A stretch of DNA of 64,000 nt from Geobacteraceae bacterium (GTDB taxonomy: Bacteria; Desulfobacterota; Desulfuromonadia; Geobacterales; Pseudopelobacteraceae): positions 1 to 64,000 of the forward strand of contig JAAXTM010000002.1 in the NCBI GenBank assembly GCA_013336525.1, in the 5' to 3' direction. Under the pieces are notes generated by a model. It worked only from the letters and a program-made list of their open reading frames with translations. It was not told the DNA's origin and did not search any database. Below are positions 1 to 64,000 of the stretch, piece after piece (position 1 is the first letter of the stretch; every line of letters starts with the position of its first letter). The position numbers were made by a program, and so were the translations under genes.

Positions 1-416
<416 letters not shown>

Positions 417-568
417 ATAATGAAAGTCTGATAACTTATTCTCAAAATCTACTTCTGGCAAAAATTGCTTTTTGCAGTTACTACTCACAAATCACTTTAA
501 TATCTGCTATTCGGTTTTCAAAGACCAGCGTCGCGGCCGAAACTTCTCGGCGCTGCAACCAGACGGAC

Positions 569-597
569 AACATACTTAAGTCGGTTTCGATTGTCAA
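569..597 (-). promoter_or_regulatory. rrn operon sigma-70 promoter
   Basis: On the minus strand a consensus -35 TTGACA (592-597) is followed by a 17-nt spacer and a -10 TATGTT (569-574), about 145 nt upstream of the 16S 5' end. A leader with a TCTTTGAAAAC-like stretch near 518-530, of the kind often seen before 16S genes, lies downstream. The gap 417-754 holds this promoter and leader and no convincing gene; a 66-codon frame at 518-718 lies over the promoter and is rejected. Confidence 0.8.
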
Positions 598-754
598 TAA
601 CTTTTTTCTCGGCGACAATCTTTTTTTTCAAACCAACCAAGTTTTTAAAGAGCTCCCCCGAAAAACAAATCTTCCGTTCCAAAAGGGACTCGCTTTCTAT
701 CACAAACAATTTCATCATGTCAAAATAAAAATGACTGCAGATGAAAATAAATGG

Positions 755-1990
755 TCAATGAACTGCACAGGAAATGCATGGATCATAGCAACGTATCAGA
801 ATTTCAGCCAAGTCTCTGACTTGATCGTAATCGGCGCCATCCAATACCTCTGTGAGTTCTTTCAACGACACTGCCATCGCTCCCTGATTTATTGCGGTCG
901 GAGCAATGATGTTTGCAGCAGAACATACCCCGCGATTGTCAAATCGGTAACCATGCAGGAGCACCCCTCGCGGCGCCTCTATCAATGTTACTCCTTCACC
1001 CTGTACCGGGACTATTACAACAGGGGTCTCGTTTTCCAGACCGTCACCAAGCAGATATTCAATCAAAGCAAGTGACCGCTCAACAGACTGCTGGAGTTCG
1101 ATTACCCTGGCCTTTTGTGATGATATGATCGAAGCGTCTTTAAAGCATTGAGCATACGCTGCCGGCATAGACGATGTAAGTCGGGCCAGCGGCCCCACAG
1201 CAAGGGGTACCGCTCCATTAAAGTGGCTGATCTTGGCGCTTGTGTGCAGTTCAACCTGTTCGTTTAACCAATCAACAGCGGAACCTACTGGAACAATCAG
1301 CCCTGTTGACGTAGTAAGGCGGTCGCCAAATAGCGGTGGGCCGCCGCTGACAGCGCAGGTTGGTGCGATTGCAAGTTGTGGCAGAACATCGTTCAGCCCC
1401 AGTATGTATTTAACACTTGCTGCCACATCGTTACGGATCTCTAAGAGTTGCTCGCTCAGCAGCTGCAACTGAAGCGCGTCCGGAACGCGGCCCATCCCCC
1501 CCAAAGTAAGATTGAACGGGTGTATGGCCCGCCCCCCCACAACTTCCTGAATCAAATTTCCCAGCTTCTTAATCCTGAACCCCATCCGCAGTTGCTCTGG
1601 CGCAATCGTCGCCAACTCTTGAAAACCACTTACTCTCAGATAATCCGGCAATGTCATGCAGAATATATTCAGGGCATGGCTCTCTATTTGTCCGCCATGC
1701 ACTGCCAGTTCGCGAAACAGGGAGGTCTGCCGAGATATCTGAATTCCCATAGCCTGCTCAACCGCCTGAAGAGCTGCTACCTTGTGAACAGTTGAACAGA
1801 TTGAACAGATCCGGCAGGCAATTTCAGCTATCTCATCATAACGCCTGCCAACCAGCAAGGCCTCGAAAAGCCGGGGCGATTCACTCAGATTCAGACTGGC
1901 GCCCACTACTCGATCCCCATCCCTAATCAGCTCAACTGAACCATGCCCCTCCACCCTTGTCAGCATATTGATCTTTTTAAAATTGCTCAT
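755..1990 (-). CDS. hydA: Soluble NiFe hydrogenase (group 3b, sulfhydrogenase type) large/alpha subunit
   Basis: Cytoplasmic hydrogenase catalytic subunit (411 aa) carrying the NiFe site. The N-terminal nickel motif is RICSICS near residue 60 and the C-terminal motif is DPCISCAVH. The ATG at 1990 overlaps the small-subunit stop by 4 nt (ATGA); an in-frame GTG at 1999 is less likely. Gene order beta-gamma-delta-alpha matches hydBGDA of Pyrococcus-type sulfhydrogenases, which couple H2 to NAD(P)(H). The protein ends exactly at the His after the last CxxC, so there is no C-terminal extension for a maturation protease to remove. No maturation genes lie in the window. Confidence 0.9.
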   Translation of the reverse strand: MSNFKKINMLTRVEGHGSVELIRDGDRVVGASLNLSESPRLFEALLVGRRYDEIAEIACRICSICSTVHKVAALQAVEQAMGIQISRQTSLFRELAVHGGQIESHALNIFCMTLPDYLRVSGFQELATIAPEQLRMGFRIKKLGNLIQEVVGGRAIHPFNLTLGGMGRVPDALQLQLLSEQLLEIRNDVAASVKYILGLNDVLPQLAIAPTCAVSGGPPLFGDRLTTSTGLIVPVGSAVDWLNEQVELHTSAKISHFNGAVPLAVGPLARLTSSMPAAYAQCFKDASIISSQKARVIELQQSVERSLALIEYLLGDGLENETPVVIVPVQGEGVTLIEAPRGVLLHGYRFDNRGVCSAANIIAPTAINQGAMAVSLKELTEVLDGADYDQVRDLAEILIRCYDPCISCAVH

Positions 1991-2730
1991 AGTTTCCACT
2001 CCGGGCAGAAACGACGTAAACGCTCTAGTACTGTCTGCCGTTCAAAACCTTTTTGATTATAGATCTCAAAAGTTTCCTTCAAATTGGCCTCAGGCACCGG
2101 CCCCCGGCACCCCTCACATGGGACCGACATGCTTGGACAGCGCGCGCCACAGCCACCTAAAGTCAGAGGACCAAGGCAGAGAACATTCCGCTCCGTCAGC
2201 AAACAAAGATTTTCGTGCATCCTGCATTCTGTGCAGACCGGGTAGTCAATAGAGACAGGAAGCGCTCCACGAACCAGTCCCGTCAGCATCCTGAGCAGTT
2301 CGTCTTTTTCCGGCGGACAGCCGGTGACAACAGCATCAACCGGAACTACACTCTGCAGCGGCTGAGGATTAAACGTTTCAGCAGCGACCGCATTCTGGCC
2401 ATAAACCATCCGCCGCAGCAACTCGCGCTCATCACTATTGCGGAGGGCTGCCACTCCACCACATGCAGCACAGGTCCCGAGGACAATCAAATATTTACTT
2501 CGCCTCCGTAACTCCTGAAGCAACGCTATTTCATGAGGCATAGAAACACACCCCTCAACCAGCGCAGCGTCATAGTCACCCTCCAGCAGGGCTGGCGAAC
2601 ATGCCATTGGAAAGAAATGAAACTCGAACTGCTCCAGCAATCCTGGCAGCTCGTCCTCGCAATTCAACAAGGATAGCTGGCAGCCGGAACAGGCCGTCAA
2701 TCCCGCTATGGCAACCCGCAGCTTTCTCAT
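1987..2730 (-). CDS. hydD: NiFe hydrogenase small/delta subunit
   Basis: 247 aa. The electron-transfer subunit that passes electrons between the NiFe site and the flavin subunit. The N-terminal TACSGCQ gives the proximal-cluster cysteines. Further cysteines follow (CAACGG, TGCPP, and a C-terminal series around CTECRMHENLC and GARCPSMSVPCEGC), fitting the three FeS clusters of group 3 small subunits. No twin-arginine signal is present, so the enzyme is soluble and cytoplasmic. ATGA overlaps join it to hydG upstream and hydA downstream, indicating translational coupling. Confidence 0.9.
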   Translation of the reverse strand: MRKLRVAIAGLTACSGCQLSLLNCEDELPGLLEQFEFHFFPMACSPALLEGDYDAALVEGCVSMPHEIALLQELRRRSKYLIVLGTCAACGGVAALRNSDERELLRRMVYGQNAVAAETFNPQPLQSVVPVDAVVTGCPPEKDELLRMLTGLVRGALPVSIDYPVCTECRMHENLCLLTERNVLCLGPLTLGGCGARCPSMSVPCEGCRGPVPEANLKETFEIYNQKGFERQTVLERLRRFCPEWKL

Positions 2731-3563
2731 GTGAGAGCCCCCTCTATCCCGGCCAGATCTTCATTACTGAACACAGGTCCATCGACACAGCATAAAAGGG
2801 TTCCCACTGCACAGTGACCGCAGCGACCGACACCGCATTTCATACGCCGCTCAAGCGAAAGATGAATCCGGTCATCACTCATTCCCTGCAACCGCAAAGA
2901 GGATACCAGCTGCGGGTAAACCACCGGGGGGCCACAGATAGCAGCACTGCTCCGCCCCGGATCGATATCCAGTCGATCCAGCAGAGCCGGTAGTAAGGCA
3001 ACCCTGCAATCGGGCGGACCAACGAGACAAAAGTCGGGGTGATCAACCCCCAGATGAAGTTCAATTGCCCCTCTTTTTTTAAATTCTAGCAGCTCTTCCA
3101 GAAAGAGCAGCGCCCCGGTTTCGCGGGCACCGTATAGAAGGATCAGGCGACCGAAAAGCTCACTATGTTTCAAAAGCTCTAAAAGAAGGGAACGAAGAGG
3201 AGCCATGCCTAGGCCGCCTGCAATAAGCAGCAGATCCTGACCGGCAAAAGAGAGCAGTGGAAATCCGCGGCCAAAAGGGCCACTCACCCCGACTGCATCA
3301 CCAGGCAAAGCGACTTTCAACGAAGCGGTGACATGCCCTACATGGCGGATACAGAGCTCGATGCTGCCATCCGCCGAGGGATAGCCACAATATGAAACGG
3401 GTATTGCGCCGACTCCCGGCAGCGAGAGTTCCAGGAATTGCCCGGGCAGAAACGAGGACGCAACAGGATGGCCCGGCTCCGTGTGCAGCATGAACAGCGA
3501 GGTGTCGGTGGTCAGGGGCCTGATTGACTTAATTACTGCCGGAACGGGAAGAGCGCTAACCAT
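2727..3563 (-). CDS. hydG: Sulfhydrogenase gamma subunit, FAD/NAD(P)-binding reductase
   Basis: 278 aa, related to ferredoxin-NADP reductase and to the dihydroorotate dehydrogenase electron-transfer subunit. An FAD domain (residues ~1-100) is followed by an NAD(P) domain with GGLGMAPLRS and CGPP, and a C-terminal 2Fe-2S motif of C-x4-C-x2-C plus a later Cys (CGVGRCGHC). It should exchange hydride between NAD(P)H and the FeS chain of the hydrogenase. The ATG at 3563 has GAGGAGGT upstream and overlaps the hydB end by 8 nt; the longer open frame to 3662 lacks such a site. Confidence 0.88.
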   Translation of the reverse strand: MVSALPVPAVIKSIRPLTTDTSLFMLHTEPGHPVASSFLPGQFLELSLPGVGAIPVSYCGYPSADGSIELCIRHVGHVTASLKVALPGDAVGVSGPFGRGFPLLSFAGQDLLLIAGGLGMAPLRSLLLELLKHSELFGRLILLYGARETGALLFLEELLEFKKRGAIELHLGVDHPDFCLVGPPDCRVALLPALLDRLDIDPGRSSAAICGPPVVYPQLVSSLRLQGMSDDRIHLSLERRMKCGVGRCGHCAVGTLLCCVDGPVFSNEDLAGIEGALT

Positions 3564-4548
3564 GATGCACCTCCTCAAGCCGTTCTGCCAAAGGCCGCAG
3601 ATCAATACCGGTCGGACAGACAACCCTGCAACGACCACAGCCGACGCAGCTGGGAATCCCATGAAGCGTTCCGAAACTGCGATATTTATGTAGGTAACGA
3701 TAACGGAAACGCTCTGCCCGGTCTTTCCGAAAGCTCATTCCGCCCGCCACCTGAGCATGACTTTTAAAAAGGCAGTTATCCCATTGCCGCACCCGTACTG
3801 CAGAGCGGCCATCCAGCCCGCTGAACTCCAACACATCAAAGCAATAACAGGTTGGGCAACAGATCGAACAGGCGCCGCACCCAAGACATTTGTCAGCGTA
3901 CTCCTGCCATTCCGGGAGCGTTACATCGAGTTCATGGCGCGGCTGTTCTGAAACTGCATGGCCGAAGAAACGACGAGAATCTTCAGGCATATCCCCTTCC
4001 TGCTCTTCCAGAATATCTTTTATTCCTTCCAGTAGTTCATCACCCCGCGGAGAACCGCTGGCGACGGCAAAACCGCCCTCTACATTGCTTAGAAACAGGT
4101 CCGATAAAGCTTTTAACGGAGAGAGTATTTGTTGGCACGAGCAAAGCTCATCCGGAGTGCAGGCAACACCGATCAAAGTTGTGGCTGAACGCCGGGCGGC
4201 ATAGAGAGGATCTGGCTCGTCGCCCAGAAAGATCCGGTCAAGATAGTTTATTCCCGCAAGGTCGCAGGGGTGTAGCCCAAACATAATCAAAGGGGGAGAG
4301 ATTTCTACCGGCAGCTGATAGCCTGCTTCAGACGTGTAACTCAGAATAGTTTCCCGGGGATGCAGCAGATATTTTTTGGGGGGGAGCAGGGTGCGAAGAG
4401 CAGTAAGATCAGGAATTATCCCCGGAATGAGCAAGGAAAAACGCACCACACCATCATCTCCACGGACAGGAGCATGCAGTTCACCGTACCGACGCAACCG
4501 TTCTAAAAGCGCTTCCAGATTGTGGTCTGCAATGAAGTGGATTGCCAT
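3556..4548 (-). CDS. hydB: Sulfhydrogenase beta subunit, 4Fe-4S protein
   Basis: 330 aa, first gene of the hydrogenase operon. Two 4Fe-4S signatures lie in the C-terminal third (CLGCGACSICCPTC and CVGCGRCRVVCPTG), and there is an HPCDLAG motif typical of this family, which resembles anaerobic sulfite reductase subunit A. It wires the flavin subunit to external electron carriers. I chose the ATG at 4548 (MAIHFIADHN), preceded by AAGGTGG; the open frame extends 49 codons further upstream but would run over the promoter. Confidence 0.87.
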   Translation of the reverse strand: MAIHFIADHNLEALLERLRRYGELHAPVRGDDGVVRFSLLIPGIIPDLTALRTLLPPKKYLLHPRETILSYTSEAGYQLPVEISPPLIMFGLHPCDLAGINYLDRIFLGDEPDPLYAARRSATTLIGVACTPDELCSCQQILSPLKALSDLFLSNVEGGFAVASGSPRGDELLEGIKDILEEQEGDMPEDSRRFFGHAVSEQPRHELDVTLPEWQEYADKCLGCGACSICCPTCYCFDVLEFSGLDGRSAVRVRQWDNCLFKSHAQVAGGMSFRKDRAERFRYRYLHKYRSFGTLHGIPSCVGCGRCRVVCPTGIDLRPLAERLEEVHHG

Positions 4549-4591
4549 CCCTGCCACCTTGATTTGGACAGCTTTACAAGCTAACGTGTCA

Positions 4592-4619
4592 AGTATAGCG
4601 ACCGGCGCTAAATTGTCAA
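4592..4619 (-). promoter_or_regulatory. hydBGDA sigma-70 promoter
   Basis: On the minus strand, TTGACA (4614-4619), a 16-nt spacer and TATACT (4592-4597), with a start expected near 4585, about 37 nt upstream of the hydB ATG. It sits in the 85-nt gap after the glycosyltransferase gene, so the hydrogenase operon probably has its own strong promoter even if some read-through from acnA occurs. Confidence 0.7.
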
Positions 4620-4633
4620 ATTTAGGCACTGTA

Positions 4634-5713
4634 TCAGGCTGGTCTTTCCTGCCGCATTCGCTCTCTATAATCGACAATCCAGAACAACGGCGCAAGCACC
4701 CCCATGAACCAGATAAAGCAGCTCATGCCGGTAACTGCATCGAACACCCTGAAATTTGTACAAGGACCGAACAACCGATCATGGAATTTCAAAAAAGGAT
4801 AGCGGCCAGCCCCGAGGAGCGGGCGCAACCAGACATCTATAAAAAAGAACATCTGCCAGGAATTCTGTCGGATATAGCGTCCCAGGCGATAGAAAATGTG
4901 CAAAGTACCGCCAATTCCCCACCTTTCAGACATCATGCCCCAGATAAGGCTAAAAAATGGAGAGAGCAGAAGTACTCCGGTATCCTGCTGCGCCCGGTAG
5001 ACCCCTGGCGCCCGAACAAAAAACTCCTCCACACCGACACTGTGCAGCCCCATCATCATACTCATCAGGATGTAGCGGCGGTGAAAGCCCTCCGCCTCAA
5101 ACCGTCGTGCCGATGTTTTCAGATAACCGGGGAGTGTAATCAATTTCCCCTGTGATCGTATCGTCTCGGCAATGCGTTGATCTTCCAAAAACGGCATGCT
5201 TTCATCAAAGCCACCAAGATTTCTGAAGAACTCTCCTGCCATCAGCAAACCCTGATCGCCGTTTGTGGTATTGACGCGGCTAAAGGCGCTTTTTTCCTCG
5301 ATATAGCGATAGGCCATTTTGTTACGCTCCGTAGAGCGTATGAAACGCAGGCGGAAATGACCGGCAACTCGGTTATGTTTACACGATTCAAGCGTTATGG
5401 CACGTACGGCATTACTGAGAAGCGAGGGGTCGTCAATTCGGGAATCTGCGTGCAGAAACAGAACTAATCTACCGGTTGCCTGCCCTGCGGCAGCATTCAT
5501 CTGCGCCCCTCGACCCGGCCTGGCACTTACGAAGACAGCTCCATATTCCTCTGCCACTGACTGGGTCGCGTCCGATGAACCACCATCACCAACTATAATC
5601 TCCAGGGAGATATTCTTTTGATTCTTGAGATCATTCAAGAGTGCGGGTAGATACTCTGCTTCGTTCAGTGTCGGAACAATGATAGAAAGCAATGTCTGGG
5701 AGCTTTGCTGCAT
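4634..5713 (-). CDS. Glycosyltransferase family 2, TIGR04283-like
   Basis: 359 aa. N-terminal GT-A domain: LSIIVPTLNEAEYLPALL at the start, GDGGSSDAT as nucleotide-sugar contact, HADSR as the metal-binding DxD-like motif, and RGAQMNAAA, a hallmark of the TIGR04283 (rSAM/selenodomain-associated) group. Hydrophobic stretches in the C-terminal third (LLLSPFFSLIWGMM and near the end) suggest membrane association. It starts 17 nt after the acnA stop, so the two are likely cotranscribed. The sugar acceptor is unknown. Confidence 0.75.
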   Translation of the reverse strand: MQQSSQTLLSIIVPTLNEAEYLPALLNDLKNQKNISLEIIVGDGGSSDATQSVAEEYGAVFVSARPGRGAQMNAAAGQATGRLVLFLHADSRIDDPSLLSNAVRAITLESCKHNRVAGHFRLRFIRSTERNKMAYRYIEEKSAFSRVNTTNGDQGLLMAGEFFRNLGGFDESMPFLEDQRIAETIRSQGKLITLPGYLKTSARRFEAEGFHRRYILMSMMMGLHSVGVEEFFVRAPGVYRAQQDTGVLLLSPFFSLIWGMMSERWGIGGTLHIFYRLGRYIRQNSWQMFFFIDVWLRPLLGAGRYPFLKFHDRLFGPCTNFRVFDAVTGMSCFIWFMGVLAPLFWIVDYRERMRQERPA

Positions 5714-5730
5714 ATGTATCCTGCTGGATA

Positions 5731-8412
5731 TCAGCGTGGCAGATACCCAGCCAAAACGTGCTGCAGTATCCCACCAGCTTTGAAATAAGCGACCTCATTG
5801 GCTGTATCTATTCGGTTCTTAAGGGCAATTGTTGCAAGCACACCATCCGGACGGCTGATTTTTGCAGTCACTGCCATGCCGGGCTTAAACTCGGCCGCTG
5901 TGATCTTGAGTTCAATAGTTTCGCTCCCATCCAGTCCGAGCGTTTTTCTATTTTCTCCCTCCATAAACTGCAGCGGCAATATGCCCATGCCTATCAGGTT
6001 AGAGCGATGAATCCGCTCGAAGCTCTCGGCAATGACGACACGCACACCAAGCAGAAGAGGCCCCTTTGCAGCCCAGTCTCTGCTGGAGCCTGAGCCGTAT
6101 TCCTTCCCGGCGACGACAACCAGTGGCGCCCCTTCAGAACGATACAGCTCTGCAGCATCGAAAATCGTCATCTCATGGCCATCCGGGTAATGAACAGTCA
6201 AGCCCCCTTCACGTCCATCCACAATCTCGTTTTTGATGCGGATATTAGCAAAAGTGCCGCGCACCATCACGTCATGGTTCCCACGTCTTGACCCGTAAGA
6301 GTTGAAATCTGATACAGCAACCCCCACTCCTTGTAGATACAGGCCTGCGGGACTGCTTGGCGGAATATCACCAGCGGGTGAGATATGATCAGTAGTGATT
6401 GAGTCGCCAAAGAGAGCAAGAATATGCATCTTCCCCGGCAGGCTGATTTCTCCGCCGCCCTGTGCACCCTGCAGAAACGGCGGCTGTTTTACATAGCTGG
6501 AGCCGCTATCCCACGGATATGTAGGGGAACTGCTGTTATCAAGCCCTCTCCATTCCGGGGTGCCGTCGTACAGGTCGCCGTAACCAAGACGGAACATCTC
6601 CGGGGTAATAGCGCCGATCAGCTCATCTATTTCAGCCTGTTGCGGCCAGAGGTCCTTCAGATATACCGGGCGACCGTCCGCACGGTTGCCAAGCGGTTCG
6701 GAGGTTAGATCAATCCGTGTTGTGCCGGCAAGGGCAAAGGCCACAACCAGCGGCGGTGATGCAAGCCAGCTCAATTTCACCTGAGGGTGAATCCGCCCTT
6801 CAAAATTACGATTACCGGAAAGAACCGCCGAAACGGTAAGATTTTCAGAAATAATTGCGCTTTCAATTTCTTTCGGCAACGGACCAGAGTTACCAATGCA
6901 GGTTGTACAACCATAACCGACCAGATCGAAGCCAAGTGCGACCAGAGACCCGTACAATCCGGAGCGGCGGAGATATTCCATTACCACCTTGGAACCCGGG
7001 GCCAGAGATGTTTTGACCCACGGCTTGACCGCAAGCCCGGCCTCAACCGCCTTTTTGGCAAGGAGAGCAGCTGTCAGCATAACATTTGGATTGGAAGTAT
7101 TGGTACAGGAGGTGATCGCAGCGATAACAACATCTCCATCCTGCAGATCAACTCCAAGACTCTGAATAGTGGCTCTTCTGTCAACTTCTGTGTTGGGAAC
7201 TGACCTGGCCACTACGGCAGGAAGATCCGGAAGCGGAACCCGATCCTGCGGCCGCTTTGGGCCCGCCAGGCATGGGACCACGTCCGACAGATCCAAGGTT
7301 ACGATTTTCGTAAATACGGGGTCCGGCGAATGGGCATCACGCCACAACCCCTGCGCTTTTGCATAACCCTCTACCAGCTCGGTCACATCTTCGCGACCAG
7401 TGAAGCGAAGATATTTGATCGTCTCGGAATCAACCGGAAAATAGCCACAGGTAGCACCATATTCTGGTGACATGTTTGCGATCGTGGCGCGGTCGGCAAT
7501 TGTCAGGTCGTCGAGTCCGGAACCGTAGAACTCAACGAATTTACCAACTACACCAGTTTTTCGGAGAAGCTCCGTCACCGTAAGAACCAGGTCGGTTGCG
7601 GTCACTCCCGGTTGCAACCTACCGTCAAGCCGTACCCCTACGACGTCCGGTATGGTCATTGACACAGGCTGCCCAAGCATGGCGGCTTCCGCTTCAATCC
7701 CGCCGACCCCCCAACCGAGAATGCCAAGCCCGTTTATCATGGTTGTGTGACTGTCAGTTCCAAGCAGGGTGTCCGGAAAAACGACAGTAACCCCATCATT
7801 GTCAATCCTCTGCCAGATAACCCTGGCAAGATACTCCAGATTGACCTGATGACAAATGCCGGTTCCCGGAGGAACAACCCTGAAATTATCAAAAGCGTTC
7901 TGCCCCCAGCGCAGAAATGCATATCGCTCGCGGTTTCTCTCCATTTCACGCTCTACGTTGATCTGGAACGATTCCGGAGAACCGTAACTGTCAACTTGAA
8001 CCGAATGGTCAATGACCAGATCAACCGGAATAAGAGGGTTTATCGACTCCGGATTGCCTCCTGCAGCCGCGACCGCATCCCTCATGGCAGCCAGATCGGC
8101 AACAGCAGGCACACCGGTAAAATCCTGCATCAGCACTCGTCCTGGGCGAAAGGCGATCTCTCTCGTTGATGTACGCTGTTCAATCCAGTCGCTAAAGGCC
8201 AGGATATCCTCTGTTGTGACCGTATCCCCGTCCTCGTTGCGCAACAGGTTTTCCAAAAGAATCTTGAGGGTGCGTGGCAGTTTGGAAACCTCACCCGCCC
8301 CCGCCATTTCAACAGCATTTATACTGTAGATACGGAAAGCCTGACCGTTCACCGCCAGGGTTGCTGCAGAGCTGTATGAGTCAAGCAAAGTTTTTTCATG
8401 CAAACTTTTCAT
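5731..8412 (-). CDS. acnA: Aconitate hydratase A
   Basis: 893 aa, full length for the AcnA/IRP family. Converts citrate to isocitrate in the TCA cycle via a [4Fe-4S] cluster. Cluster ligands are visible as SCTNTSN (Cys436) and GYGCTTCIGNSGP (Cys502, Cys505). DTLLGTDSHTT (~214-224) and the C-terminal swivel-domain motif YGSGSSRDWAAKG are also present. ATG at 8412 has AAGGTGGG upstream. The divergent gap to the DUF302 gene holds its promoter; a weak TTGCAT/TAATTA pair is possible. Confidence 0.96.
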   Translation of the reverse strand: MKSLHEKTLLDSYSSAATLAVNGQAFRIYSINAVEMAGAGEVSKLPRTLKILLENLLRNEDGDTVTTEDILAFSDWIEQRTSTREIAFRPGRVLMQDFTGVPAVADLAAMRDAVAAAGGNPESINPLIPVDLVIDHSVQVDSYGSPESFQINVEREMERNRERYAFLRWGQNAFDNFRVVPPGTGICHQVNLEYLARVIWQRIDNDGVTVVFPDTLLGTDSHTTMINGLGILGWGVGGIEAEAAMLGQPVSMTIPDVVGVRLDGRLQPGVTATDLVLTVTELLRKTGVVGKFVEFYGSGLDDLTIADRATIANMSPEYGATCGYFPVDSETIKYLRFTGREDVTELVEGYAKAQGLWRDAHSPDPVFTKIVTLDLSDVVPCLAGPKRPQDRVPLPDLPAVVARSVPNTEVDRRATIQSLGVDLQDGDVVIAAITSCTNTSNPNVMLTAALLAKKAVEAGLAVKPWVKTSLAPGSKVVMEYLRRSGLYGSLVALGFDLVGYGCTTCIGNSGPLPKEIESAIISENLTVSAVLSGNRNFEGRIHPQVKLSWLASPPLVVAFALAGTTRIDLTSEPLGNRADGRPVYLKDLWPQQAEIDELIGAITPEMFRLGYGDLYDGTPEWRGLDNSSSPTYPWDSGSSYVKQPPFLQGAQGGGEISLPGKMHILALFGDSITTDHISPAGDIPPSSPAGLYLQGVGVAVSDFNSYGSRRGNHDVMVRGTFANIRIKNEIVDGREGGLTVHYPDGHEMTIFDAAELYRSEGAPLVVVAGKEYGSGSSRDWAAKGPLLLGVRVVIAESFERIHRSNLIGMGILPLQFMEGENRKTLGLDGSETIELKITAAEFKPGMAVTAKISRPDGVLATIALKNRIDTANEVAYFKAGGILQHVLAGYLPR

Positions 8413-8599
8413 AACGAACCCACCTTTTTAACCGGAAACAAAGTTAACAAAAACGTCTCATAAAAACTGCTGATTAAATAATTACATGAAGTTTTGATTT
8501 ATGCAACTGTCTCGACTACACAATATATTGAATCAAATCCCATAAAATTGGCCTCCTGTGACTTGGCTTTGATTGCCAGCATTCTAAACAAATTACATA

Positions 8600-8644
8600 T
8601 TGACATCCATATTCTTATATAATATTTTGTGCATATACACAGAT
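8600..8644 (+). promoter_or_regulatory. Promoter with overlapping palindromic operator O1 (DUF134-locus motif)
   Basis: TTGACA at 8600-8605, a 17-nt spacer, then TATTTT (8623-8628); the alternative TATAAT at 8618 gives too short a spacer. The operator TTTTGTGCATATACACAGAT (8625-8644) overlaps the end of the -10 and the expected start, a position that suits repression. The same arrangement recurs before the NifX-like gene (O3), with the -35 to operator offset differing by only 1 nt. Confidence 0.65.
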
Positions 8645-8659
8645 TAAAGGAGTGACATT

Positions 8660-9070
8660 ATGGATAGTGCTACACTATACCGGACACAAACCGCAAAGCC
8701 TTTGAGCGAATTCGTGGTCGCTCTAGCTGCTGCCGGGCAGAAACGCGGTTTTTTTATCCACAACGAGACCACAATGGAAATGGCACATACCTTTGGCAAA
8801 CATGATGTCAAGGTTGGAGAAGAATTTGACCTGCATATGATCCAGATCTGCAAACCGGAAAAGGCTGCTTTCAGCCTTTCACATAACCCTGAACGGGCTG
8901 CGCTGATGCCAAAATTCATTACGACATTCACCCAGAACGGAATGACCCAGATCCGTATGTTATGCTACGGACGGACTATGGTCGAAGAACTGGTGGATGA
9001 TCCGGATTTTGCTTCCTCTCTGGAGGAAAGTTACCATGCCATTCAAAAAACAATCGAAGAGGCACTTTAA
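8660..9070 (+). CDS. DUF302 family protein
   Basis: 136 aa, soluble, no signal peptide. It resembles the compact DUF302 fold (MEMAHTFGKHDVKVGEEFDLHMIQIC...). DUF302 proteins are uncharacterised and often occur beside metal or sulfur genes. The start at 8660 follows AAAGGAG. It is first in the operon; the transporter gene starts 2 nt after its stop. Control by the overlapping O1 operator is inferred. Confidence 0.8.
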   Translation: MDSATLYRTQTAKPLSEFVVALAAAGQKRGFFIHNETTMEMAHTFGKHDVKVGEEFDLHMIQICKPEKAAFSLSHNPERAALMPKFITTFTQNGMTQIRMLCYGRTMVEELVDDPDFASSLEESYHAIQKTIEEAL

Positions 9071-9072
9071 TT

Positions 9073-10044
9073 ATGTGGCGTATACTGACCGCTATAAACA
9101 AAAATCTAACGCTAGCTATCCCGGTTACAATGATGGTCGGCTTCGCCTATGGAGTGTTAGGTGACACTACTTTTCTGAAATATCTGATCATCCCGTTTAC
9201 CTTTCTTATGGTCTATCCGATGATGGTGACCCTCAAAATTCGCTCCGTACTGGAAGGTGGGGATACTCGCGCGCAGCTGATGACGCAGGCAATTAATTTT
9301 CTTGTAATTCCTTTCGTTGCCTACGGCATTGGAAAAGCATTCTTTGCCGATCGTCCCTTTCTGGCACTGGGCTTGCTGCTTGCATCTCTGGTACCTACAA
9401 GCGGCATGACTATTTCCTGGACCGGCTTTGCCAAGGGCAATCTGGCGGCGGCGGTCAAGATGACGGTGGTGGGATTGATTCTTGGCTCACTGCTGACTCC
9501 GCTCTATATCCGTTTTCTGATGGGTGCCCAAGTCGATGTGGATATGGTTTCTGTCATGAAACAGATCCTGGTGGTCGTATTTCTACCGATGCTGGCCGGC
9601 TATGCCACCCAGCGCTGGGCTGTAAAACAATATGGCCAGAAGCCCTTCCAGGAACTGATTGCACCCCGTTTTCCGGCACTCTCAACAATTGGCGTACTCG
9701 GCATTGTCTTTATCGCAATTGCACTTAAGGCTCGTAGCGTAGCCGATAGCCCGGCTCTGCTGGTTACCATTCTACTGCCGCTGCTGCTGCTATACCTTTG
9801 CAACTACCTGTTTAGTACTTTGGTCGGCAAAGTGTTTCTGAATCGTGGTGATGCCATTGCGCTGGTCTACGGCACGGTTATGCGTAACCTGTCTATAGCA
9901 CTGGCAGTTTCCATGAACGCCTTCGGTAAAGCCGGCTCAGAGGCGGCACTGGTGATTGCTCTTGCGTATATTATTCAGGTTCAGTCGGCAGCGTGGTACG
10001 TCAAATTAACAGATAAAGTCTTTGGTGCGAAAAGCGCAGCCTGA
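9073..10044 (+). CDS. BASS/ACR3-superfamily membrane transporter
   Basis: 323 aa with about ten hydrophobic segments, typical of bile acid:sodium symporter/arsenite-exporter family proteins. Such genes are often labelled arsenic resistance protein, but the conserved ACR3 cysteine motif (of the type PCTAMV) is replaced here by PTSGMTISW, with no Cys. Arsenite export is therefore doubtful and the substrate is open. It is tightly coupled to the DUF302 gene and shares its operator. Confidence 0.78.
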   Translation: MWRILTAINKNLTLAIPVTMMVGFAYGVLGDTTFLKYLIIPFTFLMVYPMMVTLKIRSVLEGGDTRAQLMTQAINFLVIPFVAYGIGKAFFADRPFLALGLLLASLVPTSGMTISWTGFAKGNLAAAVKMTVVGLILGSLLTPLYIRFLMGAQVDVDMVSVMKQILVVVFLPMLAGYATQRWAVKQYGQKPFQELIAPRFPALSTIGVLGIVFIAIALKARSVADSPALLVTILLPLLLLYLCNYLFSTLVGKVFLNRGDAIALVYGTVMRNLSIALAVSMNAFGKAGSEAALVIALAYIIQVQSAAWYVKLTDKVFGAKSAA

Positions 10045-10081
10045 TAGGAATTCTGACTTTATGAGCATATCACCTTAACAA

Positions 10082-10101
10082 TTTTGTGCATACGCACAAA
10101 A
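10082..10101. promoter_or_regulatory. Palindromic operator O2
   Basis: TTTTGTGCATACGCACAAAA, a 20-nt inverted repeat with 9 of 10 pairs matched, the most symmetric of three copies of this motif (others at 8625 and 10133). It lies just upstream of the -35 of the NifX-like gene and after the transporter stop. Confidence 0.75.
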
Positions 10102-10106
10102 CAATA

Positions 10107-10152
10107 TTGACACAGTAACCTTCAGATGGTAATTTTGTGCATATACACACTA
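10107..10152 (+). promoter_or_regulatory. Promoter with operator O3 before the NifX-like gene
   Basis: TTGACA at 10107-10112, a 17-nt spacer, TAATTT at 10130-10135, then operator TTTTGTGCATATACACACTA (10133-10152). Its first 17 nt are identical to O1. With O2 it brackets the promoter, which would allow cooperative binding or looping by a dimeric regulator. Confidence 0.65.
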
Positions 10153-10169
10153 TAAACAGGGGGTACACA

Positions 10170-10550
10170 ATGAAAGTATGTTTTCCGGTCTTAGAAAACA
10201 ACGGGTTGGAAAGTCAGGTTCATGGGCATTTTGGGTCTGCACCAGGTTTTGTCGTGGTTGATATTATTACAAATGAGCTTACGATGATCAACAACAGCGA
10301 CCAGATCCATGAACATGGGGCATGTAATCCGGTTGCAGGTCTTGGCGGGCATCAGGTTGATGCAATAGTTGTAGGCGGCATCGGTGGCGGGGCGCTGCAT
10401 AAACTCAACAGTGCAGGTATGCGGGTGTTCAAGTCACAGGACGGGACGATCGGCGAAAACATAGAACTGTTACGTGCCAACACCCTCCCTGAATATATGC
10501 CGGGACACACCTGCGGTGGTCATGGTCACAGCCATGGCTGCTCTCACTAA
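10170..10550 (+). CDS. NifX/NafY (dinitrogenase FeMo-cofactor-binding) fold protein with His-rich tail
   Basis: 126 aa of the family that includes NifX, NafY and MTH1175-like proteins. It opens MKVCFPVLENNG and has the characteristic HFGSAPGFVVVD and VGGIGGGALHKLN stretches. The C-terminus GHTCGGHGHSHGCSH is rich in His and Cys and suggests metal binding. No nif genes are nearby, so a nitrogenase role is not indicated. The ATG at 10170 follows AGGGGG; an upstream in-frame start at 10137 would lie in the operator. The DUF134 gene starts 2 nt after the stop. Confidence 0.85.
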   Translation: MKVCFPVLENNGLESQVHGHFGSAPGFVVVDIITNELTMINNSDQIHEHGACNPVAGLGGHQVDAIVVGGIGGGALHKLNSAGMRVFKSQDGTIGENIELLRANTLPEYMPGHTCGGHGHSHGCSH

Positions 10551-10552
10551 CC

Positions 10553-10894
10553 ATGCCGCGGCCACGTAAACCGAGAATTTGCCTCTGTCCTCATCGAGCA
10601 GGATATGGGGTGATCTACAAACCTGCTGGCACACCGCTCAAGGATTTGGAGGTAATTCAACTCGCCCACGATGAATTGGAGACTCTGCATCTTTGTGATG
10701 GTGAGGGAAAGACCCAGGAGGAAGCTGGTGCATGTATGGGTGTTTCCCGTGGCACGGTACAACGCCTTCTGACTAACGCCCGCTGCAAGGTAGCTCAGGC
10801 GCTTGTTGGCCAGAAGGCTCTGGCTATTTCAGGCGATGTGGCTGGGACTGGAGAACACGGCATCTCAGGCGTAAAAACCTCCAAGCCTGGATGA
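10553..10894 (+). CDS. DUF134 helix-turn-helix DNA-binding protein
   Basis: 113 aa. The start MPRPRKPR and the CxCP...YKPAG region are typical of DUF134 proteins. A helix-turn-helix covers about residues 55-85 (TQEEAGACMGVSRGTVQRLLTNAR, quoted here only as its span from TQEEA to LLTNAR). Early cysteines suggest a metal or redox sensor. It is the only regulator in this unit and the natural candidate to bind O1-O3; that link is inferred from context, not shown. Confidence 0.85.
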   Translation: MPRPRKPRICLCPHRAGYGVIYKPAGTPLKDLEVIQLAHDELETLHLCDGEGKTQEEAGACMGVSRGTVQRLLTNARCKVAQALVGQKALAISGDVAGTGEHGISGVKTSKPG

Positions 10895-11010
10895 ACCACC
10901 CCGCCGCAAGCAGCTGGGTATCTGCAGCCATGGTTAGTTTCAGCCCGAAAACGCCGGACGAGAATCAGTAGGTTTCCGAGAATGTATTCCACATTCCGTA
11001 GTGAAGTAAA

Positions 11011-12840
11011 TCACTCTACCGTAACACTCTTAGCCAGGTTCCTCGGTTGATCGACGTCAGTGCCTTTCAAAACAGCAATATGGTATGCCAGAAGCTGCAG
11101 CGGCACCGAGAGCAATAACGGATCCAGATCTTCGTCAAGGCGAGGTATTTCAATAGTCGTTTCCGCCCTGCCGCTCACCTCTTCATCGCCACTGGAACAA
11201 ACGGCAATCACGCGACCGCTCCGGGCGATAACCTCCTCCATGTTGGAGAGGGTTTTCTCGTACGAACCACCTTTGGGAACCAGAACAACAACCGGCACAT
11301 CCTCATCAATCAGCGCGATCGGGCCATGCTTCATTTCGCCGGCCGGATAACCTTCAGCGTGAATGTAGGATATTTCTTTAAGCTTAAGCGCGCCTTCGAG
11401 AGCGATAGGAAAGTTTTTCCCGCGCCCGAGATACAGAAAATCGCGAGCGTTCATATATTTTTTTGCCACTTTTTCAGTATATTCATTCAGCTTAAGGGCC
11501 TCTTCCAGCAATACCGGCACCTTCTTGAGCGACGCTATCATTTGCTGACCATGAGCAACATCAATAGTACACTTGGCGCGACCAAGACGGATTGTAAAAA
11601 GGTACAGTGCCGTCAACTGGGTGACAAAAGCCTTTGTAGAGGCGACACCAATCTCAGGTCCGGCATGGGTGTATATGACACCGGCAGATTCGCGTGCAAT
11701 CGAAGAATCAACCACGTTACAGATCGCCATGTTCATGGCGCCACGAGATTTTGCTTCGCGCAGGGCAGCAAGAGTGTCCGCTGTTTCCCCCGACTGGGAA
11801 ATAACGATTGCCAAAACGCCTTCATCTACAACCGGATTGCGATAGCGGAACTCGGATGCAATATCAACCTCAACCGGAATACGGCAAAGCCCTTCAATGT
11901 AGAACTTGCCAACCAGGGCGGCGTGCCAGGAGGTGCCGCAGGCGATAATCACAATCCGCTTGATTGCCGCCAGCTGTAGATCGCTGAAATGCAGATCTTC
12001 AAGGTATACATCCCCGTCACTTTCCAGTAGCCGACCGGCAATAGTATCACGTACGGCACGAGGCTGCTCGTGAATTTCCTTCAGCATGAAGTGCCGATAT
12101 CCACCCTTTTCGGCCATCATGGGGGACCAATCGATATGGCGCGCCTTTTTATCCAGAGGGGCTCCGGAGATGGTAGAAAAGTGGGCCGCACCATCCCTGA
12201 AAAGAACAAGTTCACCATCCTCCATAAAAACCATCTCGCGGGTATAAGCCAAAATAGCCGGAATGTCGGATGCAACGAAGAACTCCCCCACACCGAGCCC
12301 AACCACCATCGGCGAACCCAACTTGGCCGCGATCAGGCAGCCCGGATCTTTTTCGTTGAGAATACAAACTGCATACGCCCCGCGTAATTGTGCCAATGAC
12401 TGCCTGACCGCCCTTTCAAAATCGGCTTCGTTATTAAGGGTTTCTTCGATCAGATGCGCTATGACTTCCGTGTCTGTTTCGCTCTTGAATATGTGGCCGG
12501 TTTTTTTCAGCTGTTCTTTCAGTTGCAGATAATTTTCTATGATACCGTTATGCACAACAATAACCGGCCCGGCTTTGTGCGGATGGGCGTTTATTTCAGA
12601 AGGCCTGCCATGAGTTGCCCATCGGGTATGGCCAATACCAACTGTCCCGACAAGCGGATGCTCACGTAACATATTTTCAAGATTAACCAGCTTGCCCTGA
12701 CTTCTGCGAATTGCGGACCCGCCATCTGCCAGCGTGGCAATCCCGGCGGAGTCATAGCCACGATATTCAAGCTTTTTGAGTCCTTCCAAAATAATAGGAG
12801 TCGCCTGCTGACCTCCGATGTATCCAACAATACCGCACAT
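11011..12840 (-). CDS. glmS: Glutamine--fructose-6-phosphate aminotransferase (isomerizing)
   Basis: 609 aa, standard length. Makes glucosamine-6-phosphate for cell-wall and LPS precursors. [10 protein letters not shown] places the glutaminase nucleophile Cys2 at the N-terminus. Two SIS sugar-isomerase domains follow ([36 protein letters not shown]), and the C-terminus [11 protein letters not shown] is diagnostic. No glmS ribozyme-like leader was recognised. Divergent from the PBP1A gene; the 206-nt gap 12841-13046 presumably holds both promoters. Confidence 0.97.
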
Positions 12841-13046
12841 ATATTCTCCTCAAAAACTATAGTAAGAGTTGTGAAACATGGATGTAATACCATAAACAGC
12901 CAACCTGTGGCACGATATTTTTGATGGATAAGCCACCACAACATGCCCCACCGAGTGCCTCATCCTCTGAATATGTTTGAATTCCTGAATTGATATGTTA
13001 TTTTGCTGCGGTCGTAAGCCAATCAGGTTTCAGGAAGGTTTGTTCA

Positions 13047-15359
13047 ATGGAAAGAAAGATTAAATCACCCCTTACTACCAATAGTTTTTTATCAACTTTG
13101 CTGTTGATTGCTGTGACGCTGGCTGTTGTTTCCATTCTCGGAGTATCCGGCTACGTTTTCTATCTGATGGCCAAGCTTCCAAGAGTTGATCGGCTGGCTG
13201 ACTATAAGCCTCCCATCGTCTCGCAGGTTTTTGGCGATGACGGCACTCTTGTCGGGGAGTTTTATCTGGAACGCCGCATCGTGGTGCCGGTCAACAAGAT
13301 GCCACGCAAATTGATTCAGGCCTTTGTCTCTGCTGAAGATTCAAATTTTTACTCCCACAAGGGGATCGACTATCTGGGGATTATGCGGGCAGCCTTTAAA
13401 AATTTAATTTCCATGAGCAAAAAAGAAGGTGCCTCCACCATCACCCAGCAGGTGACAAAATCCATGCTGTTGTCGCCGGAGAAAAAGTTTTCCCGCAAGA
13501 TAAAGGAAGCCATCCTCGCCAAACGGATGGAAGAACGACTCTCCAAAGATGAAATCCTCTACCTATACCTGAACCAGATATATTTAGGGAGTGGTGCATA
13601 CGGTGTACAAGCGGCTGCCGAAACTTATTTCGGCAAAAACGTCGAGCAGCTCAACCTGGCTGAAATGTCCATGCTTGCCGGCCTGCCAAAGGCACCTAAC
13701 ACTTACTCGCCCATCAAACATCTTGAAAAAGCCCGTGAACGTCAGGGATATGTCCTCGATCGCATGACCACGGAGGGTTATATAACACCGGTCGAAGCCG
13801 AACATGCCAGGAAAACACCCATCGTCCTGCAGCCGATGAAAAAGGTAAATAACGATCAGTCTGCCTATTATCTTGAACATCTGCGGATCCAGCTGGAGCA
13901 AAAATACGGCGAAGACCTGCTCTATAAAGGTGGCCTGAAAATCTACACCACCATGAATGCCAACATGCAGCGCGCTGCCTACGACAGCCTCCGCAAGGGG
14001 CTCAAAGAGGTTGACAAACGCCAGGGTTTCCGGGGGCCGATAAAATATTTAAACGAAACTGATGTCGATGTTTTTTGCAGTAAAGTCGAAGATGGAATTG
14101 ATTCCGTCACACTTAAAACAGGTGAAACCTACCAGGGTGTCGTAGTCGGATTCAACCCGCAAAAAGGTGAAGCCCTGGTAAGGGTCGGTGAGCGCAAAGG
14201 AGTGCTTACACGAAAAGGCATGTCATGGGCTGGCAGAGTCGGCATGACCAACAGCTACGGCAAACCTGTAAAGGGAAACAAGGGTTTGACGCTCGGTTCC
14301 GTTATAGAAGTATCGGTAGTAACACCTGAAATTAACAAGGAAGGCGCCCAGTTTGCGCTTGACCAAACCCCTGAGGTGCAGGCGGCCCTCGTATCTGTAG
14401 ACCCGCGTACCGGCGGGGTCAAGGCGATGGTCGGCGGCTACGACTTCAAAAAAAGCCAGTTTAACCGGGCTATACAGGCAAAACGCAATGCCGGCTCGGC
14501 CTTCAAGCCGATAATTTATGCTGCCGCCCTTGATAAAGGAATGACCCCGGCAGCGGTCATCGAAGATGCGCCGGTCGAATACCCTGACGGTGCCGGCGGG
14601 CTTTGGAAACCGCAGAACTACGATCATGAATTTCGTGGTCCCGTGACCATGCGGGAGGCACTGACCTATTCCATCAACATTGTCAGCGTCAAGATCATGG
14701 AGCAGATCGGAGCACAGTACACTGCGGAATACGCGAAGAAGCTGGGGTTCACATCGCAGATCCCGGCCAACCTGGCACTGGCGCTGGGAGCAGCCTCAAT
14801 TTCCCCATTTGAATTGACATCTGCGTACGCTGTTTTTGCAAACGGCGGCGTGTTGACCCCTCAATACTTCATTACCAAAGTCACTGACACCGATGGCACG
14901 GTCCTTCAGGAAACTCCGCCCCCTGTACCGGTGCCGGTAATTTCACCAGAAACATCCTATGTCATAACCAATCTGATGCAGAGTGTTGTTGCCAGCGGCA
15001 CCGGATATCGCGCATCCGTCATCGGACGACCGGTCGCAGGAAAAACCGGCACGACCAACGGAGCAAAGGATGCCTGGTTTGTCGGCTATATTCCGCAACT
15101 GGTAACAGGTGTCTGGGTCGGATACGATCAGGAGAGGTCTTTGGGAAGTAGCGGAACCGGTGGTCAAGCGGCCGCACCTATCTGGGGTGATTTCATGCAA
15201 AAGGCGATCATGAATCTGCCGTCAGAGGATTTTACAGCACCGGAAAATGTTTCGTTTGTTCTGATAAATCCACGCACCGGCAAGCTTGCGAAAGAGGGTA
15301 CTGCGGGAGCGGTCATGGAATGCTTTATAAAAGGAACCGAACCGGCTTCATATGATTAA
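13047..15359 (+). CDS. mrcA: Penicillin-binding protein 1A, bifunctional transglycosylase/transpeptidase
   Basis: 770 aa. Polymerises and cross-links peptidoglycan at the inner membrane. One N-terminal membrane segment (~16-41). The GT51 domain has Glu97 in AEDSNFYSHKGID and GASTITQQ (~128-135). The transpeptidase has S484-x-x-K487, SIN at 542-544 and KTG at 666-668. An OB-like insert lies between the domains. ATG at 13047 follows AGGAAGG; the frame extends upstream without a better site. Confidence 0.95.
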   Translation: MERKIKSPLTTNSFLSTLLLIAVTLAVVSILGVSGYVFYLMAKLPRVDRLADYKPPIVSQVFGDDGTLVGEFYLERRIVVPVNKMPRKLIQAFVSAEDSNFYSHKGIDYLGIMRAAFKNLISMSKKEGASTITQQVTKSMLLSPEKKFSRKIKEAILAKRMEERLSKDEILYLYLNQIYLGSGAYGVQAAAETYFGKNVEQLNLAEMSMLAGLPKAPNTYSPIKHLEKARERQGYVLDRMTTEGYITPVEAEHARKTPIVLQPMKKVNNDQSAYYLEHLRIQLEQKYGEDLLYKGGLKIYTTMNANMQRAAYDSLRKGLKEVDKRQGFRGPIKYLNETDVDVFCSKVEDGIDSVTLKTGETYQGVVVGFNPQKGEALVRVGERKGVLTRKGMSWAGRVGMTNSYGKPVKGNKGLTLGSVIEVSVVTPEINKEGAQFALDQTPEVQAALVSVDPRTGGVKAMVGGYDFKKSQFNRAIQAKRNAGSAFKPIIYAAALDKGMTPAAVIEDAPVEYPDGAGGLWKPQNYDHEFRGPVTMREALTYSINIVSVKIMEQIGAQYTAEYAKKLGFTSQIPANLALALGAASISPFELTSAYAVFANGGVLTPQYFITKVTDTDGTVLQETPPPVPVPVISPETSYVITNLMQSVVASGTGYRASVIGRPVAGKTGTTNGAKDAWFVGYIPQLVTGVWVGYDQERSLGSSGTGGQAAAPIWGDFMQKAIMNLPSEDFTAPENVSFVLINPRTGKLAKEGTAGAVMECFIKGTEPASYD

Positions 15360-15366
15360 TCATAAA

Positions 15367-15526
15367 TAGAACCGATCTCCCGCTGGATCTGCTTCATAAT
15401 CCCCTCTCCCTGAGGGAGAGGGCTAGGGTGAGGGGGGGGAATGTCGTTTGTATGTGCCCCCTCATCCGGCCTTCGGCCATCTTCTCCCCCAGGGAGAAGG
15501 AACTTTCGGGAGATCAGTACCAATCA
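15367..15526. repeat. Hairpin-rich MITE-like repeat, copy 1
   Basis: About 160 bp between the PBP1A and L,D-transpeptidase genes. Ends are inverted (GAACCGATCTCCCG on the left and its near-complement at 15507-15525). Inside are a perfect hairpin CCCTCTCCCTGAGGGAGAGG and a second half with CTCATCCGGCCTTCGGCC. Copies 2 and 3 lie near 33.8 and 34.6 kb in the same orientation. Confidence 0.8.
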
Positions 15527-15531
15527 GGCGA

Positions 15532-16827
15532 TTAATTAACAATTGCAGCCACGTACGGGCGAGGCGTTGTCTCGCCCAATTTGGCGAGCGGACCTGTCGC
15601 CCCTGAAACCTTCAGAGTAATATCCTCGGCAACCCCGCTTTTCAGATTTACGACCGATTTAAACTTCTCCCAATCAATCAGCTCTGTAAGCTTCTGTTTC
15701 TCTACCATCTGACGAGCTTCAGCCACAAGATTAGTACTCTTTTTATAGGCATCATGATGTACTTCTAAAAAGATCCGTCCATCCTCGGTCACAGCCAGTT
15801 TAACCGGCTTATAAATTATTTCACCCCTGGTGTTCACCTTTACCTTCGGGAAAAAGCTTTCCATCTGAGTCGGAGAAAGCCTGATACAGCCGTGACTGGA
15901 AAAGCTGTAAATCGAAGAGGGTTTGGTTGTGCTGTGAAGCAAAATACCGGGGATCGAGGTTCTTATAGCATATTTGCCAAGTGGATTCTCCGGTCCTGGC
16001 GGTACGCTGTCAAAAATTTCTTTACCCTGTTCTTCCATTTCGGTCTGAATTGATGGGGGTACCGTCCAGGTTGGGTCCTTCATTTTCGCCGTGATTTTGA
16101 ACTTGCCTACCGGCGTCTGCCAGACATATTTTTCGTTTTTAGTCGGCGAGCCAACCGCCACGGGAAGCGACGTTACAAGGACCCCCTGCTGAAAATAATA
16201 CAGGGTCCGGTCCGGAATATTGACGATAATGCCATCCCTGATCTGCTGCGGAACTATTTTACGATTATTATAGGCAAGTTTCTGCCCGACCTTAAGAGCT
16301 GCTTTGGCATCGAGGCCATTCATGCTGCGAATGTGCTGTGAGGAAACTCCCAACTTTGCAGCCACAAGGCGGACAGTATCGGCTTTTACTACCGTGTAAA
16401 CACCCTTTGTGCCGACAATCCGCCTGGAATTGGGCTCCTCGGATATTTCAACGGCAACTGGCTCGGCCGGCAACTTTGGTTCAGGAGCGGTAGTTACCTC
16501 CAATACTCCGGGTAACGACACCACTTCTGATGCTTTAAGCATCGACTCTATTATCTGCGACTTCTGAAGTGTCAACAGGTAAAATCTGTCAGCTGTTTCA
16601 ATATTGTTATTCGAAAAATAACGTTTTGCGACCTCAAAGACGAGATCGAGGCTTTTCATGTCATCAGAAAATTTTTGGGCAGCTGTATTCCGACGCAGGT
16701 TTGATACCGCAATCTCAGCATCCTGTCTGACATCAGCAACCGCAGTGGAGGCAGATAAAAGAACGGCAGCAAGAAAAAAAGCAGAAAAGACGATAAATGA
16801 TGATGGTTGTTTAATGGCTAATTTCAT
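15532..16827 (-). CDS. LysM and L,D-transpeptidase (YkuD) domain protein
   Basis: 431 aa from the ATG at 16827 (an in-frame ATG at 16869 is possible; neither has a clear ribosome site). Signal peptide 1-32, helical region 33-110, LysM domain ~142-186 and catalytic domain ~199-345 with SHGCIRL (Ser311, His312, Cys314 nucleophile) preceded by the LLHST strand. Periplasmic; it probably makes 3-3 peptidoglycan cross-links or anchors proteins. Convergent with PBP1A, with repeat copy 1 between them. Confidence 0.88.
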   Translation of the reverse strand: MKLAIKQPSSFIVFSAFFLAAVLLSASTAVADVRQDAEIAVSNLRRNTAAQKFSDDMKSLDLVFEVAKRYFSNNNIETADRFYLLTLQKSQIIESMLKASEVVSLPGVLEVTTAPEPKLPAEPVAVEISEEPNSRRIVGTKGVYTVVKADTVRLVAAKLGVSSQHIRSMNGLDAKAALKVGQKLAYNNRKIVPQQIRDGIIVNIPDRTLYYFQQGVLVTSLPVAVGSPTKNEKYVWQTPVGKFKITAKMKDPTWTVPPSIQTEMEEQGKEIFDSVPPGPENPLGKYAIRTSIPGILLHSTTKPSSIYSFSSHGCIRLSPTQMESFFPKVKVNTRGEIIYKPVKLAVTEDGRIFLEVHHDAYKKSTNLVAEARQMVEKQKLTELIDWEKFKSVVNLKSGVAEDITLKVSGATGPLAKLGETTPRPYVAAIVN

Positions 16828-16888
16828 AGAGGCGTTTTGTACATTATCACCGGCAGGTATTGCAAACATATTCTAACGTACGTCGAAA

Positions 16889-16923
16889 TAACGCCCCCGA
16901 TGGAGATTCCACCGGGGGCGTTA
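16889..16923 (-). terminator. Intrinsic terminator after hcp
   Basis: Perfect 11-bp stem TAACGCCCCCG/CGGGGGCGTTA with a 13-nt loop, located 26 nt past the hcp stop. On the minus strand it is followed by only a short TTT run. Confidence 0.7.
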
Positions 16924-16948
16924 AAGTATTGCTTATAGGATTATAAGA

Positions 16949-18550
16949 CTACCCCAGCATCTGCTTCATATCGGCATCGACCGTTGTGATCGGTCCGATG
17001 TTGAAGTTCTCGACGAGGAAGTTCAGCACGTTGGGGGTGATAAAAGCCGGCAGTGTTGGTCCAAGCTTGATGTTTTTGATGCCCAGATGGAACAGCGTCA
17101 GCAGGATAACAACCGCCTTTTGTTCATACCAGGAAAGAACCATCGAAAGCGGCAGGTCGTTGACGCCGCACTCAAAAGCACCTGCCAGAGCAACGGCAAT
17201 CTTGATGGCCGAGTAGGCATCATTGCACTGTCCTATGTCCAAAAGACGCGGGATGCCGCCGATATCACCGAACTCCAGCTTGTTGAAACGATACTTGCCG
17301 CAAGCCAGGGTCATGATGACCGTATCCTTGGGTGCCTTCTCGGCAAACTCGGTGTAATAGTTACGCCCCGATTTGGCGCCGTCGCAGCCCCCCACCAGGA
17401 AGAAGTGCTTGATGGCACCGGACTTGACACCGGCAATGACCTTGTCTGCTACACCCAGCACGGCGTTGTGCCCGAAACCGGTCAGAATTTCCTGGCCCGG
17501 ATTTTCCGGCAGTGCCGGGCACTCAAGAGCTTTGTTGATTACCGGGCTGAAATCCCAGCCGTCGATATGCTTGACGCCGGGCCAGGCAACAAGACCCCAG
17601 GTGTAAAGGCGGTCGATATAAGATTCAGCCGGTTTCTGGATGCAGTTGGTGTTGAAGATAATGGCACCGGGGAAATTGGCAAATTCCCTGGCCTGATCCT
17701 GCCATGCACCGCCGTAGTTGCCAACCAGGTGGCTGTACTTTTTCAGTCCTGGATAGCCGTGAGCCGGCAGCATCTCGCCATGGGTATAGACGTTGATCCC
17801 CTTCCCCTCGGTCTGCTTGAGGATCTCTTCCATCATCTTCATGTCATGGCCGGTAACAAGAATGGCTTTGCCGGCTTTAGTGCCGAGCTGCACAGCTGTC
17901 GGAACCGGGTGACCGTAGGTATCGGTGTGGGCGCTGTCGAGCAGCCCCATAACGGTCAGGTTCTGCTTGCCGCACTCCATCGCGAGGCCGACAAAATCCA
18001 TCAGACCAAGATTGGCGTCGGTTGTTGCGGCCAGGGCCCTCTGAAAGAAAGCCATAACCTCATCATCGCTCTTGCCAAGGATCATGGCGTGATCCATATA
18101 AGCGGCCATACCCTTCAGGCCGTACATGAGAATTTCGATGACGGAGCGGATGTCTTCATTAACATGCTGGGTGTTGATGCCGTGAGCCTCACCCTGTGTA
18201 GTCATGCCGGCCAGATCGGCAGCAGGCTTCCAATCGGCAACCGGTCCGGAAAGTGTAACGCCGGCAGCAGCCTTGGCTTTCTCTTTCAACTCGTAGCAAC
18301 GGGTGATCAGGGCGCCAATTCGTGCGGCTTCAAAGTCAACGTTAGTTACAGTGCTGAAAAGCCCCTCGATGGTAAAACGGTCAATCTCGGCGTTCCGTCC
18401 CATCTTGTCAGCGTAAAGCGCGAGACTTTTGAGACCGTAAAGCAGGTGATCCTGCAGCGCAGCTACTTCAGGTTTTTTGCCGCATACGCCGGAGATGTTG
18501 CACCCGGTTCCATTTGCCGCCTGCTCGCATTGATTACAAAACATACTCAT
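16949..18550 (-). CDS. hcp: Hydroxylamine reductase / hybrid cluster protein
   Basis: 533 aa. An NO/hydroxylamine-detoxifying enzyme of the class I type. N-terminal Cys5, Cys8, Cys17 and Cys23 show the C-x2-C-x8-C-x5-C spacing of the [4Fe-4S]-bearing Desulfovibrio form. Hybrid-cluster motifs occur later (GCDGAKSGRNYY, LACGKYRFNKL, GQCNDAYSA). Cytoplasmic. Monocistronic, with a terminator downstream and an FNR/HcpR-type site upstream. A 496-codon open frame on the opposite strand is a codon-usage shadow. Confidence 0.96.
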   Translation of the reverse strand: MSMFCNQCEQAANGTGCNISGVCGKKPEVAALQDHLLYGLKSLALYADKMGRNAEIDRFTIEGLFSTVTNVDFEAARIGALITRCYELKEKAKAAAGVTLSGPVADWKPAADLAGMTTQGEAHGINTQHVNEDIRSVIEILMYGLKGMAAYMDHAMILGKSDDEVMAFFQRALAATTDANLGLMDFVGLAMECGKQNLTVMGLLDSAHTDTYGHPVPTAVQLGTKAGKAILVTGHDMKMMEEILKQTEGKGINVYTHGEMLPAHGYPGLKKYSHLVGNYGGAWQDQAREFANFPGAIIFNTNCIQKPAESYIDRLYTWGLVAWPGVKHIDGWDFSPVINKALECPALPENPGQEILTGFGHNAVLGVADKVIAGVKSGAIKHFFLVGGCDGAKSGRNYYTEFAEKAPKDTVIMTLACGKYRFNKLEFGDIGGIPRLLDIGQCNDAYSAIKIAVALAGAFECGVNDLPLSMVLSWYEQKAVVILLTLFHLGIKNIKLGPTLPAFITPNVLNFLVENFNIGPITTVDADMKQMLG

Positions 18551-18572
18551 TGTTGTTCCCTCCCTTTCGTTG

Positions 18573-18586
18573 TTTAGTACACTAAA
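18573..18586. promoter_or_regulatory. Palindrome in hcp leader
   Basis: TTTAGTACACTAAA: two perfect 6-nt arms around a 2-nt centre, about 32 nt downstream of the predicted hcp start point. Its position in the transcribed leader suits a repressor site; the regulator is unknown. Confidence 0.4.
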
Positions 18587-18625
18587 TCTGTGTGGTGAGT
18601 TTTTTCAACTTACTATGGTAGGAAC

Positions 18626-18665
18626 AGTATACCAACATTTCCCTGTATTACTTGACGCTAGTCAA
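18626..18665 (-). promoter_or_regulatory. hcp promoter with FNR/CRP-family site
   Basis: Minus-strand -10 TATACT at 18626-18631, start expected near 18618. A palindrome TTGAC-GCTA-GTCAA (18652-18665) is centred about 40-41 nt upstream of that start, the class II activation position of FNR/HcpR/DNR regulators. No good -35 is present, as expected for such promoters. Confidence 0.6.
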
Positions 18666-18750
18666 TAATATTTCTTTTTTCATAAAAATGCCCGAACTAA
18701 ACAGGAGTCTGATTCGGGACAGTGAGCTCTTACCCAAATATTTCCGGACA

Positions 18751-18786
18751 ATAAAAAAACGGGTGTGTATCCATAAACACCCGTTT
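18751..18786 (-). terminator. Intrinsic terminator after the DUF2202 gene
   Basis: Perfect 10-bp stem AAACGGGTGT/ACACCCGTTT with a 10-nt loop and a T-run on the minus strand. It ends the envelope-cluster direction of transcription before hcp. Confidence 0.85.
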
Positions 18787-18807
18787 AAATGGTCACCCAG
18801 TCCACAG

Positions 18808-19428
18808 TTACAGGTCAATTATAGCATCATAGAGCTCCTGACTGATGAACTGCGGGGCATAGGTTACACCCTGTGAATTGAGCGCATTTACAAAGGCGCG
18901 CAAGTGGTTTTTTGATCCTTCCAGAAGATTTTGGTAAGCATTGACCACATCTAGATGCGTTGTAACATCTATGGCATGCTGGATGTCCATCATATCAATC
19001 TCCTCTATTGTGGCCCCAACATACAGACCGTCAACATATGACTTTGTGCCGGACGCCATAAGCTCATCATACTTGGCTTGAAGGTTGGCGTCGGTGAAAA
19101 CACCGATTGCATCCTGGGCCGGATCAGGGAGTTTGTACTTGTCCAGCATCTTCTTCATGGTGTCCATATGTTTCTGTTCAGAGGCGGAAATATTGGAGAA
19201 CGTTACTGCGTTCCACAACTTGTACATGTTGATGTAAACATCCCGGGCCATCTTTTCTTCTTCCCGCATAAAGGTAAGCACCGATGCCTCGGTGGCGGAA
19301 AGTGGCGTTATGGCTGTCGCTGTGGATCGGGCCGCAAATGCCGGAGAAGCTGAAAAAGCCACAATGATTGTTACGCAAATAAAGAGTCCGGCTGCAACTG
19401 CCGTTTTTACAGAAGATAAGATTTTCAT
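18808..19428 (-). CDS. Exported DUF2202 (ferritin-like) protein
   Basis: 206 aa. Signal peptide to about residue 32 (cleaved after AFA). The body is helical and ferritin-like, with MREEEKMARDVYINMY and SEQKHMDTMKKML supplying the Glu/His pattern of DUF2202 di-iron or metal proteins. Function of the family is unknown; periplasmic metal handling or redox is plausible. A -24/-12-like element lies 46 nt upstream and a strong terminator follows. Confidence 0.82.
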   Translation of the reverse strand: MKILSSVKTAVAAGLFICVTIIVAFSASPAFAARSTATAITPLSATEASVLTFMREEEKMARDVYINMYKLWNAVTFSNISASEQKHMDTMKKMLDKYKLPDPAQDAIGVFTDANLQAKYDELMASGTKSYVDGLYVGATIEEIDMMDIQHAIDVTTHLDVVNAYQNLLEGSKNHLRAFVNALNSQGVTYAPQFISQELYDAIIDL

Positions 19429-19473
19429 TTTAAGCCTCCTTTTGGATGTTTGTTCATAATCCGGCTATTACAA

Positions 19474-19488
19474 GCATCAGTCATGCCC
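19474..19488 (-). promoter_or_regulatory. Candidate sigma-54 promoter for the DUF2202 gene
   Basis: The minus strand reads GGGCATGACTGATGC, with GG and GC separated by exactly 10 nt and good agreement with TGGCACG-N4-TTGC. It lies 46 nt upstream of the ATG. A sigma-54 regulator is encoded at the far end of this cluster. Confidence 0.35.
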
Positions 19489-19500
19489 TGTTTGGCCTGA

Positions 19501-20409
19501 TTAAAAACGATGGTAGAATGCCAGCCCCGTACCTAAGTCAGGACTGCCATCAGTGAACCCCGTGGAAATGTAACATTCGATGTCGCTTTGAGAAATTGCA
19601 TTCCAGAGGATCTTGATTCGCCCTTCAAAAGGTGACGGAGAACCGTCTGCAGGCGATGAAGCCCCTGAGGCCAAGACCGCTCCGTATAACTTGTTATTGA
19701 ACTGATAACCGAGACCTCCCCGATAACTCAGGTAGTCCTTTGTGGCATACAGGTCGGATTCACCCTGAAACACATAACTTCCCTCCAAAAAAGGATGCCA
19801 TTTGCCGAGCCAGACACCAAAGGCAAGCCCAGGACCAAAATCGATCTCACCAGTGCCAAGCCCTTTATCCCTGTCAGCAGTCGGAAATTTTACGTATAGC
19901 GTCACTCTGGGCTGTATTCTGTATTCGCGACTTTCAATCAAGCCGTAATCTGCTGTAAGGGTGATATCACCTATTCCGCTTTGCGAATCATCAGGGTCGA
20001 AATTATTTGAAACTGCACTGCCGCTTGCAGAGGGAACTGCCGGCCCTGATTGAAAGCGGGCTATGTCAACTATTTTAGCGCCCACATTGCCGGGCTGTGT
20101 CCGGTACGGCATGGTGGATCCAAAGACAGTAGCCCCATTGCTTTGGTAAACATACGGTATGACAAGATCTACGTTAAGTCGTTCAATTGGCGAAACGGAG
20201 AACGTAACCGGCACCACCATAAAGTCGGTACGACGGTCCGTGCCGTATTTGCCAGTGGCAAACTCAAAGCCAACTCCGACAGACAGGCTGAATTCTTCGG
20301 GCAAAACCTTCTCGGAGGCATGACTCACTGGTAACGTCACGAATGAGCATACCCATAGCAAGCCCAAAATCATTGCAAAGCAGCGTGGAATCCGTACGCA
20401 AAGGCCCAT
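19501..20409 (-). CDS. Outer-membrane beta-barrel protein (phenol MetA-like transporter group)
   Basis: 302 aa. Signal peptide cleaved near SHASE (~33), then alternating amphipathic strands ending in aromatic F (AFYHRF), as in outer-membrane barrels. The arrangement (ATGKYGTDRRTD, LGTGEIDFGPGLAFG, SYRGGLGYQFNNKLYG) resembles the putative MetA-pathway/transporter family. Ligand unknown. It could secrete or anchor the exported proteins encoded beside it. Confidence 0.7.
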   Translation of the reverse strand: MGLCVRIPRCFAMILGLLWVCSFVTLPVSHASEKVLPEEFSLSVGVGFEFATGKYGTDRRTDFMVVPVTFSVSPIERLNVDLVIPYVYQSNGATVFGSTMPYRTQPGNVGAKIVDIARFQSGPAVPSASGSAVSNNFDPDDSQSGIGDITLTADYGLIESREYRIQPRVTLYVKFPTADRDKGLGTGEIDFGPGLAFGVWLGKWHPFLEGSYVFQGESDLYATKDYLSYRGGLGYQFNNKLYGAVLASGASSPADGSPSPFEGRIKILWNAISQSDIECYISTGFTDGSPDLGTGLAFYHRF

Positions 20410-20485
20410 AACGTGCCTCCTGTGTCCGTCAACCGTCTTGTTGAATCACTAGAAGGGTGACGGACTGATCTGTCTCTGAAACAGA

Positions 20486-20971
20486 TTACTTCCCATGTCG
20501 CATTTCACGCTGAGGCTTTGCCCCTGATACTGGTCCCTGCTGGCGGTTCATTGCACGGCTGAACTCCTTATGTGTCGCCATTTCCTGCTTTAATTCCTCA
20601 TTCTGCTGCATCTCACGAAACATTTCCCTGTTACGGACAAGTTCGTTACGCATATCCTGATTTTGCAGCATCTCACGCATCATCTCTTGATTCCGGATCA
20701 TTTCCTTGCGCATTTCTCCGTCCTGAAGCATCTGCCGCACGAACATGCGGTGTTGCATCATTTCTGTCCGCTGCTCGCGATTCTGGAACATTTTCCGTAA
20801 TTGCTCATGGTTCTTCAGCAACTCCTGGCGCTGATCCTTATCACGAATTTTATCCCGCAGTTGCAGGCGGTCCTGATCCATATCCTGTACTTGGTCTGCA
20901 GCTATTGCCACGTTGCCGCCCATACTAAGAATGCAAAGAGTACATATAATAATCCGTTGTACGAATCTCAT
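20486..20971 (-). CDS. Exported Met/Gln/Arg-rich protein with four 20-residue repeats
   Basis: 161 aa, no recognised family. Signal peptide to about residue 25 (NVAIAA), then a highly charged helical protein. Residues 61-140 are four exact-length 20-aa repeats of pattern M-x-Q-N-x-E-x-R-x-E-M-x-x-x-x-x-F-x-R-x, probably one long helix or coiled coil. Met content is high, which could serve metal or redox buffering. It lies between the barrel gene and another repeat protein. Confidence 0.7.
   Translation of the reverse strand: MRFVQRIIICTLCILSMGGNVAIAADQVQDMDQDRLQLRDKIRDKDQRQELLKNHEQLRKMFQNREQRTEMMQHRMFVRQMLQDGEMRKEMIRNQEMMREMLQNQDMRNELVRNREMFREMQQNEELKQEMATHKEFSRAMNRQQGPVSGAKPQREMRHGK
20552..20791 (-). 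repeat. In-frame 60-bp tandem repeats (4 units)
   Basis: Four diverged 60-bp units encoding residues 61-140 of the Met/Gln/Arg-rich exported protein. Divergence is mostly at the DNA level, with the heptad-like protein pattern kept. Confidence 0.65.
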
Positions 20972-21046
20972 GGTATCCTCCCTTGATTGTTGGTGTTCAG
21001 CGAATAGTTTTTGCCCCTGTGTCTTTTTAAAAGCTTTTACGGCCTG

Positions 21047-21553
21047 TTATTTATGAATCCTGTCTCTGTCCTGGTCTTTGTCTCTAAGGTGATCCTTGTC
21101 TTTGATTTGATCTTGATCTTTGAGCTGGATCCTGTCCCGATCCAGCTCTATCAACTGGTGGTCACGGTCTCTGTCCCTGTCACGCAGCCTGTCCTGGTCT
21201 CCAAGCGTTGTTGCGGCTCCATCCTGGCCACGACTATCCCGGTTCTGGGTCCGGTTCTGGATCACCTCGCCCTGTTCTACCGGGGCCTGGATCCGGTTTT
21301 GGATCATTTCACCTTGCCCTGCCGGGGCCTGGATGCGGTTCTGGATCATTTCACCCTGCTCTACCTGGTTCTGGATCCGGTTCTGAATCATCTCACCCTG
21401 CTCTACCTGGTTCTGGATCCGGTTCTGAATAGCGGGTTGGGTTGACATTGGTCCGCCCATGCCAGCGCCGCTTCCCTTGCCTGCTGCACCTGCCTGACCA
21501 TTAGGTGCGAGGATGATCCCTATGACGATAAGCAGTCCGATGTTTATTTTCAT
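21047..21553 (-). CDS. Exported protein with 14-residue IQNRIQ repeats and Arg/Asp-rich tail
   Basis: 168 aa from the ATG at 21553 (GGAGAAG upstream); longer frames lack a ribosome site. Signal peptide 1-23, then at least four 14-aa repeats (IQNRIQNQVEQGEM type), then an Asp/Arg/Lys/Gln-rich tail (DQDRLRDRDRDRD). The tail resembles that of the protein at 47800-48240. Probably periplasmic and either disordered or a single long helix. No family assigned. Confidence 0.7.
   Translation of the reverse strand: MKINIGLLIVIGIILAPNGQAGAAGKGSGAGMGGPMSTQPAIQNRIQNQVEQGEMIQNRIQNQVEQGEMIQNRIQAPAGQGEMIQNRIQAPVEQGEVIQNRTQNRDSRGQDGAATTLGDQDRLRDRDRDRDHQLIELDRDRIQLKDQDQIKDKDHLRDKDQDRDRIHK
21251..21418 (-). repeat. 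42-bp in-frame tandem repeat (4 units plus partial)
   Basis: Four contiguous 42-bp units starting CCGGTTCTGGATCA on the plus strand at 21251, 21293, 21335 and 21377, with a partial fifth at 21419. Near identity of the units points to recent slippage or selection for length change. Confidence 0.85.
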
Positions 21554-21685
21554 GACCCTTCTCCTTTCAGATGTGATGAATCTGTGCCGGGCAAAATAAA
21601 ACTTATTACCCTTCCCCGGATTACAACGTTCATATAAAACAACTGAGATCCACCCCTGCATCCTGCATCCTTCTTGATCTTGTCG

Positions 21686-21871
21686 TCATGCATGGTGCAG
21701 GCAATCTTGCCGCCACAGGCAGGACTCCTCCGGACATTCGGCAACCGGACGAGTACCAAAACAGGCCAGGTAACCCTCTGCAGCCTGGATCGCCCTGATG
21801 ATATTCGATTTAGTCCCCTCTGGCTTTACTCCCCTGACCTTTGCATAGTTCTTCACTTCCTTAAGTGTCAT
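21686..21871 (-). CDS. Mini SAP/Rho-N-like protein with C-terminal cysteine motif
   Basis: 61 aa. Residues 1-35 (MTLKEVKNYAKVRGVKPEG, then KSNIIRAIQ) match a SAP/Rho N-terminal helix-turn-helix. The tail has four cysteines in the pattern CFG...C-x4-CLWRxDC. A paralogue with the same layout lies at 61843-62022. GAAGGAG precedes the ATG. Nucleic-acid binding with a metal or redox knuckle is inferred. Confidence 0.75.
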   Translation of the reverse strand: MTLKEVKNYAKVRGVKPEGTKSNIIRAIQAAEGYLACFGTRPVAECPEESCLWRQDCLHHA

Positions 21872-21934
21872 GTCAGACTCCTTCTGTTTTTTGTTATAGA
21901 GTTGTGCTCATCAGTATCTGCATGCGGGCTCAAC

Positions 21935-21974
21935 AATCCGGCCGAAAGGAAGGGGCATCACTTTCTGCCGGATT
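21935..21974 (-). terminator. Hairpin terminator after the first fibronectin lipoprotein
   Basis: Stem AATCCGGC/GCCGGATT extended inward by GAAAG/CTTTC, 7 nt after the stop of the gene ending at 21981. A weak T-rich stretch follows on the minus strand. Confidence 0.55.
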
Positions 21975-21980
21975 ATTGAT

Positions 21981-23831
21981 TTAATGACACGCAGCAGTTG
22001 TATCTTCCGTTTCGCCGCCTCCGTGTGAACTGCTTCCGCCTTTACCGGCTGCCACCTGTATTTCCAGCACAGATTGGTTGGGTGCCTGCAGAACCGGCCT
22101 GAATTTGGCTTCAGCCTTGTCATCTGAAGGATCAAGGGTTGTCAGGATAGTATTGCTGTTAACGGTATAGCTGGTACTGGTGGCACCATCTGCTCCGGTC
22201 ACTGTGTAAGTGGCGACCGGATCTATCTGGAAGGTTAGCCGCCACCATCCGGCTTTCTCAGCGTCGGTGCCTGCCAGTTTTTTCATCATGAAGTTATAGC
22301 CATAGACCAGCTTGCCGGAGCCGTTCACCTCGGTTCGGTACCAACCTGGACCGTCATTGCCGAACCCTTCATACACCGCCTTGTCGAGCACCGGCTTGCC
22401 GCCGTTGTACAGCGGATCGCGCCCCAGGCCCTGCCCGGCGATCTTTTCTATAATCAGACGGGCGTTCGGAGTGAAAATGGTTCGGTAATTGGTAAGGAGC
22501 GAAGCTCCGGTGGTGCCGAACTTCTCGGAGTAGCGGGCACCAAAGAGATGTGTCATGACAAAGCTGTTCATAAGGTCGACAGGATTACCGGCCTCATCCA
22601 CCGGTGCCTGGTAGAGGACATTTTCCACATGGATCATCGACGTGGTATTCCATCCATGACCAGTGATATTGTCGGACCAGTCAATAATGACTGGCTGAGG
22701 CGTCCCGGCACCGTTGCGCCATTCGGCCTGCCAGCTGCTGGCAGTCTTCTGCATATAGTAACTTACGCTGTCTTTTATGTAGATATCCGAGAACACAGCT
22801 GACCAGAACGGATTGGGCGGAGTATCGGAATTACGAAGCCCGGTGTTGGCGTACAACTTGTTTCCGGTCTCATCCGTGACCGGCAGACCGCCCAGCCCAT
22901 AGCCTTCGGCAAAGATCAGCGGGACGGCCAGGTTGCTTCCAAACCCTTCCTCTTCACCACCCGGCATGCCGCCCGGTTTTTTCGGGGCGGCTCCGACTTC
23001 GGCCGATACCTTGCTTTCCTGACCATATATATCTACTGCTGTGACCGCATAGAAGAACATTGTACCGGTAACTTTAGGTCCTTTGCCGGCTGGAGGACCC
23101 TTCTGCCCCCCTTCAGCTTCAGTAGAAGACGAGGTAGGTTTCTGGACAGCGGCCAAAGCTGTTTTTGTTACCGTAGTTTCTGTTTTATGCCCGCCTGAGC
23201 CGCCACTGCCCGACTTGGAGCCGGTGTCACTGATCGGAATGTAGTGGATGTATGGGGAAGTTGCCCCATAGAAATGTTCCCCTGCCATCTTGCTTATTCC
23301 TGATGAAACACCCCAGTAGATGTTGTAGGAGGTGGCGCCCGCAACAGGCGACCATTGCAGCACGACAAAGCTGTCACCGGCAATGGCGGCTATCTCGGTC
23401 GGTGCACCGGGCGGAGCCGTCCTTGGTGTGACGGAGAGCTCGGCCGAGGTTTCACTCACCCGACATGTGTTTGTACAGATCGCCTGGACACGAAAATAGT
23501 AAGTCGTACCGTTAACCAGCGCTCCCATTGTGTATGGCGGGGCAACATGTTCCACCTTGATCGCCGTGGCCGGGTCAACGTTGGGAGCAGTGGATACGTA
23601 GAGGGTGTAATCTTCCGCGTCACCTACCGTGTTCCAGGCGATGACTGCCGTGCTGTCACTGACTTTTGCTGAAGGATTGTCCGGAACGGGAAGGGCGGTC
23701 AGGTTCACTGATGCAGAATCGCTGCTGCCGCTACTGCCGCTGCACCCGTGGAGCAGGCAAGAGACAAGAAAGAGTACGATTAGCGTTGATAATACAGTGA
23801 TTATCCTCTTAGAGTAAGAAGACGGTTTCAT
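21981..23831 (-). CDS. Fibronectin type III lipoprotein with conserved C-terminal domain
   Basis: 616 aa from the ATG at 23831 (GAGGTG upstream, so the in-frame GTG at 23843 is rejected). Lipoprotein signal with lipobox LLHGC. Two fibronectin III domains (~50-240), a Gly/Lys/Thr-rich linker, then a C-terminal part of about 330 residues beginning SNLAVPLIFAEGYG that has a counterpart in the next gene. Likely anchored in the outer membrane; ligand unknown. Confidence 0.75.
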   Translation of the reverse strand: MKPSSYSKRIITVLSTLIVLFLVSCLLHGCSGSSGSSDSASVNLTALPVPDNPSAKVSDSTAVIAWNTVGDAEDYTLYVSTAPNVDPATAIKVEHVAPPYTMGALVNGTTYYFRVQAICTNTCRVSETSAELSVTPRTAPPGAPTEIAAIAGDSFVVLQWSPVAGATSYNIYWGVSSGISKMAGEHFYGATSPYIHYIPISDTGSKSGSGGSGGHKTETTVTKTALAAVQKPTSSSTEAEGGQKGPPAGKGPKVTGTMFFYAVTAVDIYGQESKVSAEVGAAPKKPGGMPGGEEEGFGSNLAVPLIFAEGYGLGGLPVTDETGNKLYANTGLRNSDTPPNPFWSAVFSDIYIKDSVSYYMQKTASSWQAEWRNGAGTPQPVIIDWSDNITGHGWNTTSMIHVENVLYQAPVDEAGNPVDLMNSFVMTHLFGARYSEKFGTTGASLLTNYRTIFTPNARLIIEKIAGQGLGRDPLYNGGKPVLDKAVYEGFGNDGPGWYRTEVNGSGKLVYGYNFMMKKLAGTDAEKAGWWRLTFQIDPVATYTVTGADGATSTSYTVNSNTILTTLDPSDDKAEAKFRPVLQAPNQSVLEIQVAAGKGGSSSHGGGETEDTTAACH

Positions 23832-23863
23832 GGCGCACCTCACTTTGGAGTATCAATACTGCC

Positions 23864-23909
23864 AAAAAAGGCCCCGCCGGGAGGAGAATAGCTCTCCACC
23901 CGGCGGGCC
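23864..23909 (-). terminator. Strong intrinsic terminator between the two lipoprotein genes
   Basis: Stem GGCCCCGCCGGG/CCCGGCGGGCC, with a run of six T on the minus strand. It follows the stop at 23921. Confidence 0.88.
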
Positions 23910-23920
23910 ACTTCTACTGC

Positions 23921-25726
23921 TTAATTGATATTGATGTCGATATACACCTCGGCTGGGGAGACAAGAACCCCGTTGGCAGCCGTATCTATGAATGTATTGT
24001 TGGCGGTGCCTTTCGGTGAGGTCGGGTCAAGGGAGAAGGTGAGACGCCACTTGCCGGTTTTTGTCGGTATGTCGCCCGGCAGTACCTGTTTGTTAAGAGT
24101 CCAGACAAATCCGTAGGTGAAGTTGCCGGACACGTTAACCTCCCCAGCCAGGAAACCTGGGCCGTCACCAGTCCAGAGGACCTGGTCGTACAACGGTGCC
24201 CCCACCGGATTGTTGTCGCCGTCCAGTTTCTGGATCTTCAGGTGGGCATTTGATGCAAAGACGAATGCTGTGAGTGCATCGTAAGTGGTACCGTCGGTTC
24301 CCACCATTTCATTTTCTTTTGCGCCATAGAGGGATTTCATTGTGTAAGCCTTCATCGGCGTCGTCAGAGCTTTGGAGAGAACCATCTCAATCCTGATTAC
24401 CGAATTTTCGGTGAGGCTCTGGCTGACAAGATTGTCACCCCATTTGGCGGTTACGCGCTGTTCTGTACCGGCGCCATTAAGCCATTCTCCCTGCCAGGTA
24501 CTTGCGGTCTGCTGTTTGTAGTACGTGACATCGTTTAACAGATAGATTGTTCTATCGTCGAAATAAGGCAGAGCTGTGACTACGGTTTCAGTACTAAGTG
24601 GACGAAGTCCGGTGAGATAGTCAAAGGGACTGGTAAGGGTCCAAGCCCCGGTGATAGTTTCACCGGAAATGCCGATACCATCGGCGAAAACGAGTGCGGC
24701 GGCAAAGTTGTTACCGAAGCCGGAGTCTCCGCTGCCACCGTTTGGCGGTCCGATAACTTTCAATGACACTGATGATGCATGGGTTTCCAAGTCAGATCTT
24801 TTGGCACTGACAGTCCAGTAATAGGTGGTATTGCCCAGCAGTCCGGAATTGTCTATATACTGGTAGGTTCCTGCAGGGATTGTTGCAATCTTATCGCCTA
24901 CCGCATCGGCGGTGGCGCTGCGGTAAATTTCGTAGGTATCAGGAGCGCCACCAGAGTTTGGTGCCGTCCAGTTAATGGTTGCCGACAGAGTGACTTCCGG
25001 GGTCCGGATGACACTCACATTCAGCGGTGCTCCGGGCGGGATAACCGCCATGGCCCCAGCCTCCGCGGAGGCTTTACTCTCTCCTCCCGGTCCTTTTGAT
25101 GTGACCGCATAATAGTATCTGGTCACATCAGCGACTTCTCTGTCGCGATATGGAGAAGTGACGTTCGCCACAAATGGTGCAACCAGTGGCACAGGTGTTG
25201 TCGTTGACTTGTAGATATTGTAGGTAATAGGGCAGTTTGCTGAACTGGCCACCGGACTCCAGCCTATATCAATGAAGAGACTCCCATCATTGCCGGCGGT
25301 AACAGAAACTGATTCAGGCGACACTGGCGGTAATGAGCAGCAGCACTCCTCCGAAAGTGAGCTTTCTCCCAGGGGACTGAGGGCTGTGACCTTATAGTAG
25401 TAGGTCTTCAGATAATCCAGTCCGGTACAAGTGTAGGAGGTGTCAGTGATGCCGGTGATTTTGGTAGCTGTTTCTGGTGTCGCATTGGGATCGGTCGAGC
25501 AATAGAGTGTGTACGATGTGGCACCAGGGACAGCCTCCCATGTTACCAGTGTTGTCCCAGTGTCAACGGGGGTTGCAAGCACCGCCTTTGGAGTTGCGGT
25601 TACCGGGGTTGCAGAGTCGGAACTGCAGCCACACAGTGCAAAAGCCATTACTGCACAGATTGTAATACCAACTGTAATGGAAATGAATCGTTGCCAAAAT
25701 GAATTGCCTGCGCTGTTAGTTTTCAT
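23921..25726 (-). CDS. Fibronectin type III lipoprotein, paralogue with three domains
   Basis: 601 aa. Lipobox ALCGC after an N-terminal hydrophobic segment. Three fibronectin III domains (~45-330; LVTWEAVPGATSYTLYCS, GWSPVASS, NWTAPNSGG), then a region from NNFAAALVFADGIG to the end that matches the C-terminal part of the neighbour. An odd CCC triplet occurs at the first domain boundary. Extracellular or periplasmic binding role inferred; no enzyme motif seen. Confidence 0.75.
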   Translation of the reverse strand: MKTNSAGNSFWQRFISITVGITICAVMAFALCGCSSDSATPVTATPKAVLATPVDTGTTLVTWEAVPGATSYTLYCSTDPNATPETATKITGITDTSYTCTGLDYLKTYYYKVTALSPLGESSLSEECCCSLPPVSPESVSVTAGNDGSLFIDIGWSPVASSANCPITYNIYKSTTTPVPLVAPFVANVTSPYRDREVADVTRYYYAVTSKGPGGESKASAEAGAMAVIPPGAPLNVSVIRTPEVTLSATINWTAPNSGGAPDTYEIYRSATADAVGDKIATIPAGTYQYIDNSGLLGNTTYYWTVSAKRSDLETHASSVSLKVIGPPNGGSGDSGFGNNFAAALVFADGIGISGETITGAWTLTSPFDYLTGLRPLSTETVVTALPYFDDRTIYLLNDVTYYKQQTASTWQGEWLNGAGTEQRVTAKWGDNLVSQSLTENSVIRIEMVLSKALTTPMKAYTMKSLYGAKENEMVGTDGTTYDALTAFVFASNAHLKIQKLDGDNNPVGAPLYDQVLWTGDGPGFLAGEVNVSGNFTYGFVWTLNKQVLPGDIPTKTGKWRLTFSLDPTSPKGTANNTFIDTAANGVLVSPAEVYIDININ

Positions 25727-25774
25727 AACATGTTCCTCCTTTTGTGTGGTTTAACGGCTTGACGCTGGTCACTG

Positions 25775-26035
25775 TCATGCGCAGTCCGTTATGCGGCCTT
25801 CAGGTCCTGTTAAATCTGAAGGTTCTGCCTGTTTTTTCTGGCTGCCAAGGCGGGTTTTACATTCTTGACACTTGAAGAACTGATTTCCGCAAAAGTGCGT
25901 CGCGTAATACAGCGAGTTCTGATCAGGGCGATTGTACAGATGGTAAAAGCTGCAATCTTCGATGAACGGGCACACCAGGTTGTCTGCAATAAGCATTAGA
26001 GTAATTTCGTCAAGCTCATGAATTTCATCGGTCAT
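25775..26035 (-). CDS. Small Cys-rich protein, unknown
   Basis: 86 aa from the ATG at 26035 (GGAGGA upstream). No signal peptide. Five Cys in the middle (CPFIEDCSFYH, FCGNQFFKCQECK) suggest a metal site such as a zinc knuckle or FeS ligand set. It lies between the two-component genes and the lipoproteins, with a -24/-12-like element 66 nt upstream. Not recognised as a family member. Confidence 0.65.
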   Translation of the reverse strand: MTDEIHELDEITLMLIADNLVCPFIEDCSFYHLYNRPDQNSLYYATHFCGNQFFKCQECKTRLGSQKKQAEPSDLTGPEGRITDCA

Positions 26036-26100
26036 GGCGTCCTCCAGAATCCTGATCAACAGAAGCTGCAACAACGCGACACACGGTAATTTGATTAATT

Positions 26101-26115
26101 ACATATAACGTGCCA
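26101..26115 (-). promoter_or_regulatory. Candidate sigma-54 promoter for the envelope cluster
   Basis: The minus strand reads TTGGCACGTTATATGT from 26116 down: a perfect -24 (TTGGCACG), but -12 is GT rather than GC. A short palindrome CTTGTTACAAG lies at 26150-26160. It would drive the 86-aa gene and perhaps the lipoprotein genes, directly after the sigma-54 regulator gene. Confidence 0.4.
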
Positions 26116-26287
26116 AGAACATATATTCTGAATTAGATAAATAAATCAGCTTGTTACAAGACTGACCTTGAGAAGGGCATGAGTGCTGCCATTGAAATAT
26201 TTATCAGCGGAGTTCAGTACATCCGGGAAAGCTGCTGTGGAGGGGGATTTTCAGGGGTGTGCTTTTTTTGCTGTGGTGTGCATATTT

Positions 26288-27721
26288 TTACTCTTTGAAA
26301 TCATCACGGTGCAGGCGTTTGTTCAGAGTAGGACGGGATATATCAAGAAGCGCCGCTGCTCCTGTCTGGTTGTTGCCGGTAAGCTTGAGGGCCTCTGCAA
26401 TCATAAACTCCTCCATTTCACTAATTGTAGGGAAACGGCCAAACATGGAGATCAGCATATTTGCATCTCGTACCGGGGCAGGCAAGTCACTGCAGCGAGA
26501 CGGAGAGCCGCTTTGCAGGCATGGAAACGCTTCCATGGACACAAGACCATGCTTCCAACGTGCCACGACATCAAAGGCGATAGATCGGAGTTCGCGGACA
26601 TTTCCTGGAAAGTGGCAGGTTGAGAGGCGCAGAGGTATTTCGGGATCAAGCACCGGCATCTCGCTGCCGAATGCCTGTGACGCTTCGCGAAGAAAATGGT
26701 TTAAAAGAAGAAGTATGTCTTCCGGCCGATCACGCAGCGGGGGGATGTGAATCTGATGGGCACAGAGACGATAATAAAGATCCCTGCGAAACTGTCCTGC
26801 CGCTACCCGCTCCTGAAGATCATGGTTTGTCGCCACAACAATATGCGTTGCTACTTTCCTGAGTGTGTCTGACCCGACCGGATAATACTCACCATGATGT
26901 ATAAGGCGCAGAAGCTTGATCTGCGATGCTTCACCCAGATCGCCTATTTCATCGAGAAACAGTGTGCCGCCGGCTGCCTTGGCAATCAGTCCTTCACGAT
27001 GGACACTGGCACCGGTAAAAGCGCCCCTGGAATGACCGAAGAGCGTGTCTGTAAACATGACATCATCCAGTCCTGCAATGTTGACTGATATGAAATCACC
27101 CTTGAGCCCGCTGGCTTTATGAATAGCCTGAGCAAAGAGGTCCTTGCCGACACCGGTCTCACCTGTGATAAGAACCGGTTCAGGAGAATGTGCAACGACC
27201 TCTACATAGGAGAAGAGCCTTTTTATCCGGGAAGAACAGGAAATTATACCGGAAAAGACCTCCGGATGTTCAAGCGTATCTGACAGCAGTTTCTTTTTCA
27301 GAGACGCGATTTCACCGGCCATGGCATCTATCCTGAGGGCCTTGTTGACGGCTGACAGCAGCCGGCTCTCCTCAACCGGCTTGATAAGATAATCAAACGC
27401 ACCGTTTTTCATACATGCAACGGCCGCCTCCACATCGTACAAGGCGGTCATTATTATCACCGGCAGTTGGGGGAAAGCGGATACGATTTCCGGCAGCAGA
27501 TCCGTTCCTGAGACATTGGGCATCATCAGGTCGAGCAAAATCAGTGATACCGGCTGCTTCTCCACGTTCAACAACGAAATGACCTTTTGACTGTCATTCA
27601 GGGTAATAATATTGGAAATACCCTTGCTGCACAGAGTCATCCTGGTGACGTCAAGAACATGATCCTCGTCGTCAACAAGCAGTATCGGCAGTGTCGGAAC
27701 AGGATGTGTCGATCGTGCCAT
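26288..27721 (-). CDS. NtrC-family sigma-54 response regulator
   Basis: 477 aa. Receiver domain with acidic pocket (LVDDED), phospho-acceptor Asp64 and Lys114. AAA+ domain ~150-390 with Walker A GETGVGKD (187-194), sigma-54 contact GAFTGA (233-238) and Walker B FLDEIGD (~255-261). C-terminal Fis-type helix-turn-helix (GNNQTGAAALLDISRPTLNKR). AAAGGAG precedes the ATG. It overlaps the kinase gene by 50 nt, so the two act as a pair. Targets are unknown; nearby -24/-12 elements are candidates. Confidence 0.93.
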   Translation of the reverse strand: MARSTHPVPTLPILLVDDEDHVLDVTRMTLCSKGISNIITLNDSQKVISLLNVEKQPVSLILLDLMMPNVSGTDLLPEIVSAFPQLPVIIMTALYDVEAAVACMKNGAFDYLIKPVEESRLLSAVNKALRIDAMAGEIASLKKKLLSDTLEHPEVFSGIISCSSRIKRLFSYVEVVAHSPEPVLITGETGVGKDLFAQAIHKASGLKGDFISVNIAGLDDVMFTDTLFGHSRGAFTGASVHREGLIAKAAGGTLFLDEIGDLGEASQIKLLRLIHHGEYYPVGSDTLRKVATHIVVATNHDLQERVAAGQFRRDLYYRLCAHQIHIPPLRDRPEDILLLLNHFLREASQAFGSEMPVLDPEIPLRLSTCHFPGNVRELRSIAFDVVARWKHGLVSMEAFPCLQSGSPSRCSDLPAPVRDANMLISMFGRFPTISEMEEFMIAEALKLTGNNQTGAAALLDISRPTLNKRLHRDDFKE

Positions 27722-30011
27722 TGCTGATTCTCCTTTGCGGCGGGCTTGTCACAGGAAGTATGACCGTGACCGTGGTGCCCCTGCCTGCAGTTGACTGGAA
27801 TTCCAGCCGCCCTCCGTGCTCCTTGATGATGTGGTTGGAAATAGACAGGCCAAGACCGGTTCCCCCGGTTTCCAGCTTCGTAGAAAAAAAAGGATCAAGG
27901 ATATATGCCAGGTGTTCCTGTGGAATGCCGCAACCTTCATCGCTCACGGCAATAGCAACAGATTTCAATGAAGGATCATATGTGGTTGCCACCCGAACCG
28001 CCCGGTCTTCGGATGGCAGCGCCTGAATGGCGTTGACAATCAGATTGACTATTACCTGTTCCATTTGCTGCAGGTTGCCCTTTATCGTCAGCGGCTCCGA
28101 ACTAAGGCTTAGAGAAAAGTTCCTGGTGTGCTTCTTGATCTGATGCTGAAGAATGGAGGCCGATATGGACACGGCCTTGTTAATGTCGACAGTCTGCATC
28201 ATTTCTGATTTTGATTTTACCGTAAAATCCCGAAGGTTGTTGATTATGATTTCTATGCGCCGCGACCCATCTGTTATCATGTTAAAAATAGTGGGGATCG
28301 AGTCGCGTACTGTACTGAAAAACTCGCCTCCAAGTACAAAATCACCCTCTTCCATGAAGCGCCGCTCCAATATCGGCAGAACATCCTTCCATATATTATT
28401 GAGCAGCTGGGCACTGAGCAGAATATTGTTATTGGGGTTATTGATCTCATGGGCAATCCCGGCAACCAGAAAACCCAGTGATGTCATCTTGTTTGTTTGA
28501 ATCAGTTTGGACTGGATCTCCTGTGCATCTTTCATCAAACGGGTTTTTTCAGTTATGTCATGCAGTGTACAGTAAACAATCCGACGATCTTTGAGCTGCA
28601 GCAGCTTAGCCCAGATTGAAACAATCAGGGCCTTTCCGGCGAGGTTTGTCATTTCACCACGTTTCAGCAGAAAATCTCCATGACAACAGATATCAGACAG
28701 CTTCAGGGAGGTGCTGAATTCATCTCTCACATTCAAATAATCCCAGGAGATTCCAAGCAGTGCATCGTGCACACCTTCAAACATAACCTGGGCCGCCGGA
28801 TTGGCATCACAAACTGCACCAGAATCCAGGTCGAAGAGGATGATTGCGTCTCCATTCTGCTCGAATATCTGCCGGAAGCGTGACTCGCTCTGACGAAGAG
28901 AAGCTTCTGCAGACTGAAGCTCGGAAATGTTCTGCTTCTGTTCGGCAAGCAGCTGCTGGAGCTCAATGGTTTGTTCCTGAACCTGCTGTTCCAGATGGTT
29001 CTGATAATTGTTCAGCTCTATTTCCAGCATTCTACGATTACTGATATCCCGAGCTATTCCCCGATAGCCGCAGAAGCTGTTGTCTTTATCTAAAAATGGC
29101 GTACCACTGGTTTCTGTTACAACAATCCTGCCGTCTTTATGTACCAGGCAGTTCTCAAAAAGAACGAATGATCTCTGTTCTGCAGCTATTTCGTTAAAAA
29201 GTGAACTTATCCGTTCAGCATCATCTGGTGGCATCAACATAAAAGGTGTCATGCCTAAGATTTCCTCGGGATCATAACCCAGAAGAGTCTTGCATTGAGG
29301 CCCTGAATAGCTATAGCAGCCATTCGCGTCCACCTCCCAGACCCAGTCAACGGAACTCTCTACCAGACTTTGAAAACGCTTTTGGTTATAGATCAAGTCA
29401 TCTTCGACAGCTTTGCGATCGTCAATAGGCACCAGAAGCTCCAGTGCCGACTGAGTGGAACCGTCTTTATCCTGGAGTGGTGTGACAATCACCTGAAACC
29501 AGCCAATGCGCCCCTGAGCATCGACCAGCCTATGTTCGGAAGGACGCAGCTGCCTGCCGGTTTCAAAGACCTCACGAACCCCACACTCATCGCAAGGACC
29601 CGCATCGCACTGTTTAAATGCATTATAACAGTGAGAACCCTCCACACTCCGGAAGGATTGCGACAATATTCGATTAGTCCAGATAATTTTATAGTTACGG
29701 TCTATCACGGCAAGCCCGGCTCCTATTGCGCTGGTGACCTGCTCCATGCGCTCCCGTTCGGCCCTCAGACCTGTTTCAGCCGAGCTGCGAAGAGCTATTT
29801 CTGCAATCAAGGGACGGATCAGGAGGAAATAAATCATGATGGAAATCAATATGGTGAGTAACACAACCTCAAGCAGCTCTTCCCAAGGGTCACGGATTCC
29901 GGCAATCATGACAACTGCAGCCGACTCCGAAACCAGTATTGCGAAGACAACAATCAGGAAGATATGCATAGGCTGGTATTGACGATTGGCAAACTTTGTA
30001 GAAAGGTGCAT
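27672..30011 (-). CDS. Membrane PAS-domain sensor histidine kinase
   Basis: 779 aa from the ATG at 30011 (AAAGAGGG upstream); a 48-codon upstream extension is rejected. Two membrane segments (~14-37 and 47-66) with almost no periplasmic loop, so the signal is probably membrane or cytoplasmic. Three PAS regions (~88-200, ~205-330, ~376-490) with a coiled coil before the third. The first contains HCYNAFKQC...PCDEC, a four-Cys cluster that could bind a metal or act as a redox switch. The H-box is GIAHEINNPNNN (His521) and the ATPase has GTGLGLSIS. Confidence 0.92.
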   Translation of the reverse strand: MHLSTKFANRQYQPMHIFLIVVFAILVSESAAVVMIAGIRDPWEELLEVVLLTILISIMIYFLLIRPLIAEIALRSSAETGLRAERERMEQVTSAIGAGLAVIDRNYKIIWTNRILSQSFRSVEGSHCYNAFKQCDAGPCDECGVREVFETGRQLRPSEHRLVDAQGRIGWFQVIVTPLQDKDGSTQSALELLVPIDDRKAVEDDLIYNQKRFQSLVESSVDWVWEVDANGCYSYSGPQCKTLLGYDPEEILGMTPFMLMPPDDAERISSLFNEIAAEQRSFVLFENCLVHKDGRIVVTETSGTPFLDKDNSFCGYRGIARDISNRRMLEIELNNYQNHLEQQVQEQTIELQQLLAEQKQNISELQSAEASLRQSESRFRQIFEQNGDAIILFDLDSGAVCDANPAAQVMFEGVHDALLGISWDYLNVRDEFSTSLKLSDICCHGDFLLKRGEMTNLAGKALIVSIWAKLLQLKDRRIVYCTLHDITEKTRLMKDAQEIQSKLIQTNKMTSLGFLVAGIAHEINNPNNNILLSAQLLNNIWKDVLPILERRFMEEGDFVLGGEFFSTVRDSIPTIFNMITDGSRRIEIIINNLRDFTVKSKSEMMQTVDINKAVSISASILQHQIKKHTRNFSLSLSSEPLTIKGNLQQMEQVIVNLIVNAIQALPSEDRAVRVATTYDPSLKSVAIAVSDEGCGIPQEHLAYILDPFFSTKLETGGTGLGLSISNHIIKEHGGRLEFQSTAGRGTTVTVILPVTSPPQRRISNGTIDTSCSDTADTAC

Positions 30012-30319
30012 TGGAAATTCCCTCTTTCCAGTAGCATATCCATATGCCCGAAATACAAGGCGCGCAAAGTACTGAAACGACATATCCTGATATAATGGTA
30101 CCATGAAATAAAAAAAAACAAACTTTGGCGGCTTGCACGGAACGTTATCAAACACCTGTCAACACAACTACCTGTTTAAAAGGGGCTCAGGTTATAAACC
30201 GGCTAAATATCTCTGACGAACTGTTCTTGCCAGCAGCCGGTCAAGCGGGTATTCTACTGGAAATTATTACTGACCTCTCCCAAAGAGGGATAACTTCTGA
30301 CGCACTAATGGAGGAAAAC
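30012..30319. other. Divergent control region, kinase/DUF362
   Basis: 308 nt without a gene. Leftward, a weak -35/-10 pair (TTGCGC, 17 nt, TATGGA) precedes the kinase ATG. Rightward, GGAGG precedes the DUF362 ATG and no convincing promoter was recognised. An in-frame extension of DUF362 to 30125 looks non-coding. Confidence 0.4.
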
Positions 30320-31423
30320 ATGAGTAAAGTTTATTTCAGCGATATGCGCGCCGGGCACAAAGAGAATCTGTTTGATAAAATAGCCAAACTTTTGTCTCTG
30401 GCAGGGCTCCGGCAGACAGTTGCCGAAGGCGATCTCACCGCAGTTAAAATCCATTTCGGCGAAAAGGGAAATCACACCTATCTCCGCCCGGTCTTTGCCC
30501 GGCGGGTTGTCGAAGAAATCAAGAAACTGGGGGCGATGCCGTTTCTTACCGACTCTTCGACGCTCTATCCGGGTCAGCGCAAGGAAGCTGTCTCCGCCCT
30601 GACCTGCGCGATCGAGAACGGCTTCGCCTACGCCTGCGTCGGCGCTCCTTTGGTTATCAGCGACGGCCTGCGCGGTGTGACTGAGACTGAAGTTGCCATA
30701 AATGGGGAGCTGCTGAAAAAGGCCTACATCGGCACCGAGATTGTCGAAGCCGATTCAATTGTAGCCATGACCCACTTTAAATGCCACGAGTTGACCGGGT
30801 TCGGCGGCGCGATCAAAAACCTGGGGATGGGGTGCGCCAGCCGCAAGGGGAAGCTGGTACAACACTCAACGGTAGCACCGGTTGTTGCAGCCAAGGCCTG
30901 TATCGGCTGCGGCATCTGTCCCCGCTCCTGTGCCCACGACGCGATCGTCATCACAGACGGCAAGGCATCAATCGATCCGCAAAAATGTACCGGCTGCTCT
31001 CGCTGCATCACAGTCTGTCCGGTCAAGGCGATCAACATCCAGTGGAATGAGGCTGCCGACCTGGTCATGCGCAAGATGTCCGAATATGCGAAAGGGGCAC
31101 TCACCGGCAAGGAGGGCAAGGCGATCTACATCAACTTCATTACCCAGGTATCACCGGCCTGCGACTGCTACGGACACTCCGACGCCCCGATAGTCAACGA
31201 CATCGGCATCTGCGCTTCGACAGATCCGGTTGCGATCGATCAGGCCTGTGCAGACTTGGTAAACGGAGCACGCGGCAATGAAGGAACGGCCCTGCAGAGC
31301 GGCTTTGAACCGGGCGGCGACAAGTTCCGTGGCTGCTGGCCGCAGATACCGTGGGAAGTCCAGCTGGAGCATGGGGAGAAGGTTGGATTGGGGAGCAGAG
31401 CCTATGAGTTGGTAAGGGTGTGA
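30320..31423 (+). CDS. DUF362 domain protein with two 4Fe-4S motifs
   Basis: 367 aa. An N-terminal DUF362 domain (MSKVYFSDMRAG; KIHFGEKGNHTYLRP; SRKGKLVQH-like region) encloses a ferredoxin insert with CIGCGICPRSC and CTGCSRCITVCP. Family members are electron-transfer or unknown anaerobic proteins; cytoplasmic here, since no signal is visible. The ATG at 30320 follows GGAGG at 30310-30314. Monocistronic with a clear terminator. Confidence 0.88.
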   Translation: MSKVYFSDMRAGHKENLFDKIAKLLSLAGLRQTVAEGDLTAVKIHFGEKGNHTYLRPVFARRVVEEIKKLGAMPFLTDSSTLYPGQRKEAVSALTCAIENGFAYACVGAPLVISDGLRGVTETEVAINGELLKKAYIGTEIVEADSIVAMTHFKCHELTGFGGAIKNLGMGCASRKGKLVQHSTVAPVVAAKACIGCGICPRSCAHDAIVITDGKASIDPQKCTGCSRCITVCPVKAINIQWNEAADLVMRKMSEYAKGALTGKEGKAIYINFITQVSPACDCYGHSDAPIVNDIGICASTDPVAIDQACADLVNGARGNEGTALQSGFEPGGDKFRGCWPQIPWEVQLEHGEKVGLGSRAYELVRV

Positions 31424-31466
31424 TGTTTTAATTTTCGCACGAGCGTTAATTGATAAGTACGGTAAC

Positions 31467-31505
31467 AAAGGCCAGCCGGGATGAAACTCTGGTTGGCCTT
31501 CTTTG
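31467..31505 (+). terminator. Intrinsic terminator after DUF362 gene
   Basis: Stem AAGGCCAGCCGG/CTGGTTGGCCTT with a 9-nt loop and a T-rich tail (CTTTG), 44 nt past the stop. Confidence 0.75.
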
Positions 31506-31661
31506 TATGGTATGCCTTTATAGACAACTTCAAATAGCCCATATATCACCTCATTTGCGGCATAGGGCTAGGACATATCATTATCAAGTGTATAATATAG
31601 CAGGCTAAATACAGCGGCATGCTCCTTGCTCTATAAATTATAGGCCCAGAAACGGCAGTTG

Positions 31662-31815
31662 ATCCGCAGATTTCACAGATTAACGCAGAAAAAACCAATA
31701 GCTGTTTTTAATGGCTTGTCCTACTTTTTGGTTAGAGCCGGTATTTTTTTTGTTTTTGATTTATCTGCGTCTATCGCTTAGAAGCGCCTACTTCTGGCTG
31801 CGTTAATCTGCGGAT
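31662..31815. repeat. Inverted-repeat intergenic element (ATCCGCAGATT type)
   Basis: ATCCGCAGATT...TTAACGCAG on the left pairs with CTGCGTTAATCTGCGGAT at 31798-31815. The 154-bp interior is AT-rich and non-coding. It resembles short palindromic intergenic elements common in this bacterial group. Other copies were not seen in the window. With the terminator it accounts for most of the gap 31424-31876. Confidence 0.6.
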
Positions 31816-31876
31816 AGCTGTTTTGTTTGGTAGAAAAGCATCGCAACAGCTCGCATCATATGTAAGGGAGGCAAAA

Positions 31877-33673
31877 ATGAAACCCATTATCTGGATATAC
31901 CTGTTAGTACTGCTGCTGGTCCCGACATTGTCACAGGCCGGCATCATTGGGCCTGCAAACATTAGGTTTACTGATGGAGATGTCATGTTCCGGACACCTG
32001 ATGACGATGAGTGGCTGCCGGCAGCAGTCAATACCCCTCTTGATGAAGGAGATGCGATCTGGTGCCCGGATGGCAGTCGGACAGAGATACAACTCGCTGA
32101 CGGCACAGTGGTACGAATGGATGGTGGTTCAGAGCTCAACCTGATTGCCAATGAAGACGGCTTCACGCATCTCCATCTGGAGAGCGGGAGGATATACCTG
32201 AGAACGTACCGGACCAGCGGTAAGGATTCCCTGCAAATAGACGCCGCCGATACCACGGTAGTTCCGGCGGCACGCACCAGGCTTCGCATCGACATGCTGC
32301 CGAACAACCAGGAGGATGTCTCCATCTTTAAAGGGGCAGCTTATGTGGAGGGGAATGGCAGCCGTACAAAGGTACGCGCCGGTGAGCATATTGCCCTTGA
32401 GGAGGGGCGCAATGAACTCCTGCCGCTCAGTCCCGCAGACGACTGGGAATATTGGAATATGGACCGGGACCGTGCTCAGTCACGTTCAGCCAGGGTGGAT
32501 TCCAATCTGCCGGACGAGCTACACAGTTACTCTGCGGATTTTGACACAAACGGGAAGTGGGTGCGTGTTCCGGAATACGGCATGGTCTGGCGGCCCACCA
32601 TTATCCTTTCAGCCGACTGGGCCCCTTATCGCAGCGGGCGCTGGATCTGGAAAGGTGACGACTATGTCTGGGTATCCTACGAAATCTGGGGCTGGGTACC
32701 GTATCACTTCGGCCGTTGGGCGGTCGTAGCAGGTTTCGGCTGGTGCTGGGTTCCTCCGACTCGTGGCGATGTTTACTGGGGGCCCGGTTATGTGGGGTGG
32801 TATTCGACCGGTAGCCTCGTCGGCTGGACACCTTTAGCCCCTGGCGAGATTTTCTACGGGCGCAGAAACTATGGACGACATAGTGCGATAAACACCAACA
32901 TGAACATTAACCCTGCAAACGTAATTTACAGGAACCGCAGAAGCCCAGGTGGCCTTACTGTGGTGCAGCAACATGACTTCCTGAGGGGGAGGACCGTCGT
33001 CCAGCAACCCTCCCAAAATGCATCAATTTCGGTATCCGTATCACTTGGAAGCCCGCGCATCAAACCGCTGCGCGAAACGCGCATGCCGGTAATCAAGCAA
33101 ACACCACCCAGAGTCGCCCCACCACGCATCGAGTACAAAGACAGTCGTGAGTTGCGCAACAGGTTCCCCCGGATAAATCAGGAACCAGGGCCACAGCGCC
33201 GCAGTCAGCAGCCGGCAGCGGCTGCCCCGGCCAGCCAGACACCGCCTGTCAGAGAAAAAAGGACTGTTTTTCCTGCTGTCACGCCTGATGAAAGGAAAAC
33301 TGTACCCGACTCAAAGCGTCATGAAGCACCGTCGAAACGAGACGACTCCGGCCGACGCCAAACAGCTCCACAACCTCTGCCAAAAACGGATTCGAGCACT
33401 TCCGGAGCGGTCCCGCAACAGTCAGATCAACCAAGGGGGATAAACCCACCGACGGTGATAACACCTGCCGCCCAGCCGCAACAGGAGCGGTCAAGGAGGA
33501 TAACGTCACCGGTTATGACACCACGTGAAGCCGCACCCAAGAGAGAAGAGCGGGCAACTAAAGAGGTCAAGGAGAAAAAGGTATGGAAGGTAAAAACAGT
33601 GGAAAATTCTGACGACAAGGACAACAAGGAAAGAGAGTACAGACCGGGCGGTGAAGGTAGAAAGTCAAGGTGA
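31877..33673 (+). CDS. FecR-domain / DUF6600-like exported protein
   Basis: 598 aa from the ATG at 31877 (AAGGGAGG upstream). Signal peptide 1-21 (cleaved after SQA). FecR-like domain ~22-170 (DGDVMFRTPDDDEW, LADGTVVRMDGGSELNL). A Trp/Tyr/Gly-rich module ~190-330 (GMVWRP, WAPYRSGRW, GWVPYHFGRW) is typical of DUF6600. A long Pro/Arg/Gln-rich disordered tail follows. Periplasmic or surface-exposed; function unknown. Strong terminator after it. Confidence 0.82.
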   Translation: MKPIIWIYLLVLLLVPTLSQAGIIGPANIRFTDGDVMFRTPDDDEWLPAAVNTPLDEGDAIWCPDGSRTEIQLADGTVVRMDGGSELNLIANEDGFTHLHLESGRIYLRTYRTSGKDSLQIDAADTTVVPAARTRLRIDMLPNNQEDVSIFKGAAYVEGNGSRTKVRAGEHIALEEGRNELLPLSPADDWEYWNMDRDRAQSRSARVDSNLPDELHSYSADFDTNGKWVRVPEYGMVWRPTIILSADWAPYRSGRWIWKGDDYVWVSYEIWGWVPYHFGRWAVVAGFGWCWVPPTRGDVYWGPGYVGWYSTGSLVGWTPLAPGEIFYGRRNYGRHSAINTNMNINPANVIYRNRRSPGGLTVVQQHDFLRGRTVVQQPSQNASISVSVSLGSPRIKPLRETRMPVIKQTPPRVAPPRIEYKDSRELRNRFPRINQEPGPQRRSQQPAAAAPASQTPPVREKRTVFPAVTPDERKTVPDSKRHEAPSKRDDSGRRQTAPQPLPKTDSSTSGAVPQQSDQPRGINPPTVITPAAQPQQERSRRITSPVMTPREAAPKREERATKEVKEKKVWKVKTVENSDDKDNKEREYRPGGEGRKSR

Positions 33674-33690
33674 CCTTGCACATCCACAAG

Positions 33691-33734
33691 TATAAGAAAA
33701 GGCCCTCTGCCAGTGTAGAGGGCCTTTTCTTATA
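33691..33734. terminator. Bidirectional intrinsic terminator
   Basis: Perfect 18-bp palindromic stem (TATAAGAAAAGGCCCTCT and its complement) with an 8-nt loop. A/T runs on both sides let it work for the FecR-domain gene on the plus strand and for leftward transcription. Confidence 0.85.
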
Positions 33735-33741
33735 GATAAAC

Positions 33742-33914
33742 CTGATTAGAACCAATCTCCTGTTACGCCGATTTCAAAATCCCCTCTCCATGAGGGAGAG
33801 GGTTAGGGTGAGGGGAAAACGCATGATTTATTGTACTTTTTCTTCCCCTCATCCGGCCTTCGGCCACCTTCTCCCTCAGGGAGAAGGAAATAGCGAGAGA
33901 TAAGTGCTAATCAG
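33742..33914. repeat. Hairpin-rich MITE-like repeat, copy 2
   Basis: Terminal inverted repeats CTGATTAGAACCAATCTCC at the left and a ~16/20 match at 33895-33914. The internal hairpin and ATCCGGCCTTCGGCC are as in copy 1. Ends 29 nt before the stop codon of the secreted-protein gene. Confidence 0.8.
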
Positions 33915-33943
33915 ATAGATAAATGAAAAGTCTGAGCAGTTCG

Positions 33944-34453
33944 CTACTGCTTTTTAATATTTTTATCATGGATGAAGCGGTGAAGCTCTTCGATGGTCTT
34001 CGCCTTATCAAGAGCCTGCTGAATCTCCTTTGCCGGGATTGGGTTGAGCTTCTTGGCCAACGCAGCCTCTTCACTGCCGCCGACATGAATCGTGTTATGT
34101 ACTTTCTCGGGGGGGACCTCGCCACGGTCGCCCACCAGATGGACATAGCAGATGTAGGGATTGAATATCAGGGCTTCACTGATGACGACGCGTGCCATCT
34201 CCAGGGGAACATTTTTGCCAAGCCAGATAACACGGTTTGTCTGTGCATTCTCAATGCGAATGTTCTTCGGGAAAATGACCGCCTTTATTCCTTTTGCTTC
34301 CAGGTTTTTCACGAGATCACCGCTTTTTTCGATATCAGCTACTTCCACGGTAAAGAGCGGTGGCGATTGCTCAGCCTTCACAGAGCTGGGACTCCAGGTT
34401 GTTAGAATACAGGTGATGATGAGAACAAGCGGGACCGTTGTAAACCAGCGCAT
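33944..34453 (-). CDS. Small secreted protein, cytochrome-module partner A
   Basis: 169 aa from the ATG at 34453 (AAAGGAG upstream). Signal peptide ~1-27 (VKAEQ). Not a recognised family. It is paralogous to the protein at 37379-37912, sharing VEVADIxKS, LEAKGIKxVI, NIRI, WxGKNVPL and RGEVPPE...TIHVGGS. Each copy follows a decaheme cytochrome gene. Periplasmic; a partner or maturation factor for the cytochrome is an inference. Bracketed by repeat copies 2 and 3. Confidence 0.75.
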   Translation of the reverse strand: MRWFTTVPLVLIITCILTTWSPSSVKAEQSPPLFTVEVADIEKSGDLVKNLEAKGIKAVIFPKNIRIENAQTNRVIWLGKNVPLEMARVVISEALIFNPYICYVHLVGDRGEVPPEKVHNTIHVGGSEEAALAKKLNPIPAKEIQQALDKAKTIEELHRFIHDKNIKKQ

Positions 34454-34541
34454 GCAGCGTACTCCTTTCAAAATGTAAAGTGATGAATTGATTTGCGAAC
34501 ATAACAATAGCAGAAAAATGTTCATGCCCTGCTTATTTTTT

Positions 34542-34731
34542 CCTGAATCGTTCCAATAAGGCGCTTGGGGTCTAAACAGTTCCCTCTCCATGAGGGAGAG
34601 GGTTAGGGTGAGGGGAAAAATGGTGGATTATGCAGCACCGTCATCCCCTCATCCGGCCTTTGGCCACCTTCTCCTTTAGGCCCTAGGGTCCTAAGGGAGA
34701 AGGGTTTTGCGCCCTATTAGAACTAATCAGG
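34542..34731. repeat. Hairpin-rich MITE-like repeat, copy 3 (with extra hairpin)
   Basis: Ends match as inverted repeats over 19 of 23 positions (34542-34564 against 34709-34731). Same core as copies 1 and 2, but the second arm carries an inserted hairpin CTTCTCCTTTAGG/CCTAAGGGAGAAG near 34670-34704. Confidence 0.8.
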
Positions 34732-34768
34732 TATTTTTTCACTAACAGATGTTCCTTGGCAAAACATT

Positions 34769-34797
34769 AAAAAAGGGGCGGCTGTATCAGCCGCCCC
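34769..34797 (-). terminator. Intrinsic terminator after decaheme cytochrome 1
   Basis: Stem GGGGCGGCT/AGCCGCCCC with a 5-nt loop and six T on the minus strand, 29 nt past the stop. Layout matches the terminator after cytochrome 2. Confidence 0.9.
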
Positions 34798-34825
34798 CTG
34801 AAGAACCTTACAAAATTTTACAATA

Positions 34826-36874
34826 CTAGTTTGGTGTCATCTTCAGGCCGCGTTCCGGTCTGGAGAAGTTGTGGCACAAGGAGCAGTCGTAGCCTTTTGC
34901 GATATGCGAATGAATTCTGGTGTAGTCGCCAGGTGTTTTCGCACGATGGCACTGTGCACAAACAGTTGTTGTTGGTCCCTTGAGGGCATAGCCCATAGTC
35001 TTGAGATTCATCCGGGTAGTGCTTTCATGGCAGTCAGCGCAGGTCAGTACGTTGCCAACTGCTGTTGGAACCTGATGGTTCAGCAGCTGAAGCTCGTCAG
35101 TAGTAATTGTTGTGTAACCTCCGCTGATACCCATGTAAGCCATACCGTCAAGAACGGCCTGGTTGTAGTTACCGGTGGCAAAGAAGGTAGCGGTGGAGAG
35201 ATCGACGATCTTGCCGCCGGCCAACGCTTGTGTAGCAGTCTTGTACTTGAACGGAAACAGCTTCGTGCCGACTGCGTCGGTGATCGCACCCACCGGACGG
35301 GAAATCTTGTATGCGCCGGTGGTTGGGTCGATAACTGCTGCGTCAAAGGAGTTGTTACCCCAGCTGGTGCCGTTCCAGAAAGCATATTTTGGCATCTGAT
35401 CATTTGCTTTGGTAGGCAGCGGCTCATAGCGGTTTAGAGTGGCATTCCACTCGTTGTGCTGCCAGTCGCGGTGCATTTCAGTAGCCTCTGTTGCTGCGGT
35501 GTCATTGGCATTCTTGGCGTATGTTTTGATGTGACAGGTCTGGCATGCAACGCGGGTGACGTGCGTGTTGACAGCCGAAGTGGAATGACCGCTGGTGATT
35601 GAGCTCTTGGTTGTGTGGCAGGTGCTTGTGGAGCAGCTCAGCTGTACTGTGCTGTCCTGGGGACGTATATCAGTACCGCGGCCGGCTACCCGGTGAGCGG
35701 TGAACGTATGGCAGCCCTGGCACTGGATGTTGCCGCCGGAGCCCATGGCCATATGTGTGTCATACAGTACGTCGCTGGTAGTACCGGAAGCCAGGGCGAT
35801 ATCGCCGCGCTTGACTGCGTCGCCGCCGCCTGCTTTAGCATGGCATCCGAGGCAGTTCTTGCGAATCGGTTTGATGTTGGCTTTCTGTGCAACCAGGTTC
35901 ATGTTAAGGCCAACAGCAGGCTCAAAGAGGCCGGTTGTAGCGTTGCGAACACGGCTGTAAGGGGCGTTGACGGTGTCGTTGTGGCAGATAAGGCAGTCAA
36001 TGCTGGCAAGCTGTGCAGCAGAAGGGCTGGCAGTAGCAACAGGCTTGGCACCGGTACCGACATGGCAGGCGCCACATGGGCCCCAATTGCCTTGAATGTT
36101 GATGCAGTATGCGTTAAGTGCACTGGAGCCGTCTGTGGCGTCCATCTTGCCCTGAGTGGCCGGACCGGTTGTCATTTCTGCTGCAGAACCTTTCCACTGG
36201 TAGTGAACGGACTGGTACATGGCCTGAGCCTGGCTGGTATGGCATGAGATACAGATGTCATAGCCGGTCCAGGTGATAGCAGCGTGACCGGTCACAGCAG
36301 TGATAGTATAAAGGCCGGTTTTGACCGCTTCACTGTTTCCTGCAGTATCCCTTGAGAAATACTTCAGGGTTGTGGTAGCGGCGATGTTAATCGGAGCGCT
36401 ATAGACAGTGGAAGAAGTGGTTGGTGTCGTACCGTTGGTAGTGTAATAGGTGGTGCCTGCTTCGTTACGGGTCAGGGTTACGTTCTGAGCCGAGGTGTAC
36501 GTTCCGGCAGCTGGTGATGCGGTGGTGACCGGCGGAGTTGTGTCGCTGCCGGCGTTAATAGTGTACAGACCGGTTTTAACAGCTTCGCTGTTACCGGCGG
36601 TATCGCGGGAGAAATACTTCAAAGTTGTTGTTGTGGCGATGCTGATCGGTGCGCTGTACACGGTTGACGATGTCGTCGGGGTGGAACCGTTGGTGGTGTA
36701 ATACGTGGTGGCCGGCTCATTGGCGGTCAAGGTTACGCTCTGTGCCGAGGTGTACGTCCCGGCAGCAGGTGTTGCGGTGGTGACCGGTTTTTGTTTGTCG
36801 GCAGCAAATGAAATGCTGCTTAAGGCCAGGATGATCAAACAGATACTGCATAATACTGATACAATTTTTTTCAT
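34826..36874 (-). CDS. Decaheme c-type cytochrome with two chitobiase-like domains
   Basis: 682 aa. Signal peptide 1-24. Two ~85-residue domains (TATPAAGTYTSAQ...TTYYTTNG...TLKYFSRDTAGN) of the CHB_HEX_C-like type, near-identical to each other. The cytochrome region (~200-682) has nine CxxCH sites (CISCH, CGACH, CLICH, CLGCH, CQGCH, CQTCH, CADCH, CAQCH, CSLCH) plus one C-x4-CH (CSTSTCH), ten hemes in all. Periplasmic or surface electron transfer. Close paralogue of cytochrome 2; transcribed from a sigma-54-type promoter. Confidence 0.9.
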   Translation of the reverse strand: MKKIVSVLCSICLIILALSSISFAADKQKPVTTATPAAGTYTSAQSVTLTANEPATTYYTTNGSTPTTSSTVYSAPISIATTTTLKYFSRDTAGNSEAVKTGLYTINAGSDTTPPVTTASPAAGTYTSAQNVTLTRNEAGTTYYTTNGTTPTTSSTVYSAPINIAATTTLKYFSRDTAGNSEAVKTGLYTITAVTGHAAITWTGYDICISCHTSQAQAMYQSVHYQWKGSAAEMTTGPATQGKMDATDGSSALNAYCINIQGNWGPCGACHVGTGAKPVATASPSAAQLASIDCLICHNDTVNAPYSRVRNATTGLFEPAVGLNMNLVAQKANIKPIRKNCLGCHAKAGGGDAVKRGDIALASGTTSDVLYDTHMAMGSGGNIQCQGCHTFTAHRVAGRGTDIRPQDSTVQLSCSTSTCHTTKSSITSGHSTSAVNTHVTRVACQTCHIKTYAKNANDTAATEATEMHRDWQHNEWNATLNRYEPLPTKANDQMPKYAFWNGTSWGNNSFDAAVIDPTTGAYKISRPVGAITDAVGTKLFPFKYKTATQALAGGKIVDLSTATFFATGNYNQAVLDGMAYMGISGGYTTITTDELQLLNHQVPTAVGNVLTCADCHESTTRMNLKTMGYALKGPTTTVCAQCHRAKTPGDYTRIHSHIAKGYDCSLCHNFSRPERGLKMTPN

Positions 36875-37012
36875 GCGGTTATTCCTCCAAATTCAAAGGT
36901 TAGTGGTACTTGCAAACTGCTTTGCCTTGTAACGACAATTTAACTTCTGATCTGCGCGCCTCTGTGAGATTAGCTTCCTCCCTGGAGTTTGGAGTATAAA
37001 TAATTCAAGTGT
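36875..37012 (-). promoter_or_regulatory. Conserved 5' leader of cytochrome 1
   Basis: About 138 nt between the predicted sigma-54 start and the ATG. It aligns along its length with the leader of cytochrome 2. It contains a hairpin GCAAAGCAGTTTGC (36912-36925, minus strand), flanking arms that can pair (36941-36944 with 36899-36902), and a 6-nt palindrome GCGCGC. No known riboswitch consensus was matched. Confidence 0.45.
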
Positions 37013-37022
37013 CTCTGTTGTT

Positions 37023-37038
37023 AGCAGAAAACATTCCA
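37023..37038 (-). promoter_or_regulatory. Sigma-54 (-24/-12) promoter of cytochrome 1
   Basis: The minus strand reads TGGAATGTTTTCTGCT: GG and GC exactly 10 nt apart, TGC at -12. The same element with TGGAACGATTTCTGCT precedes cytochrome 2 at the same distance from its ATG. Confidence 0.65.
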
Positions 37039-37168
37039 CTTTTATAATACAAGCATAACAAATTATCATAACCATTGCTGAACAGGTACTTACAATCCCA
37101 ACTTTAGCAGCATATAATGTTTACTAATTCAGTAGACGACTATTAATTAAAATACCGAGCTGTTCAGT

Positions 37169-37247
37169 GGGTGATATGCCCCAAAAATGACAACAGCTGA
37201 GGCATTTAACCCTGATCGTTGATGGGTATTTCTGGGGTGTATCACCC
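37169..37247 (-). promoter_or_regulatory. Enhancer-like inverted repeats upstream of cytochrome 1
   Basis: GGGTGATATGCCC (37169-37181) and a perfect GGGTG-TAT-CACCC (37235-37247), lying 130 and 196 nt upstream of the -24 element, a usual distance for sigma-54 activator sites. The gap 36913-37378 holds only these control elements. Confidence 0.5.
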
Positions 37248-37378
37248 ATAACCATAAAAACAGGCACTGGACATGAAAACTGCGTTCCAGTAAGCACTGG
37301 CACTGCAGTACATGGGGCAAAACCGCTGTTTGTTGCGATATCACTCCACACAACGCAAAGCCATCAAAAGACTGGCAA

Positions 37379-37912
37379 CTACTCTGTGGGCGCTGTTTTC
37401 AGCGCCCTGTTTTTTTCCAGCAGATATCCGTGCAACTCCTCAACGCTCTTGGCAGCGGCGAGTGTTTTCAGAAACTCCTGCCGATCAATGACATTCAGCT
37501 TTTTGTACAGGGCCGCTTCGATGCTGCCGCCGATATGGATGGTTCTGTGGAATGCTTCCGGCGGAACTTCTCCCCTCTCCCCCACGATGTAGAAAAACTT
37601 GAGATACGGATAGAGGCGTATCGCTTCGGGCAGAACTGTCTGCAGTGCTGTCAAGGGGACATTTTTCCCGATCCATACGGCGCAGTTGGTCTGTTCATCG
37701 ACTATCCTGATATTTGCCGGCGGGATAACCGTTTTGATTCCTTTTGCCTCAAGGAGGGTGACCAGTTCCTTGAGCTCCTTGCTCTTGCCGACGTCGGCGA
37801 TTTCAACGGTGACGGTTGCTGGCAGTTCTGCAGCATAAACCATTGTGGTGCTGAAAACTGTCAGGAGAAATAAAACGGCAAAGATGAGGCGTGATGCTGA
37901 AAAGCTGGTCAT
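37379..37912 (-). CDS. Small secreted protein, cytochrome-module partner B
   Basis: 177 aa. Signal peptide ~1-27 (MVYAAE). Paralogue of the protein at 33944-34453, with shared VEIADVGKS, LEAKGIKTVI, WIGKNVPL and RGEVPPE...TIHIGGS. Located downstream of cytochrome 2 after a terminator. A GGGCGCTG/CAGCGCCC hairpin overlaps its 3' end. Family not recognised; a role with the cytochrome is inferred from duplicated linkage. Confidence 0.75.
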   Translation of the reverse strand: MTSFSASRLIFAVLFLLTVFSTTMVYAAELPATVTVEIADVGKSKELKELVTLLEAKGIKTVIPPANIRIVDEQTNCAVWIGKNVPLTALQTVLPEAIRLYPYLKFFYIVGERGEVPPEAFHRTIHIGGSIEAALYKKLNVIDRQEFLKTLAAAKSVEELHGYLLEKNRALKTAPTE

Positions 37913-37930
37913 GACTTACCTCCGGAATCT

Positions 37931-37959
37931 AAAAAAGGGGCCGGCGAAATGCCGGCCCC
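37931..37959 (-). terminator. Intrinsic terminator after decaheme cytochrome 2
   Basis: Stem GGGGCCGGC/GCCGGCCCC with a 5-nt loop and a run of six T on the minus strand, 26 nt past the stop. The small secreted gene beyond it starts 19 nt later, so its expression would depend on read-through or its own start site. Confidence 0.9.
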
Positions 37960-37984
37960 CGGTGCTGCGTTACTGCAATGATGC

Positions 37985-40111
37985 TTACTTGGTCATCTTC
38001 AGACCGCGCTCAGGGCGGGAGAAGTTGTGGCAGAGTGAGCAGTCATATCCTTCGCTGTCAACGTGCTTGCTGTGTACTGATGTGTAGCTCGGTACGCTTT
38101 CGCTGCCGTGGCAGTCGTTGCACAGGTCGCTGGTTGGCTTCTTCAGGCCGTAGCCGAAGTTGGTGATCAGCTTCATCTTGGTTGCTGTGGTGTTCGGGTG
38201 GCAGGCTGAACAGGACAGAGCGTTGCCGGATGCAGGTGGTATCTGGTGGTTGAGTACCTGATACTCGTCGGTTGTTACTGTCTGCCACGCATCGCCGGTG
38301 CGGCCCATGTTGGCGAGACCGGTGTTTACTGCTGTTACATAGTTGCCATCTGCAAAGAAGCTGCGGGTGGAGAGGCCGATCAGTTTGCCGGTGGTTGTGT
38401 CAAGCGGCTGCTGAGCGGTTTTGTACTTGAATGGGTAAAGCTTGGTGCCGGCCGGGTCAGTTATAGCGCCGTTCGGCCGGGAGATCTTGTAAAAGCCGGT
38501 TGTCGGGTCGATTACAGCAGCATCATTGAGGTTGTTGCCCCAGCTGGTGCCGTTCCAGAATGCATATTTAGGTACGAGGTTGCTGCCCTTGGTAGGAAGC
38601 GGCTCGTAGCGAAGCAGGGTTGCATTCCACTCGTTATGTTCCCAGGTACGGTTTGTTTCGGTTGCTTCTGTGGCGGTTGTGTCGTTGGCATCTTTTGCGT
38701 AAATCGGCAGGTGGCAGGTCTGGCAGGCCACGCGTGCTGTGTGCTTCTGGATACCGGATGTTGCATGGCCGGTGCTTACGCCGGTTTTTGTTGGGTGACA
38801 GGTTGTTGTAGCGCAGGTTACTGCTACTGTGGAGTCTTGCGGACGGAGGTCGGAACCGCGGCCGGCTACTTTGTGGTTGGTGAATTTGTGGCAGTTCTGG
38901 CAAGTCATGTTACCACGGCTGGTTGCCATGTGTACGTCATAGAGGCTGTCAGCGGTTGTGCCGGATGCTAGGGCGATGTCGCCGCGTTTTACTGCGTCGC
39001 CGCCGCCAGCTTTGGCGTGGCAGCCGAGGCAGGTGTTACGAACTGGTTTGATGACGGTGCGAACGACGTTGTTCATGTCGATGCCGACGTTTGGCTCGAA
39101 GAGGCCGGTTGTGGCATTACGTGTACGGGCATATGGTGTTGCGATGGTGCCGTTTTTGTGGCACATGAGGCAGTCGATTTCGGCAAGCTGTGCGTCAGAC
39201 GGTGTGGTTGTTGCGACAGGCTTGTTACCGGTTCCTGCGTGGCAGGCGCCGCAGGCTTTCCAGCCGTCAAGGATGTTGATGCAGTATGCGTTAAGTGCGC
39301 TGGAGCCGTCGAGGGAGTCCATCTTGCCCTGTTTTGCAGCTGGGCCGGTGGTCATTTTTGCGCCGGATGCCATCCACTGATAGTGAACGCCCTGGTACAT
39401 GTCGGTTGAGGAGGTGCGGTGGCAGGCGAGGCATGTGCCGTAGCCGGTCCAGGTCAGGCTGGTGTTGGCAGCATCGTGGGTTTTAGGACCGCTGATGGTG
39501 TACACGCCGGTTTTTACGGCTTCGCTAACGCCAGCGGTGGTACGGGAGAAATACTTCAGGGTTGTGGTTGTTGCAACTGGAATCGCTGCTGAGTAAGTTT
39601 TTGTTGTTCCGGCCACTGGGTAAACCGGTGTGGTGCCGTCAGTGGTGTAATAGATTGGAGCTGCTGGCACACTTGTCAGCGTTACGTTCTGTGCGGCAGT
39701 GTAAGTACCTGCAGCAGGAGTTGCTGTGGTAACTGATGCTGCTGACCCAACAGTAAAGTTTATTGTAGCGGTGCCGGTATCAGAGGAACTGGCAACAGCA
39801 ACCTTGTCTGACCAAGTGCCGGCTGGTGCGCTGCTGGACAGGGTGTAGCTGTAGGTGTATGTGCCGGTGCTGACTTTGGTCATGCTTACAGCATTTACCT
39901 TAGTGGAACCGGATGGGTCTTTGATGGTGATTTTAGGAGAACTGGATGGGCTCGAAAGTGAGCCGCTTCTTTTAAGCAGTGCAGTGGTCTTTACAACATT
40001 ACCGGCGGAATAGGTGGCCTTGTCGGTGGTGACGGTGACCGTGTAGGTAGATGCATACGCAAATACCGGCAAGAGCATACAGATCAGTAATAAGGTAACA
40101 ATTTTTTTCAT
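37985..40111 (-). CDS. Decaheme c-type cytochrome with Ig-like and chitobiase-like domains
   Basis: 708 aa. Signal peptide 1-20. An Ig/macroglobulin-like domain (~22-125), then one chitobiase-like domain, then a cytochrome region homologous to cytochrome 1 with nine CxxCH (CLACH, CGACH, CLMCH, CLGCH, CQNCH, CQTCH, CSACH, CNDCH, CSLCH) and one C-x4-CH (CATTTCH). Both end CSLCHNFSRPERGLKMT. Periplasmic or surface electron carrier. The N-terminal domain swap between paralogues suggests different anchoring or partners. Confidence 0.9.
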   Translation of the reverse strand: MKKIVTLLLICMLLPVFAYASTYTVTVTTDKATYSAGNVVKTTALLKRSGSLSSPSSSPKITIKDPSGSTKVNAVSMTKVSTGTYTYSYTLSSSAPAGTWSDKVAVASSSDTGTATINFTVGSAASVTTATPAAGTYTAAQNVTLTSVPAAPIYYTTDGTTPVYPVAGTTKTYSAAIPVATTTTLKYFSRTTAGVSEAVKTGVYTISGPKTHDAANTSLTWTGYGTCLACHRTSSTDMYQGVHYQWMASGAKMTTGPAAKQGKMDSLDGSSALNAYCINILDGWKACGACHAGTGNKPVATTTPSDAQLAEIDCLMCHKNGTIATPYARTRNATTGLFEPNVGIDMNNVVRTVIKPVRNTCLGCHAKAGGGDAVKRGDIALASGTTADSLYDVHMATSRGNMTCQNCHKFTNHKVAGRGSDLRPQDSTVAVTCATTTCHPTKTGVSTGHATSGIQKHTARVACQTCHLPIYAKDANDTTATEATETNRTWEHNEWNATLLRYEPLPTKGSNLVPKYAFWNGTSWGNNLNDAAVIDPTTGFYKISRPNGAITDPAGTKLYPFKYKTAQQPLDTTTGKLIGLSTRSFFADGNYVTAVNTGLANMGRTGDAWQTVTTDEYQVLNHQIPPASGNALSCSACHPNTTATKMKLITNFGYGLKKPTSDLCNDCHGSESVPSYTSVHSKHVDSEGYDCSLCHNFSRPERGLKMTK

Positions 40112-40248
40112 TCAGTAATCCTCCAGGATTCATGGGTAAGTTGTACTTGCAAACAGCTTTGCTTTGTTACGACTCTTTACCTGTTGAAACTGTGCACCTC
40201 TTTGAGATAGGTATTCCTCCTTAGTATCTGGGTATAAATAATCAAGTT
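40112..40248 (-). promoter_or_regulatory. Conserved 5' leader of cytochrome 2
   Basis: 137 nt, the same length as the cytochrome 1 leader. Hairpin GCAAAGCTGTTTGC at 40149-40162; arms GGTAA (40177-40181) and TTACC (40135-40139) can form a 5-bp outer stem 24 nt before the ATG; palindrome GTGCAC replaces GCGCGC. Confidence 0.45.
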
Positions 40249-40258
40249 CTTTGTTATC

Positions 40259-40274
40259 AGCAGAAATCGTTCCA
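40259..40274 (-). promoter_or_regulatory. Sigma-54 (-24/-12) promoter of cytochrome 2
   Basis: The minus strand reads TGGAACGATTTCTGCT, close to TGGCACG-N4-TTGC with exact GG-N10-GC spacing. A TTGTTAT...ATAACAA inverted repeat lies just upstream. Confidence 0.68.
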
Positions 40275-40404
40275 CTTTTGTTATATCAACATAACAAATA
40301 TTCATAACTGTTATAGTACAGCTATTTATAGACCAAACTTTAGCAGTGCATAATGTTTATCAATCTAGTCGAGGACCATTAATTAAAATATTGGGGCATC
40401 ATTT

Positions 40405-40447
40405 GGGTCATATAACCCATGCCATAACATTTTCTGAGGTATATACC
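40405..40447 (-). promoter_or_regulatory. Enhancer-like inverted repeats upstream of cytochrome 2
   Basis: GGGT-CATATA-ACCC (40405-40418), exactly 130 nt upstream of the -24 element as in the other copy, plus GGTATATACC (40438-40447). A further GGGTATACTCCC at 40472-40483 may instead belong to the divergent phnA promoter. The gap 40112-40571 holds no gene. Confidence 0.5.
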
Positions 40448-40571
40448 CCTGCAAGGTATGGGGCGTTTTTAGGGTATACTCCCTAGATAAAAAAATAACT
40501 GCCAGATGCGTAAAAACTGCGTGCCGACCGGCGCAGACACTGTTACAATCACAATAAAAAAGGATCAACTC

Positions 40572-40910
40572 ATGACCAACTTGCCAAAATGTCCAACATG
40601 CAGTTCAGAATATACCTATGAAGACGGAGACATGTTCGTCTGCCCGGAATGCGCCTTTGAGTGGCCAATAGCTGCTGCTGAGAACGCAGCAACCGACATT
40701 ATCGTACGCGATGCTTTCGGCAATGAACTTAAGGCCGGTGATTCGATAACCGTCATCAAGGATCTGAAGATCAAGGGCTCGTCGTCGGTTGTCAAAACCG
40801 GCGTCAAGATCAAGATCATCCGTCTCGTTGCAGGAGATCACGATATCGACTGCAAAATAGATGGCGTCGGCGCAATGCAGTTGAAATCGGAATTCGTCAA
40901 GAAAGCATGA
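40572..40910 (+). CDS. phnA: PhnA/YjdM zinc-ribbon protein
   Basis: 112 aa. The N-terminal zinc ribbon [21 protein letters not shown] is followed by the conserved PhnA domain ([23 protein letters not shown]). Named after the phosphonate operon, but its function is not settled. ATG at 40572. No phn genes are nearby. The dtd gene follows after 13 nt. Confidence 0.9.
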
Positions 40911-40923
40911 AAGGAAATATATC

Positions 40924-41367
40924 GTGAAAGCGGTTATTCAGCGTGTCACCTCCGCCTCGGTTTCTGTCGAGGGGAAAACAGTCGGCCAGATCGGGCAAGG
41001 AATATTGATTCTGCTTGGTGTGGAAAAAGGGGATGCCGAACCCCAGGCCAACTGGCTGGCTGACAAGATCTGCAGCCTGCGTTTTTTCTCAGATAACGAT
41101 GGCAAGATGAACCTTTCGGTTCAGGATATCGGCGGCAGCCTGCTGGTGGTTTCCCAATTCACCCTGGCAGGCAACTGCGCCAAAGGGAAGCGCCCCTCAT
41201 TTGATACCGCAGCACCGGCAGACGAAGGAAAGCGCTTGTACGAATATTTTGTAACTGCTGCCGGGCGGACCGGCATACCGGTTGAAACGGGAATTTTTCA
41301 GGCAGACATGCAGGTGTCGCTGGTCAATGACGGGCCGGTGACGTTTATTCTGGAGAGACAACCATGA
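40924..41367 (+). CDS. dtd: D-aminoacyl-tRNA deacylase
   Basis: 147 aa. Hydrolyses D-amino acids wrongly attached to tRNA. Family hallmarks: [17 protein letters not shown] at the start, SQFTL (here SQFTLAGNC) and the C-terminal NDGPVTF equivalent of the cross-subunit Gly-Pro motif. Cytoplasmic homodimer in the family. Overlaps mqnD by 4 nt (ATGA). Confidence 0.95.
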
Positions 41368-42197
41368 TCAAAGAACTTACCCTCGGCTTTTCCCCCTGCC
41401 CCAACGACACCTTCATGTTCTACCCGCTTGTGCACGGCCTGGTCGACACAGGCGGTCTTTCATACCGGGAACGGCTGGAAGATGTCGAAACTCTCAACCA
41501 ACTGGCGCTCAAAGGAGAACTGGACATCAGCAAGGTTTCCTATCACGCTCTCGGACATATTCGTGACCGGTATGCGCTGCTCCGCTCCGGCAGTGCCCTT
41601 GGGCGCGGCTGCGGGCCGCTGCTGGTGGCAAGTGGAGCGATAGATCCGGCAAACCTGCGCGGAAAGACCATTGCCGTGCCGGGTCGCTACACGACTGCCC
41701 TGCTGCTGTTGAGGCTGTTTGATCCGGAACTGGATAATTTTATCGTTATGCCCTTTAACGAAATAATGGATGCCGTATTGAGCGGCAACGTCGATGCCGG
41801 ACTCATCATTCACGAATCGCGCTTTACGTATCACGGCTTTGGACTCCACAAACTGGTTGATCTGGGGGAATGGTGGGAGGGAGAAACCGGTCTGCCGATT
41901 CCGCTTGGCGGAATTGTGGCGCGGCGTTCGCTTGGCGCGGAAAAAATCGCTGCGGTTGAACGCGCACTGCGCTGCGGGGTTGAATACGCGCAATCCCACC
42001 AGGGAGAAGCTGCCCGTTATATCGGTGAGCATGCCCAGGAGATGAGCCCGGAGGTTTGCGCTGCCCACATCGGCCTGTACGTCAACGACTTTTCCACCGA
42101 CCTGGGGGATGAAGGGATAGAAGCGATCACCTGCCTGCTGCAGCGGGCCGAAGCAGCCGGACTCATTCCGGCATCCGGGACTCAGCTCTTTGCCTGA
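41364..42197 (+). CDS. mqnD: 1,4-dihydroxy-6-naphthoate synthase
   Basis: 277 aa. Late step of the futalosine menaquinone pathway. The start [19 protein letters not shown] is diagnostic, followed by [11 protein letters not shown] and [12 protein letters not shown]. It has the periplasmic-binding-protein fold but no signal peptide, so it is cytoplasmic. Other mqn genes are not in the window. Ends before a hairpin shared with the convergent gene. Confidence 0.95.
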
Positions 42198-42215
42198 AAG
42201 CAAGAGGAGTTATTG

Positions 42216-42243
42216 TCCGGCCGAGCACTTGCCGTCGGCCGGA
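42216..42243. terminator. Hairpin between convergent mqnD and zinc-ribbon gene
   Basis: Stem TCCGGCCGA/TCGGCCGGA with a 10-nt loop. No T-run on either side, so the efficiency as a terminator is uncertain. Confidence 0.5.
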
Positions 42244-42278
42244 AGCTTCCCCCCCAGACCGCATCACATCACAAGACA

Positions 42279-42557
42279 TCACACTGTTTTTACCCCCTGA
42301 GCACTCCGGCAGTATGAGCAGTCCGGTTCGTCCCACCTGAAAAATTCCCCGCAGTTCGAACATTTCCTGAACTGTCCCTCTACCTCACACAACGGCTTGG
42401 CAAAATGGATGTACAAAAGCAGTGGAAAAAACAGGGCGCAGAGCAGGCACCAGCCGACTACACTCCTCCCCCTGTTGGCGGCCATAATGCCGCCGGACAC
42501 ACCCGGTACAATAACAATCAGAAAAACTAAAAAGGCCGGTTTGATATACTCATACAT
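42279..42557 (-). CDS. Small membrane protein with C-terminal zinc ribbon
   Basis: 92 aa from the ATG at 42557 (CAGGGGGTG upstream); the long upstream open frame is spurious. Two hydrophobic segments separated by AANRGRSVVGW, then a C-terminal C-x2-C...C-x2-C zinc ribbon (CSNCGEFFRWDEPDCSYC). Function unknown. Convergent with mqnD. Confidence 0.7.
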   Translation of the reverse strand: MYEYIKPAFLVFLIVIVPGVSGGIMAANRGRSVVGWCLLCALFFPLLLYIHFAKPLCEVEGQFRKCSNCGEFFRWDEPDCSYCRSAQGVKTV

Positions 42558-42720
42558 TGCAGTCACCCCCTGACCATCATACTCCATCCAAGCATACCAG
42601 AGAGCTGTCCTGACACAAGCGGCGGGGCACATTTCGCCGCCGAAGCAGATGCAGTGCCGAATTTGACAGAGACAATCCGGCTGGTACACTTTACTCACCC
42701 TGAGCACAGGGGAGGAAATC

Positions 42721-43437
42721 ATGAATCTTCTCGAGTTGCACGATATCTTCTTTACGGTGTCCGGCCGGGAGGTGCTGTCGGGGCTGCAGCTCGCTGTCAA
42801 GGCCGGCGAGGTACACGCCCTGCTCGGAACCAACGGCACCGGCAAGAGTACCCTGGCATACCTGATCATGGGGTGTGGCGGTTACCGGCCGGTATCTGGA
42901 GGAATAATCTTTGCCGGAACCGTGCTTAATGATCTGAAAATCCACGAGCGGGCACGACTCGGCATCTGCATGGCATGGCAGGAACCGGCCAGGTTCGAAG
43001 GCTTGCGGGTGCGCGACTACCTGACGCTCGGAACAGCGGTTGAAGAGCCGGAGCTGGCTCTTTCCATGGTGGGACTGGAGCCGGCACGCTACCTCGACCG
43101 GATGGTAGACAGTGCCCTGAGCGGTGGAGAGCGCAAACGGATCGAACTGGCTTCGGTCCTGGCGCTACGGCCGAAACTTGCGATACTCGACGAACCGGAC
43201 TCAGGCATCGATATGCTTTCCACCAACGACATTCTCCGGGTCCTTGAACGTCTCAGGGGCGAAGGGAGTGCCGTACTCCTGATCACCCACCGGGACGAGA
43301 TCGCAGCAGCTGCCGATCACGCATCCCAGATCTGCGGCGGCAAAATCGTCTGCAGCGGAAGCCCGTCCTCTGTTGCCGCCGTTTTCAAGAGTAGAAAATG
43401 CATATCCTGTGACGGGGAGGTCTGCAGCGATGAATGA
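42721..43437 (+). CDS. sufC: SufC-like ABC ATPase of Fe-S assembly
   Basis: 238 aa. Walker A GTNGTGKST, signature LSGGERKR and Walker B LAILDEPDSGID; the last two are typical of SufC rather than of exporters. Cytoplasmic, drives scaffold rearrangement in Fe-S cluster assembly. Overlaps the SufB/D gene by 8 nt. No sufS, sufE or sufU is adjacent, so it resembles the minimal two-gene SufCB (SmsCB) type. Confidence 0.88.
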   Translation: MNLLELHDIFFTVSGREVLSGLQLAVKAGEVHALLGTNGTGKSTLAYLIMGCGGYRPVSGGIIFAGTVLNDLKIHERARLGICMAWQEPARFEGLRVRDYLTLGTAVEEPELALSMVGLEPARYLDRMVDSALSGGERKRIELASVLALRPKLAILDEPDSGIDMLSTNDILRVLERLRGEGSAVLLITHRDEIAAAADHASQICGGKIVCSGSPSSVAAVFKSRKCISCDGEVCSDE

Positions 43438-44365
43438 GTTCGACCAGCTTATGACGGCAATGGGCGCTGCCGGAGGCGACCGGGCGGTGCTTGACGATCC
43501 GGCGACGGCGCATCTCGTGGTGGTCGGATCGCGGATTATCAGTTCCCGGGCTTTGCCGGGGCTGGATGTCGAGGCCGCCGCTGCGGAGGGGGGCGTTCGT
43601 GTCAAGATCAGGTTACGCGAGGGAATACAGCTGACAGCACCGGTCCATACCTGTTTCGGGGTTGTGCATCGAGAAGGCGACCAGCGTATCGATATAAATA
43701 TTGTCCTGGAACCTGATTCCTCCGCCCGCTTTATCGCCCACTGCCTTTTTCCCAAGGCGGAGCGTGTCAGACATATCATGGATGCCCATGTGGAGATCGG
43801 CGCAGGTGCATCCATGCAGTATCAGGAACGGCATTTCCACGGACCTCATGGCGGAGTGGAGGTTATTCCCAAGGCAGTAGTCAGGATAGGAAAGGGAGGC
43901 AGATACTCGTCTGATTTCACTCTCACCGACGGCCGGGTGGGAGCCCTCGCCATCGACTATGATGTTGAGGCGGCTGAGGATGCCGTCGTCGAATTGACGG
44001 CACGGGTTTTCGGGCATGGCAGCGATGATATCCGGATCCGGGAGCGGGTTGTTCTCGGGGGAGAAAACGCACGCGGAATAATCAAAACAAGAATCGCCGT
44101 CGAGGACGACGCCCTGGCCGAGGTGACCGGAATTACCGAGGGAAATGCCGCCGGCGCCCGCGGTCACGTGGACTGCATGGAGATTATCCGCGACCGGGCA
44201 GTGGCAAAAGCGATCCCGATCGTAAGTGTCACCCACCCCCAGGCCAAGGTAACTCACGAGGCCGCCATCGGCAGTGTTGACAAGCACCAGCTGGAAACTC
44301 TCATGGCTCACGGCCTTACCCCGGAAGAAGCTGTGGATGTAATTGTGAAAGGGATGTTGGGGTAG
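43430..44365 (+). CDS. sufB: Short SufB/SufD-family Fe-S scaffold
   Basis: 311 aa, much shorter than classical SufB (~470 aa). The C-terminal half has the family beta-helix and signature (THPQAKVTHEAAIGSVDKHQLETLMAHG). ATG at 43430 lies inside the sufC end. With the neighbouring ATPase it forms a minimal SufBC unit like those of methanogens and some anaerobes. Confidence 0.87.
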   Translation: MNEFDQLMTAMGAAGGDRAVLDDPATAHLVVVGSRIISSRALPGLDVEAAAAEGGVRVKIRLREGIQLTAPVHTCFGVVHREGDQRIDINIVLEPDSSARFIAHCLFPKAERVRHIMDAHVEIGAGASMQYQERHFHGPHGGVEVIPKAVVRIGKGGRYSSDFTLTDGRVGALAIDYDVEAAEDAVVELTARVFGHGSDDIRIRERVVLGGENARGIIKTRIAVEDDALAEVTGITEGNAAGARGHVDCMEIIRDRAVAKAIPIVSVTHPQAKVTHEAAIGSVDKHQLETLMAHGLTPEEAVDVIVKGMLG

Positions 44366-44436
44366 TGACAGAGGCCGATTTGACCGGGACCGTTCAGCTG
44401 GTAAATTCAATTATTTCGATTGCAAAGGAGAATTCC

Positions 44437-44925
44437 ATGAACCTGGAAATGCACGGTATCAAGATTGAGTATCCCGAAGATTGCAACATCATCATCGGAC
44501 AGGCGCACTTTATCAAGACAGCTGAGGATCTGTACGAAATTATTGCCACCACGTTGCCGCAGGCACGCTTCGGGATCGCCTTCAGCGAAGCTTCCGGCCC
44601 CTGCCTGATACGGATCGAGGGAAATGATGATGATCTGGTGAAAACATGTGTCACAGCCATTAAGGCTATCGGTGCCGGCCATGTTTTCTGCATCCTGCTG
44701 CGCGATGCCTATCCGATCGCAGTTCTCAACCAGATAAAAAACTGTCCGGAGGTTTGTACCATCTACTGTGCCACGGCAAATCCGCTGCAGGTCATAGTCG
44801 CCTCAACACTCCAGGGGTGGGGCATCATCGGCGTGATCGACGGTTTTCCACCCAAGGGCGTGGAGGCGGACGAAGAGCGTCAGGAGCGTCGGGCGCTGTT
44901 GCGCAGGATCGGCTACAAGCTGTGA
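44437..44925 (+). CDS. Adenosine-specific kinase family protein
   Basis: 162 aa from the ATG at 44437 (AAAGGAG upstream); a start at 44365 overlapping sufB is less likely. Matches the small archaeal/bacterial family named adenosine-specific kinase (NIIIGQAHFIKTAEDLYEII; FCEASG-like FSEASGPCLIR; VIDGFPPKGVE). The in vivo role is unclear. Probably cotranscribed with sufCB. Confidence 0.85.
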   Translation: MNLEMHGIKIEYPEDCNIIIGQAHFIKTAEDLYEIIATTLPQARFGIAFSEASGPCLIRIEGNDDDLVKTCVTAIKAIGAGHVFCILLRDAYPIAVLNQIKNCPEVCTIYCATANPLQVIVASTLQGWGIIGVIDGFPPKGVEADEERQERRALLRRIGYKL

Positions 44926-44991
44926 GGATAGCGGCGGTTTTGCAAACAACCGCCACTGTAATCCAAGCCTGTCAGAGCAAGGGGGAAAGCC

Positions 44992-45291
44992 ATGAGACTG
45001 AATATCATCATAGTGTGTGCGATTTTGCTGACCTCATCATCAGCCTTTGCCCACCACTGGTGCTGGACATGCGAACAGGACAACACCTACGGATGGCAGA
45101 TGATGACTCCTGACGAGCGGAAAGAGCACCAGGCCAAGCTGGCACGCTTTACCGACTACAACACCTGTAAAGAATATATCGATTCACACAACAAAGAGAT
45201 GGAATACCGGGCCAGAGTGAAAGGCATTGACCTGCAGGTCATGGATGTTAACCCCTGTGATGCGATGAGGGATAAAGGCATCCTCAAGTAG
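44992..45291 (+). CDS. Small exported protein, MTPDER-motif family
   Basis: 99 aa. Signal peptide 1-20 (SAFA). Mature start HHWCWTCEQ with a CxxC, then MMTPDERKEHQAKLARF and HNKEMEYRARVKGIDL. The middle aligns with the tail of the protein at 47800-48240 (MTQQERTEYRARI; HHERMKERAKTKGLTL), so the two share a domain. Periplasmic, function unknown. Confidence 0.72.
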   Translation: MRLNIIIVCAILLTSSSAFAHHWCWTCEQDNTYGWQMMTPDERKEHQAKLARFTDYNTCKEYIDSHNKEMEYRARVKGIDLQVMDVNPCDAMRDKGILK

Positions 45292-45349
45292 TTTTGACCC
45301 GAAAATCCCGACGGCAGTTTAAGTTGAGACACCTGGCGGAGTAGAAAAA

Positions 45350-46855
45350 ATGAAGTTCGGAATTCATATATTGGTTCTGATGTTCTGCCTTCTTTTTGCC
45401 GGAACATCAGCTCTCGCATCTGATCCTGCAACGCCTGAAATGGCGTGCTCGCAGGCGGGTGAACAGCGGCAGGATCCTGACGGAATCTGTGCAGATCCGC
45501 AAAGCACTGTCACCCCGGCAGTGCCGGAGGGATCACTTCAGCTGCTGCTTTCGCTGCAGAGCAGCCGGATAGTATGGAATGAGTATCAACCGGCAGCCGG
45601 TAAAAACCCGGCGCAGCCAAAGGATTTGAACAACAAGACCATCGTCTATTTCTTCTGGGGAAAAGGATGCCCCCACTGTGAAGAGGAGAAAAAGTTTCTC
45701 GATGAACTGCAGCGAGGACAACCATCGTTGGAGATCAGGGAGTACGAAGTCTGGTACAACAGGGAGAACGCCGGACTGATGGCAGCCATGCTCCGGGATC
45801 ATGACGCACTGTTCTCCGGAGTTCCCGTCACGTTTGTTGATGACCAGGTGTTTTCCGGTTTTACGGAGCAGATCAGGGGCACACTGGAAAAGGCGATCAA
45901 GGAGTGCGACGCAGTGCCGTGCGCTGATCCGGCTGAGCGGACCGGCAGAAGCAGGCCGCCGGAGCAGACTGCCAAAGCCGGAACATTTGACAAAGTTACT
46001 ACAGCCGGAACCGGAGCGGCCGATACCGGGAGAGCCGTCACCATTCCACTCCTTGGCGCCGTCGACGCCCGCACATCCTCCCTCCCGCTCCTGACGCTGT
46101 TAATTGCCGGGATGGACAGCTTCAACCCCTGCGCATTCTTTGTGCTGCTTTCCCTGTTAGGTATCCTGATTCACGCCGGGTCGCGTAACAAAATGCTCCT
46201 GATCGGCGGGGTATTTGTCTTTTTTTCCGGTTTTATCTATTTTCTTGTCATGGCTGCCTGGCTGAACCTGTTTCTTGTCATGGGGCATGTTGCGGTTATT
46301 ACCACCATCGCAGGCGGTGTCTCTCTGGTCATAGCGGGAATCAACATCAAGGATTTTTTCCTGTTCAAACGGGGTTTTTCCCTGACCATTCCCGACAGCG
46401 CCAAACCGAAGCTGTTTGACCGGATGCGCCGGTTGCTGCGCTCCACTTCGACCGTGTCAGTCCTGGTCGGAGCCACGGTGCTTGCTGTGGTTGCCAATTT
46501 ATATGAACTGCTCTGTACGGCCGGGTTTCCGATGGTATTCACCAGGATACTTACCCTGAACAAACTTTCGACAGCGACCTATTACCTGTTTCTCCTGCTT
46601 TACAATATCATCTACGTGGTCCCGCTGTTCATCATTGTTCTCGGTTTCACACTTACACTAGGGAAACGGCAGCTGACCGAATGGCAGGGAAGAGTCCTGA
46701 AGCTTGTTTCAGGGACCATGATGCTCGGACTCGGCTCAGTCCTCCTCACGAATCCTGCGCTATTGAACAGCTTGATGGTCTCGTCTGTCATTCTGGCATC
46801 GGCACTGGTGGTCTCGCTGTTGGTGGCCACAGCAACAAGAAGATTTGGCGGATGA
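45350..46855 (+). CDS. Thioredoxin-like / CcdA-DsbD-type membrane fusion
   Basis: 501 aa. Signal peptide 1-24. Thioredoxin-fold region ~85-185 with CPHC (Cys107, Cys110). A Pro/Ala/Thr-rich linker, then a CcdA-like membrane domain of about six or more segments with NPC (Cys261) and a later LLCTAGFP cysteine, the pair used to pass electrons through the membrane. Predicted to move reducing power from the cytoplasm to periplasmic thiols, perhaps for cytochrome maturation. Confidence 0.82.
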   Translation: MKFGIHILVLMFCLLFAGTSALASDPATPEMACSQAGEQRQDPDGICADPQSTVTPAVPEGSLQLLLSLQSSRIVWNEYQPAAGKNPAQPKDLNNKTIVYFFWGKGCPHCEEEKKFLDELQRGQPSLEIREYEVWYNRENAGLMAAMLRDHDALFSGVPVTFVDDQVFSGFTEQIRGTLEKAIKECDAVPCADPAERTGRSRPPEQTAKAGTFDKVTTAGTGAADTGRAVTIPLLGAVDARTSSLPLLTLLIAGMDSFNPCAFFVLLSLLGILIHAGSRNKMLLIGGVFVFFSGFIYFLVMAAWLNLFLVMGHVAVITTIAGGVSLVIAGINIKDFFLFKRGFSLTIPDSAKPKLFDRMRRLLRSTSTVSVLVGATVLAVVANLYELLCTAGFPMVFTRILTLNKLSTATYYLFLLLYNIIYVVPLFIIVLGFTLTLGKRQLTEWQGRVLKLVSGTMMLGLGSVLLTNPALLNSLMVSSVILASALVVSLLVATATRRFGG

Positions 46856-46881
46856 TCATTACTCATTATCGGAGGCATCTG

Positions 46882-47571
46882 ATGAAAACGATTCCAATTC
46901 TTTTATTTGTTTTTGCGATATGCGCACTACCAGCTATCTGCCAGGCGGATCCCGGCATTCCGGGAGCATATGTATCCGGATTTATCGGCGTGCATGTTCC
47001 TGGTGACACAGACGTGCCAAGCACCGATTTCTTAACCAATGAATCCTTCAATGACCGGGTGGAATTCGATCCCGGCATCAACATCGGGGGAACTGGAGGG
47101 TATGATTTCGGAATAGTCCGCCTTGAAGGCGAACTGTCACACAAGTATTCGACAATCAAGACTATTACCGATCAGACGGCAGGCGACCTTATCCGTAGCC
47201 CGAATGGGGATCTCGGGGTGCTGGCCATCATGTTCAACGGCTTCATCGATCTGCATAACAATTCTCAGCTTACTCCATATCTGGGTGGAGGCGTTGGCTT
47301 TGCTTCCATGTATTTGAGCGATACTTACGGGATAACCACCAGCGGCGGAATCTCGAAAATGACGCTGTTGTACGGCGCTGGAAATGACACTGTTTTTGCC
47401 TATCAAGTCGGAGCCGGCCTGGATATTGCGTTGAACCGTCGCTTTTCGCTGGATGTCGGATACCGTTATTTCGGCACCAGCAGAGCTGATTTCTACTCTG
47501 ATTTGGCCATCTCAAGCAGCATGAAATTCGAGAGCCATACTTCTACTTTAGGTTTCAGATATAGATATTGA
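46882..47571 (+). CDS. Outer-membrane beta-barrel protein, OmpW/OprF-like small barrel
   Basis: 229 aa from the ATG at 46882 (GGAGG upstream). Signal peptide 1-22. Eight-strand-like barrel: YVSGFIGVHVPGDTD, GGYDFGIVRLEGELSHKY, LTPYLGGGVGFASMYL, FSLDVGYRYFGTSRADF; C-terminus ends in aromatic (FRYRY). General outer-membrane surface role; ligand unknown. Confidence 0.78.
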   Translation: MKTIPILLFVFAICALPAICQADPGIPGAYVSGFIGVHVPGDTDVPSTDFLTNESFNDRVEFDPGINIGGTGGYDFGIVRLEGELSHKYSTIKTITDQTAGDLIRSPNGDLGVLAIMFNGFIDLHNNSQLTPYLGGGVGFASMYLSDTYGITTSGGISKMTLLYGAGNDTVFAYQVGAGLDIALNRRFSLDVGYRYFGTSRADFYSDLAISSSMKFESHTSTLGFRYRY

Positions 47572-47799
47572 CCATATCAACCGGGGCTTTTAAACAGTCA
47601 AATCAGACGGATACCTGCAGCAGAATTATCCGGTACCTGTCTGGACAGACTATTTACCACCAAGAATCGTGTGTGCTTATGCAGAGGGGAGGTGATGAAT
47701 CAGTTCCGCATCAATCAATATTGCCGGTCGCAGCGACTGAACGGGTTGCAGCAGTTGTGTCCAATATCCGATCAACCCACATTTAACAAGGAGTCAGTC

Positions 47800-48240
47800 A
47801 TGATAAAAAGATCATTATTGCTGTCGGTTGTTGCAACCTCACTTTTGCTGCCATCAGGTCTTGTACTTGCGGATGACCAGCAGCGGGACCGGGACAGGGA
47901 CAAAATTCAGGATCAGGACAGAGACCATGACAGGGACCGAGACCAAGATAGGGATAGGGATAGAATCAAGGATCAGAAAAAAGACCGGATACAGGATCGG
48001 ATCTATGGCAGCCAGCTTATGACTCAGCAAGAGCGCACAGAATACCGTGCCAGGATACGTGCTGCTAAAACAGCAGAAGAGCGTGAGCAAATTCGAATGC
48101 AACATCACGAGCGCATGAAAGAGCGTGCCAAGACGAAAGGACTTACCCTGCCAGACGAACCGCCAGTCAGGGGCGGCGGCATGGGACCAGGAGGTGGCAT
48201 GGGGCCAGGCGGGGGTATGGGTCCAGGTGGAAAACGCTGA
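47800..48240 (+). CDS. Exported Arg/Asp-rich repeat protein with MTPDER-like domain
   Basis: 146 aa from the ATG at 47800 (AAGGAG upstream). Signal peptide 1-25. Residues ~26-68 are almost all D, R, K, Q (DRDRDKIQDQDRD). Then MTQQERTEYRARIRAAKTAEE and a Gly/Met/Pro tail (GGGMGPGGGMGPGG). Combines the Arg/Asp tract of the protein at 21047-21553 with the domain of 44992-45291. Periplasmic, unknown. Confidence 0.72.
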   Translation: MIKRSLLLSVVATSLLLPSGLVLADDQQRDRDRDKIQDQDRDHDRDRDQDRDRDRIKDQKKDRIQDRIYGSQLMTQQERTEYRARIRAAKTAEEREQIRMQHHERMKERAKTKGLTLPDEPPVRGGGMGPGGGMGPGGGMGPGGKR

Positions 48241-48277
48241 TCCATTCAGCTATTAATTCTGAAAGCGGGGAGACTCG

Positions 48278-49702
48278 ATGCGCTATCCTCCATTACTGAC
48301 AGATCTGTACGAACTGACCATGCTGGCCGGTTACCTGGATGAGGGGATGACGGAAAAACATGCCGTTTTTGACCTGTTTTTCCGCACGAACCCATTCGAG
48401 GGGGGGTACGCGGTTTTTGCCGGACTGGAGCCGGCCCTCGATTATCTTGAGGGGTTGCGCTTTCTTCCGGAGGAACTGGAGTACCTGCGGGGGCTGGGAA
48501 TATTCAAACCGGTCTTTATCGAGTTTCTGCGCGAATTCCGCTTCCGCTGCAAGGTGACGGCGCCGCCGGAGGGGACAGTGGTCTTTGCCAACGAGCCGCT
48601 TCTGACTGTGGAAGGGGAGCTGGCTGAGGCGCAGTTTGTCGAGACGGCGCTGCTCAACATCATCAATTTCCAGACCCTGATGGCTACGAAAGCGTCACGG
48701 ATAACTCATGCCGCCGCCGGGGCGCCGGTGATTGAGTTCGGCTTGCGCCGGGCCCACGGACCAGACGGCGCCATCACCTGCGCCAGGGCAGCCTGCGTAG
48801 GTGGCGTCCGCAGCACAAGCAACGTGCAGGCAGGCATGCTGTATGGCCTGCCGGTGCGTGGGACTCATGCCCATAGCTGGGTTCAGGCCTTCCCGGATGA
48901 GTTGACCGCCTTCCGGGCTTATGCAGATGCCTTTCCCGACAGTTCCATTCTGCTGGTGGACACCTACGACACCTTGAAGAGCGGTGTTCCGAACGCCATC
49001 ACCGTGGCAAGAGAACTGCGAGATCGGGGGCACGAACTGCGCGGAATCCGGCTGGATTCCGGAGATCTTGCCTTTCTCTCCCGCAAGAGCCGCCGTATGT
49101 TCGACGAGGCCGGCTTCCCGGAAGTAAAGATCGTCGCGTCCAATGAACTGGACGAGTTTGTGATCGACTCCATCAGGAGCGAGGGGGGGCGGGTTGACAT
49201 CTACGGCATCGGCACCAAGCTGGCGACCTGCGCCGGATCCGGAGGGGGAGCACTGGGTGGGGTCTATAAGCTCGTGGCCGTGGACGGGCAGCCAAAGCTG
49301 AAGGTAACCAGCGACGTCGCCAAGGCGACCCTTCCGGGAAAAAAACGTGTCCTGAGGGCGCTCGGGGCGGATGGCGTCATGATTCAGGATGTGATCTGCC
49401 TGGAAGAGGATAATGAGCCGTTCGGCGGCGATACTGTTTACGACCCGTGCAACCCGCTCCAGTGCACTAAGCTACCGTTAAAAACCACATTACATGAGTT
49501 GCGGAGGGTGGTGATGGAGAACGGCTGCCGTACCAAACCACCGGAGACACTGAACACAATGGCCGATCGATGTGAGCGGCAACTGGCACGGCTGCCGGAG
49601 GGCTGCCTGCGCTTCATCAATGCTCACCGCTACAAGGTATCCATTTCCGGGAGGCTGAATAATCTTAGAAACACACTGATCGACCAGATACGCAAGGAGT
49701 AA
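48278..49702 (+). CDS. pncB: Nicotinate phosphoribosyltransferase
   Basis: 474 aa. Preiss-Handler NAD salvage, nicotinate to NaMN. Conserved start [14 protein letters not shown], then [31 protein letters not shown] and GIRLDSGDL, consistent with the phosphoribosyltransferase core. Cytoplasmic. Followed after 5 nt by pncA, the previous step of the pathway. Confidence 0.96.
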
Positions 49703-49707
49703 GAGCC

Positions 49708-50322
49708 ATGCACGAGAAAGCCGCTTTACTGATAGTGGATGTACAGAACGATTTCTGCCCCGGCGGAGCATTGCAGATCACCGACGGAGACCGGGTTGTA
49801 AAACCGACTAACCGAGCTGCACAGCTTTTTGCGGCTGCCGGTTTACCGGTACTGGCCAGCCGCGATTGGCATCCGCCCACCACCAGACATTTCCGGAAGT
49901 TCGGCGGTGTCTGGCCTGTTCATTGCGTCCAGGAGACCCAGGGGGCCGCCTTTCATCCTGCTCTTCTCCTGCCGAAAGGGACAATTGTGCTCTCAAAAGG
50001 GATAAACCCGGAGATGGACGGCTACTCGGCATTCGAGGGAGTAACCTATGACGGCAGGATACTGGACGAACTGCTGCAGGAACTGCAGGTCCGGGAACTC
50101 TATATCTGCGGCCTTGCTACCGACTATTGTGTTCTCTGTACAACACGGGAAGCATTGCGAAAAGGATTCAAGGTCACTGTACTGACAGATGCCGTGGCTG
50201 GGGTGGACATAGTCCCGGGAGAGTCAGAAACTGCCCTCGAAACTATGGAAAAAGCCGGCGCACACTTAACTACCGTGAAGGAACTGCAAACCGGAAAACA
50301 TCTGAAACTGCCGGAGCAATAG
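49708..50322 (+). CDS. pncA: Nicotinamidase
   Basis: 204 aa isochorismatase-fold enzyme: nicotinamide to nicotinate, feeding pncB. Catalytic Asp in LIVDVQNDFCPGGAL and catalytic Cys in CGLATDYCVLCT; metal-site DWHPP...H is present. GGAG precedes the ATG. The DUF2784 gene begins 1 nt after the stop. Confidence 0.95.
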   Translation: MHEKAALLIVDVQNDFCPGGALQITDGDRVVKPTNRAAQLFAAAGLPVLASRDWHPPTTRHFRKFGGVWPVHCVQETQGAAFHPALLLPKGTIVLSKGINPEMDGYSAFEGVTYDGRILDELLQELQVRELYICGLATDYCVLCTTREALRKGFKVTVLTDAVAGVDIVPGESETALETMEKAGAHLTTVKELQTGKHLKLPEQ

Positions 50323-50323
50323 G

Positions 50324-50686
50324 ATGCGCTACCTTATATTGGCCGACATGGCACTCCTCCTCCATGCTTTCTTTGTGTTCTTCGTGCTGTTCGGCGGGTT
50401 GGCGGCATTGCACTGGCGGCGCCTCGCCTGGCTCCATATCCCTGCAGCACCTTGGGGAGCTGTCATAGAATTGAGCGGCTGGATATGTCCGCTTACCTAT
50501 CTGGAAAATCATCTCCGCCGGAGGGGTGGAGGAACCGGCTACAGCCTATCTTTTATTGAGCACTACCTTGATCCGCTCCTCTACCCTCTCGGCTTGACGC
50601 GTTACACACAGCTTGTATTCGGCATTTCGGCGCTATTGATCAATCTGGCGATATATGCCCGATTCTGGAGTGATCATCACAATTAA
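50324..50686 (+). CDS. DUF2784 membrane protein
   Basis: 120 aa with about three hydrophobic helices. Typical DUF2784 features: ADMALLLHAFFVFFVLFGG, CPLTYLEN and SFIEHYLDPLLYP. Function unknown. Coupled to pncA at its 5' end. Confidence 0.85.
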   Translation: MRYLILADMALLLHAFFVFFVLFGGLAALHWRRLAWLHIPAAPWGAVIELSGWICPLTYLENHLRRRGGGTGYSLSFIEHYLDPLLYPLGLTRYTQLVFGISALLINLAIYARFWSDHHN

Positions 50687-50715
50687 TCTTACACTGCCAT
50701 AGTGGGGAGGACCCA

Positions 50716-51807
50716 ATGATCATCGGCGTTCCAAAAGAGATCAAGCGAGAGGAGTACAGGGTCGCCGTCACACCGGCAGGTGCTGCCGAACTTGTCACTG
50801 CCGGTCATGAGCTGCTCGTAGAGAACGGCTCAGGGTGCGGAAGCGGCTTTCCGGACGACAGCTATCGACAGAGCGGTGCTGCTCTGGTTACCCGCGAAGA
50901 GCTGTTTCGAAGAGCAGAATTGATCGTTAAGGTCAAGGAACCGCTTCCAGAAGAGTTCGGCCTGCTCCGACAGGGCCAGACGCTCTTCACCTACCTTCAT
51001 CTGGCCCCAAACCGGGAGTTGACCATATTCCTGATGGAGCGAAGGATAACCGCGCTTGCCTATGAGACGCTGGATGTCCGCGGGTCGCTTCCGCTTCTGG
51101 CCCCGATGAGTGAAGTTGCCGGGTTGATGGCCCCTCTGGCGGCAGCCTGGTGCCTGCAGAAAATCAGGGGAGGCGCAGGACTTCTTCCGACCGGAGCGGT
51201 GGGGGTCAGGCCGGCCAAGGCGCTCATTCTCGGTGCAGGCAGTGTCGGCTATCACGCCGCCAGGGTCGCGCTGAACATCGGCATGGAAACGGTTGTTCTC
51301 AACCGTGGCATTGAACGCCTGAGGCAAATAGACGAACTGACCGGCGGACGTGTGCGGACCGGCATGCTGGTATCGGAAAACATCCGCGCAGAGATCCGGG
51401 ATGCTGATGTGATTATCACGGCGGTCCTGATCCCGGGAGCCAGGGCTCCGCTCCTCATACCCCGGGAGATGCTCGCAGTGATGAAAAAAGGGGCCGTCAT
51501 CGTCGATGTGGCTGTCGACCAGGGAGGGTGCGCCGCAACTACCCGTCCCACAACCCACGATGACCCGACCTACATCGTGGATGATATCGTCCATTATGCG
51601 GTTGCCAACATGCCGGGAGCCTACCCCCGCACCTCCACCCTGGCGCTGACCAACGCCACGCTGCCCTACGTGCGGATGCTTGCCGACCTGGGGATAGAAC
51701 GGGCCATTGCCGAAAAACCGGATCTGGCAACGGCCGTGAACGTACGGGACGGAAGGATTGTCCACCCTTCCCTGGCGGCATCCTTAGGGGGTAACAGACC
51801 GACCTGA
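50716..51807 (+). CDS. ald: Alanine dehydrogenase
   Basis: 363 aa. NAD-dependent L-alanine/pyruvate interconversion. MIIGVPKEIKREEYRVAVTP at the start, KVKEP, the Rossmann motif LGAGSVGYHAARVA and the family motif VDVAVDQGGCAATTRPTTH. GGGGAGG precedes the ATG. Followed by the ABC export operon after 74 nt. Confidence 0.96.
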   Translation: MIIGVPKEIKREEYRVAVTPAGAAELVTAGHELLVENGSGCGSGFPDDSYRQSGAALVTREELFRRAELIVKVKEPLPEEFGLLRQGQTLFTYLHLAPNRELTIFLMERRITALAYETLDVRGSLPLLAPMSEVAGLMAPLAAAWCLQKIRGGAGLLPTGAVGVRPAKALILGAGSVGYHAARVALNIGMETVVLNRGIERLRQIDELTGGRVRTGMLVSENIRAEIRDADVIITAVLIPGARAPLLIPREMLAVMKKGAVIVDVAVDQGGCAATTRPTTHDDPTYIVDDIVHYAVANMPGAYPRTSTLALTNATLPYVRMLADLGIERAIAEKPDLATAVNVRDGRIVHPSLAASLGGNRPT

Positions 51808-51881
51808 AAGAGCCATAAGCAGGGCCATTCACGCCAGGTCAGCAGAAGAGTGCTGATCCAGACAGAGTGAGGTGACCGACG

Positions 51882-52601
51882 ATGGTGAACGAAACAGGTG
51901 AAGCGCTTTTCCATGTCCATAACGTCTCCAAGGCCTATCTCATGGGGGATGTTGAGGTCAATGCCTTGCGGGGGATCGATTTCGACCTCTGGGGCGGAGA
52001 GTTCGTCGTGATTCTGGGGGCTTCCGGCAGCGGCAAATCGACACTGCTCAATATTCTGGGGGGGCTGGACGTGCCGACCAGCGGTGAGGTCTACTTCCGC
52101 GACCACAACCTGACCGCAGCCGGTGAAGCGGCCTTGACGGCCTTCCGGCGGGAGCACGTCGGCTTCGTCTTCCAATTCTACAATCTGATTCCCAGCCTGA
52201 CCGCCCTGGAGAATGTCGCGCTGGTGACCGAAATTGCGGACAACCCGATGGACCCGGCCGAAGCCCTCGCTCTGGTCGGTCTGCAGGAACGGCTGCAGCA
52301 CTTCCCGGCCCAGCTCTCCGGCGGCGAGCAGCAGCGGATTGCAATAGCCCGGGCCGTGGCCAAACGCCCCGAAGTCCTGCTCTGTGACGAACCGACCGGC
52401 GCCCTGGATTATGCCACGGGAAGGGTGGTGCTGGAGGTACTTGAGCGGGTCAATCGCGAACTGGGGACGATCACGGCGGTTATCACCCATAACGCGGCCA
52501 TCGCCGGGATGGCCGACCGCGTGATCCGCCTCAGCAGCGGACGCATTATTGAAGAGCACCGTAACCCGGGGCGCATCGCTCCGGCCGACCTGTCGTGGTA
52601 A
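51882..52601 (+). CDS. MacB/LolD-type ABC transporter ATPase
   Basis: 239 aa. Walker [10 protein letters not shown], signature LSGGEQQR, Walker [12 protein letters not shown] and the LolD/MacB-like [18 protein letters not shown]. Works with the FtsX-type permease encoded next, whose GTG start lies 7 nt before this stop. Confidence 0.92.
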
Positions 52602-54973
52602 CGGCCGTGTCCCCCCTGACGACAATGCTGCGGCGCGATCTCTGGCGCCTGCGGGGGCAGGTACTGGCGATCTCACTGGTTGTAGCCTGTGCGGTTGCCT
52701 CGTACGTGGCAATGCAGAGCACCTACCGCTCCCTGTTGCTTTCCCGCGACGATTATTACGCCCGCTATCGCTTCGCCGAAGTTTTTGCCCGGTTCAAGCG
52801 CGCTCCGGAGCAGTTGACCGATGAAATCCGCCGCATCCCGGGGGTGGCAGCGGTCCAGACCAGGGTAGTGGCCGACGTGATTCTCGACGTGCCGGGACTG
52901 CGTGAGCCCGCCACCGGTCGACTTGTATCAATTCCCGAACGGCGGGGACCGATACTCAACGACCTCTGCCTGCGCCAGGGGCGATATCCAGAAGCCGGAC
53001 GAAGCGGGGAGGTACTGGCCAGCGAGGCCTTTGCCACGGCCAACCGGCTCCGGCCCGGCGCCCGGATTGGCGCGGTGATCAATGGCCGCTGGCAGGAGCT
53101 GCAGGTGGTCGGCGTGGCCCTCTCTCCCGAATATGTCTACGAGGTTCGCGGGGGCGGTTCCCTCTTTCCGGACAACAAGCGTTTCGGCGTGCTCTGGATG
53201 GGACGGGGGGCGCTGGCACCAGCCTACAATATGGAAGGAGCCTTCAACGATCTGGCCCTGACCCTGTCGCGCGGGGCGAGCGAAGCAGAGGTGATTGACG
53301 CCGTAGACCGGCTTCTGGCGCCGTACGGTTCACTTGGAGCATACGGGCGGGATGAACAGCTTTCCTCCAGGTTTCTGTCTGACGAAATTGCCCAGAACCG
53401 CATCTCGGCCACCTATGTGCCGGCCATCTTCCTCGCTATTGTTGCATTTCTCCTGCACATGGTCCTCTCGCGCCTGGTGGCCATGCAGCGAAACCAGATC
53501 GGCCTGCTCAAAGCATTCGGCTACAGCAGCGGCACGATCGGACGCCACTACCTTAAACTGGCCTGTTGCGCCGTGTCGGGCGGGGCACTGGCCGGCATTG
53601 CCGCAGGGTGGTATCTTGGCCTCCGCCTGACCATGCTATACCGTGATTTCTACCGCTTTCCGCTCCTGCGCTATGAGGCCGGCCCCGACGTAGCCGCCAT
53701 TGCCCTCGGCATCACCTTCGCGGCAGCGCTGGCCGGTGCATGGGTGGCGGCCAGGCAGGCGATAGCGCTTCCCCCGGCTGAGGCGATGCGCCCGGAGCTT
53801 CCGGCCGTCTTCCGCAGCGGTCTGTTCGAACTGAGCGGTCTGGCCAGAATCAGCAGCAGTAACGTCCGGATGATTATCCGCAACATCGGGAGACGACCCG
53901 GAAAAGCATGTCTTTCAATGGCCGGCATCGCCTGTGCCGTGGCGATATTGGTGATCGGCCAATTTTTCTATGACTCGATTGATCGGATGATCCGGATTCA
54001 ATTTGAGACACTCCAGCGGGAGGATGTCACCATCACTTTTACCGATCCTCGCAGTTCAAAAGCCCGCCAGGAGGTTGCCAAACTCCCCGCCGTGCTGCGC
54101 AGCGAAACGTTCCGTTCTGTCCCGGTCAGGATGATAAGCGGCCACCGGGTCAAGCGCACGGAGATCACCGGGCTTGAGCCGGATGGCGACCTGCGACGAC
54201 CGACCGGAAGCGACCTGCACCCGGTTCGCCCCCAGCTGGAGGGGATGGTTCTGGGCACTGCACTGGCATCGGTGCTTGAGGTGTCACCGGGTGATCTTGT
54301 CACCGTGGAGGTACAGGAGGGAGCCCGCCCGGTGTTCCAGGTACCGGTCGCCCTCCTGGTGGATGAAGCGATCGGCCTCTCGGCTTATATGGACTCGGAC
54401 GCCTTGAACCGCCTGCTTGATGAGGGGAACTCCGTTTCCGGTGCCTTCCTTGCTGTTGATCCGAAGGGGGCCGATCATCTTTACACCCTGCTAAAACGGA
54501 CACCGGCCGTCAGCGGGGTGGCGATACGGGAGACCATGCTGGCCTCGGTCAGGAAACTGATCGCCGAAAGCCTCACTATCACCACCTCGGTGCTGATGGT
54601 GTTTTCCTGCATCATCGCCTCCGGCATGGTTTACAACGGCGTGCGCATAAGCCTTTCGGAACGGGGGCACGAACTGGCCTCCCTGCGTGTGCTCGGTTTC
54701 ACCCACCGCGAGGTTTCCTGGGTTCTGTTGGGTGAACAGGCGTTCCTGACCTGCTCGGCAATCCCCTTCGGCTGGGGACTCGGTTATGCGCTCAGCGCAT
54801 ATCTGGCTGGGCGCATGTCAACCGAGCTGTATCGCATGCCTCTGGTCATAAACAGCGGCAGTTATGCCTTTTCCTTTCTGGTGGTGGCGCTGGCCGCACT
54901 CCTGTCGGGCCTCATGGTATACGGACGGATACGGCGCCTTGACCTGGTCGCTGTGCTGAAAACACGGGAGTAA
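52595..54973 (+). CDS. FtsX-like ABC permease (MacB-type, tandem)
   Basis: 792 aa. Two FtsX-like permease regions: an N-terminal membrane anchor, large periplasmic domain, membrane helices near 275-400, and a second set from ~430 to the end. The start is taken as GTG at 52595 overlapping the ATPase stop; GTG at 52607 or ATG at 52625 are possible. With the ATPase and the HlyD-type adaptor it forms a tripartite exporter; an outer-membrane channel is not encoded here. Confidence 0.9.
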
Positions 54974-54979
54974 TTTCGT

Positions 54980-56155
54980 ATGAATAAACCATCCAAACGG
55001 CTTGTACAGGCGATGCTGATCCTGATTATTGCGGCTCTGGCATTCTTTGCCATCCGGCCGCGGCCGCTCCCGGTTGAAACCGGCAAGGTTGTCACCGGCC
55101 CGCTGCATGAGACGGTGGAGGCGGAGGGTGAGACCCGTGCCCACGACCGGTACACCGTTGCGGCTCCGGTTGCCGGCCGCCTGATGCGGATAAAACTGTA
55201 TGACGGTGACCGGGTGACAGCCGGACAGGTGGTGGCAGTCATGCGACCGACCCCGCTAGACGATCGGGAGCGCGATGCCGCCGCCGCGCGGGTCAGCGCC
55301 GCCGAAGCGCTTCTGCAGGCGGCCGGGGATCAGGTGGCCCATGACCGGGCCGAACTTGATCAGACACGGCGCGAGCGGATACGTACGGGGCAGCTGGCCG
55401 GACAGGGGATCGCCACACCCCAGGCCATGGAACTGGCCGCCACGGCAGAACAGCTCGCCGCCAACAACCTTACGGCGTCCGAACACCGGGCCAGGGCGGC
55501 AAACGCCCGAATGAAGGAAGCAGAGGCGGCTCTGCTGGCCGCCGATCCGAGACAGGCCGGCGGTGGGCGCATCGTCACGCTACGCGCTCCCCGCAGCGGA
55601 CCGGTGCTGCGAGTCCTGGAAAAGAGTGAGCGTATTGTGACGGCCGGCACCCCGCTGCTGCTGATCGGCGATCCCCAAAAACTGGAGGTTGTCGTGGACG
55701 TGCTTTCCAGCGATGCAGTCAAGATACGGCCCGGTGCAGAGGTTGTGTTGGACGAATGGGGTGGTACACCACCGCTAAAGGGCAGAGTCAGGGTTGTAGA
55801 ACCCTACGCTTTCACCAAGATATCGGCGCTGGGAATAGAGGAGCAGCGGGTAAACATCATCGCCGACTTCATTGATCCCCCCTCCCGCCTGGGAGATGGC
55901 TACCGGGTAATGGCAAAGATCGTGATCTGGTCGAAGGATGGTGTCGTTAAAATCCCGATCAGCGCCCTCTTCAGACTGGGGGAACAGTGGTGCACCTTCG
56001 TTGTGGATCAGGGAAAGGCCATACGGCGCACCGTCAAAGTCGGACACCGCAACCGTGATGAGGCCGAAATCCTGGACGGTCCCGGCGCGGGGGATACTGT
56101 CGTACTGCACCCGTCCAACCTGCTGGACGACGGCATGAAGGTCAGGGCGCAGTGA
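54980..56155 (+). CDS. HlyD/RND-type periplasmic adaptor
   Basis: 391 aa. One N-terminal membrane segment (~10-27), biotinyl-lipoyl-like halves around ~60-90 and ~195-220, a helical hairpin between them (~90-185), and beta-barrel/MP regions after. Membrane-fusion partner of the ABC exporter in the same operon (6 nt spacing). Substrate unknown. Confidence 0.9.
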   Translation: MNKPSKRLVQAMLILIIAALAFFAIRPRPLPVETGKVVTGPLHETVEAEGETRAHDRYTVAAPVAGRLMRIKLYDGDRVTAGQVVAVMRPTPLDDRERDAAAARVSAAEALLQAAGDQVAHDRAELDQTRRERIRTGQLAGQGIATPQAMELAATAEQLAANNLTASEHRARAANARMKEAEAALLAADPRQAGGGRIVTLRAPRSGPVLRVLEKSERIVTAGTPLLLIGDPQKLEVVVDVLSSDAVKIRPGAEVVLDEWGGTPPLKGRVRVVEPYAFTKISALGIEEQRVNIIADFIDPPSRLGDGYRVMAKIVIWSKDGVVKIPISALFRLGEQWCTFVVDQGKAIRRTVKVGHRNRDEAEILDGPGAGDTVVLHPSNLLDDGMKVRAQ

Positions 56156-56206
56156 GCATTTACCTTAAAACACTCCCAATGCAGCGTTTACACAGAGGAA
56201 TATGCC

Positions 56207-57664
56207 ATGTCACTCCCACCCCAGCTGTTCAAGGTTTCTGATACAATCTGGGAACTTCCCGTAACCTACAAGGAGGGGATGCGGGTGCCGGCGCGCATCA
56301 TCGCTCCGGAGTCGCTCATCGGGGGGATGGAGGCAGGTGTCTTCGACCAGGCCGCCAACGTGGCCTGTCTCCCGGGCATCGTCAACTACTCCTGGTGCAT
56401 GCCGGACGGTCACTGGGGGTATGGCTTCCCGATCGGCGGCGTGGCGGCTTTTGATCCGGCAACCGGCGTGATCTCGCCAGGCGGCATCGGCTTCGACATC
56501 AACTGCGGCATGCGCCTCTGTCTGACGACCCTGACCGAGGAGGAGGTGCGCCCCCGCATTCGCGAACTGGTGGACGAGCTGTTCTTCGCGATACCGACCG
56601 GAGTCGGCTGCAGCGGTTTCGTCCGCTGCTCGCGCAGCAAATTCCGCCGGGTGATCGAGAGCGGCTCCCGCTGGTGTCTGGAAAATGGCCTGGCACTTCC
56701 GGAGGATCTGGAGATGACCGAGGAGGGAGGTTGTTTCGAAGGGGCCGATGCCGACACGTGCAGCGACAAGGCCGTCGAGCGGGGGTTCGACCAGATCGGC
56801 ACCCTTGGTTCCGGCAACCACTATTGCGAAATCCAGGTAGCCCGTCCGGAGAACATCTTTGACGACGCTACCGCCCGGGCCTTCGGCATCACCATTCCCA
56901 ACCAGATCGTGATCATGTTCCACTGCGGCAGTCGCGGCTTCGGCCATCAGGTGGCAACCGACTACCTCCAGTCTTTTCTGAGGGTGATGACCACCAAATA
57001 CGGGATCAAACTATACGATCGGGAGCTTGCCTGCGCACCCTTCCGCTCCCCGGAGGGGCAGGCCTACTTTTCGGCGATGAAATGCGCGGCCAACATGGGT
57101 TTTGCCAACCGCCAGGTAATCCTTCATCGTATCCGTGAGGTTTTCTCCCGGCTGTTCCACCGATCGCCGGCGGATCTTGGGATGAGCATGGTTTATGACG
57201 TGGCCCACAACACCGCCAAGCTGGAAAAACATCTGGTTGACGGTGAGCTGCGCGAACTGCTGGTGCACCGCAAGGGGGCAACACGCTCCTTTGGTCCCGG
57301 CATGACCGGCCTACCTGACTGTTACCGGGAAACCGGCCAACCGGTCATCATCGGCGGCAGCATGGAGACAGGCTCCTATCTGCTGGCAGGCATGGCAAGC
57401 GCCGCGCCGACCTTCTACACCACTGCTCACGGCAGCGGCCGGACCATGAGCCGCCACCAGGCCAAGAAGATGGTCCAGGGGCGAAAGCTGCTGGGGGAGA
57501 TGGAGCAGCGGGGAATCCATGTGCGTACCGCCTCGTACGGTGGACTGGCCGAAGAGGCCGGTCTTGCCTACAAGGATATCGACATTGTTGCACGGGCGAC
57601 GGAAGAGGCCGGGCTGAGCAGAAGGGTTGCCAAACTGGTGCCGATCGGCAACATAAAGGGTTAA
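56207..57664 (+). CDS. rtcB: RNA ligase RtcB
   Basis: 485 aa. GTP-dependent ligase that joins 3'-phosphate and 5'-OH RNA ends. Family motifs: MPDGHWGYGFPIGGVAAFD, GGIGFDINCGMRL (Mn-binding Cys), GSGNHYCEIQ, FHCGSRGFGHQ, VYDVAHNTAK and TTAHGSGRTMSR (the His that is guanylated lies here in homologues). Followed 2 nt later by archease, its activator. No RtcR regulator is adjacent. Confidence 0.96.
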   Translation: MSLPPQLFKVSDTIWELPVTYKEGMRVPARIIAPESLIGGMEAGVFDQAANVACLPGIVNYSWCMPDGHWGYGFPIGGVAAFDPATGVISPGGIGFDINCGMRLCLTTLTEEEVRPRIRELVDELFFAIPTGVGCSGFVRCSRSKFRRVIESGSRWCLENGLALPEDLEMTEEGGCFEGADADTCSDKAVERGFDQIGTLGSGNHYCEIQVARPENIFDDATARAFGITIPNQIVIMFHCGSRGFGHQVATDYLQSFLRVMTTKYGIKLYDRELACAPFRSPEGQAYFSAMKCAANMGFANRQVILHRIREVFSRLFHRSPADLGMSMVYDVAHNTAKLEKHLVDGELRELLVHRKGATRSFGPGMTGLPDCYRETGQPVIIGGSMETGSYLLAGMASAAPTFYTTAHGSGRTMSRHQAKKMVQGRKLLGEMEQRGIHVRTASYGGLAEEAGLAYKDIDIVARATEEAGLSRRVAKLVPIGNIKG

Positions 57665-57666
57665 TT

Positions 57667-58098
57667 ATGCCGTACCGCTTTCAGGATGAAATCTCGACCG
57701 CCGACATTGCCTTTGAAGCCTGGGGGGAAACTCGGGAAGAGCTGTTCATCTCCTGCGCCGCCGCCCTGCTGCGAACAATGGCGGAAGCGCCGGATCAGGT
57801 GGAACGGCGACAGCTGCTGGCCATCCGGCTGGAACAAGAAGAGCTAGACATGCTGCTTTTCTCTTTTCTGCAGGAATTGATCTTCTACAAGGATGCCCGC
57901 CGACTCCTGCTGCATGCCGATAAAGTTCATATTGAACAGAGGAAGGACGCCTTCACCCTGGAGGCTAGTGTCAGCGGGGAGCAGATCGACGCCGGCCGGC
58001 ACCGGCTGCTGGTGGACGTCAAGGCGGTCACACTGCACCGTTTTCAGGTCGAGTTCGGGGAGAATCTATGGAAGGCGTCCGTGGTGCTGGATGTATGA
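57667..58098 (+). CDS. Archease
   Basis: 143 aa. Small activator that helps RtcB guanylation and turnover. Typical start YRFQDEISTADIAFEAWGET and a conserved Asp in the C-terminal DVKAVTLHRFQVE region. The usual HTAD motif reads STAD here. The rtcB-archease pairing supports the call. Confidence 0.88.
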   Translation: MPYRFQDEISTADIAFEAWGETREELFISCAAALLRTMAEAPDQVERRQLLAIRLEQEELDMLLFSFLQELIFYKDARRLLLHADKVHIEQRKDAFTLEASVSGEQIDAGRHRLLVDVKAVTLHRFQVEFGENLWKASVVLDV

Positions 58099-58223
58099 TG
58101 GCAGTGATATTCACTCTTTGACTACAGCTGTTAATGGACATGTTTATTTGCGGATCAACTGCCGTTTATAGGTTTAATGTCAGGAAATTTTTTCATTCCT
58201 GAGGAAACCAGGCGAATATTGCA

Positions 58224-58598
58224 CTATTCGAAGCGGCGGATTAACTGGCCTGTATTTTCATCTAACTCAATGACCAAAGTTTTACCTTTTTTTGAAGTAT
58301 TTTTTTCCTCCGCTTGCTGTAGAGACTTTTTATTGGCCTCCTGTTGTTCATATTGCTCCAAGGCGGCCGCACTTCGTCTGGCCACGGGGTCTTTGGCTTC
58401 AAGGTCTTTATCCCAAACAACAATGACCCGCTTTCGATATTTCTTTGGTACATCTTCAAACCGGTTGGTGATTATCAGGTTTCCTTTGTTGTCCTTGTAC
58501 TTGAAAAAATCTGCCATAGATATCTGCGGCAGCACAAGCAGCATAACGGTGGCAACAATCAATAAAGCGCACTTTAGATATTTCACAGGTATTTTCAT
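58224..58598 (-). CDS. Exported DUF4124-type protein
   Basis: 124 aa from the ATG at 58598 (GGAG upstream). Signal peptide ~1-29 (ISMAD), then FFKYKDNKGNLIITNRFEDVP, the DUF4124 core, and a charged helical tail. Periplasmic, unknown function. Convergent with archease. Confidence 0.72.
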   Translation of the reverse strand: MKIPVKYLKCALLIVATVMLLVLPQISMADFFKYKDNKGNLIITNRFEDVPKKYRKRVIVVWDKDLEAKDPVARRSAAALEQYEQQEANKKSLQQAEEKNTSKKGKTLVIELDENTGQLIRRFE

Positions 58599-58698
58599 GG
58601 CTGCTCCGCTGGCATAACGGCTTATTTTCACAATAGAAAAAACGTGGACACAAAACCGATTAATCTTTCCACTACAGGTCTTATGAATATCCCGAAAG

Positions 58699-58980
58699 TT
58701 ATTGGTTAAACGCCTTCTGCATCATTTGTATCCAGGTTTGGCATTCACTGACTCCCTGACGCCGATTTGTTTCTACTAGGCGCTCCATCTCTTCGAGCAG
58801 TTTTTTACGGTCTTCGTCGTCACGCCTGGTCATGTCGGGCGGGATGCGGTGCAGTTGTTCCAAACCTGCGGAGATTGCATTGCGGCAATTCTCTTCGCTG
58901 GGAACCGAAGCGGCCTTGGAGCTTGTTGGAGCTGCGGACAAGCAAATTGTGAGCAGGGCAGAGTATATTTGCAGTTTCAA
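58699..58980 (-). CDS. Small exported hypothetical protein
   Basis: 93 aa with a TTG start at 58980 and only a weak upstream purine stretch. Signal peptide ~1-23 (SSKAA). Two Cys (ENCRNAIS, SECQTWIQ) could form one disulphide; otherwise helical and charged. Not recognised. Confidence 0.55.
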   Translation of the reverse strand: MKLQIYSALLTICLSAAPTSSKAASVPSEENCRNAISAGLEQLHRIPPDMTRRDDEDRKKLLEEMERLVETNRRQGVSECQTWIQMMQKAFNQ

Positions 58981-59066
58981 GGCAGTATTCTTTCATTGAT
59001 GTTATTCATATTTCTTTTTTAACGTAGCTAAATATGTGCGGGTGTCCACATTCATTCCGTAGGATA

Positions 59067-60035
59067 TCAGAAGGCGTAGACAAACTTGAGCCAGAGGTTA
59101 TTCCCTTCAGGGCGGTTTTCCGCGGCAGTTTCGAATTGATACTTCAGACTGAAGGCCATGTTCTTGTAATCGTACTTAAGTGCCGGGCCGAAGGCGAACA
59201 CCTTACCTTTGCTGTCATTGACCTTCACTCCGTTCGCTTCGTCTTCCGTCACCTGCTGATAGTAGTATCCCGTCAGGCCTGCGCTGAAGTTATCGATCTT
59301 TTTGGCCAGGGTGTAGTCCAGATGGAATTCCTGACCGGAGAGATAGTTCTTTGCCCCTTGCGCCATCAGACTCGCATCATTGTTCCTGGTATTGATGTCG
59401 TACATTAGTTTGGCCGACGCCTCGAAGCCGTTATCGGTGAGGTAGGTACCGGCAACGATCGGTTCGAACGTCCAGTAATTCCTGCCAATATTTGCGAGGT
59501 CATTTTTGTTGTAACTTCCGGTGGGGATGTAAATATCAACTCCAGTGGCAGCATGCCAGTTTTTGCCGTGCCAGGAGAGAATGAAGGGGTCAATTATAAT
59601 GTCGCCAAGGCCGGTCTTGCTGTCATTGCCAAGTGGGGTGCTGGTCTTCACATTGACATTCATCAAAGGCACAAAGGCATGAAATCCCCAAAACCCGCCC
59701 AGAATCTTCTTGTCAGTAATATGGATGAAACGGAGCACATCAGCGGTAACTTTCAATTTGAACCCGGGAATGGCACTATTGCCATTCTTGTCGGCAAACT
59801 TATCAGCTGAATAATAATCAAAATAGTTGATAAAATAGGTGCCTGGCGGTGGCACCGCACCAGACATAAAATCCTCCGCGCCATTGGGGTAGGCACCTCC
59901 GCCTCCCTCAGTAGCTTGGGCGGTTGTGCTGGCGACAGCGACCAAGCTTAGCACCGCAAGCAGTGCAATAGCCAAACATCTAAACCTTGAAACTACAGCT
60001 TTTACATTCTCGTTTCCAAAACATCCTGTAAACAT
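59067..60035 (-). CDS. Outer-membrane channel, SphA/MetA-like family
   Basis: 322 aa. Signal peptide ending near residue 42 (AQATEGG). The mature start GGGGAYPNGAEDFMSGAVPPPG is characteristic of the SphA/phenol MetA-like transporter family. Amphipathic strands lead to a C-terminal aromatic (LWLKFVYAF). Probably takes up hydrophobic or aromatic compounds. AAGGAGG precedes the ATG. Confidence 0.83.
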   Translation of the reverse strand: MFTGCFGNENVKAVVSRFRCLAIALLAVLSLVAVASTTAQATEGGGGAYPNGAEDFMSGAVPPPGTYFINYFDYYSADKFADKNGNSAIPGFKLKVTADVLRFIHITDKKILGGFWGFHAFVPLMNVNVKTSTPLGNDSKTGLGDIIIDPFILSWHGKNWHAATGVDIYIPTGSYNKNDLANIGRNYWTFEPIVAGTYLTDNGFEASAKLMYDINTRNNDASLMAQGAKNYLSGQEFHLDYTLAKKIDNFSAGLTGYYYQQVTEDEANGVKVNDSKGKVFAFGPALKYDYKNMAFSLKYQFETAAENRPEGNNLWLKFVYAF

Positions 60036-60070
60036 CGTAATCCTCCTTGTCTTTTGATTACTTTCAACGC

Positions 60071-60103
60071 AAAAAGACTGACCGGCCTGCTTTTTGGCTG
60101 GTC
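60071..60103 (-). terminator. Terminator or attenuator upstream of the barrel gene
   Basis: Stem GACCAGCC/GGCCGGTC with an 8-nt loop and a T-run on the minus strand. It lies between the small membrane-protein gene (stop 60251) and the barrel ATG (60035). Confidence 0.55.
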
Positions 60104-60250
60104 ATGGTCTGATCGCATGTTAGGCTCTTATGAAACCTGGTTTTTATATAAGAGAATTAGAGGTTGTTCTTTATGTGATACCGGTGCTAGATATTTTAAA
60201 TTACATACTCAGGAGTATCCTCTTTAGCGCTGTCAGGCGCAAAAGCACTA

Positions 60251-60484
60251 TTATGAGTTATTATTCTTTTGCTTCAGTAGTTCTTTAATTTCATATAGCT
60301 CATGTTCAATTTTACTGGCGCTTTTACTAGATTTGTAAGCCATTATTATAAGCTTAACAGAAACCAGAAAAACACCGGCTTCTAACAAAATATCATGAGT
60401 AAGGCCGGTAAAAAATAGAGCCAACACGAAAAGTATGAATGTAGCCATGATTATAACTATTGAACCCATATCAAAATATTTCAT
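60251..60484 (-). CDS. Small membrane protein
   Basis: 77 aa. Two hydrophobic segments (~8-28 and ~33-50) and a charged C-terminal helix (KIEHELYEIKELLKQ), coiled-coil-like. AAAGGTGG precedes the ATG. A palindrome ATACTC-AG-GAGTAT lies just after the stop (60205-60218). No family recognised. Confidence 0.7.
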   Translation of the reverse strand: MKYFDMGSIVIIMATFILFVLALFFTGLTHDILLEAGVFLVSVKLIIMAYKSSKSASKIEHELYEIKELLKQKNNNS

Positions 60485-60566
60485 TGTTCCACCTTTATTA
60501 TTTTCCTAAATCTACCATTCAACAGCCGATAGGACAATAGAAACAGGAGAATTCTGATTATCCGGT

Positions 60567-60575
60567 GGTATAATT
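60567..60575 (+). promoter_or_regulatory. Candidate extended -10 promoter for the hydrolase
   Basis: TGGTATAAT, a consensus extended -10, about 108 nt upstream of the hydrolase ATG, without a recognisable -35. Confidence 0.35.
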
Positions 60576-60682
60576 TCTTAATCTGGATACTAAGCAGGTA
60601 CTTTTAGCTGCGTCCTCTGCGTTTCAACTGTCGTTTTCTGATCACCTTCGGTCCGGTCCGCCGGGCCTTGGAGAGAGAATCC

Positions 60683-61507
60683 ATGATATTTTACATGCCA
60701 ATCAAACTTCTCACTCTGGTCGGCATCGCCTATGCCGGCTACGCCCTGCTGGCTTTTGTGATGCAGCGCCAGATCATCTACCCGGGGCGCTCCATACAGG
60801 TAAGCGGCCAGCCTCCAGCCGGGATTGTACCGATAGAGATTGCGACATCCTCCGGGAGCGGCGCGGCGTGGTTCATGCCGCCACTCAGGCAAAAACCGGG
60901 AGAACTACGACCGCTGGTGATCTTCTTTCACGGCAACGGCGAGGTTATCGATTTTCTGCCGGAACATGTTGCGGGGTTCCGCGAACTGGGAATGGGAGTG
61001 TTGTTGGTGGAGTATCCGGGTTATGGCCGATCATCCGGAAAGCCCGATGAGAAAAGCATTACCGCAACCGCGGTCGCCGCGTATGATGCCGTATTAAAAC
61101 GGGATGAGGTCGATCCGAAGCGGATCGTTATTTTCGGACGCTCACTGGGGGGCGGTGCGGCCTGTGCGCTTGCCGCCAGGCGGCCGAGTGCGGCTCTGAT
61201 CCTGCAGTCTGCGTTCTCCTCTACCAGGCCGTTTGCACGCAGTTTCCTTATCCCTGCTTTTCTTGTCAGGGACGTTTTCGACAACGGTGCGGTAGTATCC
61301 GCATACCGGCAGCCGATCCTGTTATTCCACGGCAGCCACGACATGATAATACCCCCTCAGCACAGCCGGGAATTGCAGCGGCTGGCACCACACGCCCGAC
61401 TGGTCGAATTTCCCTCCGGACACAACGATTTTCCGCCGGATTGGCGAGAGTTCTATCGGGTCATCGCCGTTTTTTTGAAGGATGCCGGCGTGCTGGCGCA
61501 ACTCTGA
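60683..61507 (+). CDS. Membrane-anchored alpha/beta hydrolase
   Basis: 274 aa from the ATG at 60683 (GGAGAGAG upstream); a TTG at 60668 is rejected. One N-terminal membrane segment. Oxyanion HGNGE, nucleophile elbow GRSLGGG, Asp in HGSHDMIIPP and His in SGHNDFP, the BEM46/ABHD13-like group. Hydrolyses an unknown ester or thioester. Confidence 0.85.
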   Translation: MIFYMPIKLLTLVGIAYAGYALLAFVMQRQIIYPGRSIQVSGQPPAGIVPIEIATSSGSGAAWFMPPLRQKPGELRPLVIFFHGNGEVIDFLPEHVAGFRELGMGVLLVEYPGYGRSSGKPDEKSITATAVAAYDAVLKRDEVDPKRIVIFGRSLGGGAACALAARRPSAALILQSAFSSTRPFARSFLIPAFLVRDVFDNGAVVSAYRQPILLFHGSHDMIIPPQHSRELQRLAPHARLVEFPSGHNDFPPDWREFYRVIAVFLKDAGVLAQL

Positions 61508-61568
61508 AAAGGGACCTGTTTCGGGACATCTTTTGACCATACGGCAAAAATGATCGCAGAACTATTCA

Positions 61569-61754
61569 CTACAGATGTTTCCCTTTCGGGATGACATGCT
61601 TGAGTTTTTCAGAGCCGTCATACAACGTTTGTTTCAAGATTTTTCGTTTCTCTTTAAGATCCTTCTTTGAGTCGACTTCTTCCAACACTATTTCTGCTGC
61701 TCCAACCAATTCCTCAATTATAATATCCTCTTTATTATCAGTCCGAGCTGTCAT
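61569..61754 (-). CDS. Small hypothetical protein
   Basis: 61 aa, charged and helical (EVDSKKDLKEKRKILKQ), no signal peptide. Strong AGAGGAGGTG precedes the ATG, which supports it as a real gene. Lies in a row of small minus-strand genes. Confidence 0.6.
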   Translation of the reverse strand: MTARTDNKEDIIIEELVGAAEIVLEEVDSKKDLKEKRKILKQTLYDGSEKLKHVIPKGKHL

Positions 61755-61842
61755 TTCTGCACCTCCTCTTTCAAATTAAAAAGAACGTTAAACAGCGGTA
61801 TCAGCGGGCATTAGAAAACCAGATTGGAACCATGCAAATTCG

Positions 61843-62022
61843 CTAGACACAGTCTTCTCTCCAGAGACAACCATCCTGCCCGCACTCCCCGGAACAACTG
61901 CTGCCAAAACAGTCCTGATTCCCCTCTGATAGCTGTATCGCCCGTATCAGATCGGCCTTCTTCGACTTGCCGGTTTTGATGTAATGCCTCTTGGCAATTT
62001 CCTTGATTTCATCAATTTTCAT
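61843..62022 (-). CDS. Mini SAP/Rho-N-like protein with C-terminal cysteine motif, paralogue 2
   Basis: 59 aa from the ATG at 62022 (AGAGGGG upstream; a TTG at 62028 is less likely). SAP-like MKIDEIKEIAKRHYIKTGKSKKADLIRAIQ is cited by its ends only: MKIDEIKEIAK and KADLIRAIQ. The Cys tail CFGSSCSGEC...CLWREDC aligns with that of 21686-21871. Nucleic-acid binding with a metal or redox site is inferred. Confidence 0.75.
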   Translation of the reverse strand: MKIDEIKEIAKRHYIKTGKSKKADLIRAIQLSEGNQDCFGSSCSGECGQDGCLWREDCV

Positions 62023-62041
62023 CTGCAATCCCCTCTTCCTG

Positions 62042-62380
62042 TCATATGTGCGGTGTGAGTTGAAAACTGCTTAACGTATTATATGTAGAGTTGATTTTAA
62101 GTCCGGAATTCAGAAAATTTGTTCGAAGTTTGCCTGGTAAACTTACCAGCTCTGCCCCCACGCCACGAAGCCTGGGAATATACATGAGACCATCAAGGAT
62201 CATTAGCCCGATGGAGTCAATGGCAGTTACCTGGCGGCAATCAATAAGGATCGTTTTTATTCCTTCGAATTTAATTTGCTGGAGGGCTCCGGCCAATGAA
62301 TCAATAGTGACTTTTGTCAAACCGCTAAGTGTCCATTCTCCCTGCAAATGGGCAGTTGCACCGGAAACGGTAATTTTCAT
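62042..62380 (-). CDS. STAS-domain protein (anti-anti-sigma/MlaB-like)
   Basis: 112 aa. A single STAS domain: LQGEWTLSGLTKVT, the phosphorylatable-Ser region DCRQVTAIDSIGLMIL, then helices. Could be an anti-sigma antagonist or the MlaB-type partner of a lipid ABC transporter; no partner genes are beside it. Follows the SAP-Cys gene on the same strand. Confidence 0.8.
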   Translation of the reverse strand: MKITVSGATAHLQGEWTLSGLTKVTIDSLAGALQQIKFEGIKTILIDCRQVTAIDSIGLMILDGLMYIPRLRGVGAELVSLPGKLRTNFLNSGLKINSTYNTLSSFQLTPHI

Positions 62381-62463
62381 AGTCGCTCCCTTATGAAGTT
62401 AATTTGATAAAAAATTGAAGACATCGCGGAAGTCCATAATAAAGATTTTCGGAGGTCACCGCC

Positions 62464-62604
62464 ATGGGGCATTTCGAAGTTAACGGTACAAAAAAACCCA
62501 GATTGAAGTGGGAGGAGTTTTGGGTTGGTAAAAAGAACTTAATTTACTTTTTGAGGGGTGACAATCCATGTCGGACGGCATTCGGGACCCGCAATTCCGG
62601 TTAA
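62464..62604 (+). CDS. Possible 46-codon small protein
   Basis: ATG at 62464 with GGAGG 7-8 nt upstream and an open frame of 46 basic, aromatic-rich codons (starts MGHFEVNGTKKPRLKWEEF) ending at 62604, overlapping the lipB stop on the other strand by 4 nt. No homology is claimed. The rest of the gap 62381-62600 shows nothing else. Confidence 0.3.
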   Translation: MGHFEVNGTKKPRLKWEEFWVGKKNLIYFLRGDNPCRTAFGTRNSG

Positions 62605-63245
62605 TTGGTCTTATCACCGGAATCGGAAAGATGTGGTAAGCGATGGTTCAGAAGCAGCTCGAAACCCTTTTTCAAATGCATGCTGACCGCCGCTTCAGAC
62701 GGTGGTTGTTCCAGTTCCAGCTCCATTGAGGTTACCGGGCAACCGGCCAGTCCACAGGGGTTGATTTTGTCATAGGCCCGCAGATCAGAGTGAATATTCA
62801 GGCTAAAGCCGTGCATTGTCACCCAGCGGCGGACACCTACACCGATAAAGGCGATTTTGCCGCGCTCGGTCCAGACCCCTGTGCCGCCATTGTGGCGACA
62901 GCCGCTGACACCGAAAAAGCCCACTGTTTCAATCAACAGTTCCTCAAGGAAGCGGAGCCAGCAATGCAGGTCGCGTCCACGCTTTCCCAGATTGACCAGT
63001 GGATATGCGACAAGCTGTCCCGGACCATGCCAGGTCACATCTCCTCCGCGGTTAATGCGCTCCACCGCCACGGTTGAATCCAGAACGTTTGCATGATCGC
63101 CGCCACTGCCGATGGTGTAGACCGAGGGATGTTCCAGCAGCAGCAGGGTCTCGGCCTCGCGCCCGGATGCAATTCCGGCTGCCAGCCTCTCCTGCAGAAC
63201 GAAAGCCTCATGAAACCCGATTACGCCGCAGTCGATAATTCTCAT
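62601..63245 (-). CDS. lipB: Octanoyl-[ACP]:protein octanoyltransferase
   Basis: 214 aa. Moves octanoyl from ACP to the lipoyl domains of dehydrogenase complexes. RGGDVTWHGPGQLVAYPL substrate motif, KIAFIGVGVRRWVTMHG with the conserved Lys, and the catalytic-Cys region PCGLAGCPVTSM. Cytoplasmic. Located 15 nt after a dedicated ACP gene, itself overlapping an E2 gene. Confidence 0.95.
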   Translation of the reverse strand: MRIIDCGVIGFHEAFVLQERLAAGIASGREAETLLLLEHPSVYTIGSGGDHANVLDSTVAVERINRGGDVTWHGPGQLVAYPLVNLGKRGRDLHCWLRFLEELLIETVGFFGVSGCRHNGGTGVWTERGKIAFIGVGVRRWVTMHGFSLNIHSDLRAYDKINPCGLAGCPVTSMELELEQPPSEAAVSMHLKKGFELLLNHRLPHLSDSGDKTN

Positions 63246-63260
63246 GTTAATGCTCAGGCC

Positions 63261-63506
63261 TCAATCTATCCTGGCGGATAGATACCGCAGCATCCCTTCC
63301 AATGTGAAGACCTTCTCGTAATCCGCCTCGACGATGTCAACGCCGGTACTGTCGCTGAGCGCGATTATAAGCTGCAGAAAACTGTAGGAATCGATATCCA
63401 GCGCCTCACGGATGTTTTCGTCCGGGTCAACATCGTCGGGGTCGCACTCCGGCGCAATTTTTTTCAACTCCGTGAAGACTATTTCTTTCAGCTCTTTTTC
63501 GGTCAT
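63261..63506 (-). CDS. Acyl carrier protein, second type
   Basis: 81 aa. Phosphopantetheine site Ser40 in ALDIDSYSF (the canonical motif is DSL, here DSY). Acidic helical protein. GGAGG precedes the ATG, which overlaps the E2 stop (ATGA). Position between E2 and lipB suggests it carries octanoate for lipoylation, or serves a specialised acyl step; it is not in a fatty-acid cluster. Confidence 0.85.
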
Positions 63507-64000
63507 AACTCCTCCGGCAGCTGCAGATGACGGTTGAGGGCCTCCAGAAACTGCGAACCGCGATGCCCGTCCGTCGCACGATGGTCGGCCGCAAGAGTCA
63601 CCGTAACAGTGCGGCGCACCCCCAGCATGCCGCCTTCCGCCCAGGGGCGCTCCATGATGCGGCCGAAAGCAACCAGCGCCACCTGGGGAGGATAGATGAC
63701 GCCATAGACCGCCCTGACCCCCAGATCCCCAAGATTGGTAACCGTAATAGTGGTGTCGGTCATTTCAGAACTCCGCAAACGACCGGCACGGGTCCGCTCG
63801 ACCAGATCCCCCATCGCTTTCATCAACTCAGTCAGGCCCAGCTTGTCCACGTGATGGATCGCAGGAGTAATCAGCCCGCCACCGCGAAGTGCTACGGCAA
63901 AGCCGATATGCAGTTCCTGCTTGACCTGCAGCCGTTCGTCAAGCCAGTAACCATTCAGCTCCGGCACATCGCGCAGCGCCTTGGCCACCCCCTTGAGCAG
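63503..64000 (-). CDS. 2-oxo-acid dehydrogenase E2 acyltransferase, 3' part
   Basis: C-terminal ~165 residues of the catalytic domain (gene continues past the right edge). [26 protein letters not shown] is represented here by its ends HIGFAVAL and LITPAI. The active-site motif is [14 protein letters not shown] (His and Asp). Probably the pyruvate, 2-oxoglutarate or acetoin complex; E1/E3 and the lipoyl domain are outside the window. Confidence 0.9.

Follow-up and report, generated by a model that had tools for sequence, protein, structure and literature searches.

Paired genes for an OTR-like decaheme cytochrome and a small secreted protein: two tandem modules of apparently different ancestry behind similar upstream regions

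Geobacter-type bacteria have many multiheme cytochromes, few of them with an assigned substrate or partner. The closest described counterpart of the two cytochromes reported here is OTR of Shewanella oneidensis (PDB 1sp3), an eight-heme protein in which we take Lys153 to be the active-site lysine and Cys64 to be a cysteine near the active site. A further comparison is offered by the Geobacter genes controlled by GEMM-I (cGAMP or c-di-GMP) riboswitches: this element (RF01051) lies upstream of genes closely paralogous to the cytochrome genes described here, including one in the same genome. cGAMP riboswitches are reported to be abundant in Geobacter (PMC8835794).

The 64-kb stretch of DNA analysed here (the window), from a bacterium of a metal-respiring type, contains two minus-strand modules, A and B, each in the order cytochrome, hairpin, small secreted protein. 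The features are as follows.

37985-40111, minus strand: cytochrome A, 708 aa; signal-peptide-like start, MG2, CHB_HEX_C_1, OTR-like heme core, ten heme motifs
37936-37960, minus strand: hairpin and T terminator 3' of cytochrome A
37379-37912, minus strand: small secreted protein A, 177 aa; without a Pfam or NCBIfam family
34826-36874, minus strand: cytochrome B, 682 aa; signal-peptide-like start, two CHB_HEX_C_1, OTR-like heme core, ten heme motifs
34773-34799, minus strand: hairpin and T terminator 3' of cytochrome B, closely resembling the hairpin in genome G271
33944-34453, minus strand: small secreted protein B, 169 aa; start placed by homology, the listed ORF start at 34591 being too far out
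40116-40390, minus strand: module A upstream region, 76% identical to that of module B
36880-37154, minus strand: module B upstream region, 76% identical to that of module A
40259-40274, minus strand: sigma-54-type -24/-12 element of module A, TGGAACGATTTCTGCT
37023-37038, minus strand: sigma-54-type -24/-12 element of module B, TGGAATGTTTTCTGCT
40405-40483, no strand assigned: palindrome-like GGGT..ACCC sites 5' of module A, of which 40405-40418 is exact, while 40437-40448 and 40472-40483 have one or two mismatches
37169-37247, no strand assigned: palindrome-like sites upstream of B (37169-37182 with one mismatch; 37234-37247 with two)
26288-27721, minus strand: NtrC-type sigma-54 activator (receiver, Sigma54_activat, Fis HTH), candidate regulator
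27672-30155, minus strand: PAS histidine kinase adjoining the NtrC-type activator
33782-33904, no strand assigned: REP-like repeat flanking small protein B on one side
34582-34680, no strand assigned: REP-like repeat between cytochrome B and small protein B

The first-pass annotation had described tandem modules sharing a decaheme cytochrome, a terminator, a paralogous secreted protein and the upstream region. All of these are present, with identities of 57% between the cytochromes (404/714 columns), 49% between the small proteins (82/168) and 76% between the upstream regions (212/278 nt, E 1e-50). Each cytochrome has nine CXXCH motifs and one CX4CH, which gives the ten heme motifs of the decaheme label. 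The N-termini had been described as having swapped Ig-like and chitobiase-like domains; they do differ in these domains, and the arrangement found with Pfam is MG2 (Ig-like) followed by a single chitobiase-type CHB_HEX_C_1 in A and two CHB_HEX_C_1 with no MG2 in B.

Residues 226-644 of cytochrome A align to the eight-heme core of OTR (E 1.5e-39, 32% identity), and both cytochromes keep the Lys153 and Cys64 columns. Across the family the lysine is present in 39 of 39 aligned cytochromes and the cysteine in 36 of them; the three exceptions are distant relatives whose sequence has a gap at that column. These counts cover 39 cytochromes out of 47 matches (46, and one more in G271); seven matches from a distant group at 39% identity were left out, and a fragment in G082 (L121) is excluded from all counts. 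Unlike OTR, A and B carry ten heme motifs, including a CX4CH, and eight of the ten fall in the OTR-aligned part; they have the N-terminal MG2 or chitobiase-type domains, and they are accompanied by a gene for a small secreted partner. Against the tetrathionate reductase family octaheme cytochrome model (TIGR04315) A scores 232.1 and B 218.1 bits, under the curated cut-off of 375, and against the GSU2203 family decaheme cytochrome model (NF041028) B scores 31 bits, with a cut-off of 325, and A is not listed. Both are most likely OTR-like secreted reductases.

The small secreted protein had been called a family without a name, and it matches none in the two family collections: no Pfam family was found for six of six aligned members at E values up to 10, a range in which the HMMER filters lose weak matches, and NCBIfam gave no match. 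It has no heme motifs. A single subthreshold HlyIII match to small protein B (E 0.052), which came with the over-long ORF, was rejected as chance. The best match to PDB sequences had an E value of 0.49, small protein A had no match among plasmids and small protein B none among phages, and Foldseek searches with structure models of both proteins returned nothing at E 0.001 or better. For both models the first and second structural matches are the C-terminal domains of Rv0431 and of an Rv2700 orthologue, which we take to be of the LytR_C type (PF13399); the best Z scores against 2m5y, 4.5 (rmsd 3.8, 87 aligned) and 4.4 (rmsd 3.5, 83 aligned), are far below a safe Z, and PF13399 was carried by none of the 58 relatives searched. 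Literature searches, which were not specific to this protein, found no account of a small protein beside OTR-like cytochromes.

The small protein is rare, with 15 genes in 14 of the 277 genomes of the class, and every one of the 15 immediately follows an OTR-like decaheme cytochrome gene on the same strand, at a distance of 66 to 372 nt when small-protein starts are estimated. The link to this cytochrome type, which the first-pass annotation had suggested from its two instances and which would have been cast in doubt by small proteins found mostly elsewhere, is thus supported by gene order: because all 15 directly follow such a cytochrome, none stands apart from one. The converse fails, as 24 of the 39 cytochrome genes have no small protein. 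A hairpin lies between cytochrome and small gene in 11 of the 15 pairs and also follows 21 of the 24 cytochromes that have no small gene; it therefore marks the ordinary end of a gene, which leaves co-transcription uncertain.

The presence of the small protein is accompanied by a difference in regulatory elements. A sigma-54-type site (TGG-N10-GC with consensus flanks, a pattern written after some of these sequences had been seen) occurs within 300 nt upstream of 14 of the 15 small-bearing cytochrome genes, including both in the window, and of 3 of the 24 others (Fisher p 6e-7, on rows that are not independent). Shuffled sequences gave expectations of 0.06 and 0.05 for the two groups, and among the 39 genes the control regions had two sites within 300 nt downstream of the stop and none upstream on the opposite strand. 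The pair in G271 has no recognisable site, and that of G080 has one at -57, compared with -163 to -233 elsewhere. The GEMM-I riboswitch (RF01051) was found upstream of none of the 15 small-bearing genes, compared with 11 of the 23 scanned genes without a small protein (L049 lay outside the Rfam scan). No GEMM-I match reached the gathering score in the window, and over the module region all Rfam matches were below their gathering scores; the window modules thus differ from the GEMM-I-controlled genes in having a sigma-54-type element and no riboswitch at that score. By these counts regulation sorts the cytochrome family, with a sigma-54-type promoter accompanying the small protein and GEMM-I found among the others. 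Under a strict dyad rule there is one palindrome upstream of A and none upstream of B, and a second palindrome pattern is only weakly enriched in the window. At other loci such palindromes are indistinct. A looser pattern occurs at 12 places in the genome, against one for the control; six of the 12 are inside genes, so a regulon is only a lead, and the palindromes upstream of A are possible activator sites.

The same genome holds another paralogue, the C10 gene, whose core is 97.8% identical to that of cytochrome A, with about 840 nt at 100%, a block common to contigs C15 and C10. The C10 gene is preceded by a riboswitch and shares neither the upstream region nor the N-terminus of A. Judging from these identities, this riboswitch-controlled gene appears to have received a copy of A's heme core.

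If a single module had simply been duplicated in place, with both halves then diverging, this would account for the common order, orientation and terminator position, for the similarity of the 278-nt upstream regions, and for genome G009, which has one module at a left flank matching the one here. We nevertheless regard it as very improbable, since both coding parts of B are nearer to G271 (another order) and G089 (another family) than to A. The core of cytochrome B is 84.0% identical to that in G271 and 78.1% to that in G089, compared with 65.7% to A; small protein B is 75% identical to that in G089 and 72% to that in G271, compared with 49% to A, and the terminator hairpin of B is similar to the one in G271. 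A split with 100/100 support sets small protein B apart from A in a tree of 13 of the 15 sequences (G074 and G075, whose starts were not located, were left out). AU tests rejected a single clade of A, B and G009, A's orthologue, at p 0.001 for the small protein and at p 0.044 and 0.039 for the cytochrome, the latter two only just under 0.05. The description of a duplicated module is therefore not supported for the coding parts, and A and B appear from these comparisons to differ in ancestry and not to be copies of one another. The upstream similarity fades past the start codon and reappears in the heme core. Informative sites grouping A with B or A with G009 number 43:46 upstream (p 0.83) and 58:332 in the core (Fisher 1.4e-10 for the contrast). 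We rejected the proposal that A's promoter is nearer to B's (76%) than to that of its G009 orthologue (72%), given the even upstream count, and therefore restrict the claim to the contrast with the coding core, to which unequal constraint could contribute. Within that limit, the site patterns look as if recent sharing between A and B had involved the promoter region only. An ancient duplication that predates the family split, with differential loss and later homogenisation of the promoter instead of horizontal arrival of B, is a serious though less than even prospect: both types occur within one order, presence is patchy, and gene conversion, a process that the C10 copy suggests, would explain the promoter. 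Against it, B's nearest kin lie in that other order and other family, and among the genus g1 genomes searched the B type occurs in the window genome alone; G009, which is of the A type, gave the sole other match within g1.

The explanation we favour, with confidence evenly balanced, is a two-gene unit made of an OTR-like secreted decaheme reductase and a dedicated partner, driven by sigma-54 and evolving by exchange of parts. The first gene would encode a secreted decaheme cytochrome with the OTR-type eight-heme catalytic core and two further C-terminal hemes, probably held at the envelope or surface by its N-terminal Ig-like or chitobiase-like domains. Periplasmic cytochromes would supply electrons, which the heme chain would carry to the Lys-ligated heme; the substrate may be a small nitrogen or sulfur oxyanion or a related compound, nitrite, hydroxylamine or tetrathionate, as for OTR. 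The second gene would encode a dedicated secreted partner, most likely a subunit with a role in assembly, stability or docking, reached by read-through and perhaps produced at a lower level than the cytochrome because its gene sits behind the cytochrome's terminator. The sigma-54 promoter would drive the module, with an enhancer-binding protein, for example the one at 26288-27721, as its probable activator, and module B would be a unit of different ancestry now behind an A-type promoter. The small protein might instead be a periplasmic sensor or co-sensor reporting to a nearby histidine kinase. Kinase-like genes lie upstream in the loci of genus g9 (by similarity clustering, with domains checked in L040 only), kinases are near the G089 module, and about 4 kb from module B lies a PAS kinase together with a sigma-54 activator; we consider this unlikely, since the kinase types vary between lineages, similarity clustering showed no kinase near the G009 and G271 modules in the stretches read, and the small gene is directly behind a cytochrome in all 15 cases. 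Somewhat less likely still is neutral hitch-hiking of an unrelated small gene. Ten of the 14 small-bearing genomes belong to g9, so the linkage may partly be inherited synteny, and the cytochrome often occurs without the small gene; however, four genera from three families have retained the pair, with differing flanks, and both genes of B have common distant kin.

We tentatively propose, as a broader reading that we hold with less confidence than the two-gene unit, that the small protein represents a new family of extracytoplasmic subunits or maturation factors dedicated to OTR-type decaheme reductases, and that promoter (sigma-54 or cyclic-dinucleotide riboswitch), surface domains and heme core recombine independently. 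An unnamed secreted protein found only beside one enzyme type is a direct handle on that enzyme. With one core under either sigma-54 or a riboswitch, and the heme core apparently copied between them, diversification of the respiratory repertoire becomes directly testable. If the parts are indeed exchangeable, one catalytic core would operate under different sensing logics within one genome.

In a 3.5 Mb genome assembled in 28 contigs, the two modules follow one another head to tail, both on the minus strand, and each comprises a cytochrome gene, a hairpin terminator and a gene for a small secreted protein:

37985-40111, minus strand, cytochrome A gene
37936-37960, minus strand, terminator after cytochrome A
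37379-37912, minus strand, small protein A gene
34826-36874, minus strand, cytochrome B gene
34773-34799, minus strand, terminator after cytochrome B
33944-34453, minus strand, small protein B gene

The cytochromes are 57% and the small proteins 49% identical, and the upstream regions share 76% identity across 278 nt. REP-like repeats lie either side of small protein B (33782-33904 and 34582-34680 of the window), and their 25-nt core occurs at 16 places genome-wide with up to 2 mismatches.

Both cytochromes have nine CXXCH motifs and one CX4CH motif. Their heme core matches the octaheme tetrathionate reductase (OTR) of Shewanella oneidensis (PDB 1sp3, E 1.5e-39), and among the compared cytochromes the columns of OTR Lys153 and Cys64, residues with roles at the active heme, hold Lys in 39/39 and Cys in 36/39. 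Against TIGR04315, the model of the OTR family, both score under the cut-off, and they carry two extra heme motifs at the C-terminus. OTR-like function is thus likely, and we do not claim TIGR04315 membership. Substrates described for OTR include tetrathionate and also nitrite and hydroxylamine (PMC4484225). A hybrid cluster protein (Prismane) gene lies about 15 kb from the modules (16952-18550), and in G009, a genome of the same genus, the single module has a gene with an identical start about 3.5 kb away; the gene may point to nitrogen-oxide chemistry.

N-terminally, cytochrome A has one MG2 and one CHB_HEX_C_1 domain, and cytochrome B has two CHB_HEX_C_1 domains. Across 114 aligned residues, the N-terminal part of B shares 79.8% identity with that of the cytochrome of G271, a genome of another order; the G271 protein shows a single CHB stretch, so B resembles a one-domain form that has undergone internal duplication. 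A distant cytochrome group (L049, L119, L120) has ten CXXCH motifs and retains the OTR Lys column; roughly 100 nt upstream of these genes is a sigma-54-like site, TTGGTATAAGGGTTGCTT.

Searches with a profile of six members placed the small protein in 13/141 genomes of the order, 14/277 of the class and 1/395 drawn from the phylum, the sole match there being the window's own genome. In those 14 genomes there are 15 such genes, every one of which directly follows an OTR-like decaheme-type cytochrome on the same strand; the cases are not independent because 10 of the 14 genomes belong to one genus, g9. The linkage proposed in the first-pass annotation is thus borne out, and the pattern that would have spoken against it, small proteins occurring mostly away from such cytochromes, is not seen in these genomes. 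Conversely, 24 of the 39 cytochrome genes examined have no small gene. One partner cytochrome (G078, locus L093) has just 7 CXXCH motifs and sits on a long branch, which may reflect decay or altered heme binding. At L098 and L099, a tandem pair of OTR-like cytochromes has one small-protein gene behind the second.

By eye, the small protein has a signal-peptide-like N-terminus and no lipobox was seen; it has no heme motif and matched no Pfam or NCBIfam family. AlphaFold2 models built on three sequences (pLDDT 78.7 and 81.9) gave no confident structural neighbours; the top match of both was the Rv0431 C-terminal domain (Z 4.5 and 4.4), a likeness that is a lead only.

The two modules had been read as a module duplication, which is not supported for the coding parts. 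The cytochrome core of B is 84.0% identical to that of G271, 78.1% to that of G089 (another family) and 65.7% to that of A, and small protein B is 75% identical to that of G089, 72% to that of G271 and 49% to A. The small-protein tree (13 of the 15) has a 100/100 split, a grouping of A, B and G009 is rejected for the small protein (AU p 0.001) and for the cytochrome (AU p 0.044 or 0.039), and the hairpin after cytochrome B resembles that of G271. Module B may have been acquired by transfer, or it may be an old paralogue. Upstream, informative sites uniting A with B versus A with G009 number 43:46, whereas in the core they number 58:332 (Fisher 1.4e-10), and the upstream regions of G271 and B have no similarity at E 0.001; the promoter regions of A and B thus appear to have a recent history in common, and the genes do not.

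Module A also bears on a third cytochrome gene of this genome:

L041 (contig C10) 7495-9624, third cytochrome gene, riboswitch upstream

A locus of G009 that also bears a riboswitch has the same flanks. The C10 and A cores are 97.8% identical, with about 840 nt at 100%; upstream, the two genes are unlike, and in the N-terminal third they share 55.6% identity. In G009, the gene at the corresponding place matches the C10 core at 54.9% identity, and the A core is 88.1% identical to its own G009 orthologue. The simplest reading, and a likely one, is that module A converted the C10 core. The identical block may instead be an assembly artefact, although its edges are graded and it lies in contigs of 166 and 798 kb.

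A sigma-54-type pattern, TGG[AC]A[CT]N6TGC[TA], devised after several of these sequences had been seen, was found in the 300 nt upstream of 14/15 small-bearing genes versus 3/24 others (shuffle expectation 0.06 and 0.05), and in controls in 2/39 downstream stretches and 0/39 upstream stretches on the opposite strand. The sole exception among the 15 is G271; two of the three small-less genes with the element are tandem companions in G074 and G075, and the third, in G088, belongs to the same clade. Of the 23 small-less cytochromes scanned (L049 left out), 11 have a c-di-GMP-I (GEMM-I) riboswitch, RF01051, upstream, as against 0/15 small-bearing ones. The type of regulation thus appears to sort the family, with sigma-54 accompanying the small gene and the riboswitch found among those lacking it. 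Abundant cGAMP riboswitches are described in Geobacter (PMC8835794), and the G. sulfurreducens RpoN regulon is reported to include cytochromes (PMC2725144). The window also encodes:

26288-30155, PAS kinase, and response regulator that includes a sigma-54 activation domain

With up to 1 mismatch, the pattern GGGTNATATNACCC occurs at 12 places in the genome versus 1 for the reversed control, six intergenic and six within genes. Of the intergenic sites, each module is preceded by one, an eight-heme protein by two and an MFS transporter by one; the remaining site is flanked by a histidine kinase gene and a small gene in divergent orientation. The eight-heme protein (L107, 3896-7190) combines eight CXXCH motifs with a PKD domain and is partly MtrC-like though under the cut-off. 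Upstream of it, 34 nt separate two GGGT..-type palindromes, which may place it in the same regulon.

In the best-supported scheme, sigma-54 would switch on a module encoding a secreted OTR-like reductase, whose additional domains probably hold the cytochrome at the envelope, together with a dedicated small partner protein. The hairpin between the genes, present in 11/15 cases, suggests that the partner would be expressed by read-through, at a lower level, but similar hairpins also end 21/24 cytochromes without a small gene. The enzyme type is predicted from sequence to be OTR-like, and what it reduces, what the partner does and which regulator acts are inferred. The small partner belongs to an unnamed protein family.
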